Part shown: piece after piece, positions 1 to 64,000 of the stretch
Numbering within the stretch: position 1 is the stretch's first letter
Layout of the letters: every line of letters begins with the position of its first letter
NCBI RefSeq assembly: GCF_002117485.1
Contig: NZ_CP021031.1
Location: 186,001-250,000, forward strand
DNA: 64,000 bases
DNA from: Rhizobium sp. NXC14
GTDB lineage: Bacteria > Pseudomonadota > Alphaproteobacteria > Rhizobiales > Rhizobiaceae
Reading direction: 5' to 3'
Made by a program: the position numbers and the translations under genes
The notes under the pieces: model-generated
Told to the model about the DNA's origin: nothing
Database searches by the model: none
What the model saw: only the letters and a program-made list of their open reading frames with translations

Positions 1-1
1 G

Positions 2-265
2 CTCATCGTAACGCTCGGTCTCTTTCTGGAGATGCCTGCAAAAGCAGAAAGGCTAGCGACGTGGATCGGATATATCTCCTATCCCGTCTACATCTTGCAT
101 CGAGGTGTGATCGGTGTTTTCAAGCCGTTCGCCGGTTCGATTGGTTTGAACGTCCCTTTCGCATTCCTGGTCCTTCTCGGCGCGGTCACGTGTTTCGCTT
201 ATATGACCGCACGTCTCGTAGACAGAGCAACGGCTATACACGCGCGCCGAGCCGTATCGCGATGA
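2..265 (+). CDS. Acyltransferase family 3 protein, C-terminal end (partial)
   Basis: The frame is open from the left edge of the window and ends in TGA, so only about 87 residues are seen. The peptide contains SYPVYILH, typical of the last transmembrane part of acyltransferase-3 (OafA/YrhL type) membrane proteins, where the His lies near the end. Two hydrophobic stretches follow (FKPFAGSIGL.. and FAFLVLLGAVTCFAYM). Such enzymes O-acetylate or succinylate sugars of exopolysaccharide, LPS or Nod factor; the substrate cannot be read from this tail. No neighbour is seen on its 5' side. A NodX/NodL-type role is possible but unsupported. Confidence 0.6.
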   Translation, partial: LIVTLGLFLEMPAKAERLATWIGYISYPVYILHRGVIGVFKPFAGSIGLNVPFAFLVLLGAVTCFAYMTARLVDRATAIHARRAVSR

Positions 266-458
266 CATTCAGCCGTGAGCGCTACGATTATCGCGTGTTA
301 AGGGCCCGATGCGAAAGCTAGCTGCTCTCTTCGGAGGTCGCGAGCGCTTCGGTGGCGGCAATCCTCACGCAACTCTCATCGGCCGACCGAACCGAGGTCG
401 ACCTTCTGCACGCTTTCCAAGGTAAAGCCGGTGCGCAATTCTACAGCGACTGCTACCG

Positions 459-1217
459 TCAGCGGTGCAGCAGCGGCCGCAAGGCCGCCTGCGTTTCCGT
501 TAGCAGCTTGAGATAGCGCTCCTTCATCTCGGATGCCGGGACGAGGGCGGCCGGCGCGCCGATATTGATTGCCGCGACCGTTTCGCCGCGATCGTTTTCA
601 ACAGGCACGGCAATGGAGCAGAGACCGATTTCCAGCTCCTGATCGATAAGGGCGTAACCCTCAGCACGCACGCGGCGGAATTCGGCGATGAGTTCCTCTG
701 GATCGGTCTTGGTATTCGCGGTGTTTTGCTTCAGCTCGCTGCGGGCAAGGACGGCGCGCGCCTCGCTCTCGGGAAGCGCCGCAAGCAGCACCCGGCCCAT
801 CGAGGCACAATAGGCGGGCAGGCGGCTGCCGGGGGTGAGATTGATCGACATGACCCGGCGTTGCGAGGCGCGGGCGATATAGACGATTTCGGTGCCGTCG
901 AGCACCGACGCCGAGGCGCTCTGGCCGGCGCGTTCCGAGAGATGATCGAGATGCGGCTGCAACAGCGCCGGAAGCGGCGTCGCTGCGAGATAGGCATGGC
1001 CAAGCCTGAGGATCTTCGGGGTCAGCGTGAAGAACTTGCCGTCATAATCGGCATAGCCGAGCTCGGCGAGCGTCAATAGCGAGCGGCGCACCGTGGCGCG
1101 ATCAAGCGCCGTCAATTTCGAAGCCTCGGCGATCGAAAGCCGCTGGCGCGTTTCGCCGAAGGCTTCGATGACCTTCAGGCCGCGGGCAAAGCCGCTGACA
1201 AAATCAGTTTCACGCAT
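459..1217 (-). CDS. pcaR: IclR-family regulator of the pca genes
   Basis: This 252-residue protein has an N-terminal winged helix (about residues 8-70, including LSIAEASKLTALDRATVRRSL) and a C-terminal IclR effector domain (about 85-250). It is divergent from pcaI, with about 150 bp between the two starts. PcaR-type IclR proteins sense beta-ketoadipate and activate pcaIJF; the same arrangement is known in Sinorhizobium meliloti. Length and order match the PcaR/PobR/CatR subgroup. The start at 1217 leaves a plausible purine-rich site (GAGGGAGAT on the minus strand). Assignment as the pca regulator rests on family membership plus adjacency; the effector is inferred. Confidence 0.85.
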   Translation of the reverse strand: MRETDFVSGFARGLKVIEAFGETRQRLSIAEASKLTALDRATVRRSLLTLAELGYADYDGKFFTLTPKILRLGHAYLAATPLPALLQPHLDHLSERAGQSASASVLDGTEIVYIARASQRRVMSINLTPGSRLPAYCASMGRVLLAALPESEARAVLARSELKQNTANTKTDPEELIAEFRRVRAEGYALIDQELEIGLCSIAVPVENDRGETVAAINIGAPAALVPASEMKERYLKLLTETQAALRPLLHR

Positions 1218-1364
1218 GTCGATCTCCCTCGTAATGCTATGTGCGATATACGAACAAATGTCAAATAACGCACAAATTTGCTTGCGGCGGCCTCCTGTTG
1301 CGCCTTATCTCTGAGGAGGAGGGCGGCACGAATATCTGCCTGATGGAGAACTGGGAGATCCCGC

Positions 1365-2072
1365 ATGGACAAGACAATCGGGAGCACGGCGGCGGCCGTC
1401 TCCGAGATCGGTGACGGCGCGATCGTCATGATCGGTGGTTTCGGCGGTTCTGGCGCGCCAATCGAGCTGATCCATGCCCTGATCGACAAAGGCCCTAGAA
1501 ATCTCACCGTGATCAACAACAATGCAGGCAACGGCCGCATCGGGATTGCTGCGATGATCGATGCCGGCATGGTCAGGAAGATGATCTGCTCGTTTCCGCG
1601 CTCGTCCGATCCGCGCGCCTTCACGGATAAATATCTCGCCGGGGAAATCGAGCTTGAGCTCGTGCCGCAGGGAACGCTGGCCGAGCGCATCCGCGCCGGC
1701 GGCGCCGGCATTCCGGCCTTTTACACCCCGACCGGCTACGGCACCGAACTCGCCGAAGGCAAGGTCGTCGCCGAATTCGACGGCCGCCATTATGTGCAGG
1801 AGCGCTGGCTGAAGGCCGATTTTGCCATCGTCAAGGCTCAGGTCGGCGACGTCCACGGCAACCTCACCTACAACAAGGCCGGCCGCAATTTTAATCCGCT
1901 GATGTGCATGGCGGCTGCCAGGACGATTGCCCAGGTCTCCTCGATCGTGCCGGCCGGCGGCATCGATCCCGAGCATGTCGTCACCCCCGGCATCTTCGTC
2001 GACCGTCTCGTCGCCGTCCCGCATCCGCAGCAGGAAGAAGAGCTCATCCGAGCCGGAGTGGCTTACATATGA
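1365..2072 (+). CDS. pcaI: 3-oxoadipate CoA-transferase subunit A
   Basis: This 235-residue protein is the alpha subunit of succinyl-CoA:3-oxoadipate CoA-transferase, which loads CoA onto beta-ketoadipate in the last part of the protocatechuate and catechol pathway. It has the family-I CoA-transferase start with the glycine-rich MIGGFGGSGAP stretch (residues 24-34), then the YNKAGRNFNP and HVVTPGIFVDR segments typical of this subunit. Its stop overlaps the next start (ATGA), so it is translationally coupled to pcaJ. It is the first gene of a pcaIJF operon opposite pcaR. Length is normal. Confidence 0.93.
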   Translation: MDKTIGSTAAAVSEIGDGAIVMIGGFGGSGAPIELIHALIDKGPRNLTVINNNAGNGRIGIAAMIDAGMVRKMICSFPRSSDPRAFTDKYLAGEIELELVPQGTLAERIRAGGAGIPAFYTPTGYGTELAEGKVVAEFDGRHYVQERWLKADFAIVKAQVGDVHGNLTYNKAGRNFNPLMCMAAARTIAQVSSIVPAGGIDPEHVVTPGIFVDRLVAVPHPQQEEELIRAGVAYI

Positions 2073-2758
2073 CCGTCGATATCAGGGACGACATCAAACT
2101 TTCCAATGCGCAGATCGCCTGGCGGGCGGCGCAGGACATTGCCGACGGCGCCTATGTCAATCTCGGCATCGGCTTTCCCGAAATGGTCGCCCGCTACCAG
2201 CCGCCCGGCCGTCAGGCGATCTTCCACACCGAAAACGGCATTCTCAATTTTGGCGAGCCGCCCGCCGAAGGTGAAGAGGATTGGGATCTGATCAACGCCG
2301 GCAAGAAGGCGGTGACGCTGAAGCCGGGTGCGGCCTTCTTCCACCATGCCGACAGCTTTGCCATGGTGCGCGGCGGCCATCTCGACGTCGCGATCCTCGG
2401 CGCCTATCAGGTCGCCGAGAACGGCGATCTCGCCAATTGGCGGGTCGGCATCAAGGGCGTGCCGGCCGTCGGCGGTGCCATGGACCTGGTGCATGGCGCC
2501 AAACAGGTCTGCGTCATCACCGAGCATGTCACCAAGACGGGCGAGCCGAAGCTGGTGGAGAAATGCACGTTTCCGCTGACCGGTGTGGCCTGCATCACCC
2601 GCGTCTATACCAGCCATGCCGTCGTCGACATTGTCGATGGGCGCTTCGTCCTGCGCGAGAAGCTTGCCGCCTTGTCGCTGGAGGAATTGCAGGCGATGAC
2701 CGGGGCGCGACTGCACGTCGAGGGGCCGGTGGCCGATCTCGTCGTTCCGAAACTCTGA
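2069..2758 (+). CDS. pcaJ: 3-oxoadipate CoA-transferase subunit B
   Basis: This 229-residue beta subunit partners with PcaI. It carries the family signature with the catalytic glutamate in the TENGILNFGE segment, and the NLGIGFPEMV segment near the N-terminus. I chose the ATG at 2069 because it overlaps the pcaI stop and gives the usual N-terminus; the frame runs upstream, but that would overlap pcaI. It lies 10 bp before pcaF. All family landmarks are present and nothing looks broken. Confidence 0.93.
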   Translation: MTVDIRDDIKLSNAQIAWRAAQDIADGAYVNLGIGFPEMVARYQPPGRQAIFHTENGILNFGEPPAEGEEDWDLINAGKKAVTLKPGAAFFHHADSFAMVRGGHLDVAILGAYQVAENGDLANWRVGIKGVPAVGGAMDLVHGAKQVCVITEHVTKTGEPKLVEKCTFPLTGVACITRVYTSHAVVDIVDGRFVLREKLAALSLEELQAMTGARLHVEGPVADLVVPKL

Positions 2759-2768
2759 AGGGAAAGCC

Positions 2769-3974
<1,206 letters not shown>

Positions 3975-4022
3975 CAGGGCTCAGCCCGTTGCCTCCGGTG
4001 CCGGGCTTCGATAGAAACGGCC

Positions 4023-4505
4023 ATGCTGATCCGACCCGCAAACAATGACGACCGAAGCGCCATCTGGAGAATCATCGGCCCGACGATCCGTGCCGGCGAG
4101 ACTTATGCGCTCGACAACGATCTCTCCGAAGCCGATGCGCTCGCCTACTGGATGGGAGCGGACCGCGAGACCTTCGTCGCGGAAGAGGATGGCGTCATCC
4201 TCGGCACCTATTGCATCAAGGCCAATCAGGCGGGCGGTGGGCGCCATGTCTGCAATTGCGGCTACATGACTGATCCTGCTGCTGGCGGCCGCGGCGTCGC
4301 CCGCCGGATGCATGAACATTCGCTCGAACATGCCCGCTTGCGGGGCTTTCGCGCTATGCAGTTCAACTTCGTTGTCAGCAGCAATCAGCGCGCCGTCGCG
4401 CTGTGGCAGTCCCTCGGCTTCGAAATCGTCGGCCGGCTGCCGGGCGTCTTCCTTCATCCGACTGAGGGTTATGTCGACGCCCTGGTGATGTTCCGCACGC
4501 TCTAA
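4023..4505 (+). CDS. GNAT N-acetyltransferase
   Basis: This 160-residue protein has the GNAT fold. The acetyl-CoA loop is seen as DPAAGGRGVARRMHEH (about residues 90-105), followed by the beta-5 segment AMQFNFVVSSNQRAVALWQSLGFEIVGRLPG, typical of the amino-acid and toxin acetyltransferase branch. Substrate is unknown. It begins about 50 bp after pcaF on the same strand and could be co-transcribed, but no functional link to the pca pathway is evident. The start gives a normal N-terminus (MLIRPANNDD). Confidence 0.8.
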   Translation: MLIRPANNDDRSAIWRIIGPTIRAGETYALDNDLSEADALAYWMGADRETFVAEEDGVILGTYCIKANQAGGGRHVCNCGYMTDPAAGGRGVARRMHEHSLEHARLRGFRAMQFNFVVSSNQRAVALWQSLGFEIVGRLPGVFLHPTEGYVDALVMFRTL

Positions 4506-4640
4506 ACGGCACGGTGGTAAAAAGATGTGAGGGCGCTGTCGAAATCGCAGCGGTTCAAACGTCTTTAATCGCAAGGCGCGGAAAGCGGCGGACCGGCTGC
4601 GCGCGTCGCGATCACTCTGTCGGCATGGAGGTATGAAGCC

Positions 4641-5855
4641 ATGAGTGTTTCCTATCGTTGGGTCATCGTCGCCGTTGGCGCCCTGATGTCGTGCGTCGCG
4701 ATCGGCGCAATGTTCTCGCTGGCGATTTTCCAGGAGCCGATCGCCACCGCGACCGGCTGGTCGCATGTCGGCATCGCCAGCGCCATGACGCTGAATTTCC
4801 TCGTCATGGGTCTCGGCGGTTTCCTGTGGGGCGCGGCAAGCGATCGTTTCGGGCCGCGCATCGTCGTGCTGGTAGGGTCCGTGCTTCTCGGCCTGGCGTT
4901 GGTGCTCGCCAGCCGCGCCGCAACGCTCATCGAATTCCAGTTGACCTATGGCATTCTGGTCGGACTGGCCGCCAGCGCCTTCTTCGCGCCGATGATCGCG
5001 GCGACCACCGCCTGGTTCGACGTGAACCGCGGGCTTGCCGTGTCGCTCGTCTCCGCCGGCATGGGGGTGGCGCCGATGACCATCTCGCCCTTCGCGCGCT
5101 GGCTGATCTCGGCCTATGAATGGCGCCCCGCCATGCTGATCATCGGCATCGCTACCTGGGTGCTCCTGGTGCCGGCCGCCCTGCTGGTCAGGCGCCCGCC
5201 TGCCGAAGCCGTCGACGCCGGCACCGAGTTTGCCGCGGAAGGCGGTCGGCCACAGCTGTCGAAAGTCTTCCGGTCGCCGCAATTCATCGTGCTCGGCCTG
5301 ACCTTCTTTGCCTGCTGTGCGGCCCATTCCGGCCCGATTTTCCACATGGTGAACTATGCGACGATCTGCGGCGTCGCACCGATGGCGGCCGTCAGCATCT
5401 ACAGTGTCGAAGGCCTGGCGGGCCTCGGCGGCCGGCTGCTCTATGGCAGCCTCGCCGACAGACTCGGCGTGAAGCCGGTCCTCATCGCCGGCCTCCTGGT
5501 GCAGGCGGCCGCGCTCGCGACCTATCTCCTGGTCAGCGAACTGACCGAGTTTTATGCCCTCGCCATCGTCTTCGGCAGTGCCTATGGCGGCGTGATGCCG
5601 CTCTATGCGGTGCTGGCGCGGGAATATTTCGGCCAGCGTATCATCGGCACCGTCTTGGGCGCCGCGACGATGCTCTCCAGCCTCGGCATGGCCTTCGGGC
5701 CGCTGATCGGCGGCTGGATCTTCGATACTTTCGCCAATTATTCCTGGCTGTTCATCGGCTCGGCCATGGTCGGACTCGGCGCAGCGGCGATCGCGCTTGC
5801 TTTCCCGCCTCTTGCGAGGCGGGAGCCGCAGCCGGCTTTCGGTGTGTCTTCCTAA
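4641..5855 (+). CDS. MFS transporter (oxalate/formate antiporter-like)
   Basis: This 404-residue inner-membrane protein has about 12 hydrophobic segments and the MFS loop motif as GAASDRFGPRIV between TM2 and TM3 (about residue 61), repeated in the second half as GSLADRLGVKPV. It resembles the monocarboxylate / oxalate-formate exchanger branch of MFS. The AGGTATGAAGCC sequence before the ATG supports the start. Position after pcaIJF suggests uptake of an aromatic or carboxylic acid, which is inference. It is the last intact gene before the IS-rich stretch, so the boundary between old and rearranged DNA lies just after it. Confidence 0.85.
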   Translation: MSVSYRWVIVAVGALMSCVAIGAMFSLAIFQEPIATATGWSHVGIASAMTLNFLVMGLGGFLWGAASDRFGPRIVVLVGSVLLGLALVLASRAATLIEFQLTYGILVGLAASAFFAPMIAATTAWFDVNRGLAVSLVSAGMGVAPMTISPFARWLISAYEWRPAMLIIGIATWVLLVPAALLVRRPPAEAVDAGTEFAAEGGRPQLSKVFRSPQFIVLGLTFFACCAAHSGPIFHMVNYATICGVAPMAAVSIYSVEGLAGLGGRLLYGSLADRLGVKPVLIAGLLVQAAALATYLLVSELTEFYALAIVFGSAYGGVMPLYAVLAREYFGQRIIGTVLGAATMLSSLGMAFGPLIGGWIFDTFANYSWLFIGSAMVGLGAAAIALAFPPLARREPQPAFGVSS

Positions 5856-6257
5856 CAATTTCTTTCAAGGTCCAGTGAACGTCCTCCGGCGGGCATCGGC
5901 GATGATGCCCGCTAGAGGAATTCGAGGTGTCGCAAGGCCCTCGGCTCTCGCCATTTCGTGCATTGCCCTTCTTAGATTACCGCGGATCTTGCCTACGTTT
6001 CCTCGGCTAATCATGTGGATGTGTTTGCTCACTTATCTGGGATACATAGCGTGGCCGACCTCGCGAATATGCACCTTACCGCGTCCGACTTCATATTCGT
6101 CTGATCGGAAACCCACGGAAGCGCGGGCGCCTTGGCGGCACCCTTCGAATTGGTAACGCACGCTCAATCTACGAATTCGGACATCTTACCAGGCGTCGCT
6201 GGCTGTACGGCATCGTCAACATAACGGAATGTGGAATTCGATGTGCGATGAAGGCTC
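5856..6257. other. Gene-free junction stretch
   Basis: About 400 bases with no supportable gene. It separates the well-kept pca/MFS block from the decayed transposase region. Base composition falls towards the right. No clear terminator or inverted repeat was recognised. Confidence 0.5.
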
Positions 6258-6870
6258 ATGACAGACCGTGATCCACTCTATCGCCGACATTGCTTTCCCG
6301 CTGAAGTTATTGCCCACGCCGTGTGGCTCTATTTCCGTTTCCCTCTGAGCCTGCAAGTGGTCGAGGACTTGCTGGCTGCCCGTAGGATCGTCGATCATCC
6401 GGTCGGCTTGGGGACAAGTGGCATCTCGATGAAGCCGTTGTTTCAATCCGCGGCAAGAAGCATTGGCTGGCGCGCAGTTGATCACGACGGTTTCGTCTTG
6501 GAGGTTCTCGTACAAAGCCGCCGAAATGCAAAGGCTGCCAATCGCCTGATGGGTCAGGGACGGTCGCCGCGTGCGATGATCACCGACAAGCTGCAGTCCT
6601 ACGGCGCGGCAAAGCGAGAGATCATGCGGGTAGAGCATCGCTCCCACAAAGGGATGAATAATCGGGCGGAGAATTCACACCAACCAGTCCGGCGGCGAGA
6701 GCGGATCATGAAGCGCTTCAAGTCACAGCCACATCTACAACGCTTCGTCTCCATCATGATCCGATCGCCAACCGATTTCAAATCCCGCGCCACGACATCT
6801 CCTCGGCCACCAACGCGAACTGCGCACGGCGGCGATGAGCCTGTGGGCAAAAATTGCCCGATCATGAGAG
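6258..6870 (+). pseudogene. IS6-family (IS26-like) transposase remnant
   Basis: The reading starts like an IS6 transposase (MTDRDPLYRRHCFPAEVIAHAVWLY, then FPLSLQVVEDLLAAR). It then jumps over much of the first half of the DDE domain and resumes with AVDHDGFVLEVLVQSRRNAKAA, ITDKLQSYGAAKRE, HRSHKGMNNRAENSHQPVRRRER and QRFVSI. After QRFVSI the frame is lost, and the expected ending is seen in another frame (PRHDISSATNANCARRR). At least one internal deletion and one frameshift make it inactive. It directly abuts a piece of a different IS, so the element is also cut at its right side. Confidence 0.8.
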
Positions 6871-6923
6871 ATATCTGCGGATGGCGTCTTTCGCTGGCCT
6901 TTCATCCGTTTACGATGCCGGGC

Positions 6924-7180
6924 TGGGAGCGCCACGACGACAGAGGCAGTCCGTCGAGCGATGCAACATAGTCAAGAGAGCCTGAGGACGCTTTCGAAGC
7001 GTTACGGGGTCAATCAGAAAACCGTCGCCAAGTGGCGGAAGCGGTCCTCTGTTGCGGACCTCCCGACAGGCCCGAAAGAGCCGAGATCGGCGGTGCGCTC
7101 CGTCGGGGAGGAGGCTGTTATCGTTGCCTTTCGCCGGTATGCGTTGCTGCCGCTCGATGAGTGCCTCTATGCACTGCAGC
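6924..7180 (+). mobile_element. 5' fragment of the IS481-type element (second copy at 13.9 kb)
   Basis: About 255 bases are nearly identical to the beginning of the transposase at 13992-14983: both encode HSQESLRTLSKRYG, NQKTVAKWRKRSSVADLPTGPKEPRS and the following region up to CLYALQ. Homology starts inside the coding region and stops abruptly near 7180, where another transposase begins. Both termini are therefore lost. Confidence 0.85.
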
Positions 7181-7827
7181 AGATCATTGCGGATGCGGTT
7201 GGGCTATATTTCCGTTCCGCTGAACATCGCGTTCGTCGAGGAAATGTTGTTGGGGCGCGGCATTGTTGTGTCTCACGAAACGATACGACGATGGGGTCTC
7301 AAGTTTTGGGGCCGCTTACGCCAAGCAGTAGGAAGAAGCCGCCGCGAAAATGTCTGGCATCTGGATGAGGTCGTTATTTTCCATCGGCGGCCGAAACGTT
7401 GGCTGTGACCGTCGTTGATCAGGAGAGCTATGTTCTCCACGAGATCGTTCTGACCCGCCGCGATACCAACGCTGCCAAGCTGGTGCTGGTCAGACTGCTG
7501 AAGAAACAAGGACGGGTGCCGACGCGCATAGGCACCGACAAGCTCCGATCATTTGGGGCGGCAAGACGTAACGTGATGCCCGCTATCGAACATCGACCGC
7601 ACTAGCCTATCGCGCTGAGAATTCTCACGTGCCACTTCGCAATCGAGACGTACAATGCAGGGACTTCGACCTGCGGGCGGCTTGCAACGTTTTGTCTCAG
7701 TCTTCTCAGCCGTCCCAAACTCTTTTTGTCCCGGGCACCAGAACACTCGGCTCTATCCACCTACATTCATCGGCTCCGCGTCATGGCGCAGTGGAAAGCC
7801 GTGACCGGCAGTTGACTGAATTCACCG
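7181..7827 (+). pseudogene. Second IS6-family transposase remnant
   Basis: This is a different IS6-type transposase, broken into several frames. The order of recognisable pieces is normal for the family: IAFVEEMLLGRGIVVSHETIRRW, ENVWHLDEVVIFHRRPKRWL, TVVDQESYVLHEIVLTRRDTNAAK, RIGTDKLRSFGAARR, GLQRFVSVFSAVPNSF and finally IHRLRVMAQWKAVTGS with its stop near 7815. The N-terminal part is missing, replaced by the IS481-type fragment. There are at least three frame changes, so it is dead. Divergence from the first IS6 wreck shows these are two separate insertions. Confidence 0.75.
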
Positions 7828-7940
7828 CCAAGTCCGCGCGTTTGTGAAACAATATGACATCGCCATTCAAATCATGAGGAACAATGTCGGCGGCGACCCG
7901 TCATGCCTGCACCGCAGCAGCTAAAGCTATGGAAACCCTA

Positions 7941-9272
7941 TTATCCTTCAATTGATTGACCCACGACCATAATTGCTGGATTGGCGTGGAGCAGCCTCTT
8001 TGCGACCGAGCCCACGTCTTCGACAGTTACGGCCTGGATCAGCTGCTTTCGGCGCTCGATAAAGTCGATGTCTTCATCTCGCTCCTGAATTTCGACCAGC
8101 GTGTCCACGATTGCGCTGGACGAGTTTAGACACTCGATCGCGTAACTGCCGATGACCTCTTTTTTCGCCGCTTCCAGCTCCTGCTGACTTACGCCTTTCT
8201 CTGCCATCTCCCGGACTTCGGCACGAATGATGGAGAGCATCTCAGCGGCGCGATCTGGACTTGTCCCCGTAGAGATCCGGAGCATAGAGCTGTGACTGCT
8301 GTTCACGAGGTGCGATCTGATATTATAGGTAAGCCCCCGCTTTTCGCGTACTTCTTTCCAAAGTCTCGACATGAACGAGCCTTTGCCGAGTATTTGGTTC
8401 ATCAAACAAGCTGGGAAGAACTGAGGATCCTTGACGGCTATCCCAGGATAGGCAAGGCGCAGCCCAGTCTGGGGCAGGTCATACGGAATATGTATTTCCC
8501 GCCCCAATCTAGGGGCCGTTTCCGACACGGCCACCAGGGAGGGTGTGGCTGGCAACCCGGCGAATATCCGATCCAGATCATGCTTCAGGGTGCTGGCGTC
8601 GATTGCGCCCGCCACGGCGATGGTGAGGTTGGCGCGTGCGAAAAGCCGCTTATGCAGTGCCTTTAGGTCGGCGGCCGTGATTGTGGCAAGAGTTTGCTCG
8701 GTTCCCTCGGCCTGCCTGGAATAGGGATGATCGCCATAGAGCGCCTTTTTCCAAGCGCGCCTTGCCACAACGTTTGGATCCTTTGCATCCGCGATGATCC
8801 CGGTGACCATCTGCGCGCGGACGCGGTCCAAAGGTGCTTGGTCGAAGCGCGGCTGCTCGACGGCCAACTGGAGCAGGTCAAACGCAGGGTCCTTCTGGTC
8901 GGCAAGCACTCTCATGTAGCCGTAAACTGCATCACTTCTAGCCCGGAACCGCATCTCAGCATCAGCATCGTCCAACCGGTCCCGGAACACTTCACTGCTA
9001 AGATCCCCAGCCCCTTCGTCCAACATCCAGGTCATAAGCCTGACCTGGCCTTCCTTACCGGAGGAATCCTGCGTGGTGCCACCCTCGAACGCGAACAGAA
9101 TGGTGACGATCGGCAGTGAATAATCTTCCACCAGCCAGGCCTTTATCCCTCTCGTTGTCTCGACTTTCTGTATCGCCGGGGCGGTGCGGCGCGGCGCCGC
9201 AACGTCCATATTGCGCCCGGCGAGCGGTTGTTTGGGGCTTTCAATCGACGTGTTGAGTTTTGTCATTGGCAT
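7941..9272 (-). CDS. M16-family peptidase-like protein, non-catalytic partner
   Basis: This 443-residue M16 (pitrilysin/processing-protease) protein lacks the HxxEH zinc motif: the matching segment reads [16 protein letters not shown]. It keeps the second-half features, including [21 protein letters not shown] and the arginine/tyrosine segment [14 protein letters not shown]. It overlaps the end of the upstream protease gene by about 10 bases, so the two are one operon. Paired M16 proteins typically form a heterodimer with one active and one inactive subunit. The pair resembles y4wA/y4wB of the NGR234 symbiotic plasmid (from memory). Role in symbiosis is unknown; the upstream sigma-54 promoter implies nodule expression. 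Confidence 0.85.
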
Positions 9273-10636
9273 TTAGCTCCCGAAACGGAAGTTTCACACG
9301 GCAGCAGGTATCCCGTCACCGAATGGTCAAGATTAAGGTACTTCCGGGCAGCTGACTGCACGTCTTTCGGCGTCACTGCACGGATCCTCAGGGGCCAGGC
9401 GTGTAAATCGTCTACGGTGCGGCCGGTCGTAAGCGCCTTGCCGTAGAGCATGGCCACTCCCGCCGGGCTGTCGCGCCTAAATATCATCGAGCGAATCAAG
9501 TGGCTCTTCGCCCTTTCCAATTCGGGACCGGTCACGCCGCCTGCGATAATTTTTTCAACTTCGTCGTCGATTGCGTTTTCCACCTCCTCGATCGTCGCAT
9601 CGCCGCGCGGCGCGCCATAGACGCCGAAGCTCGATGGATCGAGCGATGTTCCGTTGAAATAGGCGCCGGCCGTGCCGGCTATCCCTCGTTTGACCACCAG
9701 TTCTTGGTAGAGCCGGCTGTGCCATCCTCCGCCCAGAAGTTCCGACAGAAGATCAAGCGCTTCCGCCTCGCCAGGCTCGGAGCTTCCATAGGAGGTCGTT
9801 ACCCATGATTTTTCAAACTCTGGCACAGTCACGCGTGGATCGGTGAGCACAATGGTTCGTTTCGTATCTTGCTTCGGCTCCTGCGGCCTAACCCGCGGCG
9901 GCAAGTCTCCGCCCCGTGGTATTGCCCCATAGGTCTTCTCCGCCAGCTTGCGCACCGTTGTTGAATCCACGTCGCCCGCCACCACCAGTATGGCGTTGTT
10001 CGGGTGATAGTAACGGTCGTAAAACGCTAGGGCGTCCTCACGATTGAGCTGTTCAATCTCGTGCATCCAGCCGATCACCCGGATGCGGTAGGGATGGTTC
10101 TGATAGAGAGTCGCTCGCAGCGCCTCGTCAAGACAAGCATGAGGCTCGTTCTCATAGCGCATGCGCCGCTCTTCCCGAACGACCTCGCGCTCCGGTGCAA
10201 CCACTTCATCCGTTAGAAGAAGATGCCTCATTCGGTCGGCTTCGTACTCCATCATTGTTCCGAGGGCTTCTGGCGTGACCATCTGATGATACGCGGTGTA
10301 GTCGAACCCCGTGAAGGCGTTTTGCCGGCCACCGATTTCCGCGACCCTTGCGTCAAACTCGCCGGCCGGGTGATTTCTCGTGCCCTTGAACATCAGATGC
10401 TCTAGAAAATGGGCGATGCCGGATCTCCCCGGAGGCTCATCGGCGCCGCCAGCTTTATACCAGACCATGTGCGTGACGATCGGCATCCGGTGATCAGGTA
10501 TGACGACCACCTCCATGCCGTTATCTAAAAGAAAACTTGCTATCTCGGGGCCGCGTCGCCAGTCCTCGGAGGCCGTTGCTGCTTCCAGGGTCCTAGAAGC
10601 TTGCAGCGGACTGATCTGATCCATTCCTGTACCCAT
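9263..10636 (-). CDS. M16-family zinc peptidase, catalytic subunit
   Basis: This 457-residue M16 peptidase has the inverted zinc motif HFLEH at residues 76-80 and the downstream glutamate region [38 protein letters not shown]. The region [14 protein letters not shown] corresponds to the substrate-binding half. There is no obvious signal peptide, so a cytoplasmic or periplasmic site is undecided. The ATG at 10636 is preceded by AAGGAG at good spacing. It is the first gene of a two-gene operon with the non-catalytic partner. A -24/-12 element lies about 85 bp upstream, which suggests NifA control in bacteroids. Confidence 0.88.
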
Positions 10637-10719
10637 TAGCTTCTCCTTAGGACGAGATCGTCAGGCCGAGTATTTCCTTTGGCCGAATTTTCGCCGATAC
10701 CCGACGTGCCGATCCATGG

Positions 10720-10734
10720 GCAATAAATGTGCCA
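10720..10734 (-). promoter_or_regulatory. Sigma-54 (-24/-12) promoter for the M16 protease pair
   Basis: On the minus strand the sequence reads TGGCACATTTATTGC, a perfect match to TGGCAC-N5-TTGC. It lies about 85 bp before the protease start. No exact TGT-N10-ACA NifA site was found in the 250 bp further upstream. Confidence 0.75.
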
Positions 10735-10961
10735 AAGCGAACCAAAGGGAGACCTCCTTCAGATTCAAAGGGAGAATGCCGCTGCCTATCCGCCGCGTCC
10801 CACTCCACTCTGCGCCATTGCGGAAGTGAAGCCGTGACTGGTAGTTGCCTCAGGTCACCGGAATGTCCCCTATCCGCGTGAAACAACCGTGACCTCGCCG
10901 TTCGACTTCATCGTAGATTGTGGTTCGCGATTATTCTCGTAGCCAAAGCTGTGTCGGGTTT

Positions 10962-10976
10962 GTCCGCTTGGCGACG
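10962..10976. promoter_or_regulatory. Near-match NifA upstream activator site before nifQ
   Basis: TGT-N10-ACG, one base from the NifA consensus TGT-N10-ACA, lies about 85 bp before the nifQ -24 element. It also sits about 230 bp from the divergent protease promoter and could serve both. This is a weak call. Confidence 0.3.
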
Positions 10977-11049
10977 TTTGATGTCGGGATCGGCTCTCGG
11001 CTCCAGGGCGATCAAGCGGTTGAATTGCGCCCTGCAGCTCTCGCATGCT

Positions 11050-11065
11050 CAAGCTGGCACAACTT
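11050..11065 (+). promoter_or_regulatory. Sigma-54-like promoter before nifQ
   Basis: TGGCACAACTTTTGAA has a perfect -24 TGGCAC with correct spacing, but GA in place of the -12 GC. The nifH promoter here has the same -12 change. The CATGCTCAAGCTGG sequence just before it is shared with the second nifQ copy (28.85 kb), where the -24 is further weakened to TGGTAC. Confidence 0.5.
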
Positions 11066-11262
11066 TTGAATGTTCGCCTTGCGACGGTCGTGTGGTCAAC
11101 GGAGTTCGACCAGCGGAAACGGGACGAGAGCACCATCCCAAACATGTTTCAAATTCAGGTTTCGACGGTAGCGGTACCAGCCGCAGGCTCTGCACGTCAG
11201 ATCAGCAGAGCCGACGAAAAGTCAAACAGCTATAAAAACTGCCTGACGGCCGGCCACGCCAG

Positions 11263-11838
11263 ATGGACCTGAAGTTGAGTTTTGGTGACTATGTACTCTA
11301 TTGCGTTTTTTCGCGCGCACTTGAAGAAATCGAGAAGGGTATGACGACCGCGACCGAAGCAACCGGACTTTCCCTTGCCGAGCTGCGAGATATGCCAACC
11401 CATAGTTTGCCCGCAGGGCTCATCCACGCCTTAGCCGGGGAAGAGGCGACTGCTTCCGCGCCTGATGCGGAGGAGGAACTGTTGCGCGATATGCTCTTAG
11501 CGCATGTGCGGCCAGGCGACCTGGAAGGCGTCCGTTTTGCTAAGATCATTGCCCGGCGTTGCTTGCGGGAGGACCACCTTTGGCGGGAGCTCGGCCTCCT
11601 TCGCCAAGCCGAACTAAGGCGATTGCTCATTGAGCATTTTCCGGTGCTCGCGGCGGGCAACATTCGTAAGATGAGGTGGAAGAAGTATTTTTATCGCAGG
11701 CTTTGCGAGGCTGAAGGCTTTTCCCTTTGCCGCGCTCCTAGTTGCGAGGAATGCAGCGATTTCAATGAATGCTTCGACCCTGAGGAAACCGATGGTCTTT
11801 CTACAGACGCAGATTTCGTCATACACGAGGGCGATTGA
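11263..11838 (+). CDS. nifQ: NifQ, molybdenum donor for FeMo-cofactor synthesis
   Basis: This 191-residue protein ends with the NifQ cysteine signature C-x4-C-x2-C-x5-C (Cys156, 161, 164, 170), which binds a Mo-Fe-S cluster used to feed molybdenum to FeMo-co assembly. The N-terminal part (VLYCVFSRALEE.., SLAELRDMP) matches the usual helical NifQ start. An in-frame TAA lies about 25 bases upstream of the ATG, and the homologous copy at 29 kb is open through this point, so the N-terminus may have been trimmed slightly. It stands alone, not in a nif operon, behind a sigma-54-like promoter. A decayed duplicate lies at 28.9-29.6 kb. Confidence 0.88.
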   Translation: MDLKLSFGDYVLYCVFSRALEEIEKGMTTATEATGLSLAELRDMPTHSLPAGLIHALAGEEATASAPDAEEELLRDMLLAHVRPGDLEGVRFAKIIARRCLREDHLWRELGLLRQAELRRLLIEHFPVLAAGNIRKMRWKKYFYRRLCEAEGFSLCRAPSCEECSDFNECFDPEETDGLSTDADFVIHEGD

Positions 11839-11927
11839 CCGTGAAGGCCACCACCTCGCCAACTACTCTCTAAATGTTTGGACCGTGCAGCGCAATATAC
11901 CAATGCCCTATTCCCGGGGATGAAGGT

Positions 11928-11945
11928 AAGCCCCCGGTGGGGCTT
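11928..11945 (+). terminator. Short hairpin downstream of nifQ
   Basis: AAGCCCC and GGGGCTT form a 7-bp stem with a 4-base loop about 90 bp after the nifQ stop. There is no T-run, so a terminator role is only possible. It directly borders the terminal repeat of the IS4-type element. Confidence 0.3.
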
Positions 11946-13506
11946 GCAATTAGCCATAAGTGGTTGACTCGGTTACGAAAGCTTTGCTGAAATCTTGAAT
12001 CGAAAGATTCACCTTTGATTCTGTGCCGAGCACCTGATTCTTTTAAGGCGGTGCTTTATGTCGGTTCGAGACGATGTAATGGCTGATAATGACGGCCATT
12101 GGAGCAAGCAGGAAATAGACGTGGGGTCTTTCAAGGATGTTCGCCTTGCCCGACGCTGCACAGAACTTTTACGACAGCTTGGAGAGCATATGGGCGGCTC
12201 CATTCCTTTCGCCTGCCAGGACTGGGTCAACACAAAAGCCGCTTATCGGTTTTTCTCCAACCCGAATGTTGAGGAAGGCGATATCCTCAACGGTCATTTC
12301 GCCGCGACCGCTCAACGCTACGATGCTTCAATGGTCCGATCTTGGTGCTCCAGGACACGACCGAGTTTACCTATCAGCGCCGCAATCCGCATGCAGTTGG
12401 CTTTACGAAGAGCGTCAACAGTGGCCGTGACAAACAGGAGCGGCTGCGCCACCATACGGTCTGCGGTATTTTGATGCATTCGAGCCTTGCGGTGACCTTG
12501 GATGGGCTGCCCTTAGGATTGGCGGCCGTCAAGTTCTGGAGCCGCGACAAGTTCAAGGGTACGGCTCAGCTCAAACGCAAGATCAATCCGACACGTGTTC
12601 CGATCGAAACCAAGGAGAGCATCCGTTGGCTTGAAAATCTGCGCCAATCTGTCGGGCTTCTCGGTCAGCCAGACCGATGTATTCATGTAGGCGATCGCGA
12701 AAGTGATTTCTACGAGCTCTACTGCCTGACCAGGGAGCTTGGCACGCACTTCGTTGTGCGCACGGTCGTCGATCGCCTCGCTGGCAGCGGGGATCACACA
12801 ATATTGGCTGAAATGCGCGATGTTGAAACTGTTGGCCGGCATCTCATCGAAGTTCGCGCCGATACTGATGAGGTCACCAAAGTCCACCTGAATATCCGAT
12901 TCAAACGGATCCGGGTGCTGTCGCCCATCGGCAAGAAGAAGCGATATCCTGCCTTGGATCTTACCGTCATCCACGCGGTGGAGCCCAACCCTCCGGCCGG
13001 CCGCAACGCATCGAGTGGAAGCTACCGACTGATCTTGAGGTGAATAGCTGCGAGGAGGCGGTCGAAAAAATCAAATGGTATGCGATGCGCTGGAAGATTG
13101 AGGTCTTCCATAAGATCCTTAAGTCTGGCTGCCGGGCTGAAGACGCAAGATTACGAACGGCCGAGCCACTGGCAAACCTCGTCGCCGTGTTCTGCATCAT
13201 GAGCTGGAGAGTGCTCTGGTTGACGATGCTCGCGCGCACTGCGCCCGAAACACCACCGACCGCGGCTTTCACCGAACAGGAAATTGAAATCCTCGATCAA
13301 GTGGTCAGCAACGCAGGCAACCGGCACGCTACGCTGGGATCGCTAAACTTCTGTCTCATCAAACTCGCTCGTTTGGGTGGTTACCTTGCAAGAACATCAG
13401 ACCCGCTCCGGGAAATACGGTCGTCTGGCGCGGCCTCAGCCGGCTGACAGACATTCGCCTCGGAACTGAAATGGCAGCGACACTCAAATGTGGGTAATTG
13501 CAAGCC
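11941..13506 (+). mobile_element. IS4-family element with both terminal inverted repeats
   Basis: The left end starts GGCTTGCAATTAGCCA and the complement of the right end starts GGCTTGCAATTACCCA; the similarity continues imperfectly to about 22 bases. The element of about 1.57 kb encloses one broken transposase gene and sits between nifQ and an IS66 remnant. No clear target duplication was identified. Confidence 0.65.
12058..13497 (+). pseudogene. IS4-family (Tn5/IS50-like) transposase, frameshifted
   Basis: Three frames together make one transposase of the Tn5 type. The first (from 12058) has DVRLARRCTELLRQLGEH and PFACQDWVNTKAAYRFFSNPNV. The second (from about 12342) has LQDTTEFTYQRRNP and the DRESDFYELY segment with catalytic residues. 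The third (from about 13010) has EEAVEKIKWYAMRWKIEVFHKILKSGCRAEDARLRTAEPL, the YREK-like region. A further frame change near 13400 leads to PGNTVVWRGLSRLTDIRLG and the stop near 13497. At least three frameshifts inactivate it, although the ends of the element remain. Confidence 0.85.
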
Positions 13507-13539
13507 GGCGAAGGCCGCCTTGCGAGGTTGATGCAAACA

Positions 13540-13632
13540 TCGGAAGTCCTAGTGCAAACGCTAGGAGTAGCTTATGACGAAGCATCCCAATTGAAGTCAT
13601 CACCTCTGTCGAGCGCCGTCGGCGCTGGTCAG
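13540..13632 (+). mobile_element. IS66-family left-end remnant with start of tnpA
   Basis: GTCCTAGTG..CTAGGAGTAG followed by ATGACGAAGCATCC matches the start of the IS66 tnpA region at 51.1 kb (same MTKHP..EVITSVER start, here frame-shifted by an extra base). The homology ends near 13632, where an unrelated coding remnant begins. It marks an old IS66 insertion that has been almost entirely deleted. Confidence 0.65.
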
Positions 13633-13942
13633 CGGCTCGGTCACGTTCGAGGGCGGCGCGGTTATCCCGAAGGGTCATCTCGAGATTTATCTCGAAGACA
13701 CCGCCAGTCAAAATAATCCGCGACGTCGCGCCTCGGAAACGCGCATCAGAAGCGACGGCGAGTCCAAGGTGATAGCATTTTCCCTGCCCTCGACCGCAAG
13801 CTCAGCTGCTTCGCCGACGCTGCGGATAGTTGCGCGCCTGGAGCGTGCGGATGGTTGGCGGGTGGCGCGGGGCAGCACGCAGCTCAAGGCGGCTTCGCCT
13901 GTCAACGTGACACTCAACACCGGTGTTGTATTAGATGTTTGA
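13595..13942 (+). pseudogene. YbaY-like lipoprotein remnant
   Basis: An open frame without start codon carries VSGSVTFEGGAVIPKGHLEIYLEDTASQ, SDGESKVIAFSLPSTASSAASPTLRIVARLERADGWRVARG and SPVNVTLNTGVVLDV. This pattern resembles the YbaY / type III secretion pilotin-like lipoproteins (beta-rich, cation-independent outer-membrane lipoproteins). The 5' part is replaced by the IS66 end and the last codons run into the left inverted repeat of the IS481-type element. It is a stranded fragment with no start. Confidence 0.5.
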
Positions 13943-14982
13943 TCCCAGGCTTTGATGGGGCATCCTTGTCTTCCGAATCAAAGGATGCGTTATGGGCCAG
14001 GTTCTTCATGGGAGCGCCACGACGACAGAGGCAGTCCGTCGAGCGATACAACATAGTCAAGAGAGCCTGAGGACGCTTTCGAAGCGTTATGGGATCAATC
14101 AGAAGACCGTCGCCAAGTGGCGGAAGCGGTCCTCTGTTGCGGACCTTCCGACCGGCCCGAAAGAGCCTAGATCGACGGTGCTCTCCGTCGAGGAGGAGGC
14201 TGTTATCGTTGCCTTTCGCCGGTATACGCTGCTGCCGCTCGATGACTGCCTCTATGCACTACAGCCGACGATCCCCCATCTTACGCGGTCGTCGCTGCAC
14301 CGCTGCCTGCAGCGCCACGACATCGGCCGCCTGCCGGATGTCGACGGCGACAGGCCGGCAAAGAAGAAGTTCAAAAGCTACCCGATCGGCTACTTCCACA
14401 TCGACATTGCCGAGGTGCGCACCGAACAGGGTAAGTTACACATGTTCGTTGCCATCGATCGCACCTCGAAGTTTGCCTTCGTCGAACTGCACGAGAAGGC
14501 CACCACCGCCGTCTCGCGCGAGTTCCTCCTGCGCTTGATTGCAGCCGTCCCCTACAAGATCCACACAGTGCTCACCGACAACGGGATCCAGTTCACCACG
14601 CCCGGCGCTGGAGGCTCCGCTGTGCCGCTGATCAAAGAAGCAATCGCCAATGGCGAACGTTTCCGGGCCCATGCCTTCGAATACACCTGCGCCACCAATG
14701 ATATCGAGCACCGCACCACCAAGGTAAAGCATCCATGGACCAACGGTCAGGTTGAGAGAATGAACCGAACCATCAAGGATGCCACCGTCAGACGCTTCTA
14801 CTATGAAAGCCCGATCAACTGCGCCAGCATCTTGCCGACTTTGTCGCCGCTTACAATTTCGGCCGCAGGCTCAAGACCCTCAAGGGTCTCACACCCTACG
14901 AGTTCATATGCAAGGCATGGGCTTCACAGCCCGAACGTTTTATCATCAATCCGCTCCACCAAATGCCGGGACCAAACATCTA
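13932..14982 (+). mobile_element. IS481-type insertion sequence with terminal repeats
   Basis: The left end TAGATGTTTGATCCC (13932-13946) and the complement of the right end (14968-14982) TAGATGTTTGGTCCC match in 14 of 15 bases. They enclose a single transposase gene, about 1.05 kb in all. A truncated copy lies at 6924-7180. Confidence 0.75.
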
Positions 14983-14983
14983 G
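13992..14983 (+). pseudogene. IS481-type transposase with C-terminal frameshift
   Basis: The protein begins with a helix-turn-helix (SLRTLSKRYGINQKTVAKWRKRSS) and continues with an rve integrase core: YFHIDIAEVRTEQGK, FVAIDRTSKFAFVELHEKAT, VLTDNGIQFT and, near the end, KHPWTNGQVERMNRTIKDATVRRFYYES. Near 14815 the frame slips; the true ending (HLADFVAAYNFGRRLKTLKGLTPYEF.. MPGPNI) is in the next frame and stops at 14983. One small deletion is enough to explain this. The DDE residues lie before the slip, so the truncated form might be inactive or altered. Confidence 0.85.
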
Positions 14984-15259
14984 AGGGTGAAGATCAATGA
15001 CAGACGGGAGAACTCGTCTCTAAAATCGATACCGACGCTGACCGCCTGACTTGCGGGTAGACACTGGCTAACAGCTGCCGGCCTTGCTCCACCAAACTGA
15101 CGCACCATGAAATCCGGTTAAAGAGATCGATCTGCGGATGATCGCGCGTAAGAGCCCTGGGACTTGGGGCAGGCGGCGTCCTCTTTGGGGAACGGGTGTA
15201 TGCCGCCAAGCGGTGCCATTTTGCCCGTTTTTATCTCCAACCCCGATGAAGTTCGCGGA

Positions 15260-16237
15260 TCAAAGATGAGCTGGACAAAACTCGTGCTGGTCCGGATTGA
15301 TGAGAGACTCGGCGATAGCAAGCGGCGAAACCATGCGCGACGCTTCCTCCACCAACATCTCTCGGATCCAGAGGCTTGCCGGATCACTCGTGTGAAGCGC
15401 ATGCCATTGAACGGCCTCGACGAATGGCAGGTGCCGGGGCAGGGGAAGCTTAACGATCTTGAGCGGTATTGTTTTTGCGAAATGCCGCGCCAGCCGCAAG
15501 GGCATGGTCCCTATGCGGTCTGTATCCGACAGCATTGGAGGAATTAAACTGTAGCCGTGTACGACGACGTCGATCCGTCTCTTGCCACTGTGCTCGAGCA
15601 GATATCGTTCTTCGATCCCCAGCCTAAGGGTGCCGCTAAACCCTACGACAACGTGCCCCATCGACATGTATCTCTCGAATGTAAGTGGCTCTGACAGCTG
15701 CTTGTTCGAGCCACAGCCCACACACACGTGGATATCGTCGAAGAGTTTCGATCGAGGGTAGGCGTTCGACATGAATATTTCCGGAAGGATTAGCAGATCG
15801 ACCTCACCGCGACGGAGGAGGTCCTCACTGTCGTCAGCAGGAGGCCTAAACTCGAAGCTAACGCCAGGAGCTTCCCTCGCTGCGCGCTCTATAATCTTCT
15901 CAAAGAAAACGAGTGTGACGTAATCGGAGAGGATGACCCTGAAGCATCGGTCCGATTTGGCCGGGTCAAAAGGCTCCGGGGAAATGATAGAGAGCTGGAT
16001 GTGGAGAAGAGCTTCCCGGACCGCCGAGGCGAGCCCTTCCGCACGCGGCGATAGCACGAGCTCTCGGCCAGCCATTATAAAGAGATCATCGCGGAAATAG
16101 GTGCGTAACCGGGCGACGGCGGCGCTCATCGCCGGCTGGCTTAAGTTAATGCTGCGTGCCGCCGCCGTGAGGTTACGCTCGGTCATCAGGGCGTCGAGCG
16201 CGACGAGGAGATTTAGGTCGAGGCCTTTGAAACGCAT
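15260..16237 (-). CDS. nodD: NodD, LysR-type activator of nodulation genes
   Basis: This 325-residue protein starts [45 protein letters not shown], the typical NodD helix-turn-helix. The longer open frame to 16462 is not needed: the ATG at 16237 gives the family N-terminus. The effector domain is complete ([44 protein letters not shown]; the C-terminal [21 protein letters not shown]). NodD binds nod boxes and responds to plant flavonoids. A second nodD lies at 37.6 kb, about 75% similar by eye. No nod operon is divergent from it; only a degenerate nod-box-like half, TCCATAACGTGGACGT, precedes it. Confidence 0.92.
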
Positions 16238-16637
16238 GTATCTTCCATAACGTGGACGTATCCTGCGTTCGTCATTAGTAATATAAATTGGCGGTTTCAC
16301 AGCACTCAAACCGGTACCGGGACTTTCATGCGTGAATTGGATATTGAACGCGAATCTGCATATTCCGGGGTGGGTTAATCGGCATGGGTGAGAGTAAGCC
16401 CCCCGCTCCGCAAATCGGTGCGACGTGAGGCTAGATCGCTTCCGTTGCCCGAACACCCGCATGTCGGCAGAGGATCAGCTGTAGAGGACAAATTGTCGAC
16501 TACATGAGCACCCCAGTGATTGACGCTGGCGACATCAGCGGCACAATTCGATCATCCGACGGCGCAGGCGCCTATCTAGGGGCATGGCGCGTTTCCCACG
16601 CGTGCACACCAGTCGTCCTTTTTGCGGTGTGCCTTCG
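16238..16637. other. Intergenic stretch between nodD and an AraC gene
   Basis: About 400 bases upstream of nodD and downstream of the AraC-type gene. It includes the nod-box-like half near 16244. No further gene is supported. Confidence 0.5.
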
Positions 16638-17666
16638 TCATCCGACATTACCGGCGGAGCTACGAGAATGTGATCCGCAGATGCGTCTTCTGGTTTCGGA
16701 CGGATTTTCTCCATACTGTGCTCTATAGACTGCAGAAAACCTGCCGAACTGAAAGAACCCCCATTTCAGGCAGATTTCGCTCAAAAGCATATGGTTCTCT
16801 GGATCGAGCAGGTCCTCCCGCGCTGCGCGTAGTCGAAGCATCTGTAGATAGGCTGCAGGCGTTGTATGTTTGAACGCACGGAATCCCGCTTCGAGTGCTC
16901 TGGTGGAAACCCCCGCTGCAGCTGCCACCATCGGCATTGTAATGGGCTTGTTGATATTGGCGCACATGAACTCGATCCCGCGGCGCACATGTCCGGGAGC
17001 AATCATGTGAGGCTTCTCATTCAGCAGATGCGACAACCGATGAGGAACCATCCTTATGACGATGTCGGCGAGTGCCTGCGTAATATGTGCCATAGCTACA
17101 GGAGACTGAGTGAGGGGGCCATTATCGCGTATTCCGTCCATCACCGCTTCCGTGATATTGCCGATTGTCCTACCAACTGGCGTCGACAGATTCACTTCTG
17201 GCAGCAGGTCGAGCGAGCCACTAAACGGCACATCGAAAGTTTCTCCTATCGTCCGTTGGATCAACGACCAATTAAGCACCAGCTCGTCTATCAAGTTGGA
17301 TTGACCCTGCATTGCGATTCTGTCACGTTCGAAATTCCTGTAGAGAAGCAATTTCCCTGGTTCGGCCTCGGCCATACGCGAGCCGTACCCGACCCCCATG
17401 CCCCCTCTGCGTGGCACTACGATCGATAGGTGCTCGGTCGCGCCGGAACACCACTGAGCGCGGAACTGAAACCCTCTTTGATGGTAACCAGTAATCAATA
17501 CTGCGTTCTCACAGGCCGATAGATCGATCGCCCAATGGAAGCCTTGAGCACGACCGACGAGCTCGGCGTCGAATGTGCCAAAAACTCCTCCTAGGCTTTC
17601 GATCATGCTATCGAACGTTGAGCCACGATATCGAAAAACTGCATCACCGGCGCTATTATTCATCAT
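16638..17666 (-). CDS. AraC-family transcriptional regulator
   Basis: This 342-residue protein has an N-terminal region with the AraC-binding-like-domain features of the large-AraC group (SMIESLGGVFGTFDAELVG..; LSIVVPRRGGMGVGYG). Its C-terminal double helix-turn-helix is about residues 235-330 (MPMVAAAAGVSTRALEAGFRAFKHTTPAAYLQMLRLRAAREDLL, then ICLKWGFFQFGRFSAVYRAQYGENPSETRRR). It is intact and lies next to nodD on the same strand. Its target is unknown. Rhizobial symbiotic plasmids often carry AraC regulators whose targets are catabolic or nodulation-efficiency genes. Confidence 0.85.
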   Translation of the reverse strand: MMNNSAGDAVFRYRGSTFDSMIESLGGVFGTFDAELVGRAQGFHWAIDLSACENAVLITGYHQRGFQFRAQWCSGATEHLSIVVPRRGGMGVGYGSRMAEAEPGKLLLYRNFERDRIAMQGQSNLIDELVLNWSLIQRTIGETFDVPFSGSLDLLPEVNLSTPVGRTIGNITEAVMDGIRDNGPLTQSPVAMAHITQALADIVIRMVPHRLSHLLNEKPHMIAPGHVRRGIEFMCANINKPITMPMVAAAAGVSTRALEAGFRAFKHTTPAAYLQMLRLRAAREDLLDPENHMLLSEICLKWGFFQFGRFSAVYRAQYGENPSETRRRICGSHSRSSAGNVG

Positions 17667-17729
17667 GAATTCTCCAGGTTCAGTAATGGTGCTTTGTCGC
17701 TCCTGCGGGATATCTAGAGCTCATTTCCA

Positions 17730-18628
17730 TCAATTTCGATCTAATTCGCCGAGTGGGAACCGCCCACGAACTGCGACAGCGGGTTTTGGCGTGAGGCTGA
17801 GCGCCAATACAGCACCCCCATAACACCTGCTGAGCAAATCCCTTGCTCGATGACAAGCGATCTGCTTGCCACATTGAACCGACTGGACCCTGGAGATCGT
17901 CTTAAGTCCCCTCGTCTTAGGGCGCACTCGATGAATGCGATCATAGCCTTTCATGCGATAGATCATCCTCGAAAAGAACCAGCTTGCGACGAAGATGCCC
18001 ACGACGATTACGCCGAGGTTTTCGAGATTGTCGTTCAGTTTAGCGGCCGCCTCCCAGAAACTGCCCTGTAGCTTGAGCTCGGATATCAAGGCGAACGCTT
18101 CTAGGCCGCCGATGAACATCGCGACAATCCCCGAGACGGCGGTAATCGTCAGATTGTACCAGAGCTTGCGGACGGGGTTCATAAGGGCCCAGCCGTAGGC
18201 GCCTGTCATCAGAGCGCTGTCCGTCGTATCCATCAGCGACATGCCGGCTGTGAAGAGGATCGGGAACACAAGGATGGTCCAGAACGACAAGTCTTGCACG
18301 GTCTGCGAAACCGAAATGCCCAGCAACGCGATTTCCGTGGCGGTGTCGAACCCGAGGCCGAAGAGAAAGCCGATCGGATACATATGCCACGACTGTGTGA
18401 CCACCTTGAAGGTGCCGCGAAAAACGTGCGCCAGCATGCCGCCTCCCGCCAGGAGCGCATCAAGGTCCTCATCGACATTTTCTCACCGCGTTGCGCTCGC
18501 GAGAAGGCGCCCCAGATGGTTTTCAGGATGGTGATATTGGCAATTCCCATCACCAGCAGGAACAGTGCTGAAACGGATGTGCCGATTACGCCGCCAATGT
18601 TGTGGAAACCCTCAGTCTGGCTCTGCAT
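17730..18628 (-). pseudogene. NiCoT-family nickel/cobalt transporter, N-terminally truncated and frameshifted
   Basis: The C-terminal two thirds of a HoxN/NixA-type permease are readable: GGVIGTSVSALFLLVMGIANITILKTIWGAF (first frame, about 18480-18620), then MLAHVFRGTFKVVTQSWHMYPIGFLFGLGFDTATEIALLGIS with the family motif GLGFDTATE, and MSLMDTTDSALMTGAYGWA. The two parts are in different frames, joined near 18440, and the N-terminal part with the HAxDADH motif is missing. Nickel uptake would serve hydrogenase or urease. As it stands the gene is dead. Confidence 0.8.
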
Positions 18629-18700
18629 TGCATGGAAACCCGGTAGCCGTGATCTGACTCCTGGGGCGACGTATTCTTCGACAGGGCCTCGTTTTCCGGA

Positions 18701-19275
18701 ATGAACGGTGTGCAGATCAAGATAGAGGTGACGCCTGTGATTCGTGGCTGCGTCTACGCTCCTGAAACACGAGCAGTTTGCGACCGAGTGGAAGAGCTCT
18801 TCGGCTATGCCGAGGTTCCTGTCGTGTCCTTCCCGGACCTCTATGCTGGCAAGATCGTCGCCGCCTTGGATCGGCAGCACCCGCGAGATCTGTTCGACGT
18901 CAGGGATCTCCAAGCGAATGAAGGCATATCTGATGAGCTGCGGCGCGCCTCTACATCCTGAGCAACAACAGGCCGATGGGGGAGGTCTTGGCGCCGACGC
19001 GCAAAGACTTGCGCCAGGAGTTTGAGGCGGGGTTTGCCGGCATGACGGAAGAGCCCGTGACCCTGGAGGCGTTGTACGATGCCCGCAAATGCCTCCAGAT
19101 CACCGTTTTCTCCTCTCGGCCGGCGAACCTGACTGGGATTTGCTTGGAGTGCCTGGAGCGACAGAGCTGCCAGCAGTGCGGTGGAAGGTCGACAACCTGG
19201 TCAAGCTCTCGGAGGACCGGCGCGAAAAGCTGTTGTCGGATCTCGGGCGGGCCTTGCGATATGAGATAAGTAAGA
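18701..19275 (+). pseudogene. AbiEii/AbiGii-type nucleotidyltransferase toxin remnant
   Basis: Successive frames give IKIEVTPVIRGCVYAPETRAVCDRVEELFGYAEVPVVSFPDLYAGKIVAALDRQHPRDLFDVRDLQ, then MGEVLAPTRKDLRQEFEAGFAGMTEEPVTLEALYDARK, then RFLLSAGEPDWDLLGVPGATELPAVRWKVDNLVKL. Together they follow the AbiEii toxin family (LyAgKivAaldRqHPRDLFD is its hallmark). The N-terminal catalytic GxSD part is missing and there are two frameshifts. No AbiEi antitoxin gene is seen beside it. It is the stump of a former toxin-antitoxin or phage-defence locus. Confidence 0.75.
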
Positions 19276-19309
19276 CGCGTGGGGGAGGCCGAAGTGAAAC
19301 GGAATAGGG

Positions 19310-19511
19310 CAAGGGCGAAGACCTGGAAAGTGTGCTCCGCAGCGGCTGGCTCGCAGACTGCAGAGCTCGCCATGTGGAGTCCACGAACCGCCTGGTCGCG
19401 CGAATCCCGCCAGCGGCGACACCGAAGCCCGATCAGCGGCTACCGCTGACGATCGATCTCGAAGAGCTGCATTGGTTGGACCCGCTAACGGGAACGGCAA
19501 TTCGCGACTGA
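19310..19511 (+). pseudogene. Unidentified coding remnant after the AbiEii fragment
   Basis: A frame without a clear start reads GEDLESVLRSGWLADCRA, NRLVARIPPAATPKPDQR and LTIDLEELHWLDPLTGTAIRD, with coding-like composition and a stop at 19511. I do not recognise the family. It may be the end of a gene that once followed the toxin gene. Confidence 0.3.
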
Positions 19512-19571
19512 TCCGCATGGAAGGCAACTCCCGGCATGCAATCTTCTCCCAGCCCTCCCAAGGGCACCTTG

Positions 19572-19600
19572 GCTGCCGTCGAACGGGTCTCGACGGCAGC
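19572..19600 (+). terminator. Strong 11-bp inverted repeat
   Basis: GCTGCCGTCGA and TCGACGGCAGC form a perfect 11-bp stem with a 7-base loop, followed by GCCTTT. It has the shape of a factor-independent terminator with a short T-run and lies about 60 bp after the coding remnant. Confidence 0.55.
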
Positions 19601-19857
19601 GCCTTTAGCTAAGACGAGATTTCACTGTCGAGATCGAGCGCGCTCGCCTCACAATCGTGAAATCCCCTCGCGGCGCAGATCGTAGAAAGTAGATCTTTGA
19701 TATCCAGCAACCTGAAGGCGCACGTAAAAATTGGCCACTTGAGGGGGCAGCGCGTCAGCTGCCGACTCGCGGATTATCCAGGCAGTGATCGCCCTAAGCC
19801 AAGGTTACACGGTTTGAGGGCCGGCTAGCCGCAAGTCCGGTGACAAATTCGGCGTTA

Positions 19858-20737
19858 AGCCGCCTTGGCGAATGCGATCCTCTTCACTTCGGCATCGAGG
19901 TAGTGCAGGAACTGCTGTTGGCGTATAAGTTGATCGCCATCGAGCCCGCCGACGATCAATCGTTCGGCTTCCTGGCGCCCGGCGGAAATTGAACGCCATC
20001 GGGATTCCGCCTCGACTGGAGCCATTAGCCGAGCATGAAGTTCAGTCTGCCAGGTTTGACCCAGGTCGACCGGCATGAGATCAGGACGCTCAAAATAGAT
20101 TAGCCGCAGCGCTAGGCGGCGATATCGCTGATCCTGAAAATTGTGTGCCAAGGCCGCCTTTTGCTCCCAGCGGGCACTGTGAAACTGTGCCATGAGAGCC
20201 TTGCCTGCGGCGGCGGAAATCCGCCTTGGTAGAGTTGCTCTTGTGCGTGGGGAGAGGGCGGATATACCTTCTCAGCTGCTTGCGCGGCCCGGCGGAGTCT
20301 TTCTTGAAAGGACCGGTCTTCCCGGAGGCTAGTGACGGGTTCGAGTACTTCGCCTATGTCAAAGGGAGCAAAGTGTTCGGGCAGCGCGTCGTAGAGTGCC
20401 CAAAGCGTTGGCGCGGCATTCGTACGCACCGTTACAATCGACCGCTGGGGTGACTTGCACAGTACAACAAGATCATCGTCCGAAAGCCTGCCGGGCAAGT
20501 CAAGGTCGGCAGTGAGATCAAGACAATATTGGCGTATCGCTTGCTCGCTATGTTGTCCAATACGGGTAACCAGGCGTGTGCGTCCTCGGCGCCGGCGATG
20601 GCTTTTTGGTGGACATGCTGCAACAGGAAACCGCAGCCGAACGAGACATCGCGGCCGTTAGGTACGCCGTCGCAAGGGAACGCTAGTGGGCGGCGAATTC
20701 TGTGGACAGGCGTTATGCCTCGGCGTCCGATTTGCAA
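19858..20737 (-). pseudogene. Exonuclease I (SbcB-like) C-terminal remnant
   Basis: Two main frames give the C-terminal part of exonuclease I. One (about 20120-20500) has DDLVVLCKSPQRSIVTVRTNAAPTLW and EQLYQGGFPPP. The next (19858-20193) has MAQFHSARWEQKAALAHNFQDQRYRRLALRLIYFERPDLM, which matches the family pattern F-H-x2-W and RLIYFERPDLL. A third frame upstream (to about 20737) probably contains the end of the nuclease domain but is degenerate. The exonuclease DEDD active-site half is missing. This looks like a translocated piece of a chromosomal-type DNA-repair gene. Confidence 0.65.
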
Positions 20738-20893
20738 TTGACCAATCTGAGCAGGGTCGGCCGGTTCAGATCCCTTCGGCAGCCAGCTTCTGGGAAGAAA
20801 ACTTAACGCGGCACCACAGTTTCAGAAACAATCCTAAAAAACTCTGCTTGAGTGCGGTTGGCATCCAGTTGCCGCGCAAGGTTAGGCCGATAG

Positions 20894-21079
20894 GCCGGGC
20901 CGTGTGTCGCAAAGGCCGCCAAGCTCGTCACAGCGCCTGCAGACGGCCGCTACCTGGTCGAACATCCGACAGGTTCGATGGAGGTTTTCCTCAATATCGA
21001 CGACCGCGGGTCGATCATCGGGGCAGGGACAATCAGGACGGCGAGGAAACTGTTTGATGGCACTGTGTTTGCCCAGTGA
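20894..21079 (+). pseudogene. PrpF-like isomerase, C-terminal remnant
   Basis: A start-less frame reads VAKAAKLVTAPADGRYLVEHPTGSMEVFLNID and IIGAGTIRTARKLFDGTVFAQ, then stops. This fits the end of PrpF-family (2-methylaconitate isomerase-like) proteins, which finish with a HPxGxxxV.. and RTARKLxxGxV pattern. Only the last 60 residues remain. Confidence 0.5.
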
Positions 21080-21252
21080 GCTATCGTCCAGCTTAATGAC
21101 TTCTCACGCCGGCCTTCGATTGTCTGAGTGACAGTCGGCAGACTCAATCTCCGCGCGTAAAAACTTCATGCTCCAATTCTTCTTGGGCCGAGACGAAGAT
21201 CTGTAGGCCTTGGCTTGACAGTGTCGCTGCTGTGGAACTAACTTTCCCGCCT

Positions 21253-21370
21253 TCACCAGGGAGCCCGGCAAGGGGCTGAGATACTGCTGAACAACGCGGC
21301 CTACCGGTTGTGGCGCAGTGACCCGTTAACCTGATCCAGTTCATACTGGCGTAGGAACGGTGCGAGCGCT
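21253..21370 (+). promoter_or_regulatory. TPP riboswitch (thi box)
   Basis: The region contains the TPP-aptamer landmarks in order: GGGGCTGAGATAC, then ACCCGTTAACCTGATCCAG and TACTGGCGTAGGAACGG. It lies about 100 bp before thiO and would shut thiamine gene expression when TPP is plentiful. Normally it precedes thiC in rhizobia; here thiC is absent and it leads directly into thiO. Confidence 0.9.
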
Positions 21371-21467
21371 CGATGGTGTGGATTCACGCGTGGAATCGAT
21401 GCCGAGGTCTTTCCATCTTTCCGGCTGACTGACTGGGGCTCCAACTCTCAACTTGGAGCCTGAAACC

Positions 21468-22496
21468 ATGAGCATTGCCGCAAAGAACCCCACCCCGTCT
21501 GTCACCGCCGGCCCGTCCATTTTCGTCAACGGGGCCGGCGTTGCCGGCCTCACCGTGGCCTGGCAGCTGTACCGCCACGGCTTCCGCGTCACCCTTGCGG
21601 AGCGGGCCGGCACGGTCGGCGCCGGGGCCTCCGGCTTTGCCGGCGGCATGCTGGCGCCGTGGTGCGAGCGGGAAAGCACGGAAGAACCGGTGCTGACGCT
21701 CGGTCGCCTTGCCGCGGACTGGTGGGAGGCGGCACTGCCGGGCCATGTCCATCGCCGGGGAACGCTTGTCGTGGCGGGCGGGCGCGATACCGGCGAACTC
21801 GAGCGCTTTTCCCGCCGGACAAGCGGATGGGAATGGCTGGACGAGGCGGCAATCGCAGCCCTCGAACCGGATCTCGCCGGCCGCTTCCGCAGGGCGCTGT
21901 TCTTCCGGCAGGAAGCGCATCTCGATCCGCGGCAGGCGCTCGCGGCATTGGCCGCAGGACTTGAGGACGCCCGAATGCGACTGACGTTGGGCGTCGTCGG
22001 CGAAGCGGAGGTTGATCATGACCGGGTGGTCGACTGCACCGGTGCCGCACAGATCGGCCGGCTGCCTGGATTGCGCGGCGTTCGAGGTGAGATGCTCTGC
22101 GTCGAAACAAGCGAGCTCAGTCTCTCCCGCCCCGTCCGCCTGCTGCATCCGCGCCACCCGATCTACATCGTGCCGCGGGACGAAAACCGCTTCATGATCG
22201 GAGCGACGATGATCGAAAGCGACGATGGCGGCCCGATTACCGCCCGTTCGCTGATGGAGTTGCTGAATGCCGCCTATGCGATGCATCCTGCCTTCGGCGA
22301 GGCACGGGTGACGGAAACCGGCGCAGGCGTGCGGCCGGCTTATCCTGACAATCTGCCGCGGGTGACACAAGAGGGACGCACTCTCCATGTCAACGGCCTC
22401 TACCGCCACGGCTTTTTGCTGGCGCCGGCCATGGCCGGCGAGGTGGCGCGGCGTCTTCTCACCGACCAAGGACAACCGGAAAGGAGGCCCTCATGA
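21468..22496 (+). CDS. thiO: Glycine oxidase ThiO
   Basis: This 342-residue FAD-dependent oxidase makes the glycine imine needed for the thiamine thiazole ring. The Rossmann motif is FVNGAGVAGLTVAWQLYRHGFRVTLAER near the N-terminus, and the C-terminal part has NGLYRHGFLLAPAMAGEVARRLL. I chose ATG 21468, preceded by GGAG; a TTG five codons earlier is possible. It overlaps thiS by four bases (ATGA). It is the first gene of a thiOSG operon under the TPP riboswitch. High GC and tidy overlaps contrast with the decayed surroundings, suggesting import from another replicon (R. etli carries thiCOGE on a different plasmid). Confidence 0.9.
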   Translation: MSIAAKNPTPSVTAGPSIFVNGAGVAGLTVAWQLYRHGFRVTLAERAGTVGAGASGFAGGMLAPWCERESTEEPVLTLGRLAADWWEAALPGHVHRRGTLVVAGGRDTGELERFSRRTSGWEWLDEAAIAALEPDLAGRFRRALFFRQEAHLDPRQALAALAAGLEDARMRLTLGVVGEAEVDHDRVVDCTGAAQIGRLPGLRGVRGEMLCVETSELSLSRPVRLLHPRHPIYIVPRDENRFMIGATMIESDDGGPITARSLMELLNAAYAMHPAFGEARVTETGAGVRPAYPDNLPRVTQEGRTLHVNGLYRHGFLLAPAMAGEVARRLLTDQGQPERRPS

Positions 22497-22690
22497 CCTT
22501 CATCATCAATGGCGAGGAACAGGAGGTCGCGGCCGCGACGCTGGCAGACCTGCTTCTCGCTCTGGACTACGAAGGCGGCTGGATCGCAACTGCGGTCAAC
22601 GGCGAGTTGGTGCACCGCGAGGACCGCGCCGATTTCAGGCTCGGCGAAGGCGACCGCATCGAAATTCTCTCACCGATGCAAGGAGGCTGA
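22493..22690 (+). CDS. thiS: Sulfur carrier protein ThiS
   Basis: This 65-residue ubiquitin-like sulfur carrier donates sulfur for the thiazole moiety of thiamine. The fold pattern is visible ([42 protein letters not shown]). The family normally ends in Gly-Gly; here the last residues are SPMQGG, so the active tail is intact. The start overlaps the thiO stop and the stop is one base before thiG. Confidence 0.93.
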
Positions 22691-22691
22691 G

Positions 22692-23465
22692 ATGCTGAAA
22701 GTTTATGATGTTGAAGTCCGCTCCCGCCTGCTGCTCGGCACCGCCCGCTACCCGTCACCCGCCGTCCTTGCAGAAGCCGTGAGACGCTCGAAGGCTGAGA
22801 TTGTCACTGTCTCGCTTCGGCGCGAGGCCGCCGGCGGCAAGGCGGGTGGCGCCTTCTTCGAGCTGATCCGCGAGCTTGGTGTGCGCGTGCTGCCGAATAC
22901 CGCCGGATGCCACAGCGTGCAGGAGGCGGTGCTGACAGCGAAGATGGCGCGCGACGTTTTCCGCACCGACTGGATCAAGCTTGAGGTGATCGGTCATCAG
23001 GATACGCTGCAGCCCGATGTCTTCGGACTTGTCGAGGCGGCTCGCATCCTGTCGGGCGAAGGCTTTCAGGTCTTCCCCTATACGACCGACGATCTTGTCG
23101 TCGCCGAAAAACTGCTGGATGCAGGCTGCCGCGTTCTGATGCCCTGGTGCGCGCCGATCGGTTCCGCCATGGGACCGGTGAACCCGATGGCGCTGCGGGC
23201 ATTCCGAGCACATTTTCCGGATGTACCGCTCATCGTCGATGCCGGCATCGGCCGCCCGTCTCACGCCGCCGCTGTCATGGAATACGGCTATGATGCCGTT
23301 CTTCTCAACACCGCCGTTGCCGGCGCTGGTGATCCCGCCGCCATGGCCGAGGCCTTCGCGCTTGCCATCGATGCCGGCCGCATTGCGCATGGCGCCGTGC
23401 CATTGGAGCCCCGCGACATGGCCGTTCCTTCCACTCCCATCATTGGAAAGGCCGTCTTTTCATGA
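22692..23465 (+). CDS. thiG: Thiazole synthase ThiG
   Basis: This 257-residue TIM-barrel enzyme joins the ThiS thiocarboxylate, dehydroglycine and deoxyxylulose phosphate. Family segments are [34 protein letters not shown] (Schiff-base lysine region), [49 protein letters not shown] chose ATG 22692, since the upstream open frame belongs to thiS overlap. It ends four bases into the former thiE start. The operon lacks thiC, so thiazole but not pyrimidine could be made from it. Confidence 0.93.
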
Positions 23466-23516
23466 AGCTCGACCCTTTCTACTCATGACAGCGCCGAATG
23501 GGCCGAAGGATCTGAA
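23462..23516 (+). pseudogene. thiE 5' stump
   Basis: ATGAAGCTCGACCCTTTCTAC overlaps the thiG stop by four bases as a normal thiE start would (MKLDPFY). A short deletion then causes a stop; further on, AGCGCCGAATGGGCCGAA(A)GGATC still resembles the next codons of thiE (SAEWAERI). The rest of the gene is gone. This is inferred from the expected operon order thiOSGE and from memory of the ThiE N-terminus. Confidence 0.5.
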
Positions 23517-23683
23517 CTAGTCCTCTCGGGTTTTGCTTTCTCGTTTCAGGAGGAACATCACTCTACCCCAAGAAAACTTGCAGCAGGCAAGTCGGGGGGT
23601 ATGGACTGGCAGTCCGACAATCCCTATTCCTGGTTATCCAGCATATCGCCAAACCTTTCCGTGGATTCTCCAAGGCTTCTTAA

Positions 23684-24355
23684 TTGAAAAAAATGCAACG
23701 CACTTTTGCCGTCGAGTACAAAACCGGCAGACGAAAACTCGATTCCAGGTCAAACTCGATTTGGGGCAACGTGGATCTGAAGTCCGTCGCCCGCGACCTA
23801 CAGGAAGAGGCAATGCCGTATCTGTCAGATGGCTCTCAGAGTAGCAAATCCGACAGCGAAATGTCTCTACCGGAACAAGATCCGGCGGCGTCGTTGTTGA
23901 CACAGCCTCCCGGGCCGTTGACAACTGCAACAGTTACACAGGAGATGAGCATGGCCGACGAGACTGATACGACAACCAAGGCCGATGGACCGACCGTTGT
24001 CGAAACCGCTACTGCACCGAAACAGCGTAAACCCCGCGCCAAAAAAGCTGCGGCACTCGAGATGTCTTCAGCTGAGGCTACGGCAGAGCCAGCAGCTGGT
24101 GTGAGCGGCGACAGTGGTAGGAAGAGAAGAGGGCGCAAGGCAAAGGTGACCGATGCCGCGGCGGTCGTCAAACGTACACCTGTGCGACGTGCTCCAAAGG
24201 CTATAGCGACCACCTCGGCCGCGCCGATGGTGGCGATCGACGAGATGGCAGACCTCTTGCAGTTGGAAGAGGAAAATCAGCGACTGCGCAAGCTTCTGGC
24301 TGAAAAACTACGCGCTGAAAATACCGATCTGCGCAAGAGGCTCAAGCTCGATTGA
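23684..24355 (+). CDS. SyrB-like regulator
   Basis: This protein is up to 223 residues. The C-terminal half (from about 23951, MADETDTTTKADGPTVVETATAPKQRKPRAKKA..) matches the SyrB-like family of rhizobia: a low-complexity Lys/Ala/Pro-rich, H1-like middle followed by a coiled-coil end (DEMADLLQLEEENQRLRKLLAEKLRAENTDLRKRLKLD). SyrB of Sinorhizobium meliloti represses syrM, a nodD-like activator. It is unclear whether translation starts at 23684/23693 or at 23951; the upstream segment is also open. It is followed by a related protein at 24478 with the same type of C-terminal coiled coil. Confidence 0.7.
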   Translation: MKKMQRTFAVEYKTGRRKLDSRSNSIWGNVDLKSVARDLQEEAMPYLSDGSQSSKSDSEMSLPEQDPAASLLTQPPGPLTTATVTQEMSMADETDTTTKADGPTVVETATAPKQRKPRAKKAAALEMSSAEATAEPAAGVSGDSGRKRRGRKAKVTDAAAVVKRTPVRRAPKAIATTSAAPMVAIDEMADLLQLEEENQRLRKLLAEKLRAENTDLRKRLKLD

Positions 24356-24477
24356 TGTGAACAGCCGGTCAATCGCCGGCCGCTTTCCATGCTTCTTTTG
24401 AAGTGCCTTTTCATGGCGGCGGATGCTGTTGCCGGAACTCGCAGCCTGCCGGCTGAATTGAAAGCGAGGTCAAAGAG

Positions 24478-25068
24478 ATGGCGTCTCCCTGGAAATTTCT
24501 TGCCCGACTGGTATCACCGGGACGCGAACGAAAGAGAGAAAACGGCTCGACAGACAAAGCTACGCCGGACGCGTTGGCTATTGCCGCTCCAACTGGAACG
24601 CCTGCCGAAGAGAGTGTGAACGGCGCTGATCGACCGGCACGCGAACAGCGTCGTGATCAGTCCGCTGCAATTTCCGCAGAGACGGTGCGTTCCGAAGCCG
24701 CTGTACGCGATGACCGCTATGAAGTCGACCGCGAAGACGCCAAGATCGTGGAGGCCGCAAATCCAGCTCTATCTGGTGGTACTGGTATTGACGTCACCGC
24801 TGCACATGATGCTACGGAGGTCAATCGAGATGTCGAGGTTGTATCGCACAAGCGACGAAGTCGCGGCAAGGCGGTCGCGATTGGGAACGTTTCCGAGGTC
24901 TGCCAAGTCATCCACACTGCAGACGAGGTGAACCTCGATGAAGAGATCATGGTGCTCAGGAGTCAGTTGGCCGGAAAGCTGAGGCTGCAAAACGCGCAGC
25001 TACGGAAAAGGCTGGAACGGTTTGATCGACGAGACATTGCGGCGCTTTGCCCTTTCGAGCAGGATTGA
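24478..25068 (+). CDS. SyrB-associated protein with C-terminal coiled coil
   Basis: This 196-residue protein begins MASPWKFLARLVSPGRERKRENGSTDKA, is rich in charged residues and Ala, and ends with EIMVLRSQLAGKLRLQNAQLRKRLERFD, which mirrors the end of the SyrB-like protein just upstream (KLRAENTDLRKRL). The two genes lie in tandem, 120 bp apart, and are probably ancient paralogues or partners. Its KRRSRGKAVAIGNVSEVCQ segment could bind DNA. No function is known to me. Confidence 0.6.
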   Translation: MASPWKFLARLVSPGRERKRENGSTDKATPDALAIAAPTGTPAEESVNGADRPAREQRRDQSAAISAETVRSEAAVRDDRYEVDREDAKIVEAANPALSGGTGIDVTAAHDATEVNRDVEVVSHKRRSRGKAVAIGNVSEVCQVIHTADEVNLDEEIMVLRSQLAGKLRLQNAQLRKRLERFDRRDIAALCPFEQD

Positions 25069-25421
25069 TTGCAAAGCGAGTTGCGATCGGGGATACATGC
25101 ATGCCTCTCAGCGCGCGGTACTTTCGGATGCGGTGACCAGAACCTCCGATAGGACAATTCGGTATTTTCCCAACCAGCTAAAGCGTTCGAAGGCAACGCC
25201 TGCCCCGACTTCCGTTCAAAGCGCATGGTAAGCGGACGGATCGGGTGAGACCGAGGAATAACGAATAGCATTAGCCGCGGCATTCGCGTCGAGCCTATGG
25301 CATCGGGATGCGGCGAATTTGTGATGCGTCAAACTTTGCGCTTTGTACCGCCGCGTTCGCCACTGTCGCGCATGGGGCAATCGAGTTATCTCCTGGACCC
25401 TCGCATTCATGATTGCGCGTC
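25069..25421. other. Gene-free stretch
   Basis: About 350 bases between the SyrB-like pair and the end of the convergent small gene. No feature is supported. Confidence 0.5.
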
Positions 25422-25859
25422 TCACAGGAGCAGCGGGGAGCGGCAATCAATACGCACTTGCAGGCTTTCCAGTGCTCCTGCAAGAACGAGGCCCTTTGGC
25501 GCCATTTGGTCGGCCGGAACAAAAACAGGGTCAAGCACCGGCCGGCAACATTGAAAACGTCGGGCTGCCTCCGTCATTGTTATCGACGGGGAGCAATAGG
25601 GTTGGCTACCGTTGCCTCCCAAAAGCGCGATCTTCCCGGCAAGAGGCGTCGGGTAACCGTCAAAGATCGTAAATGCGGTTAGCCCAGCCCGTAAAGCTTC
25701 TTCCTCAAGAAATAGCGAGTGCATGTCATCGAAGCGGATCATCTGAATCAGATCACTGCCAATTAAGTTGGAGATCGCTGCAATGCTGTTTCGATCAGAA
25801 AGCTCAGCGGCGCGAAAGATGGCAGTTTCTGACTCCAGCAGATATACGCAATTTTTCAT
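25422..25859 (-). CDS. Small protein (145 aa) behind a NifA/sigma-54 control region
   Basis: This hypothetical protein of about 16 kDa starts MKNCVYLLESETAIFRAAELSD and contains DDMHSLFLEEEALRAGLTAFTIFDGYPTPLAGKIALLGGNG. It has no signal peptide or membrane segment. Upstream is a -24/-12 element (25920-25934) and a perfect TGT-N10-ACA NifA site (26087-26102), so strong bacteroid expression is expected. Size, location near nifA and promoter fit the R. etli bacteroid protein BacS (about 16 kDa, needs NifA; from memory), but I cannot confirm identity. The biochemical role is unknown. A distant DUF3846-like character is possible. Confidence 0.7.
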   Translation of the reverse strand: MKNCVYLLESETAIFRAAELSDRNSIAAISNLIGSDLIQMIRFDDMHSLFLEEEALRAGLTAFTIFDGYPTPLAGKIALLGGNGSQPYCSPSITMTEAARRFQCCRPVLDPVFVPADQMAPKGLVLAGALESLQVRIDCRSPLLL

Positions 25860-25919
25860 ATTCTAGCCTTCTAAATTCTTGAAAGAGTACGTGCCCAGAT
25901 TGCTTTGGCAAAGCGATGC

Positions 25920-25934
25920 GGCTCATGTGCCAAC
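25920..25934 (-). promoter_or_regulatory. Sigma-54-type promoter of the small NifA-controlled gene
   Basis: On the minus strand TGGCACATGAGCCGC has a perfect -24 TGGCAC and the essential GC at -12 with the right spacing (CC replaces TT before GC). It lies about 60 bp before the start at 25859. Confidence 0.65.
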
Positions 25935-26086
25935 TCGGGATAGCGACAACGCGCGGCAATATGCTGATTTCGTGTGCTGTGTAAATGGCGTCTGCGCCAA
26001 TTTGATTTGATTTGTTTTTATGCGGCCACGCCATGTCCATGGTGAAAAGCGTGCATCTAGTTGAAATTACTGGTATATATGATGTT

Positions 26087-26102
26087 TGTCGCTTGATGTA
26101 CA
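26087..26102. promoter_or_regulatory. NifA upstream activator sequence
   Basis: TGT-CGCTTGATGT-ACA is an exact TGT-N10-ACA match, about 155-165 bp upstream of the -24 element of the small gene at 25422-25859. That distance suits DNA looping to a sigma-54 promoter. Confidence 0.7.
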
Positions 26103-26909
26103 CCGGCCTCTGCGCCAAGTGGCGCGCCAAAAAGGTCCGGGTAGTTCGGCGACGGACGCACTCATCCTCAGCTGAATTACCATGTGCTGTGTGCCGCAAC
26201 CCTTACAGTTGCGCTTGGTCTTAGGGCGTCAACGGCAAGGCGGATAAAGCCCTTTCGCATTTCGTCGTTATCCAAGACGCGGATGATTTCAGCCCGATCA
26301 CCGATCGGGTTCCAGGCGGATTAGCCTGCAAAACATGCGAGAGGGGAAGGGACAGATTCTTATTGCGGATCTCGGTGGGAATCGGCGCGCCTGCTATTTA
26401 AGTGCTGTGGCGATGGTTTCCGTAGTAAGAGGAGCTGGGTGGGTCTCCGAATTTAGCCTGAGGAGTACCGAAGCGCGATATGGGGCAACTCCATATGAAG
26501 CCTTCCCAGTAGTGACGGTTACGGCGAGAAATGTGATGTCAGCCACGAAGCAAGTTCATTTTGTGGTCGCCCTTCGCCGTTCGTCGCAGCTTTGTTCCTC
26601 GACACTGATAGACAGGCGTGTGCTCTGTGGGGGCCGGCAGGGGAATGCCGGACGGTTTCTGAGTGGCACTCAGCCGCCCGACAGGTTCTCCCTCTCCTGC
26701 ATCCAGGCTGCCCGATCCGGCGCCGCAGGATGAGGATCGAGATCGTGTGCACTTTGAGGTGCTGCGACAGAGATTTTTAGGAAATTCACGCGTTCACAAC
26801 GTGAGCGACATTTCGCTCGTTGAACCCGCTCCGACACAGGGTTGCCACGATCTCGACAAAGACGAACAACGAGTTCGGCACTTCAATTTGAGGTACGGTA
26901 TCACGCTAC
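26103..26909. other. Stretch downstream of nifA, no confirmed gene
   Basis: About 800 bases between nifA and the NifA site. In most rhizobia nifB and fdxN follow nifA; neither is present. A minus-strand frame at about 26190-26330 (DRAEIIRVLDNDEMRKGFIRLAVDALRPSATVRVAAHSTW) looks coding-like and may be a gene tail, but has no recognised family. Plus-strand open frames here have no supporting motif. Confidence 0.45.
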
Positions 26910-28676
26910 TTAGAATTTTTTCACTTCGATTTGATGTTGGCGCAGAGCATACCCGATCTGGCGCGGCGTGAGGCCGAGCATGCGAGCCGCTTTGGCCTGA
27001 ACCCAACCAGCCTTTTCCATCGCGTCGATCAGGCGATCGCGCTTTGTCGCGCACGGTGACATTGTTGGGCGAGCCGGATCATTCGAATCGCAATGTTTGG
27101 CTACCGGAACCTCTGTCGTCGAGGTGTCGCGGGGCTCGGTCGAGGACGGCAAAAGCATCGGCATTGTTTTCGCCGAGGCTAAATTGTCGATGGCACTAAC
27201 GCCACCGGGACTTCCCTTCCAAAGACGTGAAGAAAGGCACTGACCTTTCCGACACGCAAAATCCGACGGCACGATCATTGTTGAGTGCGCCAAGGTGGCG
27301 GTCCTTCGGACGCAATTTTCCAGTTCACGGACGTTCCCTGGAAAGTAGCATTGCGAGACCAGATCTAGCGCCGGCGCCGTGAAGGCGAGCTCACGATTGT
27401 TTTCGCTGTTGAAGCGGTCGAGGAAAATTTTTGAAAGTCGTTGGATGTCCCCGGTGCGCTCTCTGAGCGGCGGTAAGACGATTGGTACCACACTGATGCG
27501 GTAATAAAGGTCAGCCCTGAACTCCCCATTGGAGATGGCTGCCTCAAGGTCCTTGTTTGTGGCACAGATTAGGCGGACGTCGACCTTGAGCGTCTTGGTT
27601 CCACCGACCCGTTCTAGTTCGCCTTCCTGCAAAACGCGCAACAGTTTAGCTTGAAACGCCGGCGAGATTTCGCCTATTTCGTCAAGTAACAGCGTTCCGC
27701 CATTTGCCAATTCGAAGCGACCAGCTCGCTGCGAGACAGCGCCTGTGAAGGCACCCTTTTCATGCCCGAACAACTCCGACTCCAGCACGCTTTCAGGCAG
27801 TGCGGCGCAGTTCAGTTTGACGAAAGCCTTCTTCCGGCGAGGGGAAAGCTCGTGAATTGCTTGGGCAAAGATTTCCTTTCCGGTCCCGCTTTCGCCTCGC
27901 AGAAGCACGGTGGTATTCGTCATTGCAACGGCAGACACGATATCGAGCACTTGCTTGAGCGCAGGGCTTTCCCCCGCGATAAGATTCATCCCGACAGGCG
28001 GGTGCGCGCCCAAGTCGTTTTTTTGTGCGGCTTCGCGCTTCCGTCTCGGCTGAATGACCTGCGTACCGCTCGAGTTCAGGGTCCGATGAAATGAAATAGT
28101 TTGCCCGACAAGATCGGCGACCATGGTCAGGAAACCAATGTCTTCGTCATGGTCGGCGCCGTCCCTTACGCGGTCGATCCACAATATTCCAACTGTTTCC
28201 GGTCCAGCCCGGATAGGAATGCCAATGAATGCAATTGGGACGGCATCGCGGCTCGGCGAGAATTTAAGATTGGCCCGAAATAGCTCGGAATTGCAGGTAT
28301 CAGGTATGACAAGCACTCGCGCCGTAGTCACGATTTTCTCTATTGCTAGCCGTACATTTCCGGCTCTGGATAGGTGAGGATCTGTAACCCCCGCAGATGC
28401 AATGAATTCCGGTTCACCTCCAGCGGGCAGAACGATAATTGCGCCGGAACGTATTCGCAGGAGTGAAGGAAGCGCCTTCGCTACATCAGCTAGCGTTGTC
28501 TCCAGCGGGATGGGAGCAGTCAGGAGTTTCGATATTCTGTAAATCCCCCTGAGCAAGAGCTCTGTTTTGGGCATGTTGCTGGATAACTTCGGCAACTGTT
28601 CAACTTCATTGGCGCGGTTGCGCAGGACGTTGGCCATTATACCGTACTCCCAGTTGTAGCTCGCACTCCCCTGCAA
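26910..28676 (-). CDS. nifA: NifA, sigma-54-dependent activator of nitrogen fixation genes
   Basis: This 588-residue protein has a GAF domain (about residues 40-200), an AAA+ domain with Walker A GESGTGKE (261-268) and GAFTGA (308-313), then an interdomain linker with CRKGQC, the C-x4-C motif tied to oxygen sensitivity in rhizobial NifA. It ends in a Fis-type helix-turn-helix ([28 protein letters not shown]). ATG 28676 is the longest start; MANVLRN at 28637 is an alternative. NifA binds TGT-N10-ACA sites and opens -24/-12 promoters under low oxygen. It is isolated from fixABCX and nifB; its neighbour upstream is a decayed nifQ copy in divergent orientation. Confidence 0.95.
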
Positions 28677-28850
28677 ACCGCTGCTTGCGAATAACTCTCC
28701 TACTATACCATTATGATTTATATTTTAAAATCGAAAGTTGGATTTATGACGTTTGCAGCGGTAGGATGTGATTTGCCGTTTCTTAGTTATTTCCAGCTCG
28801 TCGTCGCTCCTAACTTCGACGCCGCCCACCACACAGATTCAGGGTTTTCG

Positions 28851-28866
28851 CATGCTCAAGCTGGTA
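28851..28866 (+). promoter_or_regulatory. Degenerate sigma-54-like promoter of the nifQ pseudogene
   Basis: CTCAAGCTGG then TGGTACAATTTCTGAA corresponds base for base to the nifQ promoter region at 11.05 kb, but the -24 is TGGTAC and the -12 lacks GC. It shows that the promoter was duplicated with the gene. Confidence 0.4.
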
Positions 28867-29064
28867 CAATTTCTGAATGTCAGCCTCGCCAAGGGTCATC
28901 TGCCCAATTGAGTTCGACCATTGGATAAAGGGAAGACAGCACATGCCAAGTATGCATCAAACCAGATTCCGGCGGTAGCGGCCGCGGGCTCCGCACGCCA
29001 GATCAGCGTAGCGGGCGACGACTCAGACAATTATCAGATACTGCCTGACGCCAGGCCATTCCAG

Positions 29065-29644
29065 ATGGACCTGAAGTCGAGTTTTGACGACGATGTACTT
29101 TATTGCGTTTTTTTGCGCGTACTCGAAGAGATCGAGGCTGGAATGGCGACCGCGACCGAGGCAAGCGGCCTTTCGCTCGCCGAGCTGCGGGAAATCCCAT
29201 CCTGCAGTTTGCCCGCAAGGCTCATCCGCGCCATAGCCGGGAAGGAGGCGAGTGCTTCCGCGCCTGATGGTGAGGAGCACTGTTGAGCGATATGCTCTTA
29301 GCGCATGTGCGGCCAGGAGACCTGGAGGGCGCCCGGTTTGCTAAGATCATTGCCGGCGTTGTTTGCGTGAGGACCACCTTTGGCGGGACCTCGGCCTCCT
29401 TCACCAAGCCGACCTGGAGCGATTGCTGCGCGAGCATTTTCCGGCGCTCGCGGCGGGCAACATCCATAAGACGAGGTGGAAGAAGTACTTTTATCCCAAG
29501 CTTTGCCAGGCTGAAGGCTTTTCCCTTTGCAGCGCTCCCAGCTGCAGGGAATGCGGCGATTTCAACGAATGCTTCGAGCCTGAGAACAGTGAAGGTTTTT
29601 CCAGAGCCGCAGATTTTGTCACGCGCGAGGCCGAGAGAACATAA
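29065..29644 (+). pseudogene. Second nifQ copy, frameshifted
   Basis: The first part (MDLKSSFDDDVLYCVFLRVLEEIEAGMATATEASGLSLAELREI..SAPDGEE) matches intact NifQ. The frame breaks near 29280, a middle piece (SDMLLAHVRPGDLEGARFAKIIAG) is in another frame, and a third frame from 29363 carries the rest with an intact cysteine signature (C-x4-C-x2-C-x5-C in LCSAPSCRECGDFNEC) up to 29644. At least two single-base-scale deletions separate them. The frame is also open upstream to 28921. Sequence similarity to 11263-11838 is high, including the upstream 200 bp, so it is a duplication that later decayed. Confidence 0.85.
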
Positions 29645-30633
29645 GGCCACCGTTGCAAAACCTGGCTTTCCTCAACGACGTCGAACCGAGAAGTCGATGC
29701 ACTCCTTCCCGAAATTTTGCGACCGTCCGTTGGGCAAGACCGATATCGCCTTTCCATGGATGAGCGACGATGTTGTCGCCGGAGAGTAATATCGGCCGAT
29801 TCTGCAGCGATCATCGCTCGGGCACGACGGTGGTGAGCTTGGGCATAAGCTTCGCTGCCTTCGGAGGAGCAATGGTGTTAAGATCTGTGACGCCGTGTTA
29901 TAGATTTGTCGCCACTTTTAGTTGACCGTCTGACCCCTTCAGTCAGTCGGGCTTTCCGAAAGTCAACAAGAGCGCGTATGCTGGCCTCATCCACAGCCGT
30001 TAAGGTCATCGCTCGTCTTGCGACCTAACCGTCCTCGTCCAGAAGCATTTCAGAATAGTCGACGAGAGAAAGCTGCGACCCTGCTCGGCTTTTGCTGCCG
30101 CGTAGCCGCCCTCTTGTCAAGCACTCTCCCAGCGCATTCACGGACTCAGTCACCATTAACGCATATACCTTCTTATCGGGCACCTCTTCGGCGCACTCCC
30201 AAGGAGCGCGCCCTTAGACAATCCAGGTCATCCGACTACGACTGTCAAGGCTGGCAGCATTCCTCTCATGGAAGCTGCACAGCAGAGATTTTTTGCGACG
30301 GCAATGTACTGTGCCTTCATAGGCGCTGCTGATTATTGGCGTCAATACGACGCGTGGTGCAAAGCCTAACAGGCCTCTTAAGCCAGATCGATCTCTCTTG
30401 GCTGGCGAATGGCACGCTGCCTCTTTCGTGCGCTACGGATCTTAAAAACTCGATCGTTGCGACAGCTGTTCGTTGATCCTGCCCCCAGTGACATCCAAAG
30501 GACAATACCCACACCCCTTCGTCCAGGTTTGGCAGCTTGACGACAAGAGTTTGTCGAACCCAGCTTAAACGGCTATGGCGTAAACAGCTGAAAAATTAAA
30601 GGTTTGGGGAGTTCGTGCATGGTGCAGCCCGAA
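29645..30633. other. Long gene-poor stretch before nifH
   Basis: About 1 kb with no convincing gene. A short frame at 29697-29789 (MHSFPKFCDRPLGKTDIAFPWMSDDVVAGE) looks like a gene end but is not recognised. No exact TGT-N10-ACA site was found in the 330 bp before nifH. Confidence 0.5.
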
Positions 30634-31617
<984 letters not shown>

Positions 31618-31706
31618 AACTGCCGCTGTCGACAGGACGCGTCGGCCCTTGAGCCAGCGCGTCCTTCCCAAGATCACGTCACCCATCTTTAGAAGAGGGC
31701 AGATCT

Positions 31707-31931
31707 ATGAGCCTCGACCATGAGAACAACACCGCTCTCCATAGGACGCTTAAAGGGGAAGCCCTGTCGCCGGGAGATAAGTCAAAGGCCCTTTCTGAAT
31801 GCGGCGAGACCCTGCGCGATGTCCAGCGGTTCGGTTTCAAGACGCCTCGCAAGCTCGCGGAGGCCGGCACGAGAAGGCTCGTTGATGCGTTTGCAGCCAT
31901 CTCGCCCCATCTGGCCGCGGCATCTGCCTGA
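31707..31931 (+). pseudogene. NifX-associated protein, C-terminal stump
   Basis: This 74-residue frame contains GETLRDVQRFGFKTPRKLAEAGTRRLVDAFAAI, which fits the end of the nifX-associated (DUF269) family, where LRDVHRFGF is conserved. The family is usually about 150 residues, so the N-terminal half is missing. It sits 90 bp after nifH and about 30 bp before a DUF683 protein, the normal gene order downstream of nifX. The nifH gene therefore seems to have been joined to the tail of a nifENX operon. It might still be translated from ATG 31707. Confidence 0.65.
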
Positions 31932-31961
31932 TCAAGCACCGCTTTCGAGGAAAGATATCGT

Positions 31962-32163
31962 GTCAAATCTTGAGGAGCAGCTCGCGAAGGTCCGGAAACT
32001 GCAGTCACGCGCCACAACAGCGAAGATGGAGTTGTACTACCTTGCCGAGGGTCTCCCGATCAACTGGACCGAGGTCAAAACCGTAGGCCGGAAAACGTTC
32101 AACGCATTTGCAGAGTTGGAAGCGGCAAAGGAAGAACTCGCCACGTTGGAGAATTCTCAGTGA
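31962..32163 (+). CDS. DUF683 (CCE_0567-type) nif-linked protein
   Basis: This is a small helical protein of 66 residues (SNLEEQLAKVRKLQSRATTAKMELYYLAEGLPINWTEVKTVGRKTFNAFAELEAAKEELATLE). The start is a GTG at about 31962 (GTGTCAAATCTTGAG) preceded by GAGGAAAG; a longer reading frame upstream only overlaps the previous gene. Family members are small coiled-coil metal-binding proteins always found between nifX-associated genes and fdxB. Its stop overlaps the fdxB start (ATG at 32160 would overlap; first codon ACC/GTG ambiguous), so the two are coupled. Confidence 0.75.
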
Positions 32164-32477
32164 CCGGCTCTTTCACAACGCGGGACGGCTCCAGCTGGGT
32201 GCCGAAATATCTGGTGGCTGTCGATGGCGCAACCTGCATTGGATGTGGACGGTGTTTCAAAGTCTGCTCTCGCGAGGTCATGCGCCTCTATGGCGTGGAT
32301 GAAGCGGGCGAAATCATCGGCGCCTGCGATGAAGAGGATGAAGACTTCGACGGCCACCTCAATCGCATGATCATGGTCGTAGACCATCCAGGCCGGTGCA
32401 TTGGCTGCGGAGCCTGCGCCCGCGTCTGCGCTAAGAACTGCCAGACTCATGTCGAGGCAGACAGTGCAGTTGGATAA
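32160..32477 (+). CDS. fdxB: Ferredoxin III, nif-specific
   Basis: This 105-residue ferredoxin has two 4Fe-4S motifs: CIGCGRCFKVCSREV (about residues 21-35) and CIGCGACARVCAKNC (about 80-94). It is of the nif-specific FdxB type, with an insert between the clusters. The frame begins with GTG overlapping the end of the DUF683 gene. FdxB supplies electrons for cofactor assembly or nitrogenase. It ends overlapping the start of the next membrane protein by one base, so the string from nifH onward may be one transcript. Confidence 0.9.
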   Translation: MTGSFTTRDGSSWVPKYLVAVDGATCIGCGRCFKVCSREVMRLYGVDEAGEIIGACDEEDEDFDGHLNRMIMVVDHPGRCIGCGACARVCAKNCQTHVEADSAVG

Positions 32478-32818
32478 TGGGACGGAAAAACCGGAGTAAG
32501 GCCTTGCCCTTTGAAATCTTCTTTCGCATCCTGGTGCTGGTCGTGTTCACCAGTGCTGTTTCGGCTTATGCCGCCTCGCTTTCCATCCTCAAAGCAGTCG
32601 TGGTCACCTTAGCGGCTTCGTTGCTTCTTCAGGTCACTTATTTCGCGCGTCTGCTTTTTTTGTTCTGGTGGTCCGATCGCGCCCAGAACGATCACGAAAG
32701 GTCTACGCATTCACCACCCGGACAAGCGGCCATCCAGCCACAAGCGCGCAAACAGGCTGAAACTGAGCACTCCAACGTCCTCCAGCTTCACCCAAGGCGC
32801 GACCATCGGCTCCCTTAA
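32477..32818 (+). CDS. ExoX/PsiA-like exopolysaccharide production repressor
   Basis: This 113-residue protein has two transmembrane helices (EIFFRILVLVVFTSAVSAYAASL and ILKAVVVTLAASLLLQVTYFARLLFLFWW) and a soluble, Gln/His-rich tail. This matches the small ExoX / Psi family of rhizobia, which lower exopolysaccharide output by acting on the first sugar transferase (ExoY/PssA) at the membrane. It starts with ATG at 32477, overlapping the last base of fdxB. Linkage to nif genes suggests shutting off exopolysaccharide in bacteroids, as proposed for psiA. The assignment is by shape and short similarity. Confidence 0.65.
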   Translation: MGRKNRSKALPFEIFFRILVLVVFTSAVSAYAASLSILKAVVVTLAASLLLQVTYFARLLFLFWWSDRAQNDHERSTHSPPGQAAIQPQARKQAETEHSNVLQLHPRRDHRLP

Positions 32819-33019
32819 GGTAGGCATTCGGCCAGTCATCACGCTTAAACTACTACTTGATCGTGATCGCACCAACTGCAGTATGATCCGCGACGACTGC
32901 TCTCTTTACCCACGCGATGCCGCAGCGGAGGAGATGCTGCATTCGCTTAGAAGCGCCCCCGGCTGAGGCGCCAGTCGTCCGCCGCTGCGTTTGATTTCCT
33001 GACATTTACCGGAGAGGAT

Positions 33020-34033
33020 ATGCTTGAAAAGTTTGATCGATTCCCCCTGACGTTCGGACCCACGCCGATCGAGAAACTCGACCGTCTCGGTAAGCACCTA
33101 GGCGGGAAAGTCGAGATTTATGCAAAGCGGGAGGATTGCAACTCCGGCCTTGCGTTTGGCGGAAACAAGCTCCGCAAACTCGAATACATTGTTCCGGACG
33201 CGATCGCGTCGAACGCCGATACGCTCGTGTCTATCGGGGCAGTACAGTCCAACCACACACGCATGGTCGCTGCGGTTGCCGCCAAGATCGGAATGAAGTG
33301 CCTACTAGTGCAGGAAAACTGGGTACCGGATCAGAATCCCGTTTACAGCCAAGTCGGCAATATACTGTTGAGCCGGATCATGGGAGCAGAGGTAAACTTG
33401 GTCGACAAAGGCTTCGACATTGGTATTCGTCCTAGTTGGGAAGAGGCAGTTAATGAGGTCAAGCAGAGGGGCGGCAGCCCCTATGGAATCCCAGCCGGGG
33501 CATCTGCTCACAAGTATGGCGCTCTGGGCTACGTCGGCTTTGCAGATGAAGTTCGCGTCCAAGAGGAGCAACTTCGGTTCGGCTTCGACTACATTGTGGT
33601 TTGCACTGTGACCGGCTCGACACAGGCGGGCATGATCGTCGGTTTTGCCAAGGACGGAAGAGCGCGAAACGTGATTGGCATTGACGCTTCTGCGACGCCC
33701 GACCATGCGAGGGCCCAAGTGCTAAAAATTGCGCGGGATGCTGCGAAGCTCACTGGTCTCACCAAAGAGGTTGTCGACGATGACGTGGTCTTGTTCGAGG
33801 AGTACGCTTACCCACATTACGGGATTCCGTCAGAGGAAACAAAGCAGGCGATTCGTTTATGCGCGCGCCTTGAGGGCATGATCACCGATCCTGTCTACGA
33901 GGGGAAATCGATGCAAGGCATGATCGACCTAGTCCAAGGGGGCTTCTTCCCAGATGGGTCGAGGATTCTCTTCGTCCATCTTGGAGGCGTCCCGGCAATC
34001 AACGGCTACGGCTATATGTTCCTTGATGGCTGA
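33020..34033 (+). CDS. acdS: 1-aminocyclopropane-1-carboxylate deaminase
   Basis: This 337-residue PLP enzyme splits ACC to 2-oxobutyrate and ammonia, lowering plant ethylene and favouring nodulation. The PLP lysine is K50 in GGNKLRKLE. The residues that separate true ACC deaminases from D-cysteine desulfhydrases are present: Glu in DPVYEGKS and Leu in VHLGG. GAGAGG precedes the ATG. In Mesorhizobium acdS is NifA-controlled; here I see no -24/-12 element upstream, and no acdR beside it. It precedes an aspartokinase gene. Confidence 0.93.
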
Positions 34034-34499
34034 TATCGAGCCCGCGCTAAATCAGTCGATGCTACTGTAGCGATTTGGCGGCGGCTGAGACTCAAACGGA
34101 CGCCGTGAATGAGAATTGCCGAAAACAGGCTGGAGACAAGCCAAGCTAGTTGAGCGTTCCTTCGTCGTTCCAATGTCCTTGTAACAGAAGCTCCACTGCA
34201 GGCGCCAAGTCGTGTTGGGAGGTTGCCATGTGATGCCTCCGACATTGATCACCCGGCAATCAGCAACATAAGCTACAGCTGTATGACGATGGCGAGTGTC
34301 GGCGCGAAGCACAGGAAGGTAAACAACCGGCCCTACCGATCTCGGTAGTTCATGACGACTTCATCATCGCTTAGACTTGCACGTCATAGCCGTCACAGTT
34401 GGAGTCCGACGTGGATCTGGGCACAGCCCAAAATCAAGCCGCCATTCGGGGCGCTTCTAAGTTTGCGGCTGCAGTCGGAAACAATGCGGTTGGTGAAAT
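34034..34499. other. Intergenic stretch between acdS and the aspartokinase
   Basis: About 465 bases without a supportable gene, nod box or NifA site. The leader may hold the promoter of the aspartokinase, but none is recognised. Confidence 0.4.
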
Positions 34500-35660
34500 A
34501 TGAATGTAGCCGTTCTAAAATTTGGCGGTTCAAGCTTTCAAAGGCCTGAAGATTACGGTCGGGTCGCTCGGCACCTGGCCGAGCGTCTCGCACATGGCCA
34601 GATCAAGATTGTTGCCGTGGTCAGCGCGATGTCGGGAACGACTGACAAGCTGAGATCGGTGATGCTCGACGTTAACGACCAAGCGCGGCCATCAAACCTG
34701 GACGCCGCGCTTGCGACGGGGGAGATGCTCAGCGCCTGTTTGTTGGAAGCAGCCGTCAGTCGGCTTGGATTGGCGGTGATGTCTTGCAACGGCTATTCGC
34801 TCGGTATTCGCACAGATTCGGATTTTGGTCGCGCATCGGTGGAAAGTGCAGATCCTGGGCATTTGATTGCAGCACTCCAGGACAATGACGTTGTGGTCGC
34901 CGCGGGCGGCCAGGGGGTTGATGACAGTGGTCGGATAACCTTCCTTGGAAGAAACAGTTCTGACCTGACAGCAATTGTGATTGCATCCATGCTGGGGGAG
35001 CACGTGTGTGAAATTTACTCGGATGTTCCCGGTATCTACACGGCGGATCCGAATCTCGTCGCGGGAGCACGCCTAATCCCGGAGATTGCTTACGGCACGG
35101 CTGCAAAGATGTCACGACATGGTGCAAAAGTGCTCCACCATCGAGCGGTGGACTACGCTGAGCAGCACTCTGTGACCATTGCTTGCAAATCTCTCATGAA
35201 CGACGGAACGGTAATGGCGGGCACATTCGTGACAGATCAAGGGGACGCGAGCACGGTGACGCTCGCTCGCGACTCAGCCCTGTTGTCGTGCAGGAGTCTC
35301 GAAGAACGCAATAGACTCCGGGATTTTCTCGACCAACGGGAAATCCATGCAGTTTGTACGGATGAGACCGGTCTATGTATTTTATGCGACGTTGATTTCG
35401 CCCTGAGGCTTCTCACGGTGGTGGGCGACCAGTCCCTCTATGTTGGTTCAAGATCGGCCGTGACAGAGTTAGGTTGTGCGAGTCTGCGCGTCCATCTCGA
35501 AGAGAATTCCGAGGGCGCGATTGCTCGGGCGCGCCAGATTCATGAACGAATGTATCCTGACTCAAACACCAAGCCACTTTGTCCGAGCGTACCAATGCAT
35601 TGCTCCACATACAGTTCTTTACTCATCCACACGAACAACGCCCCGGAAGATCGGCGATAA
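34500..35660 (+). CDS. Aspartokinase-like protein with degenerate regulatory domain
   Basis: This 386-residue protein has a complete kinase domain: KFGGSS at residues 7-12, VVSAMSGTTDKL, TGEMLSACLL, FLGRNSSDLTA and IYSDVPGIYTADPNLV, GAKVLHHRAVDYAE. The C-terminal ACT region is short and divergent (SLEERNRLRDFLDQREIHAVCTDETGLCILC..), and the end (MHCSTYSSLLIHTNN..) is unlike the family. Such accessory kinases in biosynthetic clusters are often freed from feedback control. It would supply aspartyl phosphate, then aspartate semialdehyde. The next gene is a diaminobutyrate-type aminotransferase, which uses that semialdehyde. The ATG at 34500 has little Shine-Dalgarno sequence. Confidence 0.8.
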   Translation: MNVAVLKFGGSSFQRPEDYGRVARHLAERLAHGQIKIVAVVSAMSGTTDKLRSVMLDVNDQARPSNLDAALATGEMLSACLLEAAVSRLGLAVMSCNGYSLGIRTDSDFGRASVESADPGHLIAALQDNDVVVAAGGQGVDDSGRITFLGRNSSDLTAIVIASMLGEHVCEIYSDVPGIYTADPNLVAGARLIPEIAYGTAAKMSRHGAKVLHHRAVDYAEQHSVTIACKSLMNDGTVMAGTFVTDQGDASTVTLARDSALLSCRSLEERNRLRDFLDQREIHAVCTDETGLCILCDVDFALRLLTVVGDQSLYVGSRSAVTELGCASLRVHLEENSEGAIARARQIHERMYPDSNTKPLCPSVPMHCSTYSSLLIHTNNAPEDRR

Positions 35661-36118
35661 GCCGAGGCGATCCCATGAGGTGACCCATGCTGCAAATGCC
35701 TTTGAGGCAGTGCGCGGATCACCATATACCTGCGCAACTAGCTAGCACGAAAGAGCGTATCCGACCGTTCAGCTGCGCAGGCGTTCCCATTATAATGAAG
35801 TTAGGAAGGCGTTCACCGTTCGAAGGTAGACCTTGGGATACAGCCGCGGTCTTGCTGTCGATCGTTCGCAAAAGAGGCATACCGGCTGTTTTCATAGTAA
35901 TCTCCTCCGTCGTGAAATTTTCCCCGTAAAGGCAGATGCCATGCCAATCCGCCTGTCTGCTTTTCTGAAAATCCTTTAACCGGTGGGCGCCACTACCATG
36001 TTGGGTAGGCGCATGTACGTGCGCCGCGGTTTAATGTGGCCCGGGCCGAGCAGCTTACCGGCGAGCGGGTTGGCCGCTGGACAGTCGATGCCGCAATTGC
36101 GCCTGATGGAGAAAGACC
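35661..36118. other. Intergenic stretch before the aminotransferase
   Basis: About 460 bases. No promoter motif of the nod or nif type is seen, and the small open frames have no family features. It might have held a gene between kinase and aminotransferase that is now lost. Confidence 0.4.
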
Positions 36119-37390
36119 ATGCTTCAGGAAAGTAGCTCCAACTCGTTGGTTACGTTCGAAACTCTTGAGTCGAATGTGCGATCATATTCGCGGACGTTCC
36201 CGGTGGTGTTCAAAAAGGCTGCAGGAGCAATTCTGGAGGACGAGAACAGTTGCGAGTTTATCGACTTTCTTTCCGGCGCGAGTGCTCTTAACTATGGTCA
36301 CAACGACCCGTATATCCTTAGCAATGCTCTCGAATATTTAAAAACAAATGGAATTCTCCACGCTTTGGACATGGCTACGTCAGTGAAACGGGAGTTTATG
36401 GAGCTTTTCAACGAGATAATATTGCGTCCACGTGGTCTCGCATACAAGTTTCAGTTCGCTGGACCAACTGGCGCCAATGCCGTTGAAGCTGCTTTGAAAC
36501 TTGCGCGCAAGGCTACAGGACGGCACAACATAATCTCGTTCACGAACGGCTATCACGGACTAAGCTTGGGTGCGCTCGCTGTAACCGGCAATCGATACTT
36601 CCGGGACGCAGCAGGCCTTACAGCTGCTGGCGCAGTGTTCATGCCTTACGACGGCTACTTGGGAGCCGATCATGATACCACGGAATATCTTGACAGGATC
36701 CTTGACGATCGTAGCAGTGGTGTCGACCTCCCGGCAGCCGTAATTCTGGAAACGATTCAAGGCGAAGGTGGCATCAACCCTGCGAGCAAAGACTGGTTGC
36801 AGTCGATCGAGCGGCTTTGCAGAAAGAATGAAATCCTGCTGATTGTTGATGACATTCAGGCTGGCTGCGGACGAACGGGCGATTTTTTTAGTTTCGAGTT
36901 CGCGAACCTATCTCCGGATATCGTGCTTTTGTCGAAGTCCCTCAGCGGTTGTGGGCTGCCACTGTCCCTTTTGCTGTTGAAACCCGAACTTGATGTCTGG
37001 CTGCCCGGCGAACACAGTGGAACGTTCAGGGGCAACAATCTGGCACTCGTGACGGCGTCGGCTGCTTTGCGAAAATACTGGACACAAGATTCCCTATCCA
37101 AGGATGTCGTCGAGCTAGGCGGTATCGCAGGAGAACGCCTTCGACAAGTCGCGCAGCGCAACGGAGATCTAAACCTTTCGGTCCGGGGAAGGGGCATGAT
37201 GCTGGGGCTGGACTGCGGTAAAAGCGATCTGGCTGAAATTATTGTCCGTAATGCCTTCGAGGATGGGCTTGTGGTGGAACGGTGCGGCGCGGAAGACCAG
37301 GTGATCAAACTTCTTCCTCCGCTGACCCTTGACAGGCCGACTCTTCAACGTGGCCTCGATATTTTGGACAGGGCCGTGCAGAGCGCTTAG
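36119..37390 (+). CDS. 2,4-diaminobutyrate 4-aminotransferase-like protein
   Basis: This 423-residue class-III aminotransferase resembles EctB/DABA aminotransferases, which make L-2,4-diaminobutyrate from aspartate semialdehyde with glutamate. Landmarks are FQFAGPTGANAVEAALKLARKATGR, the PLP aspartate D244 in LIVDDIQAGCGRTG, and the Schiff-base lysine K273 in LLSKSLSG. GGAGAAAG precedes the ATG. Its base composition is more AT-rich than the plasmid's older genes. With the aspartokinase upstream it forms a DABA-producing pair. DABA is used for siderophores (rhizobactin), ectoine or as an antimetabolite; no other enzyme of those routes is adjacent. Confidence 0.82.
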   Translation: MLQESSSNSLVTFETLESNVRSYSRTFPVVFKKAAGAILEDENSCEFIDFLSGASALNYGHNDPYILSNALEYLKTNGILHALDMATSVKREFMELFNEIILRPRGLAYKFQFAGPTGANAVEAALKLARKATGRHNIISFTNGYHGLSLGALAVTGNRYFRDAAGLTAAGAVFMPYDGYLGADHDTTEYLDRILDDRSSGVDLPAAVILETIQGEGGINPASKDWLQSIERLCRKNEILLIVDDIQAGCGRTGDFFSFEFANLSPDIVLLSKSLSGCGLPLSLLLLKPELDVWLPGEHSGTFRGNNLALVTASAALRKYWTQDSLSKDVVELGGIAGERLRQVAQRNGDLNLSVRGRGMMLGLDCGKSDLAEIIVRNAFEDGLVVERCGAEDQVIKLLPPLTLDRPTLQRGLDILDRAVQSA

Positions 37391-37620
37391 ATCGGAGGAA
37401 GACCGAGCACGCGTTTTGCGTCAAATCAATGAGCGCCCTCCAGTTAACGTTGCTCGCGACGGTTCCAGATCGGCGGGCCCGTGCAAAGCTTCTTCAGGAT
37501 AATTTATCGTGTTGTAGTGACCCCCTCTTTGCCGCTTCCCATACAACAATAAGGCGTCTTCCGGCCGAGAGGGCCGCGTCTAGACCAGAGTAGGGAGCAG
37601 CCTGTGAAATTGCACTACCA

Positions 37621-38595
37621 TCATCGGCAGCGCCGCTCAGATTGCGGGAGGGTGGGTTCGAGGTGCCTTCCCCAGGCGGTACGCGGCGAAGCCACGCGTG
37701 ACGCCTCGTCCAACAAGATCTCCCGCATCCACAGGCTCGCCGGATTACTATTGTGGAGTGCAGGCCATTGGACGGCCTCAGTGAAAGCAGGAAGTGGCAG
37801 AGGAAGCTCAATGATCTGTAGCGGAATTGTTTTTGCGAAATGCTGCGCCAGCCGCAACGGCATGGTCCCTATACGGTCAGTACCCGACACCATTGGAGGA
37901 ATCATGCTGAAGCCCTGCACGACGACTTCAACACGTCTAGTGAAACCGCGCTCGAGCAAATACCATTCATCGATGGAAGGCCTCTGCGCATTTCCGAATT
38001 TGGGCGCAACATGGCCAATTGACATGTATCTCTCCAATGTTAGCGGCTCTGATAGCTGCTGGTTTGTACCGCAGCCTATGCAGACGAGTGTCTCGTCGAA
38101 CAATCTCGCGCGTGCATGCGCGTTCGACATAAACAACTCCGGCAGAATGAGAAAATCAACGTCGCCGCTTCGCAGAAGCTCCTCGAAATCGTCGGCAAGC
38201 GGGAGAAACTCGCAGCTGACTGCAGGAGCTTCCTGCGCCACACGCTTCACGACCTTATCAAAAAACGTAAGCGAGATAAAATCGGAAAGGAGGATCCTGA
38301 AGCACCGATCAGATTGGAGAGCATTGAATGGCTCCCAGGAAATGATGGAGAGCCGGATGTGGAGGAGTGTCTCGCGGACTGCTGAGGCGAGCCCTTCCGC
38401 ACGAGGCGTTGGGACGAGTACTCGGCCATTCATTGTAAACATCTCATCGCGGAAATAGGCGCGCAACCGGGCGACAGCAGCGCTCATGGCCGGCTGACTT
38501 AAGTTGATGCTGCGTGCCGCCGCAGTGAGGTTACGCTTGGTCATCAGCGCGTCGAGCGCGACGAGGAGATTTAAGTCAAGGCCCTTGAAACGCAT
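37621..38595 (-). CDS. nodD: NodD, second copy
   Basis: This 324-residue LysR-type regulator begins [29 protein letters not shown] like the first NodD. The ATG at 38595 is the family start, four codons inside the open frame. The effector domain is complete and diverged from the first copy ([26 protein letters not shown]-terminus [19 protein letters not shown]). Two NodDs may respond to different flavonoids. The first half of a nod box, ATCCATGGCGCGGATG, lies just upstream at 38606-38621, but its second half is degenerate and no nod operon is divergent. An old nodD-nodABC junction may have been broken here. Confidence 0.92.
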
Positions 38596-38605
38596 ATTCT
38601 CTTTC

Positions 38606-38621
38606 ATCCATGGCGCGGATG
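38606..38621 (+). promoter_or_regulatory. Half nod box upstream of nodD
   Basis: ATCCATGGCGCGGATG matches the 5' half of the nod box (ATCCAY-N5-GGATG pattern), but the conserved ATCCAAACAATC core that should follow is absent. It may serve nodD autoregulation or be the relic of a divergent nod operon promoter. Confidence 0.5.
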
Positions 38622-39263
38622 CATGAAGTACATCAGTTGATCGGAGTCAAGCGTCGCTAGCCCGTTGGATGCCGTTCAGCGGACCGCAACTCTCCAGGGG
38701 GCATACATCAGAACGTCCCATTCTTGCAGCCAAAATCCCCCATGGTCGCTGGCGCGCTTGTCGTCGTTTTGCGAGGTGCGACTGGCCGTGAGGTGGCATA
38801 GTCAATCGAATGGGGGCCGGAGCTATGACGGACGGCAATTGCGCCTTTTGAAGACGTGATTCTTTGGCGCCGACCGGGTCAACGCCGCGGGTATCAATGC
38901 ACCGTGTTCGTTGAGGTGCGCACTTGCGCATGCTATTTCCTGGCGATCAAACTTCGAGAAATTGCCCGGGCGACCCAGGTGCGCTGATCATCATGCTGGA
39001 GACCTCGGGGACGTGTCGTGAACACAATCAGGGCCGTCGTTCCCGCCGACCCGTCGGGCTCCGGCACTAGAATGGCTCAATTCCCCCGGCTGATCGAACG
39101 CTGACGACGTCCGTTACCTTCTCTGCGAACTGCTTGTTGATCGATAGTTCGAACGACTCAAACCTACCAGGCGATCCGCGGGCCTTAGCAGTAATTTTTT
39201 CGCCGGTGTCCGTTGGTCCAGATCGAATGTTCGCCAGGCCTGAATCTTCTGTTAAATCCAAAC
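38622..39263. other. Gene-poor stretch
   Basis: About 640 bases between nodD and a small membrane-protein gene. Only short frames are present; none has a recognisable domain. Confidence 0.45.
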
Positions 39264-39560
39264 TTAGGTAAGTACTGAGATGAGAACAGATAGCCAAATC
39301 AAGATGACCCCCAACGCCAACGCTCGCCTGGCGGCTGCCACCTTCTCCTCGCCGTCACGTGCAACGGGGGTGGTAACAATCCAGGGCACCGAGCCAAGCG
39401 CAGCAAATCCGACAAGCGTCAAAACCACAATGAGCACGTCGGCGCTACGCCAGCCGCCGGCCTCATACAAGCCCCAGTAGCCAAGAAATGCCATTCCCAC
39501 CGCGAACATGGTGGCGGAGGCAGAGCACAGTCCCGCAACAGCACCTGATGGCGCACGCAT
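39264..39560 (-). CDS. Small membrane protein of unknown function
   Basis: This 98-residue protein starts MRAPSGAVAGLCSASATMFAVGMAFLGYWGLYEAGG with AAGGAT before the ATG at 39560. Three hydrophobic helices are visible (SATMFAVGMAFLGYWGLY, DVLIVVLTLVGFAALGSVPWIV, ALALGVILIWLSVLISVL). The longer open frame upstream lacks coding character. I do not recognise the family. It would lie in the inner membrane. No operon partner is evident. Confidence 0.5.
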   Translation of the reverse strand: MRAPSGAVAGLCSASATMFAVGMAFLGYWGLYEAGGWRSADVLIVVLTLVGFAALGSVPWIVTTPVARDGEEKVAAARRALALGVILIWLSVLISVLT

Positions 39561-39849
39561 GTAACATCCTTTCGTTGCGTCAATCCGAATCCGACATTGA
39601 CTGTGATGCTGATTGCCTTTGCCCGTATGCGGGCAGCGCGCCTTGTTTGTTCCGCACACTTGGTGCATGAGGATTCCATGAATCCCAAGAGCTAAGATTT
39701 TTGATTCGCAATCGAAATTCAACACACTTGTTGATCGGACGCAATCTTCCCGGCGTGATTAAACCCCATTCGTCGCGCCCCATTGCACATGTCCGCGACG
39801 AAAGCTTGAATGCTGCACCGATCTCATTAACCTCGTGACACTTCGGTCT

Positions 39850-40116
39850 TTAGGCGTGCGCACTTGCGTCCTGAAATTGGCCGGTTTGTTGCTTTGTCAT
39901 TCGGCAGCCGCGATGAAGGATGCGACCGCTCGTAGCCGGGATAGAGGTGCCTAAGCGAACTGCGCGTGCATCTTGCTTGGTCCAATGCATCTGAGTAGAA
40001 CGGTTTTGCTGGAATCGGAGTGAGGGGGATTGTCTTTGCGAAATCGAAGCCAACCACAACAACAGGCAATTTGCCAAAAGACCGCCCACTGTCAGCCAGA
40101 TGAGCTTTGTTCGCAT
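39850..40116 (-). CDS. Putative small exported peptide
   Basis: An 88-residue frame begins MRTKLIWLTVGGLLANCLLLWLASISQRQSPSLRF, a plausible signal anchor or signal peptide, followed by a basic, low-complexity tail. The ribosome site is weak. The tail also makes sense in the next frame (FDFAKTIPLTPIPAKPFYSDALDQ), so a frameshift may have changed the true C-terminus. This is a weak prediction. Confidence 0.3.
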   Translation of the reverse strand: MRTKLIWLTVGGLLANCLLLWLASISQRQSPSLRFQQNRSTQMHWTKQDARAVRLGTSIPATSGRILHRGCRMTKQQTGQFQDASAHA

Positions 40117-40428
40117 ATCCGGCTTGCCAGGCTTGGCTTGCTTGTAAGCTGACCTTCTTGCCGGAGAGCGCGAACACCAATCGCCTATGCATGCCGAACG
40201 AATGCCAAACCTAACATATCGGTTTGACCACGGGGCGTCATCATTACGAGGTTCTTCTTGGCGCAAATATGCCTAAGTCATCCCGAAAACTCCCCTGAAC
40301 CCGTGACGCGCAATCAAAATGTCTACCGGCCGCCGTGATTTTGGTGCAGGGCTTGCTAAACGTGATCGCAAAATTGCAGACGGCAAAGACCGCGTCGCGG
40401 CTTCCAAGATGCTAAGGTAAGACATTTC

Positions 40429-41307
40429 ATGCAGGATGCTGAGGTTATTCGTTCCGGTATTTCGGAGGCAGTCATCAACCGAAAAGGAGCCGAGCTCATC
40501 GGGTGGCGGGTCGGTGCAACCGACCTCCTTTGGCCGCGAGGCGGCACAGGTTGGAATCAGACGTGTCCCCTGATGTTTCCTTCATGCGGATGGAGCGAGT
40601 CTTCGCTTGTCGAGATTAAAGGACGCGTTTATCCGATGCCTGTTCACGGCTTTATCAGCATGCAGGAATTTGACGTGGTGTCTAACTCAGAAAGTGAGGT
40701 GATACTGGAAACATCGGACAATGCGTTCACCCATACAATGTTTCCATTTTATTTCCATTTCAAGATTGCGTACAAAATCGCAAACAATCGATTGCATATC
40801 GATGCCTCAGTGAAAAATAAGGAAACTTGCACTATATTGCCTTACTCGATCGGTATACATCCCGGATTTAATTGGCCGCTACTATCTCCGCTCAAAGACG
40901 ATTGGCGGCTGCTATTTAATAAAAAGGAATCCACTCTCGTTCCATCTATATCTTCCCAAGGGCTAATCCAAGTTCATCAACGAAAACTTACATTCGACGG
41001 ACGTTGCCTTTACCTGAATGAAGGCCTTTTCCAAAATGAAGCGCTGTGTTTTTTGAATGCGAACAGTAAGAGGCTGTCGCTTGTTGGGGATAACGTCACG
41101 ATCAAAATTGACGCACCAGACGCACGTCATTGGATCGTATGGTCGCTTCCAGAGCAGGACTTTCTGGCGCTGGAACCGTGTACGGGCCACGGCGACATGG
41201 AGGGCAGCCGCACCCCATTCGAGGAGCGAAAATATAATATCAACCTTGCTCCAGGAGAAGAGCAACAATTCCGAGTGCGCTTCGAGTTTTTACAGCTCGA
41301 AGACTAG
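40429..41307 (+). CDS. Aldose 1-epimerase (LacX-like) family protein
   Basis: This 292-residue galactose-mutarotase-fold protein is of the LacX-like subgroup. Landmarks: CPLMFPSCGWSESS, PMPVHGFISMQEFDV (substrate His), YSIGIHPGFNWPL (second His) and EPCTGHGDMEG near the end (glutamate and glycine-rich motif). It would interconvert sugar anomers or bind a sugar. It is AT-rich relative to the plasmid core, suggesting late arrival. It starts at ATG 40429. Neighbours (small membrane proteins on one side, hemN on the other) do not indicate a pathway. Confidence 0.8.
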   Translation: MQDAEVIRSGISEAVINRKGAELIGWRVGATDLLWPRGGTGWNQTCPLMFPSCGWSESSLVEIKGRVYPMPVHGFISMQEFDVVSNSESEVILETSDNAFTHTMFPFYFHFKIAYKIANNRLHIDASVKNKETCTILPYSIGIHPGFNWPLLSPLKDDWRLLFNKKESTLVPSISSQGLIQVHQRKLTFDGRCLYLNEGLFQNEALCFLNANSKRLSLVGDNVTIKIDAPDARHWIVWSLPEQDFLALEPCTGHGDMEGSRTPFEERKYNINLAPGEEQQFRVRFEFLQLED

Positions 41308-41889
41308 TCGGCTTGCATTGCGAGGGCCCATCATAGGACGGAAAACGAGGAGGCAGAGATGTGCCGAACTGCAGATATTTCTGGTGCTGAAGGAGCAGGC
41401 GGCCGGAGCGAGGCTGCCGATCTCTGCCGCAAGCAGGGGAGCAAACTGACCCAGTGAAGCATTTTCCCGCCAAACCAGGCCAAGCGGCTGAACGCGCACT
41501 AAGATGAGAAGGCCAGGTTGAAGAAGCTGCCGGCCACGCAGATGTTGGACACAACAACCTCCACAAGCCTTTTTAAAAATGGGTTGAGCTTGTCGCCAAG
41601 CGAGATGCCGTCACGCGTCTGAAGACCCGTTGTGTCCATGGGAAAGACGGGCTCTCCAGATCATAACCGCCCGCCGCAAGAATCCGGCGCCTGCCGTTTC
41701 AACCCGCTAGCGTTCGTCGATGAATAGGAGCGCCTGCCAAGGGGGCGTCGCGGTGCCGGTCCTTTGCGACATTGTCGGAACTGTGACATTGCGCCGAGTT
41801 GCCAAATCGAGTCCCGGATCTTCAACGCTGTTGGTCTGAATTTTGCGTCTCCTTGTTCAAGGTACCGAGAATCGAAAGGAAGAACAGGC
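41308..41889. other. Stretch before hemN
   Basis: About 580 bases. The hemN reading frame is open from 41764, but the most likely start is the GTG at 41890. No anaerobox (TTGA-N6-TCAA) or sigma-54 element was found in it. Confidence 0.4.
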
Positions 41890-43287
41890 GTGAAATCTGG
41901 ACATTCTAGGTCACATCTGAGTCCAAAGTCGTTGGCTCCGATCTTCACCTCGACAACGGATGGCAACGCCATCTTGCCTTGGTACACCATCTATCCGACT
42001 GTAGAGGAGTTTTCCTCGGAGATCGGCACGAAGGTCTGTGAGGAATGGCTGAGGGACCTGTCACCTGACGATGCTGTTTCGCTCTATCTTCACATTCCGT
42101 TCTGCCGGTCAATGTGCTGGTATTGCGGCTTTCCTACCAGTACCACCCGTCAGGATACGTCGATCCTCAATTATTTGGCGATGCTAGGTGAGGAAATCCG
42201 TCTCGTCGCGGAGCAAGCACCTCGTGCACTGCCGGTGAGCGACGTGCACTTCGGTGGCGGAACCCCGACCATCATGCCGCCGTCGAACTTCGTTTCGCTC
42301 ATGAAAATCCTGCGCAGCCGCTTCGCATTCAAGAAAGCGGCTACGGTGGCTGTCGAGATCGATCCGCGCACGTTCACGACGGAGATGGGCGAAGCCTTGG
42401 AAATAGCCGGGGTGAACCGCGCAAGCCTCGGGGTGCAGAGCTTCGATCCTATCGTCCAAAAAGCTATCAACCGGGGCCAGAGTCAGGCGCAGGTGATGAC
42501 TGCAGTCCAAAACCTGCGCGTCCACGGAGTAGAGAGCGTTAATATCGACCTGATGTTCGGGCTCCCACATCAAACAGTTCAGTCTTGTGCCGAGAGCGCG
42601 ATGGCAGCTGTTGCGATGCGGCCCGATCGACTTGCGGTTTTCGGCTATGCGCATGTCCCATTTTACAGAAAAAATCAGCGCTTGATTGAGGAAGAAGCAC
42701 TGCCCGATATGGCTTCTCGTGCTGAACAGGCCTCGGCGATGGCCGATACGCTCGTTGCCGCCGGCTATCTCCAAATCGGGCTGGACCATTTCGCATTGCC
42801 GAATGATAAGCTTGCAATGGCGCAGAGAAGAGGTTATTTGCGGCGCAATTCCTTGGGCTACTCCGCAGATACATGCGAGACCGTGATAGGCTTTGGCGCC
42901 TCGGCGATTGGCCGTCTCGGCAAAGGCTATGTGCAGAACGAACTCGCACAAACCACCTATAGCCAATACATTGCAGCGGGCCGATTAGCGACATCAAGGG
43001 GCTATCGTCTCACCGACGAAGACGCCCTGCGGGCCGCAATCATTGAGCAATTAATGTGCAATTTGGAAGCGAACGTCCCGGCGATCTGCCTGGCGCACGG
43101 ATTCGATCCGATCCATTTTCTCCGTTCGGCCGAGCAGGAGTTGGGCATGCTCGCCGCGAACGGCATATTGGACATCGACAATGGTTTCGTCCGCGTACGG
43201 CAGGACAGTCGCTTTGTGCTCCGCACCGTCGCCGCCGCCTTCGACGCATACATCAACCGCTCACCCCCCAGTTCTTCCAAGCAGTAG
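41890..43287 (+). CDS. hemN: Oxygen-independent coproporphyrinogen III oxidase
   Basis: This 465-residue radical SAM enzyme (start GTG 41890, preceded by AGGAAG) decarboxylates coproporphyrinogen III without oxygen, needed for heme in microaerobic nodules. The cluster motif is C-x3-C-x2-C in YLHIPFCRSMCWYCGFPT. Other family segments are SDVHFGGGTPTIM, VEIDPRTFT, GVNRASLGVQSFDP, VNIDLMFGLPHQT and SLGYSADTCETVIGFGASAIG. The C-terminal HemN domain is present. An earlier start (41764) would add an unusual 42 residues. Heme supply would also serve a heme-dependent YqcI/YcgG protein encoded at 55-56 kb, though distance makes this only a thought. Confidence 0.9.
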   Translation: MKSGHSRSHLSPKSLAPIFTSTTDGNAILPWYTIYPTVEEFSSEIGTKVCEEWLRDLSPDDAVSLYLHIPFCRSMCWYCGFPTSTTRQDTSILNYLAMLGEEIRLVAEQAPRALPVSDVHFGGGTPTIMPPSNFVSLMKILRSRFAFKKAATVAVEIDPRTFTTEMGEALEIAGVNRASLGVQSFDPIVQKAINRGQSQAQVMTAVQNLRVHGVESVNIDLMFGLPHQTVQSCAESAMAAVAMRPDRLAVFGYAHVPFYRKNQRLIEEEALPDMASRAEQASAMADTLVAAGYLQIGLDHFALPNDKLAMAQRRGYLRRNSLGYSADTCETVIGFGASAIGRLGKGYVQNELAQTTYSQYIAAGRLATSRGYRLTDEDALRAAIIEQLMCNLEANVPAICLAHGFDPIHFLRSAEQELGMLAANGILDIDNGFVRVRQDSRFVLRTVAAAFDAYINRSPPSSSKQ

Positions 43288-43710
43288 CTGCGGATGTTTC
43301 CGACTGTCATATGCAGCTCGGTTAAGGCGGATGTTTTCGCTTCGGGCATCACGGTACTAAGAGGGTGAGCTGTCGTCGGGAGAGATTGTCACAGCTTCAG
43401 GATCGGGCGCAAAGCGGGCTGGACAGGTAACTGCCGAACCGTTTCGCCGATTCTGACACGGCGACGCCACTACAGGATGCGAGTATTCCCAGGTTAGTGG
43501 GCAGATCAGCTAACTGCAGCTTCCTCCTCTCTTTGCATGTTGGCCGCAGGAAATGGAAACGAACAGCATGCATACACCAGCTCATGCGAGGGAATCGAGC
43601 AGCTGAAGCCGAGGCGGTTCGCTTCTATTGGCCGGATGAGGGCCTTTTACATCAGGCGCAACCCGTCCAGAGCGCACGGTCTCCTTACGAAGCGCAACGT
43701 CTCCTATCGT
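43288..43710. other. Gene-free stretch between hemN and the hydroxylase gene
   Basis: About 420 bases between the convergent hemN and fatty acid hydroxylase genes. No feature was recognised. Confidence 0.5.
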
Positions 43711-44538
43711 TCACTCCTCTACGCCACTGCTGACCTTTGATCTACGCCAGCGATTTCGGTCAAATGGGAACATTACGTAGTCGCGCACGGTAAGCGGCTC
43801 GGACTGGTCTCGGAGACCAACTTGTGGCCACTCATTCTCTTTTGGCCAGTAGGCTGTTCGAAAAATGGTGTCCCAGATGGTTGTAAAGAACCCATAGTTT
43901 AGGTGCCGGTGATGCGGTTCTATTGAGTGGTGTATGCGGTGGAACTTATTATCGCCAATGATGTATCGAAGCGGCCCAAGATTGATGCGGGTGCTGGAAT
44001 GTGAAAGGTGGGCCTGAAAGGTAATCAGTGTCATCGCAACAACTGGCACGACGCCGGATTCGAAGTGGATCAACGCGAGTGGCAATGCTACAAACGCTGC
44101 ATAAATGAGTGGCTCGGAAATATGGTGATTGCAGTTCCATGCCGTCAATTCGCGGATCGAGTGGTGAGTGGCGTGCATGCGCCAGAGAATTGGAACCGCG
44201 TGCTGAGCGCGGTGCATCCAATAGTAAAAGAAGTCACCCGCGATGGCGACTAGTACCCCTGACAACACAGCAAACCCGCAGTTAATAATCGCGTTGTCAG
44301 CGTGAAGTAACGCGCCAAAATCGATTGTGATAAGCGGCTTTACCCCTAACCAGCTTAAGCCCACAGCGAAGAGGCGCCAGACGAGCGCACCCCATCCGAG
44401 GCGGATAACCCAATTGCGCACGCCGCGCACGTATGACGCAAAACTGTATCGAAAAACTGGAAAGATTACTTCCATCGCGGCGCAAATGGTAGCGAAGACT
44501 ACAACCAGCTCAAGCGATTTCACGAAGGATTGGATCAT
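43711..44538 (-). CDS. Membrane fatty acid hydroxylase / sterol desaturase family, nod-box-preceded
   Basis: This 275-residue di-iron membrane protein has three histidine boxes in normal order: HRAQH (residues 109-113), HATHH (122-126) and HRIHH (200-204). It has about four hydrophobic helices. The family hydroxylates or desaturates lipids (fatty acids, sterols, carotenoids). A full nod box lies 275 bp upstream on the same strand, the same distance as for nodA and nodF, so it should be induced by NodD and flavonoids. It is probably a Nod factor or membrane lipid modifying enzyme. A link to acyl chains made by NodFE, encoded nearby, is inference. I know of no named nod gene of this family. Confidence 0.82.
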   Translation of the reverse strand: MIQSFVKSLELVVVFATICAAMEVIFPVFRYSFASYVRGVRNWVIRLGWGALVWRLFAVGLSWLGVKPLITIDFGALLHADNAIINCGFAVLSGVLVAIAGDFFYYWMHRAQHAVPILWRMHATHHSIRELTAWNCNHHISEPLIYAAFVALPLALIHFESGVVPVVAMTLITFQAHLSHSSTRINLGPLRYIIGDNKFHRIHHSIEPHHRHLNYGFFTTIWDTIFRTAYWPKENEWPQVGLRDQSEPLTVRDYVMFPFDRNRWRRSKVSSGVEE

Positions 44539-44813
44539 CTGATCAACATCGAGACGTGCATTTATGTGCTCCGGCTAATGCGCCGACCTCAGGTCGGAGC
44601 GACTCTTTCGTCAACGCGGTCGTCCTCGTCACGAGGCGAGCCCAATAGTTAAAGATCTTCGGCACCCGATAAAAACGGGTCGCCGACAATATCCGCGCAG
44701 AAATCACGAACAGCATATAGCCACGTCACGCAAATTTCCTTTCTGTGCACTCAAACGTTGACCATTCCGCCGGCCCAGCGGGGCACGGCCGGAACACGCT
44801 ACGCGAATCTCCC

Positions 44814-44861
44814 AGATCGGAAAAATCGATTGTTTGGATAAGACCCATTTATGTTCCAGAT
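44814..44861 (-). promoter_or_regulatory. Nod box before the fatty acid hydroxylase gene
   Basis: On the minus strand the core ATCCAAACAATCGATTTT is perfect, followed by TCCGATCT close to the consensus ACCAATCT. The first half (CATCTGGAACATAAATGG) is less conserved. It points to the gene starting at 44538. Confidence 0.8.
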
Positions 44862-45446
44862 GGCTGGTGAAGTCCGATAGACGAGGAGGAGCGCGAATTC
44901 AATCAAGCGATTGCGCGATGAGCTTCCGGTGCCAGAACGTCGAGGTTAGTTGCACTAAAGATGTGCAAGACGCGCGCGACAAAGCGGGATCTTCAGAAGG
45001 GCTTCGGAGCTCGTTCTCCTCATCCAAGCCAGCTTAATCCGTCGCGCAGACGCCGGATCATGAAACGATCGATGTGGCGCGGTGCAAGCTGCAAGTCGAA
45101 GGTTGGGCGCCGCCCCACGCTGATGAAGACCGTACCTTGTGGATGAAGATCGGTGCGGCTCGGACCTACCGCTGAGCGCAGTGTCCCCTTTCCGACAATG
45201 TTGGCTTTAGGACAAGACTGCCGGAATCATCTCGGGCTTGGAACGATCTCGCGGTTTGGCGCGGATCATGCATTACAGTGCGGACATTGTAGAAGGGAAG
45301 AGGAACAACCATCGCAGGATCGGTCAAGCAAAAGACGGTCTTGGCCGAAAGACTCTGCCTCGCCCCCGGGGGTGAGTAACACGTCCTGAAGCACGCATTT
45401 TTTTGGTACGCAGCTTTTCACATCATCACATCGAGAGGAAACCGTT
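44862..45446. other. Gene-poor stretch
   Basis: About 580 bases between a nod box and the start of a broken methyltransferase gene. No gene is supported; short frames are without motif. Confidence 0.45.
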
Positions 45447-46015
45447 GTGAGCTTTCTGGATAAGAGTTTGGAGCTGTTTCAGCAAAAGTATGCGCCGGAC
45501 TTAGGTCCTGAACAATACGCTCACCACACTGGACTGGACCGGAACGGCAATTCGATGAGTGGCCCATTGTTGTAGGCTAAGGCTGAAACTCAGAGGATTA
45601 ATAATGCACTTGTAACTGGCACAGCCAAGATGGTGGATGCGGAGATCAGGTTAGCCCGCCAACTTGAGCAGAGAGTGAGAGATTATGTCCAATGGCATCA
45701 TCAGGACGGGCGATCTTGTAACGGAGTGCCGGTTCTAGACTTTGGCCCCGGAACAGTACGAGCATTCCAACAGAAGACGCTTCCCCTTGTGACAAGTTTG
45801 TGGGGGAGACCTCAAGGTGCATACTGGTCGATCGGTCGAGCGACTTCCTACGGGACATAGCGCAATTGCCGTCTGCTTCGGGGTTGAGAATTGAATTTAT
45901 AAGCCACGATATATTCTCCCGACGGTATTTTTTCAGCGATGAGGCGGCATTTGTTGTCATGTTTGGACGAACATTTGGGAATCTTGCCGCCTCCATGAGT
46001 GATCATCCCCCGTAG
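45447..46015 (+). pseudogene. SAM methyltransferase (EgtD-like) remnant
   Basis: Three frames together resemble a histidine/amino-acid N-methyltransferase. The first (GTG 45447) reads SFLDKSLELFQQKYAPDLGPEQYAHHTGLD and stops at 45575. The second has EIRLARQLEQRVRDYVQ and VPVLDFGPGTVRAFQQKTLPLV (SAM-binding glycine motif). The third has CILVDRSSDFLRDIAQLP, IEFISHDIFS and AAFVVMFGRTFGNLAAS (the GxTxGN motif of the EgtD type). A stop and at least one frameshift make it inactive. The family reading is from motif pattern alone. Confidence 0.5.
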
Positions 46016-46061
46016 AGGCGGTCGTCAAGGCGCTGAAGAACATATCGAACAGCGCTGAGCG

Positions 46062-46420
46062 GTGCTGGATGGCTATCTCGATCGGCTCAAGCGCATCCCG
46101 ATATCCAGATCGAAAAGCAAGACCAGCCCCGGCGGAGTCTGGCACTCACAACCCCCGTTGCGGGGTGGACACGCCCGGACATCTCTACTCCTACACTTTT
46201 GCCGGTGGCGACTGGAGCAAGTTCTTTCCGTTGGAGGAGGAAATCAACGATTATTTCGACAGAGTTGCACGCGAATTCGATATCGAAAGCTTCATCCGCT
46301 ACGGCAATGAATGCCTTCTCACTCCTTATGACGAAGACACCCGAACGTGGCACTCCCGGTTGCGCCGGTCCGACGGCAACGACCGAGGGCGAATCGTGAC
46401 GAACAGTCCTTGGCGCCTAA
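46062..46420 (+). pseudogene. Flavin-containing (Baeyer-Villiger-type) monooxygenase remnant
   Basis: Two overlapping frames give GGVWH and then PRCGVDTPGHLYSYTFAGGDWSKFFPLEEEINDYFDRVAREFDIESFIRYGNECLLTPYDEDTRTWH. This corresponds to the part of FAD monooxygenases after the first Rossmann motif (W-H-x-N-x-YPG-x-CDVPSHLYSYSF). Both ends are missing. It directly follows the broken methyltransferase and may have belonged to the same lost operon. Confidence 0.6.
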
Positions 46421-46753
46421 TCGACCATTGGAAACTTACGAGGGAGGCGGATCTCTGTGACTACTGCACCGTCACTCACGTGGGCTTCCAAACAGAGGCG
46501 TCCGCTGAAGATATCGCCTCCACGAGTGGTGAGGCCGGGGAGGAGCGCCGCTCAGGTGACGAGCTGGTTGGAGGCGGCGTCCAGCATTCTAGCCAGATGG
46601 TCGAGCGCAACGATGCTGGTTCCGGTGCAAAATGAACATTACAGGTCTCTACCCCAAGCTCCAAATGCTGCCCAACGCTCAGAAGCATCAAGCAAACTTC
46701 TGTTGCGTATTCGGTCAAGGCCTTCAGGCGAAACGTCGCTCCGCGTCAACCGA

Positions 46754-47965
46754 TCAAGCTTCCCTTATAGCCACCACGGCGTTCATGCCGCCAAAGGCGA
46801 AGGAATTGCTAACGGCTGCCCGGACTTTGCGCTCCCGGGCTATGTTGGGCGTCACGTCGAGATCGCAATCCGGGTCCTTCTTGCGGTGGTTCGCGGTCGG
46901 CGGAATGATTCCCTCACGGATCGCCATGACACAAGCGATCAACTCGAGGGCGCCGGATGCCCCCAGGCAGTGCGCATGCATCGACTTGGTCGATGACACC
47001 GACAGGGCATCCGCGTGTTTGCCAAAGACATGGCGGATTGCCTTGGTCTCGAAACGATCATTGAATTTGGTGCCTGTTCCGTGCGCGTTGACATAGTCGA
47101 TGTCTTCAGGGAGCAGCCCGGCATCGGCGAGGCATGCGTTCATCGCAGCGACCGGGCCCTCAATGGTCGGAGCGACGATGTCCGAGGCATCGCCGGACAT
47201 ACCGGTACCGGCAAGCTCGGCTAGGATTGGAGCGCCACGTGCTACGGCATGTTCATAGGTTTCCAGCACTGCGATGCCAGCACCTTCGCCGAGAACCAAT
47301 CCATCACGGTCGGCCGAGAATGGCCGGCAGGTTTCGCGGGCGAGGATGCGCAGCGCCTCCCAAGCCTTCAATGAACCAAATGTGAGGGGCGTATCGGTGC
47401 CCCCAGCTAGCATGACGTCCGCTCTACCGGTTCTGAGCTGATCGCACGCCGATATGAAAGCCTGATTGGACGACGAGCAGGCGGAGCTGACCCCGAAAAC
47501 AGGCCCGCGTAGCCCGTAGACTATGCTGACCTGGCCGGCTGGCGCGCCAGGCATGGCACGAGGCACGGTAAAGACATTGGTATGGGTTTTCCGCTCGATG
47601 AATATCGCGCGGTAGTTTTTTTCAATTGTCTCGGTTCCGAAGATTGCCGTGCCGACAACTACGCCGATGCGACTGCTGTTGTCTGCCTCCACCACGAGAC
47701 CGGATTGCCTGAGCGCCTCGCCGGCAGCAAGAACAGCCAGAAGGCTGAAGCGGTCCATGGTCACGAGGCGCTTTCGGTCGAACTCGACTCCGGGCAGTTG
47801 CTTAATCTCCGCGCCGATGCGGATTTTCAGATCATCGACCGGCGCCGTGGTCACCTCACCGATTGACGATCGGCCGACACGCATTCCTTCCCAAATGCAT
47901 GGAGCGCTGAGGCCCATGGCGCAGATGCCGCCGATCCCGGTGATAACGATGCGAGGATAGGCCAT
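46754..47965 (-). CDS. nodE: NodE, beta-ketoacyl synthase for special Nod factor acyl chains
   Basis: This 403-residue KAS-II-type enzyme has the catalytic cysteine C163 in [13 protein letters not shown] and the histidines in [15 protein letters not shown] and [20 protein letters not shown] 47965 gives [18 protein letters not shown] and a length like R. leguminosarum NodE (about 402). It works with NodF to build polyunsaturated or long acyl chains that set host range. It is 11 bases after nodF on the same strand. The typical R. etli bean microsymbiont lipid chain (C18:1) does not need NodFE, so its presence is notable. Confidence 0.9.
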
Positions 47966-47975
47966 CCTGATGACC

Positions 47976-48227
47976 TCAGTTCTTGGATGCAATCAATGCG
48001 CGCGTCGCCTCGACGATGTCGCCTACCGTTTTTAGGTTGCTCCAAGCCTCGGAGGTATCCATCTCGATTTCTATGCCGTATGTATCCTCCAGATCGATCA
48101 CGATTTCGGTCAGTTCGAGGGATTGGATTTCGAGATCTCCAAGTGTCGTGTCAACGTCGATTTGCTTTTCGGCGCCCGTAACAATTTTTATCTTTTCGAT
48201 AATTTCGATTGCCAATCTATCTGTCAT
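47976..48227 (-). CDS. nodF: NodF, nodulation acyl carrier protein
   Basis: This 83-residue acyl carrier protein starts [21 protein letters not shown] 48227 is chosen over a longer open frame to 48350. The C-terminal part ([29 protein letters not shown]) matches NodF of R. leguminosarum closely. The phosphopantetheine serine is S36 in EIQSLEL; the usual Asp before the serine (DSL) is Gln here. It is about ten residues shorter than R. leguminosarum NodF. It precedes nodE by 11 bases, with a nod box 270 bp upstream. Confidence 0.88.
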
Positions 48228-48496
48228 TGCTCTCGTTCCCTCAATTTCAATCATCTGGTTGGCGCGGCGCGCCCTCCGACGTACCGTATGGAATTTCCAT
48301 ACAATCCGGTGAGTCTGCTCCGTCACTTTAAATGTGGAGACTTTATGCAAGGTCTCCTTTGTGATCTGAAGCGCAGTTGCTTCGGAATTTTTTCATCAGT
48401 CATGTGAGCTTTCGCATTTGCTAACGTTCTTCAGCTAAAATCAGTGGTACAGCCGGTGCTTTGAATGGGTTCCTCAGCTTCATGCAGAATTAAGCG

Positions 48497-48544
48497 CGGT
48501 CGCAAAAATTGATTGTTTGGATGACACACATCCATCTCATGAAT
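48497..48544 (-). promoter_or_regulatory. Nod box before nodFE
   Basis: On the minus strand GAGATGGATGTGTGTC is followed by the perfect core ATCCAAACAATCAATTTT; the last part (TGCGACC) departs from ACCAATC. It lies about 270 bp before the nodF start. Confidence 0.82.
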
Positions 48545-48552
48545 TTAAGATC

Positions 48553-49041
48553 ATCCTGCACTTTACCACGCGGTCTTTCCCACGTGACCAGACTGCTCAT
48601 GGGCACGGTACTCGAACAACTCCGGGGATGCCGTCTGCTGCGGTCGCGGTTGTGCGAAAGGCGTGGACCGTGTTGCGGAGCCGCGGTAGCAGGCTAGGCG
48701 ATACCCAGCCGATGCCAGAGCAGCGTCCGGAGCGGGGCACAACGGCATCCAACGAGAAACCCTGGCGCTAGATGCAGGAGATTTCGGCTGTCGATGATGA
48801 AGCGGCTTTCAGCAGGTATCGTTGCGACACCGAATTCCATCTCAACTTCTCATCCAGCACCCAGCATACGGGTTCGAAAACGCAAAGCGACCGCATGAAA
48901 TGCTACGCGCAACTCCGCGGTCGAAGGCAATCAAGCAATGGCAGCCACAACACCTGTGGCTGCTCGAAGCTCCCGACGGATATCTGGAAGCGAGACGAAC
49001 AAGCTGGATAAGCTTAGCCGGCGCGCGTCGAAACGCGAGCT
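48553..49041. other. Gene-poor stretch between nod box and IS66 region
   Basis: About 490 bases. Fragments of coding-like text occur in changing frames, but no family could be fixed. Confidence 0.4.
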
Positions 49042-49377
49042 GTGGCAAGGGCACAGCAAATGACCTCAGCAAGGGCAGCAGCTGAAAGAGGAACGGCAAA
49101 GGGGGCCGAGCGATCGGCCGCGCTTTCCCCCGCAAATGAGATGGCAGATGTCATTCGGCTTGAAGAAGGCGACAAATGGCTCGCTAAAAATCCGACACCC
49201 AAGCTGGGTACGGAAATGCACGGCCCGTGTAAACGCCTATCAATCAACGAGCGATTATTCTGCGGTTGCAAGACTGGCTCCATTGCCACTGTCTGCCCAC
49301 GATGCGGCAAACCCGCGCTACAATCCCCAAGCAAAGGGATTTGGTGCGTTCACTGCAGGAACGGATTAAAGAGGTAG
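49042..49377 (+). CDS. Small protein with a degenerate SyrB-like segment and Cys-rich tail
   Basis: This 111-residue frame contains ANEMADVIRLEEGDKWLAK, which parallels DEMADLLQLEEENQRLRKL of the SyrB-like protein at 23.7-24.4 kb, but the coiled coil is disturbed. The end has CGCKTGSIATVCPRCGKP and CVHC, with spacing like a zinc ribbon. The start (GTG-type at 49042) is uncertain. It may be a chimera formed by IS activity or a decayed SyrB paralogue. Function unknown. Confidence 0.35.
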   Translation: MARAQQMTSARAAAERGTAKGAERSAALSPANEMADVIRLEEGDKWLAKNPTPKLGTEMHGPCKRLSINERLFCGCKTGSIATVCPRCGKPALQSPSKGIWCVHCRNGLKR

Positions 49378-49402
49378 AGCAGCGACACTTAACCGTTGGA
49401 GA

Positions 49403-50314
49403 TCACGCCGCTTGAGCGTCTGCCGCTGGCGGCGTCCAATTCCACGGAAGCAGTTGGTCAATGCGGCCCGTATCGGTCTTTCCCTTGGCCAGGATCGGCA
49501 CGGTCGTGTCGTCGCCGTGCAGACGTTCGGCAGCAAGGACATGCGCCTCGATCAGGGAGTCAATGGGCTTCAACGCCGCGGCACATGCTCCAACCTGATC
49601 GGCCAGCGTCGACAAGCTGAGGTCGACGCCCTCGCGGGCGTAGCGCTCGCTCTGGCGATTGAGCGGCTGGTGCTGGGCGAACTTCTCAAACAGGATCATC
49701 GCCAGCAGGTTCGGCCCGGCAAAACCGCGGGGTGTCACATGGAAGGGTGCGGGTGACTGCGTGATCTTCTCACACTCGCGGCAGGTGAACTTCTCCCGCA
49801 CCGTCTGGATGACTTTCCACTGACGCGGGACAATCTCCAGGGTCTCGGTGATGTCCTCACCAAGCTTCGACAGTTTGGTCGACCCGCTGCAGGCGCAATT
49901 CGTGGGAGCAGCGATGATGACGCGCTCACGCGGCAGGTGTTCGGGAAAGGGCTTGCGGGACGGACGCTTGCGCTCAAAGGCTTTGACGGCTGAGATTGTG
50001 GCTGCGATCTCCGCGGCCAGTTCATCTTCACCGGCGGTTGCTTCTAGCTCCTCGAGCTGCAGCTCCATCTGCTCAAGGAGCCGCGCCTTACGCTCGGACC
50101 GGCTGCCGTAGAGTTCGCGGCGAACCTTGTCGGTCTCCAGCTTCAGCCGCGCGATCAGCGCCTCGGAATGCGATACGAGTGCCTTTGCACTGGCGCCTTC
50201 TGCCTTGGCAGTTGCTGCTTCAGCCTCGGCTGCGACACGCCGAGCACGTTCCTGGGCCAGCAGTGCAAGCGCACTGGTAAGGTCATCCGGAAGCTCTTCG
50301 ATCGCATTGCTCAT
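49403..50314 (-). pseudogene. IS66 TnpC with internal deletion
   Basis: The 303-residue frame has the N-terminal coiled coil and zinc-finger parts of the IS66 transposase (KLETDKVRRELYGSRSERKARLLEQMELQLEELEA; CRECEKITQSPAPFHVTPRGFAGPNLLAMILFEKFAQHQPLNRQ) up to LHGDDTTVPILAKGKTDTGRI. It then passes directly to DQLLPWNWTPPAADAQAA, the usual extreme C-terminus. About 230 residues with most of the DDE domain are missing by an in-frame deletion. Confidence 0.85.
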
Positions 50315-50359
50315 GACAGGATGGGATCATATTCGACCCCGTCATTCCAGTGTTTTTGC

Positions 50360-50716
50360 TTATCCGGCCGACGTCGGCCGCCAGGTCTTTTGCGGCATCC
50401 GCCAGTCGATACCTTCCAGCAGATAAGCGAGCTGCGCAGGCGTGATCACCACCGTGGCATCGGCCGCAGATGAAGCGCCCACGTTCCAGCTTCTTCGTGA
50501 ACAGGCAAGCTCCTTGACCGTCATGCAGATCACCTTGATCAGACCGCCACCGCGGCCGCGGAATACGAACAGGTGTCCACACATCGGGTCGCGCTTCAGC
50601 GCCTCCTGCACCATCAACGACAAACCGGGGAAGCCTTTTCGCATATCGGTGTGGCCTGTCGCCAGCCAGACCTTCACGCCACTCGGAACCGGAATCATCG
50701 CAGCCCCAGCACGCAA
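50360..50716 (-). CDS. IS66 TnpB accessory protein
   Basis: This 118-residue protein matches IS66 Orf2: MIPVPSGVKVWLATGHTDMRKGFPGLSLMVQEALKRDPMCGHLFVFRGRGGGLIKV, and ending TPAQLAYLLEGIDWRMPQKTWRPTSAG. In the middle, ICMTVKELACSRRSWNVGASSAAD is read out of the usual frame: the normal HDGQGACLFTKKLERGRFI lies in a neighbouring frame. Two compensating small indels have replaced about 25 residues, probably abolishing function. It overlaps the end of tnpA and precedes tnpC, as usual. Confidence 0.8.
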   Translation of the reverse strand: MRAGAAMIPVPSGVKVWLATGHTDMRKGFPGLSLMVQEALKRDPMCGHLFVFRGRGGGLIKVICMTVKELACSRRSWNVGASSAADATVVITPAQLAYLLEGIDWRMPQKTWRPTSAG

Positions 50717-51090
50717 TCGAGAATCCGGCCAAGGGCGATGTCGCTATCCACGCGCACGCGCCGACCCCGTCCAAGCTCGATTGTCACATCGCTACGCTTC
50801 CGACGAGGATGGGATGTGGTGGGCGATTCCGGTTGAACGGGAGAGACTGTCGAAGCGGCCTCGGATACGATCACCGGCACCAAAGTCGCCGTATCAGACC
50901 TTGGCTCCTCGATCCGGCAAAGCTCTTTGCGCCAACGGAACAACTGGCTGACATGGATGCCGGCCGCGCGGGCAATCTCGGAGATGACCGCGTCTGGCTC
51001 AAAGCACGCAGCGACCAGGCGCTCTTTATCTTCGCGTGACCAGCGCCGACGGGCGCTCTACGGACGTGATCACCTCAATTGGATGCTTCG
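50695..51090 (-). pseudogene. IS66 TnpA, frameshifted
   Basis: The start (MTKHPIEVITSVER near 51090) and the main part (KERLVAACFEPDAVISEIARAAGIHVSQLFRWRKELCRIEEPRSD.., ending at 50695) are in different frames because of a small change near 51050. TnpA is the small helix-turn-helix protein of IS66 elements. Confidence 0.75.
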
Positions 51091-51330
51091 TCATATGACT
51101 ACTCCTAGTGTTACCACTAGGACTGGCAGTCAGAAGCCCTCTATCGCGAAGACGGCCTTCACCGTGGGCTTACTTTCCTCCACCAGCTCGTCGCAGTGGT
51201 CCCCTGCCAAACCCACTTGGTCCGAACCGACATCCGTATCCAGTTCAAAGACCGCGAGCAGGATCGCACTGCCATCAAGCATATCGCTGGATGCACTTGC
51301 GGCGCAGGGCTGTTGCAAGCGTCTCTAGCC

Positions 51331-51801
51331 CTATTTAAAGCTATGGCTCTCTTCGCCCTCCTGATCCGCTCGCATGAGGTAGGCATCGAGGCGCTTGCGC
51401 GTCAAATTTGGAAGCTTAGTTGTTCTAATAACGTCGAGGTTGTCGAGGTTATCCCCGACCTCAATGAGGGCCACCATTCCCATCGCTGCATGCGGCGCAC
51501 ACCTTACAACGTATGCACCTGGAACGTCGAATTTTACCCGATATTCTTCGTTCGCTTTGGATTTGAACTCGGCGGCCCCTTCGGGGATCAGGCCTTTGAA
51601 TGTTTCGACATTGTGGCCCTTGTCAACGGGAATGAAGGTGACGTTGTCGCCCGGTGCGATTTTCACGAAACCTGGTTCGAAGACCATTGCGCCGTCTGAG
51701 CCTTTGTTGAGCATCCGGATCTGGTGATCCGCCGCCATGAGTTGCGCCGCCGAAAAGGCCAGGGCTGCCGTTGTAACGATCGGACCGGTTTTAAAACGCA
51801 T
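51331..51801 (-). CDS. Pseudoazurin, periplasmic blue copper protein
   Basis: This 156-residue cupredoxin has a signal peptide (about 23 residues, ending AQLMA-ADHQ) and the four copper ligands His63, Cys101, His104 and Met109 (HNVETFKG; YVVRCAPHAAMGM). Pseudoazurin carries electrons in the periplasm to denitrification enzymes or oxidases. AGGAGATAAG precedes the start. A TTGA-N6-TCAA box about 240 bp upstream suggests FNR/FixK control. No nir genes are seen; it lies beside broken fixI and fixS. The C-terminal tail (after TRKRLDAYLM) is slightly longer than usual. Confidence 0.9.
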   Translation of the reverse strand: MRFKTGPIVTTAALAFSAAQLMAADHQIRMLNKGSDGAMVFEPGFVKIAPGDNVTFIPVDKGHNVETFKGLIPEGAAEFKSKANEEYRVKFDVPGAYVVRCAPHAAMGMVALIEVGDNLDNLDVIRTTKLPNLTRKRLDAYLMRADQEGEESHSFK

Positions 51802-52037
51802 TTCTTATCTCCTGCTTATTCTTTGAGATTGAGCAATTCCGTTTCATATTCTGGAGTCGGGCTGCACGTGGGCATCCTTGCTGATTTGTCCTTTGAAATG
51901 AGGTGTCCATGCACCTGCACCGGGTCGCCCAGTCGACGAGGGTGTTGGGCACGGCGACCGTCACGCAACAAGCCAGCAGCTTGCAAGGCGCAACTGTCTT
52001 CGAGCAAGCAGCACAGCGGGAAAACCCCGAGCGATCA

Positions 52038-52051
52038 TTGACATAGATCAA
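52038..52051. promoter_or_regulatory. FNR/FixK-type anaerobox
   Basis: TTGACATAGATCAA matches TTGA-N6-TCAA. It lies between pseudoazurin and the fixI remnant and could activate the pseudoazurin gene at low oxygen, although the distance to its start is about 240 bp. Confidence 0.6.
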
Positions 52052-52107
52052 TGATTTATTGCCCTGCCCGTGCGAACTGTTTCTGAAAGTGGCAAGAAAA
52101 AACGGCC

Positions 52108-52466
52108 GTCGACGCGCCGGCACTGGCGCCAGCGCATGTTTCTATGGCTCCGCTACCGCCTCCGACATTGGCCGCCAGGCGGCAGACCTCGTCTTCCTGA
52201 GCGACGGTCTCGATGCTATTCCCGAAGCCGTTCTCGTCGCTCGAACGTCGGCAACCTTGATCCGCCAGAATTTCACGCGTGCCTTCGGCTACAACGTACT
52301 GGCCGTCCCTCTCGCTATCGCCGGTTACGCAACACCGCTTATCGCCGCTTTGGCGATGTCAACGTCTTAGCTCATTGTGGTGACCAACGCTGCGGCTCAT
52401 CGGTTGGAGCCGGCCGAGAAAAAATTTGATGTCGAGGATTTTACCTCGTTGACGGAGGTCTCGCTA
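52108..52466 (+). pseudogene. fixI 3' remnant (copper P-type ATPase)
   Basis: Frames joined near 52150 give [15 protein letters not shown] and then [72 protein letters not shown], which is the C-terminal segment of FixI. An in-frame TAG follows, then LIVVTNAAAHRLEPAEKKF.. up to a stop at about 52471. Most of the gene, including the ATPase domain, is missing. FixI imports copper for the cbb3 oxidase; this copy is dead. Confidence 0.8.
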
Positions 52467-52468
52467 CC

Positions 52469-52702
52469 ATGAACATGCTCGTCTATCTCATTCCGCTCGC
52501 ATTATTCATGGGCGCGCTTGGGCTCAATGCTTTTCTGTGGTCGCTAAAGAGCAGGCAGTACGGGTCGTGTCCGTTCCGCACGCGGCCGCGCCGTCATATC
52601 TTCGCAGACAGAGCTCTTGGGACGTCCGTCAAAAGTGGCGTGCTGTACGACGAACTGCACCCGCCGGCTGAGATACGGTGTCCGCCTGAAAGCGGCCGGT
52701 GA
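52469..52702 (+). pseudogene. fixS, altered C-terminus
   Basis: The start overlaps the fixI end and reads MNMLVYLIPLALFMGALGLNAFLWSLKSRQY, the single-helix FixS protein of cbb3 oxidase assembly. The usual acidic tail (DDLDGAAWR) is replaced by an unrelated Arg/Pro-rich stretch (GSCPFRTRPRRHIF..) up to 52702, so the gene was truncated by a deletion. The helix may still be made. Confidence 0.7.
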
Positions 52703-52861
52703 TGGGCCTCGTTGGCGACATAAACTTCACGCTCGCGAAGCTAGCCAGTTGCCGCCAGCCATCGGGATCACCTGTGGCCTCTGCCTGACCACGTCACTCG
52801 CAAGCTCGCGGCCTGCAACTGGCAAAATAGAAAAGCTGCAACAGCAACCGACGTACTGGGC

Positions 52862-53947
52862 TCAGCGCTCTTCCTTCCACAGCATATTCGGTAACGAGCC
52901 CGGCAGATCGAGGTGTTCGGGAAAATCGGGAAACCGGATTAGATCATTGCCTCGCATGAAGATGGCAATATCAGCTTCAGGGTCCCTCCCTATGTAATAT
53001 TCTCGTCTGACTTTTCCGCGACTCGAGTCGAATACGAAGCGTGTCGAATTTATCCATGATGGCGAAATGAGGCTAAGCTGATCAGCGATTTGCCAGACGC
53101 GGCTCAGGCGCACACGAAATGCGGCAGAGAAGAAGATCGGATCAGGAATAAAGATTGAAAGATTGCGCACGCCCACCTCGTCTAGAATTTCCAGCAGACG
53201 GTAGAGGACCATAGGATGATCGTTAATGTTGCGCAGCAATGGAAATTGGTTGTATAGCCTGACGTTCTTCTCTCGAAGCTCCGAGATTTTTTCAGCCACC
53301 ACCTCGCAGAGTTCGTATGGGTGCGCGATGTGAAAAACGACGCGGACATTGTGCTTGGCCAGCAGAACCATCTTTTCCGCTGTAAAAGCACGCGGCTCAT
53401 ATACTATGGCTCTAGTATGAATTCGAATAGATTTCACTGTGGATACAGATGAAATTCCTTCGAGGATCGATTCTAGCCGAGGTCCAGGTATCGTCAGCGG
53501 ATCACCACCCGATAAAATAACTTCCGTAACACTCGCATTGGCCCTAAGCAAATCGAGTAGTTGGCTGAGATTTTCGTTTTCCATCTCGGAGCCGCCTGCT
53601 ACCGCACTTCCTGCGAGCATACTCGTACGAAAGCAGTACTGGCAGTGTCCGAAGCAGCGCGAAGTCGCCATGAAAAGAACTCGGTTCGCGTACTTCATTA
53701 TCGTGCCGGTGTGGCCAAGTGTATTCGACCTGTCGCCTACAAAATCATCGACCTCGATGGGGGATCGTAGTGAAATTTTGTCTTCCGAAGGGAATGCGAC
53801 TCGGCAAAGCGGCCCCGGTTCACCCAACGCACTGGCTTCGGCTTCTATTTTCGTTTTGTAGAATGGTGTTACCTTGATAGGCAATAGGCCTTCATTGAAG
53901 GCGATCTCGCTGTATTCTTTGTCGAGTTTGTGTTTCATTCGAACCAC
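52862..53947 (-). CDS. KamA-like radical SAM enzyme (lysine 2,3-aminomutase family)
   Basis: This 361-residue protein has the radical SAM cluster motif C-x3-C-x2-C (Cys98, 102, 105 in SRCFGHCQYCFR), the SGGDPL motif, and a C-terminal lysine K312 in FVFDSSRGKVRR, aligning with the PLP lysine of lysine 2,3-aminomutase (usual context AxGGGGK). It is shorter than classic KamA and lacks the glycine run, so the amino acid substrate may differ. It overlaps the end of the permease gene by 13 bases, making a three-gene operon. It would move an amino group from C2 to C3 of lysine or a relative, giving a beta-amino acid. Confidence 0.82.
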   Translation of the reverse strand: MVRMKHKLDKEYSEIAFNEGLLPIKVTPFYKTKIEAEASALGEPGPLCRVAFPSEDKISLRSPIEVDDFVGDRSNTLGHTGTIMKYANRVLFMATSRCFGHCQYCFRTSMLAGSAVAGGSEMENENLSQLLDLLRANASVTEVILSGGDPLTIPGPRLESILEGISSVSTVKSIRIHTRAIVYEPRAFTAEKMVLLAKHNVRVVFHIAHPYELCEVVAEKISELREKNVRLYNQFPLLRNINDHPMVLYRLLEILDEVGVRNLSIFIPDPIFFSAAFRVRLSRVWQIADQLSLISPSWINSTRFVFDSSRGKVRREYYIGRDPEADIAIFMRGNDLIRFPDFPEHLDLPGSLPNMLWKEER

Positions 53948-55176
53948 TCACCCCGGCTAATTCGATCAAGCCAATAAGCCAATAGAGCAATGATCGCGAT
54001 GTATAAGAGAGATGAAACAACACTCATCATAATCGCTAAAGAAGGGACTATAATCAGCGTAGCCAGCAGCGAGGAAATCTGTGTCTGGAGTAGTTTAACT
54101 AACGCAAGGGCCGATAATATGTATATGGCAAGAAAGTTCATTCCCGCCAAACTGAACATAACTTCGATATTAAGAACGCCTATTCGATCGCATGCCAGCA
54201 CGAGGAGGAGGGCGGCCGTGACGACATAGACACTGTTGCGAGGCTCAACGTTGAGGTTTGCAGGGAGGAAATTCCTCCTCGAAAGATACGCAACAAGCCG
54301 CGAGACTGCCATAACTGACCCGAAGAGATTGGCGGCGATCAGTGAAACACCTATTAGGGGAACCAGCCAGATCGGGGCAGATGGCAAGACTTGGAAGCCA
54401 ACTTCATACATCGGCGTATTGTAATTCGCCCTGATCTCCGCCAATTGCACAATCGCTGCAGAAGCAACATACACGCCGCAGACCACGATGAATGCAAAGA
54501 ACATCGCTCGCCCGAAGTTCACTTTTGGCTCTCGAAAATCCTCTGACAAGTGGCAGGCGATGTCCCAGCCGGTGAATGAAAAGAAAATCAGCGGAACCTG
54601 GCTGGCGATTGCCGAGAAATTTGAGGGTGGATCGAACCGCACGTCTTTGTCCCATGTTTCGAGCACAAGAAAAACCAAAAGCATAGCCAACAATATAAAC
54701 AATGAACTTCCACCGACAAGGTTTACGACACTGCGAAGTGTCCCGCCACTCGAGCAGGCGAAACCTGCGGCAAGTAAGATAAGAAGCGCAGCGAAGACGT
54801 GAATATCCACGCCGAGATGAGTTGTCTTCTCCAAATAGCTTGCCCCCACGATGGCGATCGAAGGCAAGCCCAATACAGTCGCGCCCAGAAATAGTAGCGA
54901 CACGAACAGCTCTGCATATTGGCCGAACGCAAGTTTGGCATAATATGCAACGCCACCGGCGCTCGGATGCGTACCAGCCAGAATGATCATGGTGAGAAGG
55001 ATTGGCGTGCAGAGCGCTGCGCAACCGATCCAGGCATAGATGCTGTCTCTCCCAATTTTCTCGTATACTAGACCGGGAAGAACAAGAATCCCTGAGCCAA
55101 GTATTACCGAAATTATCAGAAGCATACCTGTTACGACGCCAAGATGGCCTTCGGTATCGTCTTTTCGGTCACTCAC
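53935..55176 (-). CDS. APC-family amino acid permease
   Basis: This 413-residue inner-membrane protein has about 12 helices. The N-terminal MLLIISVILGSGILVLPGLVYEKIG has the GSGIL unwound-helix motif of APC transporters that binds the amino acid backbone. FTGWDIACHLSEDFREPKVNFGRA is the helix-6 and following signature. It is coupled to the kamA-like gene (13-base overlap) and lies 68 bp after the YqcI-like gene. It is AT-rich compared with nif and nod genes. It probably imports or exports the substrate or product of the aminomutase. Confidence 0.88.
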   Translation of the reverse strand: MSDRKDDTEGHLGVVTGMLLIISVILGSGILVLPGLVYEKIGRDSIYAWIGCAALCTPILLTMIILAGTHPSAGGVAYYAKLAFGQYAELFVSLLFLGATVLGLPSIAIVGASYLEKTTHLGVDIHVFAALLILLAAGFACSSGGTLRSVVNLVGGSSLFILLAMLLVFLVLETWDKDVRFDPPSNFSAIASQVPLIFFSFTGWDIACHLSEDFREPKVNFGRAMFFAFIVVCGVYVASAAIVQLAEIRANYNTPMYEVGFQVLPSAPIWLVPLIGVSLIAANLFGSVMAVSRLVAYLSRRNFLPANLNVEPRNSVYVVTAALLLVLACDRIGVLNIEVMFSLAGMNFLAIYILSALALVKLLQTQISSLLATLIIVPSLAIMMSVVSSLLYIAIIALLAYWLDRISRGEWFE

Positions 55177-55244
55177 AAATGCCTCCGAGGGAGTTGATAT
55201 TTTGAAAGAGGAGTTTGGAAAGTAACTGACATTAATGCGTCACA

Positions 55245-56159
55245 CTACTTGAAGCGCAATGGGCACTTTAAGGGTGGTGAATCATTATTGTCAGGGATCA
55301 TGTATTGCGGCCACTGGGCTTCTCTTAGGAGGTATGACCCGAGCAAGGCGCTGTGGGGGACATCGTCGTAGAGGTCGATGTTGTTCCTAATGGTTTTGGT
55401 GACGCGCCTGCCTTTCGCATCATCCGGCGCGGCGATGTCGAAAATCTTACGCGGGTTGATAACGAAAGCTAAGCCATCGCCTAAGTTTCTGCTTCTCCGG
55501 TTAACATGCGCCGGATGGCTGACATTCACGAAGAGTTCACAACCTTGAAAGCACATGGTCCACGTATGGTGGTCGGGATCCTTGGACACGTTTGTTGGCC
55601 AAGCCTCCTGATCGACGTCGAGCAGAAACTGCATCGCTTCGATGAATACCTGTTGGAACTGATCGGCTGTCGTGAATATGGCTACCGGCTCGAAGAGCAC
55701 CAGCAGAGGCCGGTGCCTGCTCACGTGGAGGGATTTGACATCAACTTGATCGATGTACGACCGCAAATCATTGGCAAGAACGTGAAAATCATACTTGGAT
55801 ATGTCGACATTGTACGGCACGAGCAGAAAGCGCACGTTGCCACTTCTGACAGAATTGTGTCCAAATATGCACGGGAATCCATCGCGCGTCCCTGGATCAT
55901 TTTTGAACTTGGATAGTACATGAGACGTTGCAGCGTGACCCCAATTGAATGACGCGGGAAGGTTAGTGCATTCGGCTTGTTCAATAAGCATTTGCTCTCT
56001 CCCGTTAATGATTAGACCGAGCGTGAAATTTTGTGGTGGCACCAGAAGCGCGCCAGCGCGGTCCGGGCCGCTATCCTCGTATGTTGGCGGATCGGGTGGG
56101 AGCATTGCTGCCACGTTTTGGTATCCGGCCTGCGGATTGGCGAGCAAGCATCGTGCCAA
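55245..56159 (-). CDS. YqcI/YcgG-family protein, possible heme N-oxygenase
   Basis: This 304-residue protein is of the YqcI/YcgG family: FPCIFGHNSVRSGNVRFLLVPYNVD (about residues 94-118), LLVLFEPVAIFTTADQFQQVFIEAMQFL, HTWTMCFQGCELFVNVSHPAHVNRRSRNLGDGLAFVINPR. At least one member, GntA, is a heme-dependent N-hydroxylase acting on a guanidino amino acid. Here it is the first gene of an operon with an APC permease and a KamA-like aminomutase, so an N-hydroxylated amine or beta-amino acid product is a reasonable inference. The first ~40 residues (MARCLLANPQAGYQN..) are variable, and a start further in is possible. Confidence 0.78.
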   Translation of the reverse strand: MARCLLANPQAGYQNVAAMLPPDPPTYEDSGPDRAGALLVPPQNFTLGLIINGREQMLIEQAECTNLPASFNWGHAATSHVLSKFKNDPGTRDGFPCIFGHNSVRSGNVRFLLVPYNVDISKYDFHVLANDLRSYIDQVDVKSLHVSRHRPLLVLFEPVAIFTTADQFQQVFIEAMQFLLDVDQEAWPTNVSKDPDHHTWTMCFQGCELFVNVSHPAHVNRRSRNLGDGLAFVINPRKIFDIAAPDDAKGRRVTKTIRNNIDLYDDVPHSALLGSYLLREAQWPQYMIPDNNDSPPLKCPLRFK

Positions 56160-57100
56160 AGGAAATCAAATTGCCTAGCAAGGGTGTGGCGACTGATGCA
56201 GTTTGTATTTTACCCGGCGGTTTCGAATTTCAGGGTATCTATCCTTCGCAAATTGGCGGGCGAGGAAGGAGGCCGGGTATGGTCTCGCGCGTGAATCGGC
56301 CCATAGCTTGTCTAAAGCAGATCCTGACGACCGATGAATCGAGGTTCAACGCACCTTCGAACCCCCAGCGAGCAAGCGCACCAGGGCTCGGAGGCGGTTT
56401 TTCCTCATAAATCGATTGCCCATGACTCAGACATCTGCGCCCCTTGGGTGGAGTCGTATTGCGCGCGCGCCATTTCAATAGCGTAATCAGTAAACCCTCC
56501 ACATCCCGTGGGCATGGCTCGCTGGTCTCTGACCTTCTTAGCGGTGTTGGTCTTGCTCAATGCGCAGCACCGCGGGTCTTCCGTGGGACTTGGCGCCCGC
56601 ACCGCATGGCACCGCTTCACTTATGTTCCGTTGGCGGGCTCGCAATTAGTGAGGGAGGCGGAGTTTCGGAGATCAAATTGGCGTGCGCGGATTACCAGAG
56701 CGATAACCGATAAGGCTCCCTTGACGAGCAGCCTGAGGCGATGACGGGGCCGTCCGAGCTAGCCAAATGGGATATGAGTAGACACCGAAGTGGATCGTAT
56801 TCGCAAGGGTGATCGATATCGCCGTCAGATACAACTGAAGCCCTGACGAGCAGCAAAATGTTAATTTTGGTGAAAATTCAATGTAATTGTTGATTGGTTG
56901 CGGTTGTCTCCAGATTTGAGAGACCGGCCGATTTTCCCTGCATTGCTGAAGCAATTTGGCTAAGTCCTCAAAAATTTGCTATAGCGTCAAAAGATACCCG
57001 AAAAGGTATAGAAGCAGCTGATGTGTGGCGGTGACAATTGGTTCAAATCGGTTCAAGCTGGTGCACACCTAGCACGAGTGGCAGAGAAAAGGGACGGGCG
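56160..57100. other. Long gene-poor stretch
   Basis: About 940 bases upstream of the YqcI operon and of the HTH gene. No nod box, NifA site or anaerobox was found. A minus-strand frame at 56239-56500 has no recognised domain. Confidence 0.45.
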
Positions 57101-57580
57101 GTGACGGAAGATCTAGCAAGCTACAGACGTTCAAGAGGCCTCGTCAGCACCACCGATCCTGAGGTTGACAAGCCGATTTATCGAAAGCCGGGTTTCGATG
57201 GCAAAATTACAACATTGGGGGATATGGAGGAATTGATCAGCGCATTTCTGAAGAAGATGCGCGAAGCTCGAGGCCTGTCTCGCGCCGACATTGCCCCGAT
57301 GCTTGGTCTTTCCATACCTGTATACGGACGCTACGAGCGGGCATTTTCCAAAATGACTGTCACCCGGATGATCCATCTGTGTGAGATTCTCGGTTTTATG
57401 CCTATCGATATGATCTTTGAAGTTGCGCCCCACCTTTGGGGCCGCACATCAGAGGAAGCCGAGGATTGTCGAACCTTGGCTCGGATTCTAAGAAGCCTTC
57501 CGAGCGACACGAGGCGCGATCTTATTCGGCTCTTGCAGCGAATGATCCCTGCTGACAACGAGAGCGAAAGAGGGCTGTGA
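57101..57580 (+). CDS. HTH (Cro/C1-type) regulator beside repC, copy 1
   Basis: This 159-residue protein (GTG 57101) has an XRE helix-turn-helix at about residues 45-95 (MREARGLSRADIAPMLGLSIPVYGRYERAFSKMTVTRMIHLCEIL). It shares an N-terminal block, DPEVDKPIYRKPGFDGKI, with the regulator at 60695-61228 (DPGIDKPVYRKPFDGRI), and the HTH continues with PHLWGRT / PHLWGET in both. The two paralogues flank repC. The upstream frame to 57038 lacks a good start. Regulation of replication or conjugation is possible; the target is unknown. Confidence 0.75.
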   Translation: MTEDLASYRRSRGLVSTTDPEVDKPIYRKPGFDGKITTLGDMEELISAFLKKMREARGLSRADIAPMLGLSIPVYGRYERAFSKMTVTRMIHLCEILGFMPIDMIFEVAPHLWGRTSEEAEDCRTLARILRSLPSDTRRDLIRLLQRMIPADNESERGL

Positions 57581-57740
57581 CGAAGCAGGGTTGATTCAGC
57601 CAGGTCATATGGAGCTGTCGGTCGACAGCCGGCAGTACTGATCTTTGCTCGATGTCACAGCCCACGTGTCTTCGTCGGTTGCCTCAATCGACACCCACTA
57701 CCTCACAAGCCCAAGCCTTAAACCTGTGAATTTCGTCTGA

Positions 57741-59147
57741 TCACCCCGCGCCGGTGACCAGAAACCCTGATGCCGGTGGTTGTCGCCGATCTCTCTGGTT
57801 CTGCCTGCGGAGATTATCGCCGGTGGAAGGAAATATACGAGAAAGATGCGGCGAACGCAGTTGTGTGTCCGATCTCGCGACGCTCTGCTCTTCGGAATTG
57901 CGGCCAGCGAGTCCGAAAACAGACCGCGCAAGGTAAAGTTTGCCGACGGCCGCTCGCTCAGTCATTGCCCGCAAATAACCGCTTGGCGAGCTGACCTCCT
58001 GGCGATTTGTTTTTTCTAAGGTAATCGCTACTGCCACGGCGGCTTGTGGCTCACCCATCTTCTCGATAGCGCCGCGACGGGCGTCCTCTGAGATACCGGT
58101 GCAGCGGCACAACACCGGTGTCAGCCGGACAAGATCCGCCCAGGTGTTTGGTTTGTATCCGAGTTCCCTAAGCGCCGGCGCTGCGCGCAAGACATCTCGA
58201 AGAGAAACCAGCGCTTGCCGGTGATTGCGCTTGTTGACTGAGTTCTGCCAGTCTGGCCTGCTTTCTTCAAACGCACCTTTACTGGAGCCAGCTTTCGAGA
58301 ACCTAGGTCGTTCGGGGCGAGCCAAACTTTGCTCATCTTCACTACATTTAGATTGATAGGGGAGTGTAATCTGTTTGTGAATGCCGTTTTCGGCATACAC
58401 GCATGGCGATTTCTCAGCGCCGAGCTCACCTTGATATTTAGGAGTCAGCTGCATCAGCCGGTCAATGGTCCACTCAAGCAGGAACGTAGCGCGGCGCAGC
58501 AACTCGCTTGGCGCCTTAGCAGGTACTTTCACGTAAGTGCTGATACGCTCGATGCGACCGGCGACGCGTTGGCGCTCTGCAGCGCCAAGATGAGCAGCAA
58601 CAGCCAGGGCATAACGGGTATTGCGCAACGCTCCTCGATAGCGCCGAAGCGCGGCTTCAGCTGCCTTCTTTTCCGCACGGGCCTGTCTCACGAGCTCAAG
58701 AAGCTCCGCATAACGCACGATCAGAATTCGAAGATCAACTCCGCACGCATCCGTTATGTCGCCATCAGCGTTTCGGATCGGATATCGTTTGTAATTCCCG
58801 CTGTCCTGCGTCGTTATCAAACCAGCATCGAATAGACGGGAGAGCATTCGGCTAACCCGACCGACTGAACGGCCGATCTCAAAGGCCAATTGCCTGTTCG
58901 ACTTGAACACAATAGGTCGTCCAGACTCATTGAAAGACTCGGGGGGAGCGGTGTTGACCAATGCCAGTAAAAGATGGCTTTCCGTCGCGTTTATCACTCC
59001 TGTGCAGGTCAGATTTTGAACAAGTACTGCCAGTTGAGCGCGTGTCACTGTTCCGATTTCTGCCGATTGCGCGCGTCGGCAGAATTCGATTCGTTGTGGC
59101 GTTATCCTGCGGCCTATCGGTCGTCGATAGCTGATGATATCTTCCAT
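57741..59147 (-). CDS. repC: RepC plasmid replication initiator (solitary)
   Basis: This 468-residue protein is of the RepC family of Rhizobiales. N-terminal winged helix (about residues 30-130) includes ATESHLLLALVNTAPPESFNESGRPIVFKSNRQLAFEIGRSVGRVSRMLSRLFDAGLITTQDSGNYKRYPIRN, and the C-terminal part has GYKPNTWADLVRLTPVLCRCTGISEDARRGAIEKMG and SPSGYLRAMTERAAVGKLYLARSVFGLAG, as usual. About 40 residues after this are extra and may be run-on from an altered end. No repA or repB precedes it, so it is a repC-only unit; in such units the origin lies within repC. It may be a second replicon besides a repABC outside the window. Confidence 0.88.
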   Translation of the reverse strand: MEDIISYRRPIGRRITPQRIEFCRRAQSAEIGTVTRAQLAVLVQNLTCTGVINATESHLLLALVNTAPPESFNESGRPIVFKSNRQLAFEIGRSVGRVSRMLSRLFDAGLITTQDSGNYKRYPIRNADGDITDACGVDLRILIVRYAELLELVRQARAEKKAAEAALRRYRGALRNTRYALAVAAHLGAAERQRVAGRIERISTYVKVPAKAPSELLRRATFLLEWTIDRLMQLTPKYQGELGAEKSPCVYAENGIHKQITLPYQSKCSEDEQSLARPERPRFSKAGSSKGAFEESRPDWQNSVNKRNHRQALVSLRDVLRAAPALRELGYKPNTWADLVRLTPVLCRCTGISEDARRGAIEKMGEPQAAVAVAITLEKTNRQEVSSPSGYLRAMTERAAVGKLYLARSVFGLAGRNSEEQSVARSDTQLRSPHLSRIFPSTGDNLRRQNQRDRRQPPASGFLVTGAG

Positions 59148-59819
59148 GCCCTCGTCTCCGTAGAGGACCAGGTAAAGCTCCGCCGTTCACCGAGATGGTG
59201 TTTTCTGTTGACAAGGAAGGATGGATCTGCGAGAAAGGTTTTGGCTAAATTATTCTCTTACAGACCCGCTTCCGGATTTCTTCGGGAGCGGTTTTTCTTT
59301 TTCTGGTCGTTTCGTCATCTCCGTTTCAAGTCCGACTTCTGTGTCGGAACCGTTCTATAGAACACGAGAAAACATATCTCGGCAAAGCAATTTGGCGCAA
59401 AATGCGAGCTAGTAAGAGCGCAGCCCGCCGCCACCGTTCGATCTGCTGCTTATTATATATTGGATTCACAAAGTATTTTGACTTGGCGGTGCTTGTGCAA
59501 GGCGCAAGCGACGATCCAATTTGGCTTGTACTCGACGAGGGGGCGTGCCGGGCCCTGGAAGCCCACGGAAAGCGTCGATGACCATCGAGGCGTAGCAAAC
59601 AACGTTCGCGCTGTGGTCCGAGCCAAGTGGTTGGATGGCTTTGCTTGGCGTCAGTTCTTCAAGCCAGGCAATTTTACGGTGCCCGCCCCGAGGCATGTAC
59701 GGAGAAGGCGTGCAGAGTTCCAAATGTCGCTCTATCGAGCCACGGGTAAGGCGAGGGTAGAGCAGTTCGTTAATCATCGCTCTTGTCCGACGCTGTAGTT
59801 GCCGTGACTGAAACAAATT
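59148..59819. other. Region upstream of repC
   Basis: About 670 bases with no clear gene. The stretch just upstream of repC would hold its promoter and any antisense RNA, but I could not identify them. Confidence 0.4.
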
Positions 59820-60400
59820 TCGGCTGACATCGAACGGCGGCTTCGATATGACAAGCCGCTGTGCCCTCTCGTTGCCGATCAAGCGATCGAACGAGCCTTT
59901 GCTCAGGTGGCACGCGATGTTGGGTTGCGAACGGTGGGTGAGATTGCAAAACCGGCGCCGACACCCGAATTGCAGGCTGTCAGGCTGTTGCTCTGGTTGT
60001 GCTCGGCATTGATGAGCTGATGCTCTCAGGCCAGCGTCGATGTACCCTGACAAACGTGGTGAACGCAGCATACTCTGTCTTATGACGAGCATGGATTGGT
60101 AGGCACGGGGGGGCTCCAAGCTCTGCCCTATCTAGAGAGGGTGCGCATCGTGACGACACAAATGCATGTCCCATACAAGCTTGCGGCCCACGCGACCCCC
60201 AAATGCCAAAATCGTCGTGGACAAATGGCATATTCAGCTCAGCGTAAGCAGCAATTTGGCAGTCTACCTGGATTCGATCAGTCAATATGTGGCAACACGG
60301 CGGTCATCGTGGCATCACGTCCAACAGGCACCGGACGCAGTCGTCGATGAGTGTCCGAGAATAGAAAGTGCTCCATGTGGTACATCAAGATTGCCGTCAT
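59820..60400 (+). pseudogene. ISL3-family transposase remnant
   Basis: Pieces in three frames follow the ISL3 transposase order: VLGIDELMLSGQRRCTLTNVVN (about 59990-60065), LERVRIVTTQMHVPYKLAAHATP (about 60130-60200; usual AMDMHVPYKLA) and VVDKWHIQLSVSSNLAVYLDSI (about 60210-60270). Flanking text is eroded and both ends are lost. There are several frameshifts and stops. Confidence 0.7.
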
Positions 60401-60694
60401 GCGTCGGACATCCGCGGTTGGAATGAGTGAACTGCAACAACGACTCTCACTTAGCCCCACAGATGCGTTGGTATCCAATTTGGCGCAAGTCGTTAATCTG
60501 CGCACGATGTAATCTCGCTGCGACAGGCAGTTATGCAATTGATAAATAACGTAGAATCAGCGAATCGATACAAAGTCAGCGAGGTTCCGACCGACTGAAA
60601 TGCGCCAAAGATGATCTAAAACCTGATATTGATGGTTCCAAGCACCTCACTTTTTCGTATAAAGAGCTTCACAGCATTAACCTCAGTCGGAGCA

Positions 60695-61228
60695 ATGTCA
60701 GGACCATCATTGAAGCAATGGATTAATGAACTCGGTTTGAAACAGGTCGATGATCCGGGCATAGACAAGCCGGTCTATCGTAAACCTTTTGACGGGCGCA
60801 TTGCACTGAGCGCCGAACTCGAAAAACTGATCAGCATCAGCCTTCGCGAAGCCCGCGATAAGCGAAGGCTGCCTCGCTCGAAACTGGCGCCCCTGCTGGG
60901 CATCAGCGAACAGGTCTACGGCCGGTACGAAACTAGAGTCTCCCGGTTGACCGTGAGCCGACTGATTCATGTCTGTGAGGTTTTGGATGCAACTCCGGAA
61001 GAGATCATCGCGCCGGCGGCACCCCATCTTTGGGGGGAAACTGAAACCAAAGCGATGTTGCTATTGGCTACCATCGTGAAGTTGCGGAGTTTCGATGAGG
61101 AGATTTTACAGGATGTTTTCAGCTTACTGAGCCGCATAGAAGAGATCTGCGGCGATGGCGGCGATGCTGCGGCGAAAAGAGCGTCTACACGCTCCTCTGC
61201 AGTCGATGGCGAACAGGACCCGGATTGA
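60695..61228 (+). CDS. HTH (Cro/C1-type) regulator beside repC, copy 2
   Basis: This 177-residue paralogue of the protein at 57101-57580 has KPVYRKPFDGRIALSAELEKLI, then an HTH (LREARDKRRLPRSKLAPLLGISEQVYGRYETRVSRLTVSRLIHVCEVL) and PHLWGETETKAMLLLATIVKL. ATG 60695 is preceded by GGAG; an earlier start at 60629 is less likely. It lies upstream of the nodABC nod box by 270 bp and downstream of an IS wreck. It probably arose by duplication with the first copy, and repC lies between them. Confidence 0.75.
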   Translation: MSGPSLKQWINELGLKQVDDPGIDKPVYRKPFDGRIALSAELEKLISISLREARDKRRLPRSKLAPLLGISEQVYGRYETRVSRLTVSRLIHVCEVLDATPEEIIAPAAPHLWGETETKAMLLLATIVKLRSFDEEILQDVFSLLSRIEEICGDGGDAAAKRASTRSSAVDGEQDPD

Positions 61229-61494
61229 CAGCGTCAAGAAATAAGGCAGCCCTAGGTTCTCCATGAGGTTTTTGGTGAAACGCTCGCGTCGTTGCGGGGG
61301 CCGAGGCGAGCCTTGCGCACGTGGCGTAAAGCCAGGTTCTCCAGCATTCACTTCGACAGCTCATCGGCGACATAGGCGCTTAAGCGGGGGAAGCCACATA
61401 CGACGGCCAACTGGCCCTAAATCAATGGTCCGTCCGCAGTGGCATTGCGGGGCGGTCATCACTGCGCGTCGAGCGCATGATGAAGTTCAGGTCA

Positions 61495-61542
61495 ATCCAC
61501 AGCATGGATACATGCCATCCAAACAATCAATTTTACCAATCT
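61495..61542 (+). promoter_or_regulatory. Nod box before nodABC
   Basis: ATCCACAGCATGGATACATGCC is followed by ATCCAAACAATC and AATTTTACCAATCTC, an almost perfect 48-base nod box. It lies 278 bp before nodA. Confidence 0.95.
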
Positions 61543-61820
61543 CCCATGATGATGCATAGGAAAAATGTCGATAACCCGACAAGTTTGGTGGTTACCAGAC
61601 AAGTAAGTCGACACAAATTGCGAGTGGCTCAGGAAGGTCGGAAGTATTGAGCAAGTTTGTCACTTCAGGCGCGAGCACTGTCGAAAGATCGATCATCTCA
61701 CTTGGCCAATATCGCGAACCCCGGGTGACGGTGTCTGGCACGCAGCGAACTGACCGCTGCTTCGGCCCCATAATGCGGTCTTCAAAAAGCAGCAAGAAAA
61801 AAGAACAAGGAGGTCTTTGC

Positions 61821-62411
61821 ATGCGCTCTGAGGTGCGGTGGAAGCTGTGCTGGGAAAACGAGCTGGAACTCGCCGACCATGTCGAACTTGCCGAGTTCTT
61901 TCGGAAAACCTACGGGCCGACTGGAGTCTTCAACGCAAAGCCGTTCAGCGGGAGCCAAAGCTGGGCCGGAGCAAGGCCTGAGCTTCGGGCAATCGGCTAT
62001 GACTCAAGTGGCGTGGCGGCTCATATGGGATTGCTGCGCCGTTTCATCAAGGTTGCCGGAGTCGACCTGCTGGTGGCCGAACTAGGCTTATATGGGGTAC
62101 GTCCGAATCTTGAGGGGCTCGGGATCTCCCATTCAATCCATGCTTTGTCTCCGACACTGCAGGACCTTCAAGTTCCATTCGCTTTTGGTACCGTTCGGCC
62201 AGAGCTTCGGAAGCATGTTGAAAGGTTCGGCAGACGCGGCCCGGTGACTGTCTTGTCGGGAATCCGCGTGCGATCCACTCTCCCCGACGCGCGTCTCGAC
62301 AAGCCGCCCACGCGCGTCGAGGATCCACTTGTCATCGTTCTGCCAGTTGGACGGCCGATGTCCGATTGGCCCACCGGAACGATGATCGATCGGAACGGAC
62401 CAGAGCTATGA
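61821..62411 (+). CDS. nodA: NodA, N-acyltransferase
   Basis: This 196-residue protein transfers the fatty acyl chain to the deacetylated chitin oligomer, a core step of Nod factor synthesis. It begins [42 protein letters not shown], the canonical NodA start; the ATG at 61821 is preceded by AAGGAGGT. The end ([26 protein letters not shown]) is typical. Its stop overlaps the nodB start. NodA is selective for acyl chains, fitting NodFE here. The open frame upstream to 61647 is not part of the protein. Confidence 0.96.
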
Positions 62412-63067
62412 CACAACTCGAGTACTTGTCCGAAGTGCAAAGCGAGTGCGCTGATGGCACCGGCCGGCCTAGCGTTTATTTAACGTTCGACGACGGTCCT
62501 CATCCAATTTTTACACCTGAAGTTCTTCACGTGCTGGCCGAATACCGGGTGCCGGCGACTTTCTTCGTCATTGGCGAGTACGCGGCAGATCAGCCAAAAC
62601 TGATCCAACGAATAATCGCGGAAGGGCACGAGGTCGCTAACCACACGATGACGCATCCGGACTTGTCCATATGCGAACCAAGCGAAGTACAACGTCAAAT
62701 ATTCGACGCGAACAGAGCGATCAAAAGCGCGTCCCGACAGGCCTCGGTGCGGCACATCCGCGCCCCGTATGGGATCTGGACCGAAGACGTGCTCATTACG
62801 GTGGCGAGCGCTGGACTAACCGCCGTCCACTGGTCGGTAGATCCGCGCGACTGGTCTAACCCCGGCGTGGACGCGATTGTCGGTGCCGTGCTCGACTCCA
62901 TCCGGCCGGGCGCAATTGTTCTCTTGCACGACGGCTGCCCTCCCAGCGAGTTGCAACCGGGCAATGACGCCAGTCTGCGCTACCAGACCATCTCGGCGCT
63001 GTCTCGGATCATTCCAGCTTTGCATGACCGCGGGTTTGTCATCAGCGCGCTTCCTCGAGACCATTGA
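62408..63067 (+). CDS. nodB: NodB, chitooligosaccharide deacetylase
   Basis: This 219-residue polysaccharide deacetylase removes the acetyl group from the non-reducing end of the chitin backbone. The NodB-homology motifs are [15 protein letters not shown] (metal and catalytic Asp), HTMTHPDLS (zinc histidines HxxxH), RAPYG and [11 protein letters not shown]. The ATG at 62408 overlaps the nodA stop (ATGA), arguing for coupling; an upstream extension to 62366 is spurious. nodC follows after 12 bases. Confidence 0.96.
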
Positions 63068-63079
63068 AGGCAATATTCC

Positions 63080-64000
63080 ATGAATCTGCTTGATACAACG
63101 AGCGCGGTCGCCATCTCGCTCTATGCACTGCTCTCGACTGCTTATAAAAGCATGCAGGTCGTTTACGCTGTGCCGGCAAACAGCTCATCAGCGTCGGAGG
63201 ACTTGGTCAGCTCCGGCCAGCTGCCGAGTGTCGATGTCATCGTCCCCTGTTTCAACGAAGACCCACACACGCTTTCGGAGTGTCTGGCTTCCATTGCAGA
63301 CCAGGAATACGCCGGGGAAGTTAAAATCTATGTGGTTGATGACGGTTCCAGAAATCGGGAAGCTGTCAAATCTGTACATGTCAGCTTCGCGCGCAACCCC
63401 AGGGTCAATATCATTCTGCTTCCCGAGAACGTTGGTAAGCGCAAGGCTCAGATTGCCGCGATACGCCGCTCCTCCGGAGATTTGGTGCTGAACGTCGACT
63501 CAGACACGATACTTGCCCCCGACGTCATCGCAAGGCTTGTGCCGAAGATGGAAGATCCAATGGTCGGCGCGGCCATGGGGCAATTGACGGCCAGTAATCG
63601 GAGCGACACCTGGTTGACCCGGTTGATCGATATGGAGTACTGGCTGGCCTGCAACGAGGAGCGTGCGGCACAGGCTCACTTCGGGGCCGTTATGTGCTGC
63701 TGCGGCCCATGTGCCATGTATCGCAGGTCCGCGCTCCTTGCGCTGCTCGATCAGTACGAGTCGCAATTTTTTCGGGGCAAGCCAAGCGACTTCGGCGAGG
63801 ATCGCCATCTCACCATCCTCATGCTGAAGGCAGGATTTCGGACCGAGTACGTTCCAGGCGCTATCGCGGCTACAGTCGTTCCGGACAAACTAGGGCCGTA
63901 TCTGCGCCAACAACTTCGCTGGGCACGCAGCACCTTCCGGGACACGCTGCTCGGGCTGCGCCTACTGCCCAGCCTGGATCGCTATCTTACACTGGACGTC
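63080..64000 (+). CDS. nodC: NodC, N-acetylglucosaminyltransferase (partial, runs off the window)
   Basis: The first 307 residues of NodC, the membrane chitin oligosaccharide synthase, are seen. The start MNLLDTTSAVAISLYALLSTAYKSMQVVYAV includes the N-terminal membrane helix. Glycosyltransferase-2 motifs follow: VIVPCFNEDP, YVVDDGSRN, LNVDSDT, GEDRHLTIL and QQLRWARSTFRD (the QxxRW motif). The full protein has about 420-450 residues, so the C-terminal membrane helices lie outside. It is 12 bases after nodB, under the same nod box. Confidence 0.96.
   Translation, partial: MNLLDTTSAVAISLYALLSTAYKSMQVVYAVPANSSSASEDLVSSGQLPSVDVIVPCFNEDPHTLSECLASIADQEYAGEVKIYVVDDGSRNREAVKSVHVSFARNPRVNIILLPENVGKRKAQIAAIRRSSGDLVLNVDSDTILAPDVIARLVPKMEDPMVGAAMGQLTASNRSDTWLTRLIDMEYWLACNEERAAQAHFGAVMCCCGPCAMYRRSALLALLDQYESQFFRGKPSDFGEDRHLTILMLKAGFRTEYVPGAIAATVVPDKLGPYLRQQLRWARSTFRDTLLGLRLLPSLDRYLTLDV

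Follow-up and report, generated by a model that had tools for sequence, protein, structure and literature searches.

Three consecutive open reading frames lie on the minus strand of the window, the 64,000-nucleotide stretch of Rhizobium sp. NXC14 contig NZ_CP021031.1 that we analysed: yqcI (55245..55991; 248 aa), encoding a YqcI/YcgG-family protein predicted to be a thiolate-heme N-oxygenase; a gene for an APC-family amino acid permease (53935..55176; 413 aa); and a kamA-like gene (52862..53938; 358 aa from the ATG at 53938) for a radical SAM/PLP aminomutase-type enzyme. All three products score above curated Pfam cut-offs (PF08892, 159.5 bits against a cut-off of 27; PF13520, AA_permease_2, 81.7 bits against 27; PF04055, Radical_SAM, 33.4 bits), in agreement with an earlier sequence-only reading of this DNA, which had named the same three families in adjoining same-strand genes and correctly gave 68 bp as the distance separating yqcI from the permease gene. 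Two gene boundaries from that reading needed revision. It had extended yqcI to a TTG at 56159 (304 aa); homologues start at the internal ATG used here, which is preceded by a Shine-Dalgarno-like GGGAGAG, and the extra codons of the longer version are promoter and leader region. It had also given kamA a 13-base overlap with the permease gene; the kamA frame is open as far as a GTG at 53947, but the start is most likely the ATG at 53938, leaving the usual 4-nt ATGA overlap, a junction also found in R. etli IE4771 and in loci L002, L037, L067, L070, L072, and absent in L068.

A sigma54 -24/-12 promoter element (56143..56158, minus strand; TGGCACG-N4-TTGCT) precedes the start codon of yqcI by about 150 bp. 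Directly after kamA, a consensus scan picked out a weak terminator-like hairpin with a T-rich tail (52834..52849, minus strand); the same scan found seven such sites between 52500 and 57200, where shuffled sequence gave 4.5. The region matched no Rfam family at the gathering threshold, which speaks against a structured leader RNA of a catalogued kind. Leader remnants downstream of the promoter resemble one another. We considered and rejected the idea that the stretch from promoter to yqcI encodes a leader peptide or RiPP precursor: short open reading frames are present there, but their sequences diverge after about 10 residues.

Within the window, TGGCACGNNNNTTGCW is matched exactly by the promoter element and nowhere else; the whole genome holds nine such matches against one for a reversed control pattern; six of the nine are on this replicon, two of them preceding copies of one gene. 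The element recurs at the same position in R. etli IE4771. The clade provides 13 distinct upstream regions (L040, identical to the window, was left out); in 11 of them a sigma54 element, scored over its 12 specified positions, reaches at least 10, and in six an exact TGT-N10-ACA, the NifA-type activator site, lies 51-89 bp above it. These regions are not independent, since they include the window together with IE4771, two near-identical Mesorhizobium operons, and four copies from three close Bradyrhizobium, one of which precedes a G572 yqcI that has neither permease nor kamA. Among 20,000 random 700-bp stretches, 4.4% scored at least 10, and 1.8% combined a score of at least 9 with a suitably spaced site; no control locus reached 10, whether among four methyltransferase-type YqcI cassettes examined or three distinct KamA-LysE loci, one of which scored 9. 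M. huakuii has no sigma54 element within 700 bp, and an annotated IS1380 transposase gene lies upstream of its operon.

The operon shares the -24/-12 element with the NifA/sigma54 regulon of rhizobia, and at least one member of five of the seven lineage groups carries an exact NifA-type site. The R. etli lineage differs from that regulon in having no exact activator site, as does B. aeschynomenes: the window has no exact TGT-N10-ACA within 200 bp of the promoter and one 5-of-6 match, which is chance level (40% of random 200-bp stretches show one), and IE4771 has neither kind near its promoter. Neighbourhood comparison across lineages revealed no conserved regulator gene adjoining the operon. 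Earlier studies describe a radical SAM gene, Bphy_7706, with lower expression in nifA nodules (PMC8305402), and count KamA among the sigma54 genes of Bacilli (PMC12316311). The suggestion that the operon serves the symbiosis, a guess in the sequence-only reading, gains a link from the sigma54/NifA-type promoters of the clade.

The same three-gene order recurs in Rhizobium, Mesorhizobium and Bradyrhizobium, so the outcome that would have refuted the sequence-only reading, homologues never occurring together, is not what we observe; every intact close-clade locus has all three genes, the extra yqcI of G572 excepted. When open reading frames of at least 70 aa were compared, no other ordinary gene near the operon was common to three or more lineage groups. 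Carriage is patchy: the KamA clade occurs in 2 of 148 Rhizobium genomes, only one of them with the operon; of 265 Bradyrhizobium genomes 8 have a close YqcI, as do 2 of 146 Mesorhizobium genomes, with a remnant in one more. A strong nifH match is present in each of the eight Bradyrhizobium carriers, compared with 158 of 265 over the cut-off in the genus (chance probability about 0.016, a figure that ignores phylogeny) and none of five genomes with only a distant YqcI; for G541, G759 and the five genomes without a match, status was taken from the best E-value. Three genomes list operon and nifH on one contig (G575, G572, G686), 106-158 kb apart.

The earlier statement that the genes are intact amid decay, implying selection, is supported by dN/dS, which for the window compared with R. 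etli IE4771 is 0.15-0.26, as expected under purifying selection; one Bradyrhizobium yqcI, however, contains an in-frame stop, and one Mesorhizobium locus is a remnant. Recurrence of the gene order in three genera together with this dN/dS makes the operon more than a chance assembly. The pairing of YqcI with KamA is probably not exclusive to nodules, as relatives of both occur in an uncultured Rhodoferax. Across a phylum sample, the KamA clade was found in 2 of 398 genomes, one of which is NXC14 itself; four open reading frames around the other match, whose frames are uncertain, matched no Pfam families. Among the matches listed in a search of the open-licence literature, we found no title or abstract on a yqcI-permease-kamA operon.

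The predicted model of YqcI superposes on AglA with a TM score of 0.83 (E 5e-17) at about 26% sequence identity, suggesting that it shares the fold of the heme guanidine N-hydroxylases (AglA, ChmN, GntA, DcsA, AmbT and Mhr24), along with their Cys heme ligand, propionate-binding arginines and Phe gate. Its C41, F154, R168, R181, F184, R202 and Q229 correspond to heme and gate/substrate residues of AglA; C41 aligns with the heme ligand Cys44, and R168 and R202 with R166 and R200, so the axial cysteine and two heme-propionate arginines are kept. The pocket itself has changed: AglA Q177, K196 and K225 are replaced by N179, T198 and Q226, the second being the third heme-propionate contact, and the protein scores 41.3 bits against the GntA equivalog NF041366, under its cut-off of 145. 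Characterised YqcI/YcgG members are described in PMC12866846 as hydroxylating arginine derivatives. Unlike the known enzymes of this group, the window protein is partnered with an aminomutase, and we saw no reductase gene linked to the operon.

The KamA-like protein has the intact CxxxCxxC motif (C98/C102/C105) and plausible PLP lysine (K312) noted before, a GGD motif (G147-D149) and a carboxylate-binding arginine, R107. With LAM (AblA, 2a5h) and EpmB it shares the radical SAM core, PLP lysine, carboxylate arginine and both substrate aspartates: R107, D269, D307 and K312 correspond to LAM R134, D293, D330 and K337, residues that we take to bind substrate and PLP. Retention of both aspartates points to a substrate with a positively charged side chain. 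The protein nevertheless falls far beneath the named equivalog cut-offs (TIGR03820, lysine 2,3-aminomutase AblA, 115.5 bits against 525.4; TIGR03821, EpmB, 144.3 against 369.3; TIGR04468, arginine 2,3-aminomutase, 107 against 600) and under that of the KamA family subfamily (TIGR00238, 152.4 against 199.2). An annotated arginine 2,3-aminomutase of Azospirillum has T in place of D at the LAM D330 position, so the pocket looks more lysine-like than arginine-like, in conflict with a common arginine substrate; some remoter clade members have E at the D269 position. EF-P modification was rejected as the likely role, given the distance from the EpmB cut-off and a second KamA-family protein in the same genome (contig C1) that exceeds the TIGR00238 cut-off; an EF-P-type aminomutase gene, bll8232, is mentioned for soybean bradyrhizobia in PMC8632152. 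An acetyl-beta-lysine osmolyte pathway was set aside too, no conserved neighbour supporting it.

The closest NCBIfam relative of the permease is the L-Met/branched-chain transporter PRK11021 (YjeH-type, NF008245), at 133.5 bits under a cut-off of 284, and a sequence search found no related solved structure. Similar permeases accompany YqcI elsewhere. In Rhizobiaceae units L006-L010, YqcI is 38-43% identical and the permease lies downstream on the same strand, but a methyltransferase takes the place of KamA and none of the four upstream regions examined, of five, has a strong sigma54 element. Units on Leisingera and Thioclava plasmids likewise combine YqcI and an APC permease (34% and 31% identical to the window permease, respectively) in one operon; unlike the window, they have a small cupin gene between the two, no KamA and a divergent Lrp-type regulator. 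By analogy with SznF, that cupin may perhaps form an N-N bond.

These features suggest that in some legume-nodule bacteria the operon probably oxidises or rearranges a basic amino acid, arginine for example, to an unusual derivative and transports this across the membrane; the conserved active-site residues fit the N-oxidised or beta-amino product with transport proposed earlier. From the gene content and order, purifying selection, promoter elements and conservation of residues and fold observed here, we infer that both enzymes act in turn on one molecule of arginine origin, with export favoured over import and expression in the nodule. A horizontally moving, self-contained three-gene cassette would be transcribed from its sigma54 promoter while the symbiosis fixes nitrogen, probably under activation by NifA. 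Using SAM, a [4Fe-4S] cluster and PLP, the KamA-like enzyme would move the amino group of a basic amino acid from the alpha to the beta carbon; YqcI would use heme, O2 and a reductase encoded elsewhere to hydroxylate a nitrogen of the side chain, most likely in the guanidine group of arginine or beta-arginine; and the permease would carry product out of the bacteroid, or substrate in. We give this complete proposal, a mobile sigma54-driven symbiotic cassette with an arginine-type substrate, both enzymes on one molecule and transport, an even chance of being right.

We consider it rather unlikely that one promoter instead serves two products, with YqcI and the permease yielding exported N-hydroxy-arginine and KamA independently producing beta-lysine or beta-ornithine in free form, for instance as a compatible solute. 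YqcI-permease pairs without KamA are indeed common (8 of 12 APC-linked loci among 35 distinct loci, once L046 had been merged with L013, and L042 and L066 with L038), KamA keeps both lysine-binding aspartates, and in S. medicae and Rhizobium sp. 007 a KamA from this broad clade is paired with a LysE transporter, YqcI being absent. Such KamA-LysE loci number three after merging; ArgB beside one was rejected as a hint of an ornithine substrate, being present in S. medicae and not in the other two. Against separate products stand the ATGA overlap of kamA and the permease stop in most copies checked, the joint presence of all three genes in intact close-clade loci, and the lack of any conserved neighbour able to act as a beta-lysine acetyltransferase.

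That the operon takes up an amino acid of the plant (arginine, lysine or canavanine) to degrade or detoxify it, the permease importing and the enzymes modifying it for nitrogen use or protection, seems to us unlikely: arginine is described as host-supplied to bacteroids in PMC8305402, and the LysE beside the sister KamA could be a detoxification pump, but aminomutation and N-hydroxylation release no nitrogen, no conserved catabolic follow-on enzyme lies near the operon, and its promoter is of fixation type with no adjoining conserved regulator gene. It is still less probable that the enzymes make a non-standard amino acid for incorporation by a peptide or metallophore assembly line whose genes lie elsewhere; PMC10849742 (on ChmN) and PMC2922099 place other YqcI proteins in NRPS pathways, and the M. 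huakuii operon has an NRPS gene about 7 kb away, yet across lineages the operon is accompanied by no conserved assembly-line gene and the linked permease suggests movement of a free amino acid. The patchy spread and the in-frame stop in one yqcI would suit a neutral passenger of symbiosis islands with no present function, a reading that the dN/dS of one strain pair and fixation-type promoters of locally different sequence in several lineages make very improbable.

Returning to the cassette in which both enzymes act on one molecule, a bolder extension, to which we attach little probability, is that N-hydroxy-beta-arginine, or a compound close to it, is produced and exported by the bacteroids of several unrelated rhizobia and has a dedicated function in the symbiosis as a signal, an arginase inhibitor or an NO precursor, and that, more broadly, YqcI, an exchangeable tailoring enzyme and an APC permease form a modular family of minimal pathways to free N-oxidised amino acids. 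N-hydroxy-beta-arginine is an analogue of the nitric-oxide-synthase intermediate N-hydroxyarginine. To our knowledge, fixed nitrogen apart, few small metabolites have been described that bacteroids make under fixation-type control. The occurrence in three genera, including B. aeschynomenes, which nodulates without Nod factor, of a conserved mobile unit of three genes behind a fixation-type promoter would suggest that mature nodules contain a metabolite so far unrecognised, that a radical SAM aminomutase and a heme N-oxygenase form a new pairing, and that cassettes for free N-oxidised amino acids are built in a modular way.

The three genes lie intact on the minus strand: yqcI (55245-55991), the APC permease gene (53935-55176) and the KamA-like radical SAM gene, kamA (52862-53938). 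Like its homologues, yqcI begins at the internal ATG, here 55991, and kamA overlaps the permease gene at an ATGA. Region 52800-56300 has listed identities of 100.0% with plasmid pRetNXC12d of R. etli NXC12 and 92.1% with plasmid pRetIE4771b of R. etli IE4771; compared with IE4771, the window's genes have dN/dS values of 0.146 for yqcI, 0.257 for the permease gene and 0.181 for kamA. The surroundings are a symbiosis region, with nifH (30700), the nod gene for a nodE-like synthase (46754), nodA (61647) and nodB (62366) named by ORF reading, and acdS (33020) named by NCBIfam.

The sequence-only reading had treated these genes as one operon, and the same order, sought in other genomes, is indeed present in Rhizobium, Mesorhizobium and Bradyrhizobium. 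A YqcI alignment, scanned against the contigs of GTDB species, detected 34 loci; permease and kamA follow in the same order in four of the five most similar in YqcI sequence (Mesorhizobium sp. LSJC280B00, B. mercantei, B. macuxiense and B. aeschynomenes), the fifth, Mesorhizobium AR07, being a broken fragment. The order is also annotated on M. huakuii 583 p_2 and both R. etli plasmids, and recurs in Bradyrhizobium genomes G571, G572, G575, G686 and G759. Close-type YqcI (E <= 1e-100) was found in 8 of 265 sampled Bradyrhizobium genomes (13 at E <= 1e-30) and 2 of 146 Mesorhizobium genomes, plus one remnant, while KamA of this clade occurs in 2 of 148 Rhizobium genomes, the second at a LysE-type locus of Rhizobium sp. 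007. The unit is thus uncommon and scattered in its distribution, and it probably moves between symbiotic replicons.

YqcI and KamA trees share three well-supported groups, namely the R. etli-type sequences, the two Mesorhizobium sequences and G571/G572/G575; mercantei and macuxiense group with good support in the KamA tree only, B. aeschynomenes is placed differently in the two trees, and resolution is poor in the deep branches. When all ORFs of at least 70 aa around 13 operons were compared with one another, no additional gene was common to at least three of our seven lineage groups, except for shadow frames, an ORF resembling a transposase and a weak match to an ABC protein. An in-frame stop in B. 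macuxiense yqcI counts against this picture. In G572, yqcI is present twice, with about 6 kb between the copies (L073, 7983-8648 and 14392-17652), each behind its own sigma54/NifA-type site, with permease and kamA after one only.

Upstream of yqcI lies the window's one exact match to TGGCACGNNNNTTGCW. The genome holds nine, compared with one for the reversed control pattern; six of the nine are on the operon's own replicon, and two of these six precede copies of one gene. Scoring the GG-N10-GC element over 12 specified consensus positions, we found scores of at least 10 in 11 of the clade's 13 distinct yqcI upstream regions, against a background of 4.4% when 20,000 stretches of 700 bp were drawn at random from such loci. 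The G686 region scores 9; in M. huakuii the element is absent within 700 bp upstream of yqcI, and an annotated IS1380 transposase gene lies upstream. None of four methyltransferase-type cassettes examined as controls reached 10, nor did any of three distinct KamA-LysE loci, one of which scored 9. Six of the 13 regions have an exact TGT-N10-ACA activator site 51-89 bp above the element; a score of at least 9 with a spaced activator site occurs in 1.8% of 20,000 random 700-bp stretches. The R. etli lineage, window included, has an excellent -24/-12 element but lacks an exact activator site; the window offers a 5-of-6 match, no better than chance, and IE4771 offers none. Because its sequence and distance vary from lineage to lineage, the element seems to have been retained rather than recently copied. 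The leaders of six loci (L002, L067, L068-L070 and L072) look alike in several lineages just after the promoter, with a Shine-Dalgarno-like GAGGAGA, an ATG and about ten codons, and then diverge before yqcI, as if the promoter had arrived with the start of another gene.

nifH gives a full-strength match in each of the eight Bradyrhizobium carriers, compared with 158 of 265 genomes across the genus and none of five with only a distant YqcI. In the three carriers where both are listed on one contig, the operon lies about 106 kb (G575), 158 kb (G572) and 135 kb (G686) from a nifH. By these sequence features, the operon looks like part of a nitrogen-fixation gene set.

Two other sites in the window carry NifA-type motifs. 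Next to acdS, on the plus strand (34500-37390), an aspartate-kinase-like gene, under equivalog cut-offs and little matched in its C-terminal part, precedes an EctB-type diaminobutyrate transaminase gene that is above its cut-off, with a TGT-N10-ACA at 34229 nearby; since a passage on P. phymatum describes a reduced ectB transcript in nifA nodules (PMC8305402), a symbiotic diaminobutyrate pathway here is possible. At 45182-45273 (plus), TGGCGCGGATCATGC is preceded by a pair of TGT-N10-ACA sites, at distances of 58 and 75 bp; together they make a good promoter of the NifA/sigma54 type, which faces only short, apparently decayed ORFs.

A same-strand APC permease gene adjoins 12 of 35 distinct YqcI loci (the 34 scanned and one other), four of the 12 also having KamA. 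Five loci (L006-L010; two Rhizobium, Allorhizobium taibaishanense, Agrobacterium vitis and a Rhizobiaceae MAG) place a methyltransferase between YqcI and permease, sharing 57-76% identity with the L008 enzyme. On plasmids of Leisingera and Thioclava the order is YqcI-cupin-APC permease, and an Lrp regulator gene is divergent from the operon (L096 4929-7278; L097 4901-7266); the Leisingera permease is 34% identical to the window's. SznF is described as uniting an N-oxygenase domain with a cupin domain that forms N-N bonds, and the proposal for ChmN is that it replaces the former (PMC10849742); on this analogy the cassettes look like minimal units of N-oxygenase, tailoring enzyme and transporter, with KamA apparently taking the tailoring role in rhizobia, and the plasmid operons are candidates for a minimal route to a free N-nitroso or diazeniumdiolate amino acid. 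Five Bradyrhizobium genomes (L059-L063) also have a related cupin close to their distant YqcI. In Xenorhabdus stockiae (L019), arginase-family and PLP-dependent (PALP) enzymes follow a distant YqcI, a set we take to be reminiscent of that for D-cycloserine.

In S. medicae and Rhizobium sp. 007, a KamA of the sister group is paired with a transporter of the LysE family. LysE proteins are exporters, and this adjacency independently ties the KamA type to amino-acid transport. The genes overlap at L038 (9956-11714; equivalent to L066 and L042), L039 (9923-11681) and L065; hosts are plasmids of two nodule isolates, Rhizobium sp. 007 and S. medicae, and Mesorhizobium LSJC280B00, whose LysE match is split into two pieces. 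A third KamA-family protein of the NXC14 genome (G000:C2:320912-321715, on the operon's symbiotic replicon) has R in place of D at the position of lysine 2,3-aminomutase (LAM) D293, as does a 'lysine 2,3-aminomutase' of an S. medicae plasmid.

Each of the three proteins is a member of a known superfamily, and one paper mentions YqcI/YcgG with NRPS operons (PMC2922099); none of the literature matches listed was found to describe the three genes together, their fixation-type promoter or the conservation of the set across rhizobia. The YqcI family favours arginine as substrate, as does the delivery of arginine to bacteroids (PMC8305402), whereas KamA's two aspartates favour lysine; mainly for this conflict, we consider the following mechanism as a whole evenly balanced. 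A sigma54 activator, which would be NifA in most lineage groups, would switch the operon on under the low oxygen of the nodule; KamA would rearrange a basic amino acid, YqcI would hydroxylate a side-chain nitrogen, and the permease would transport the product.
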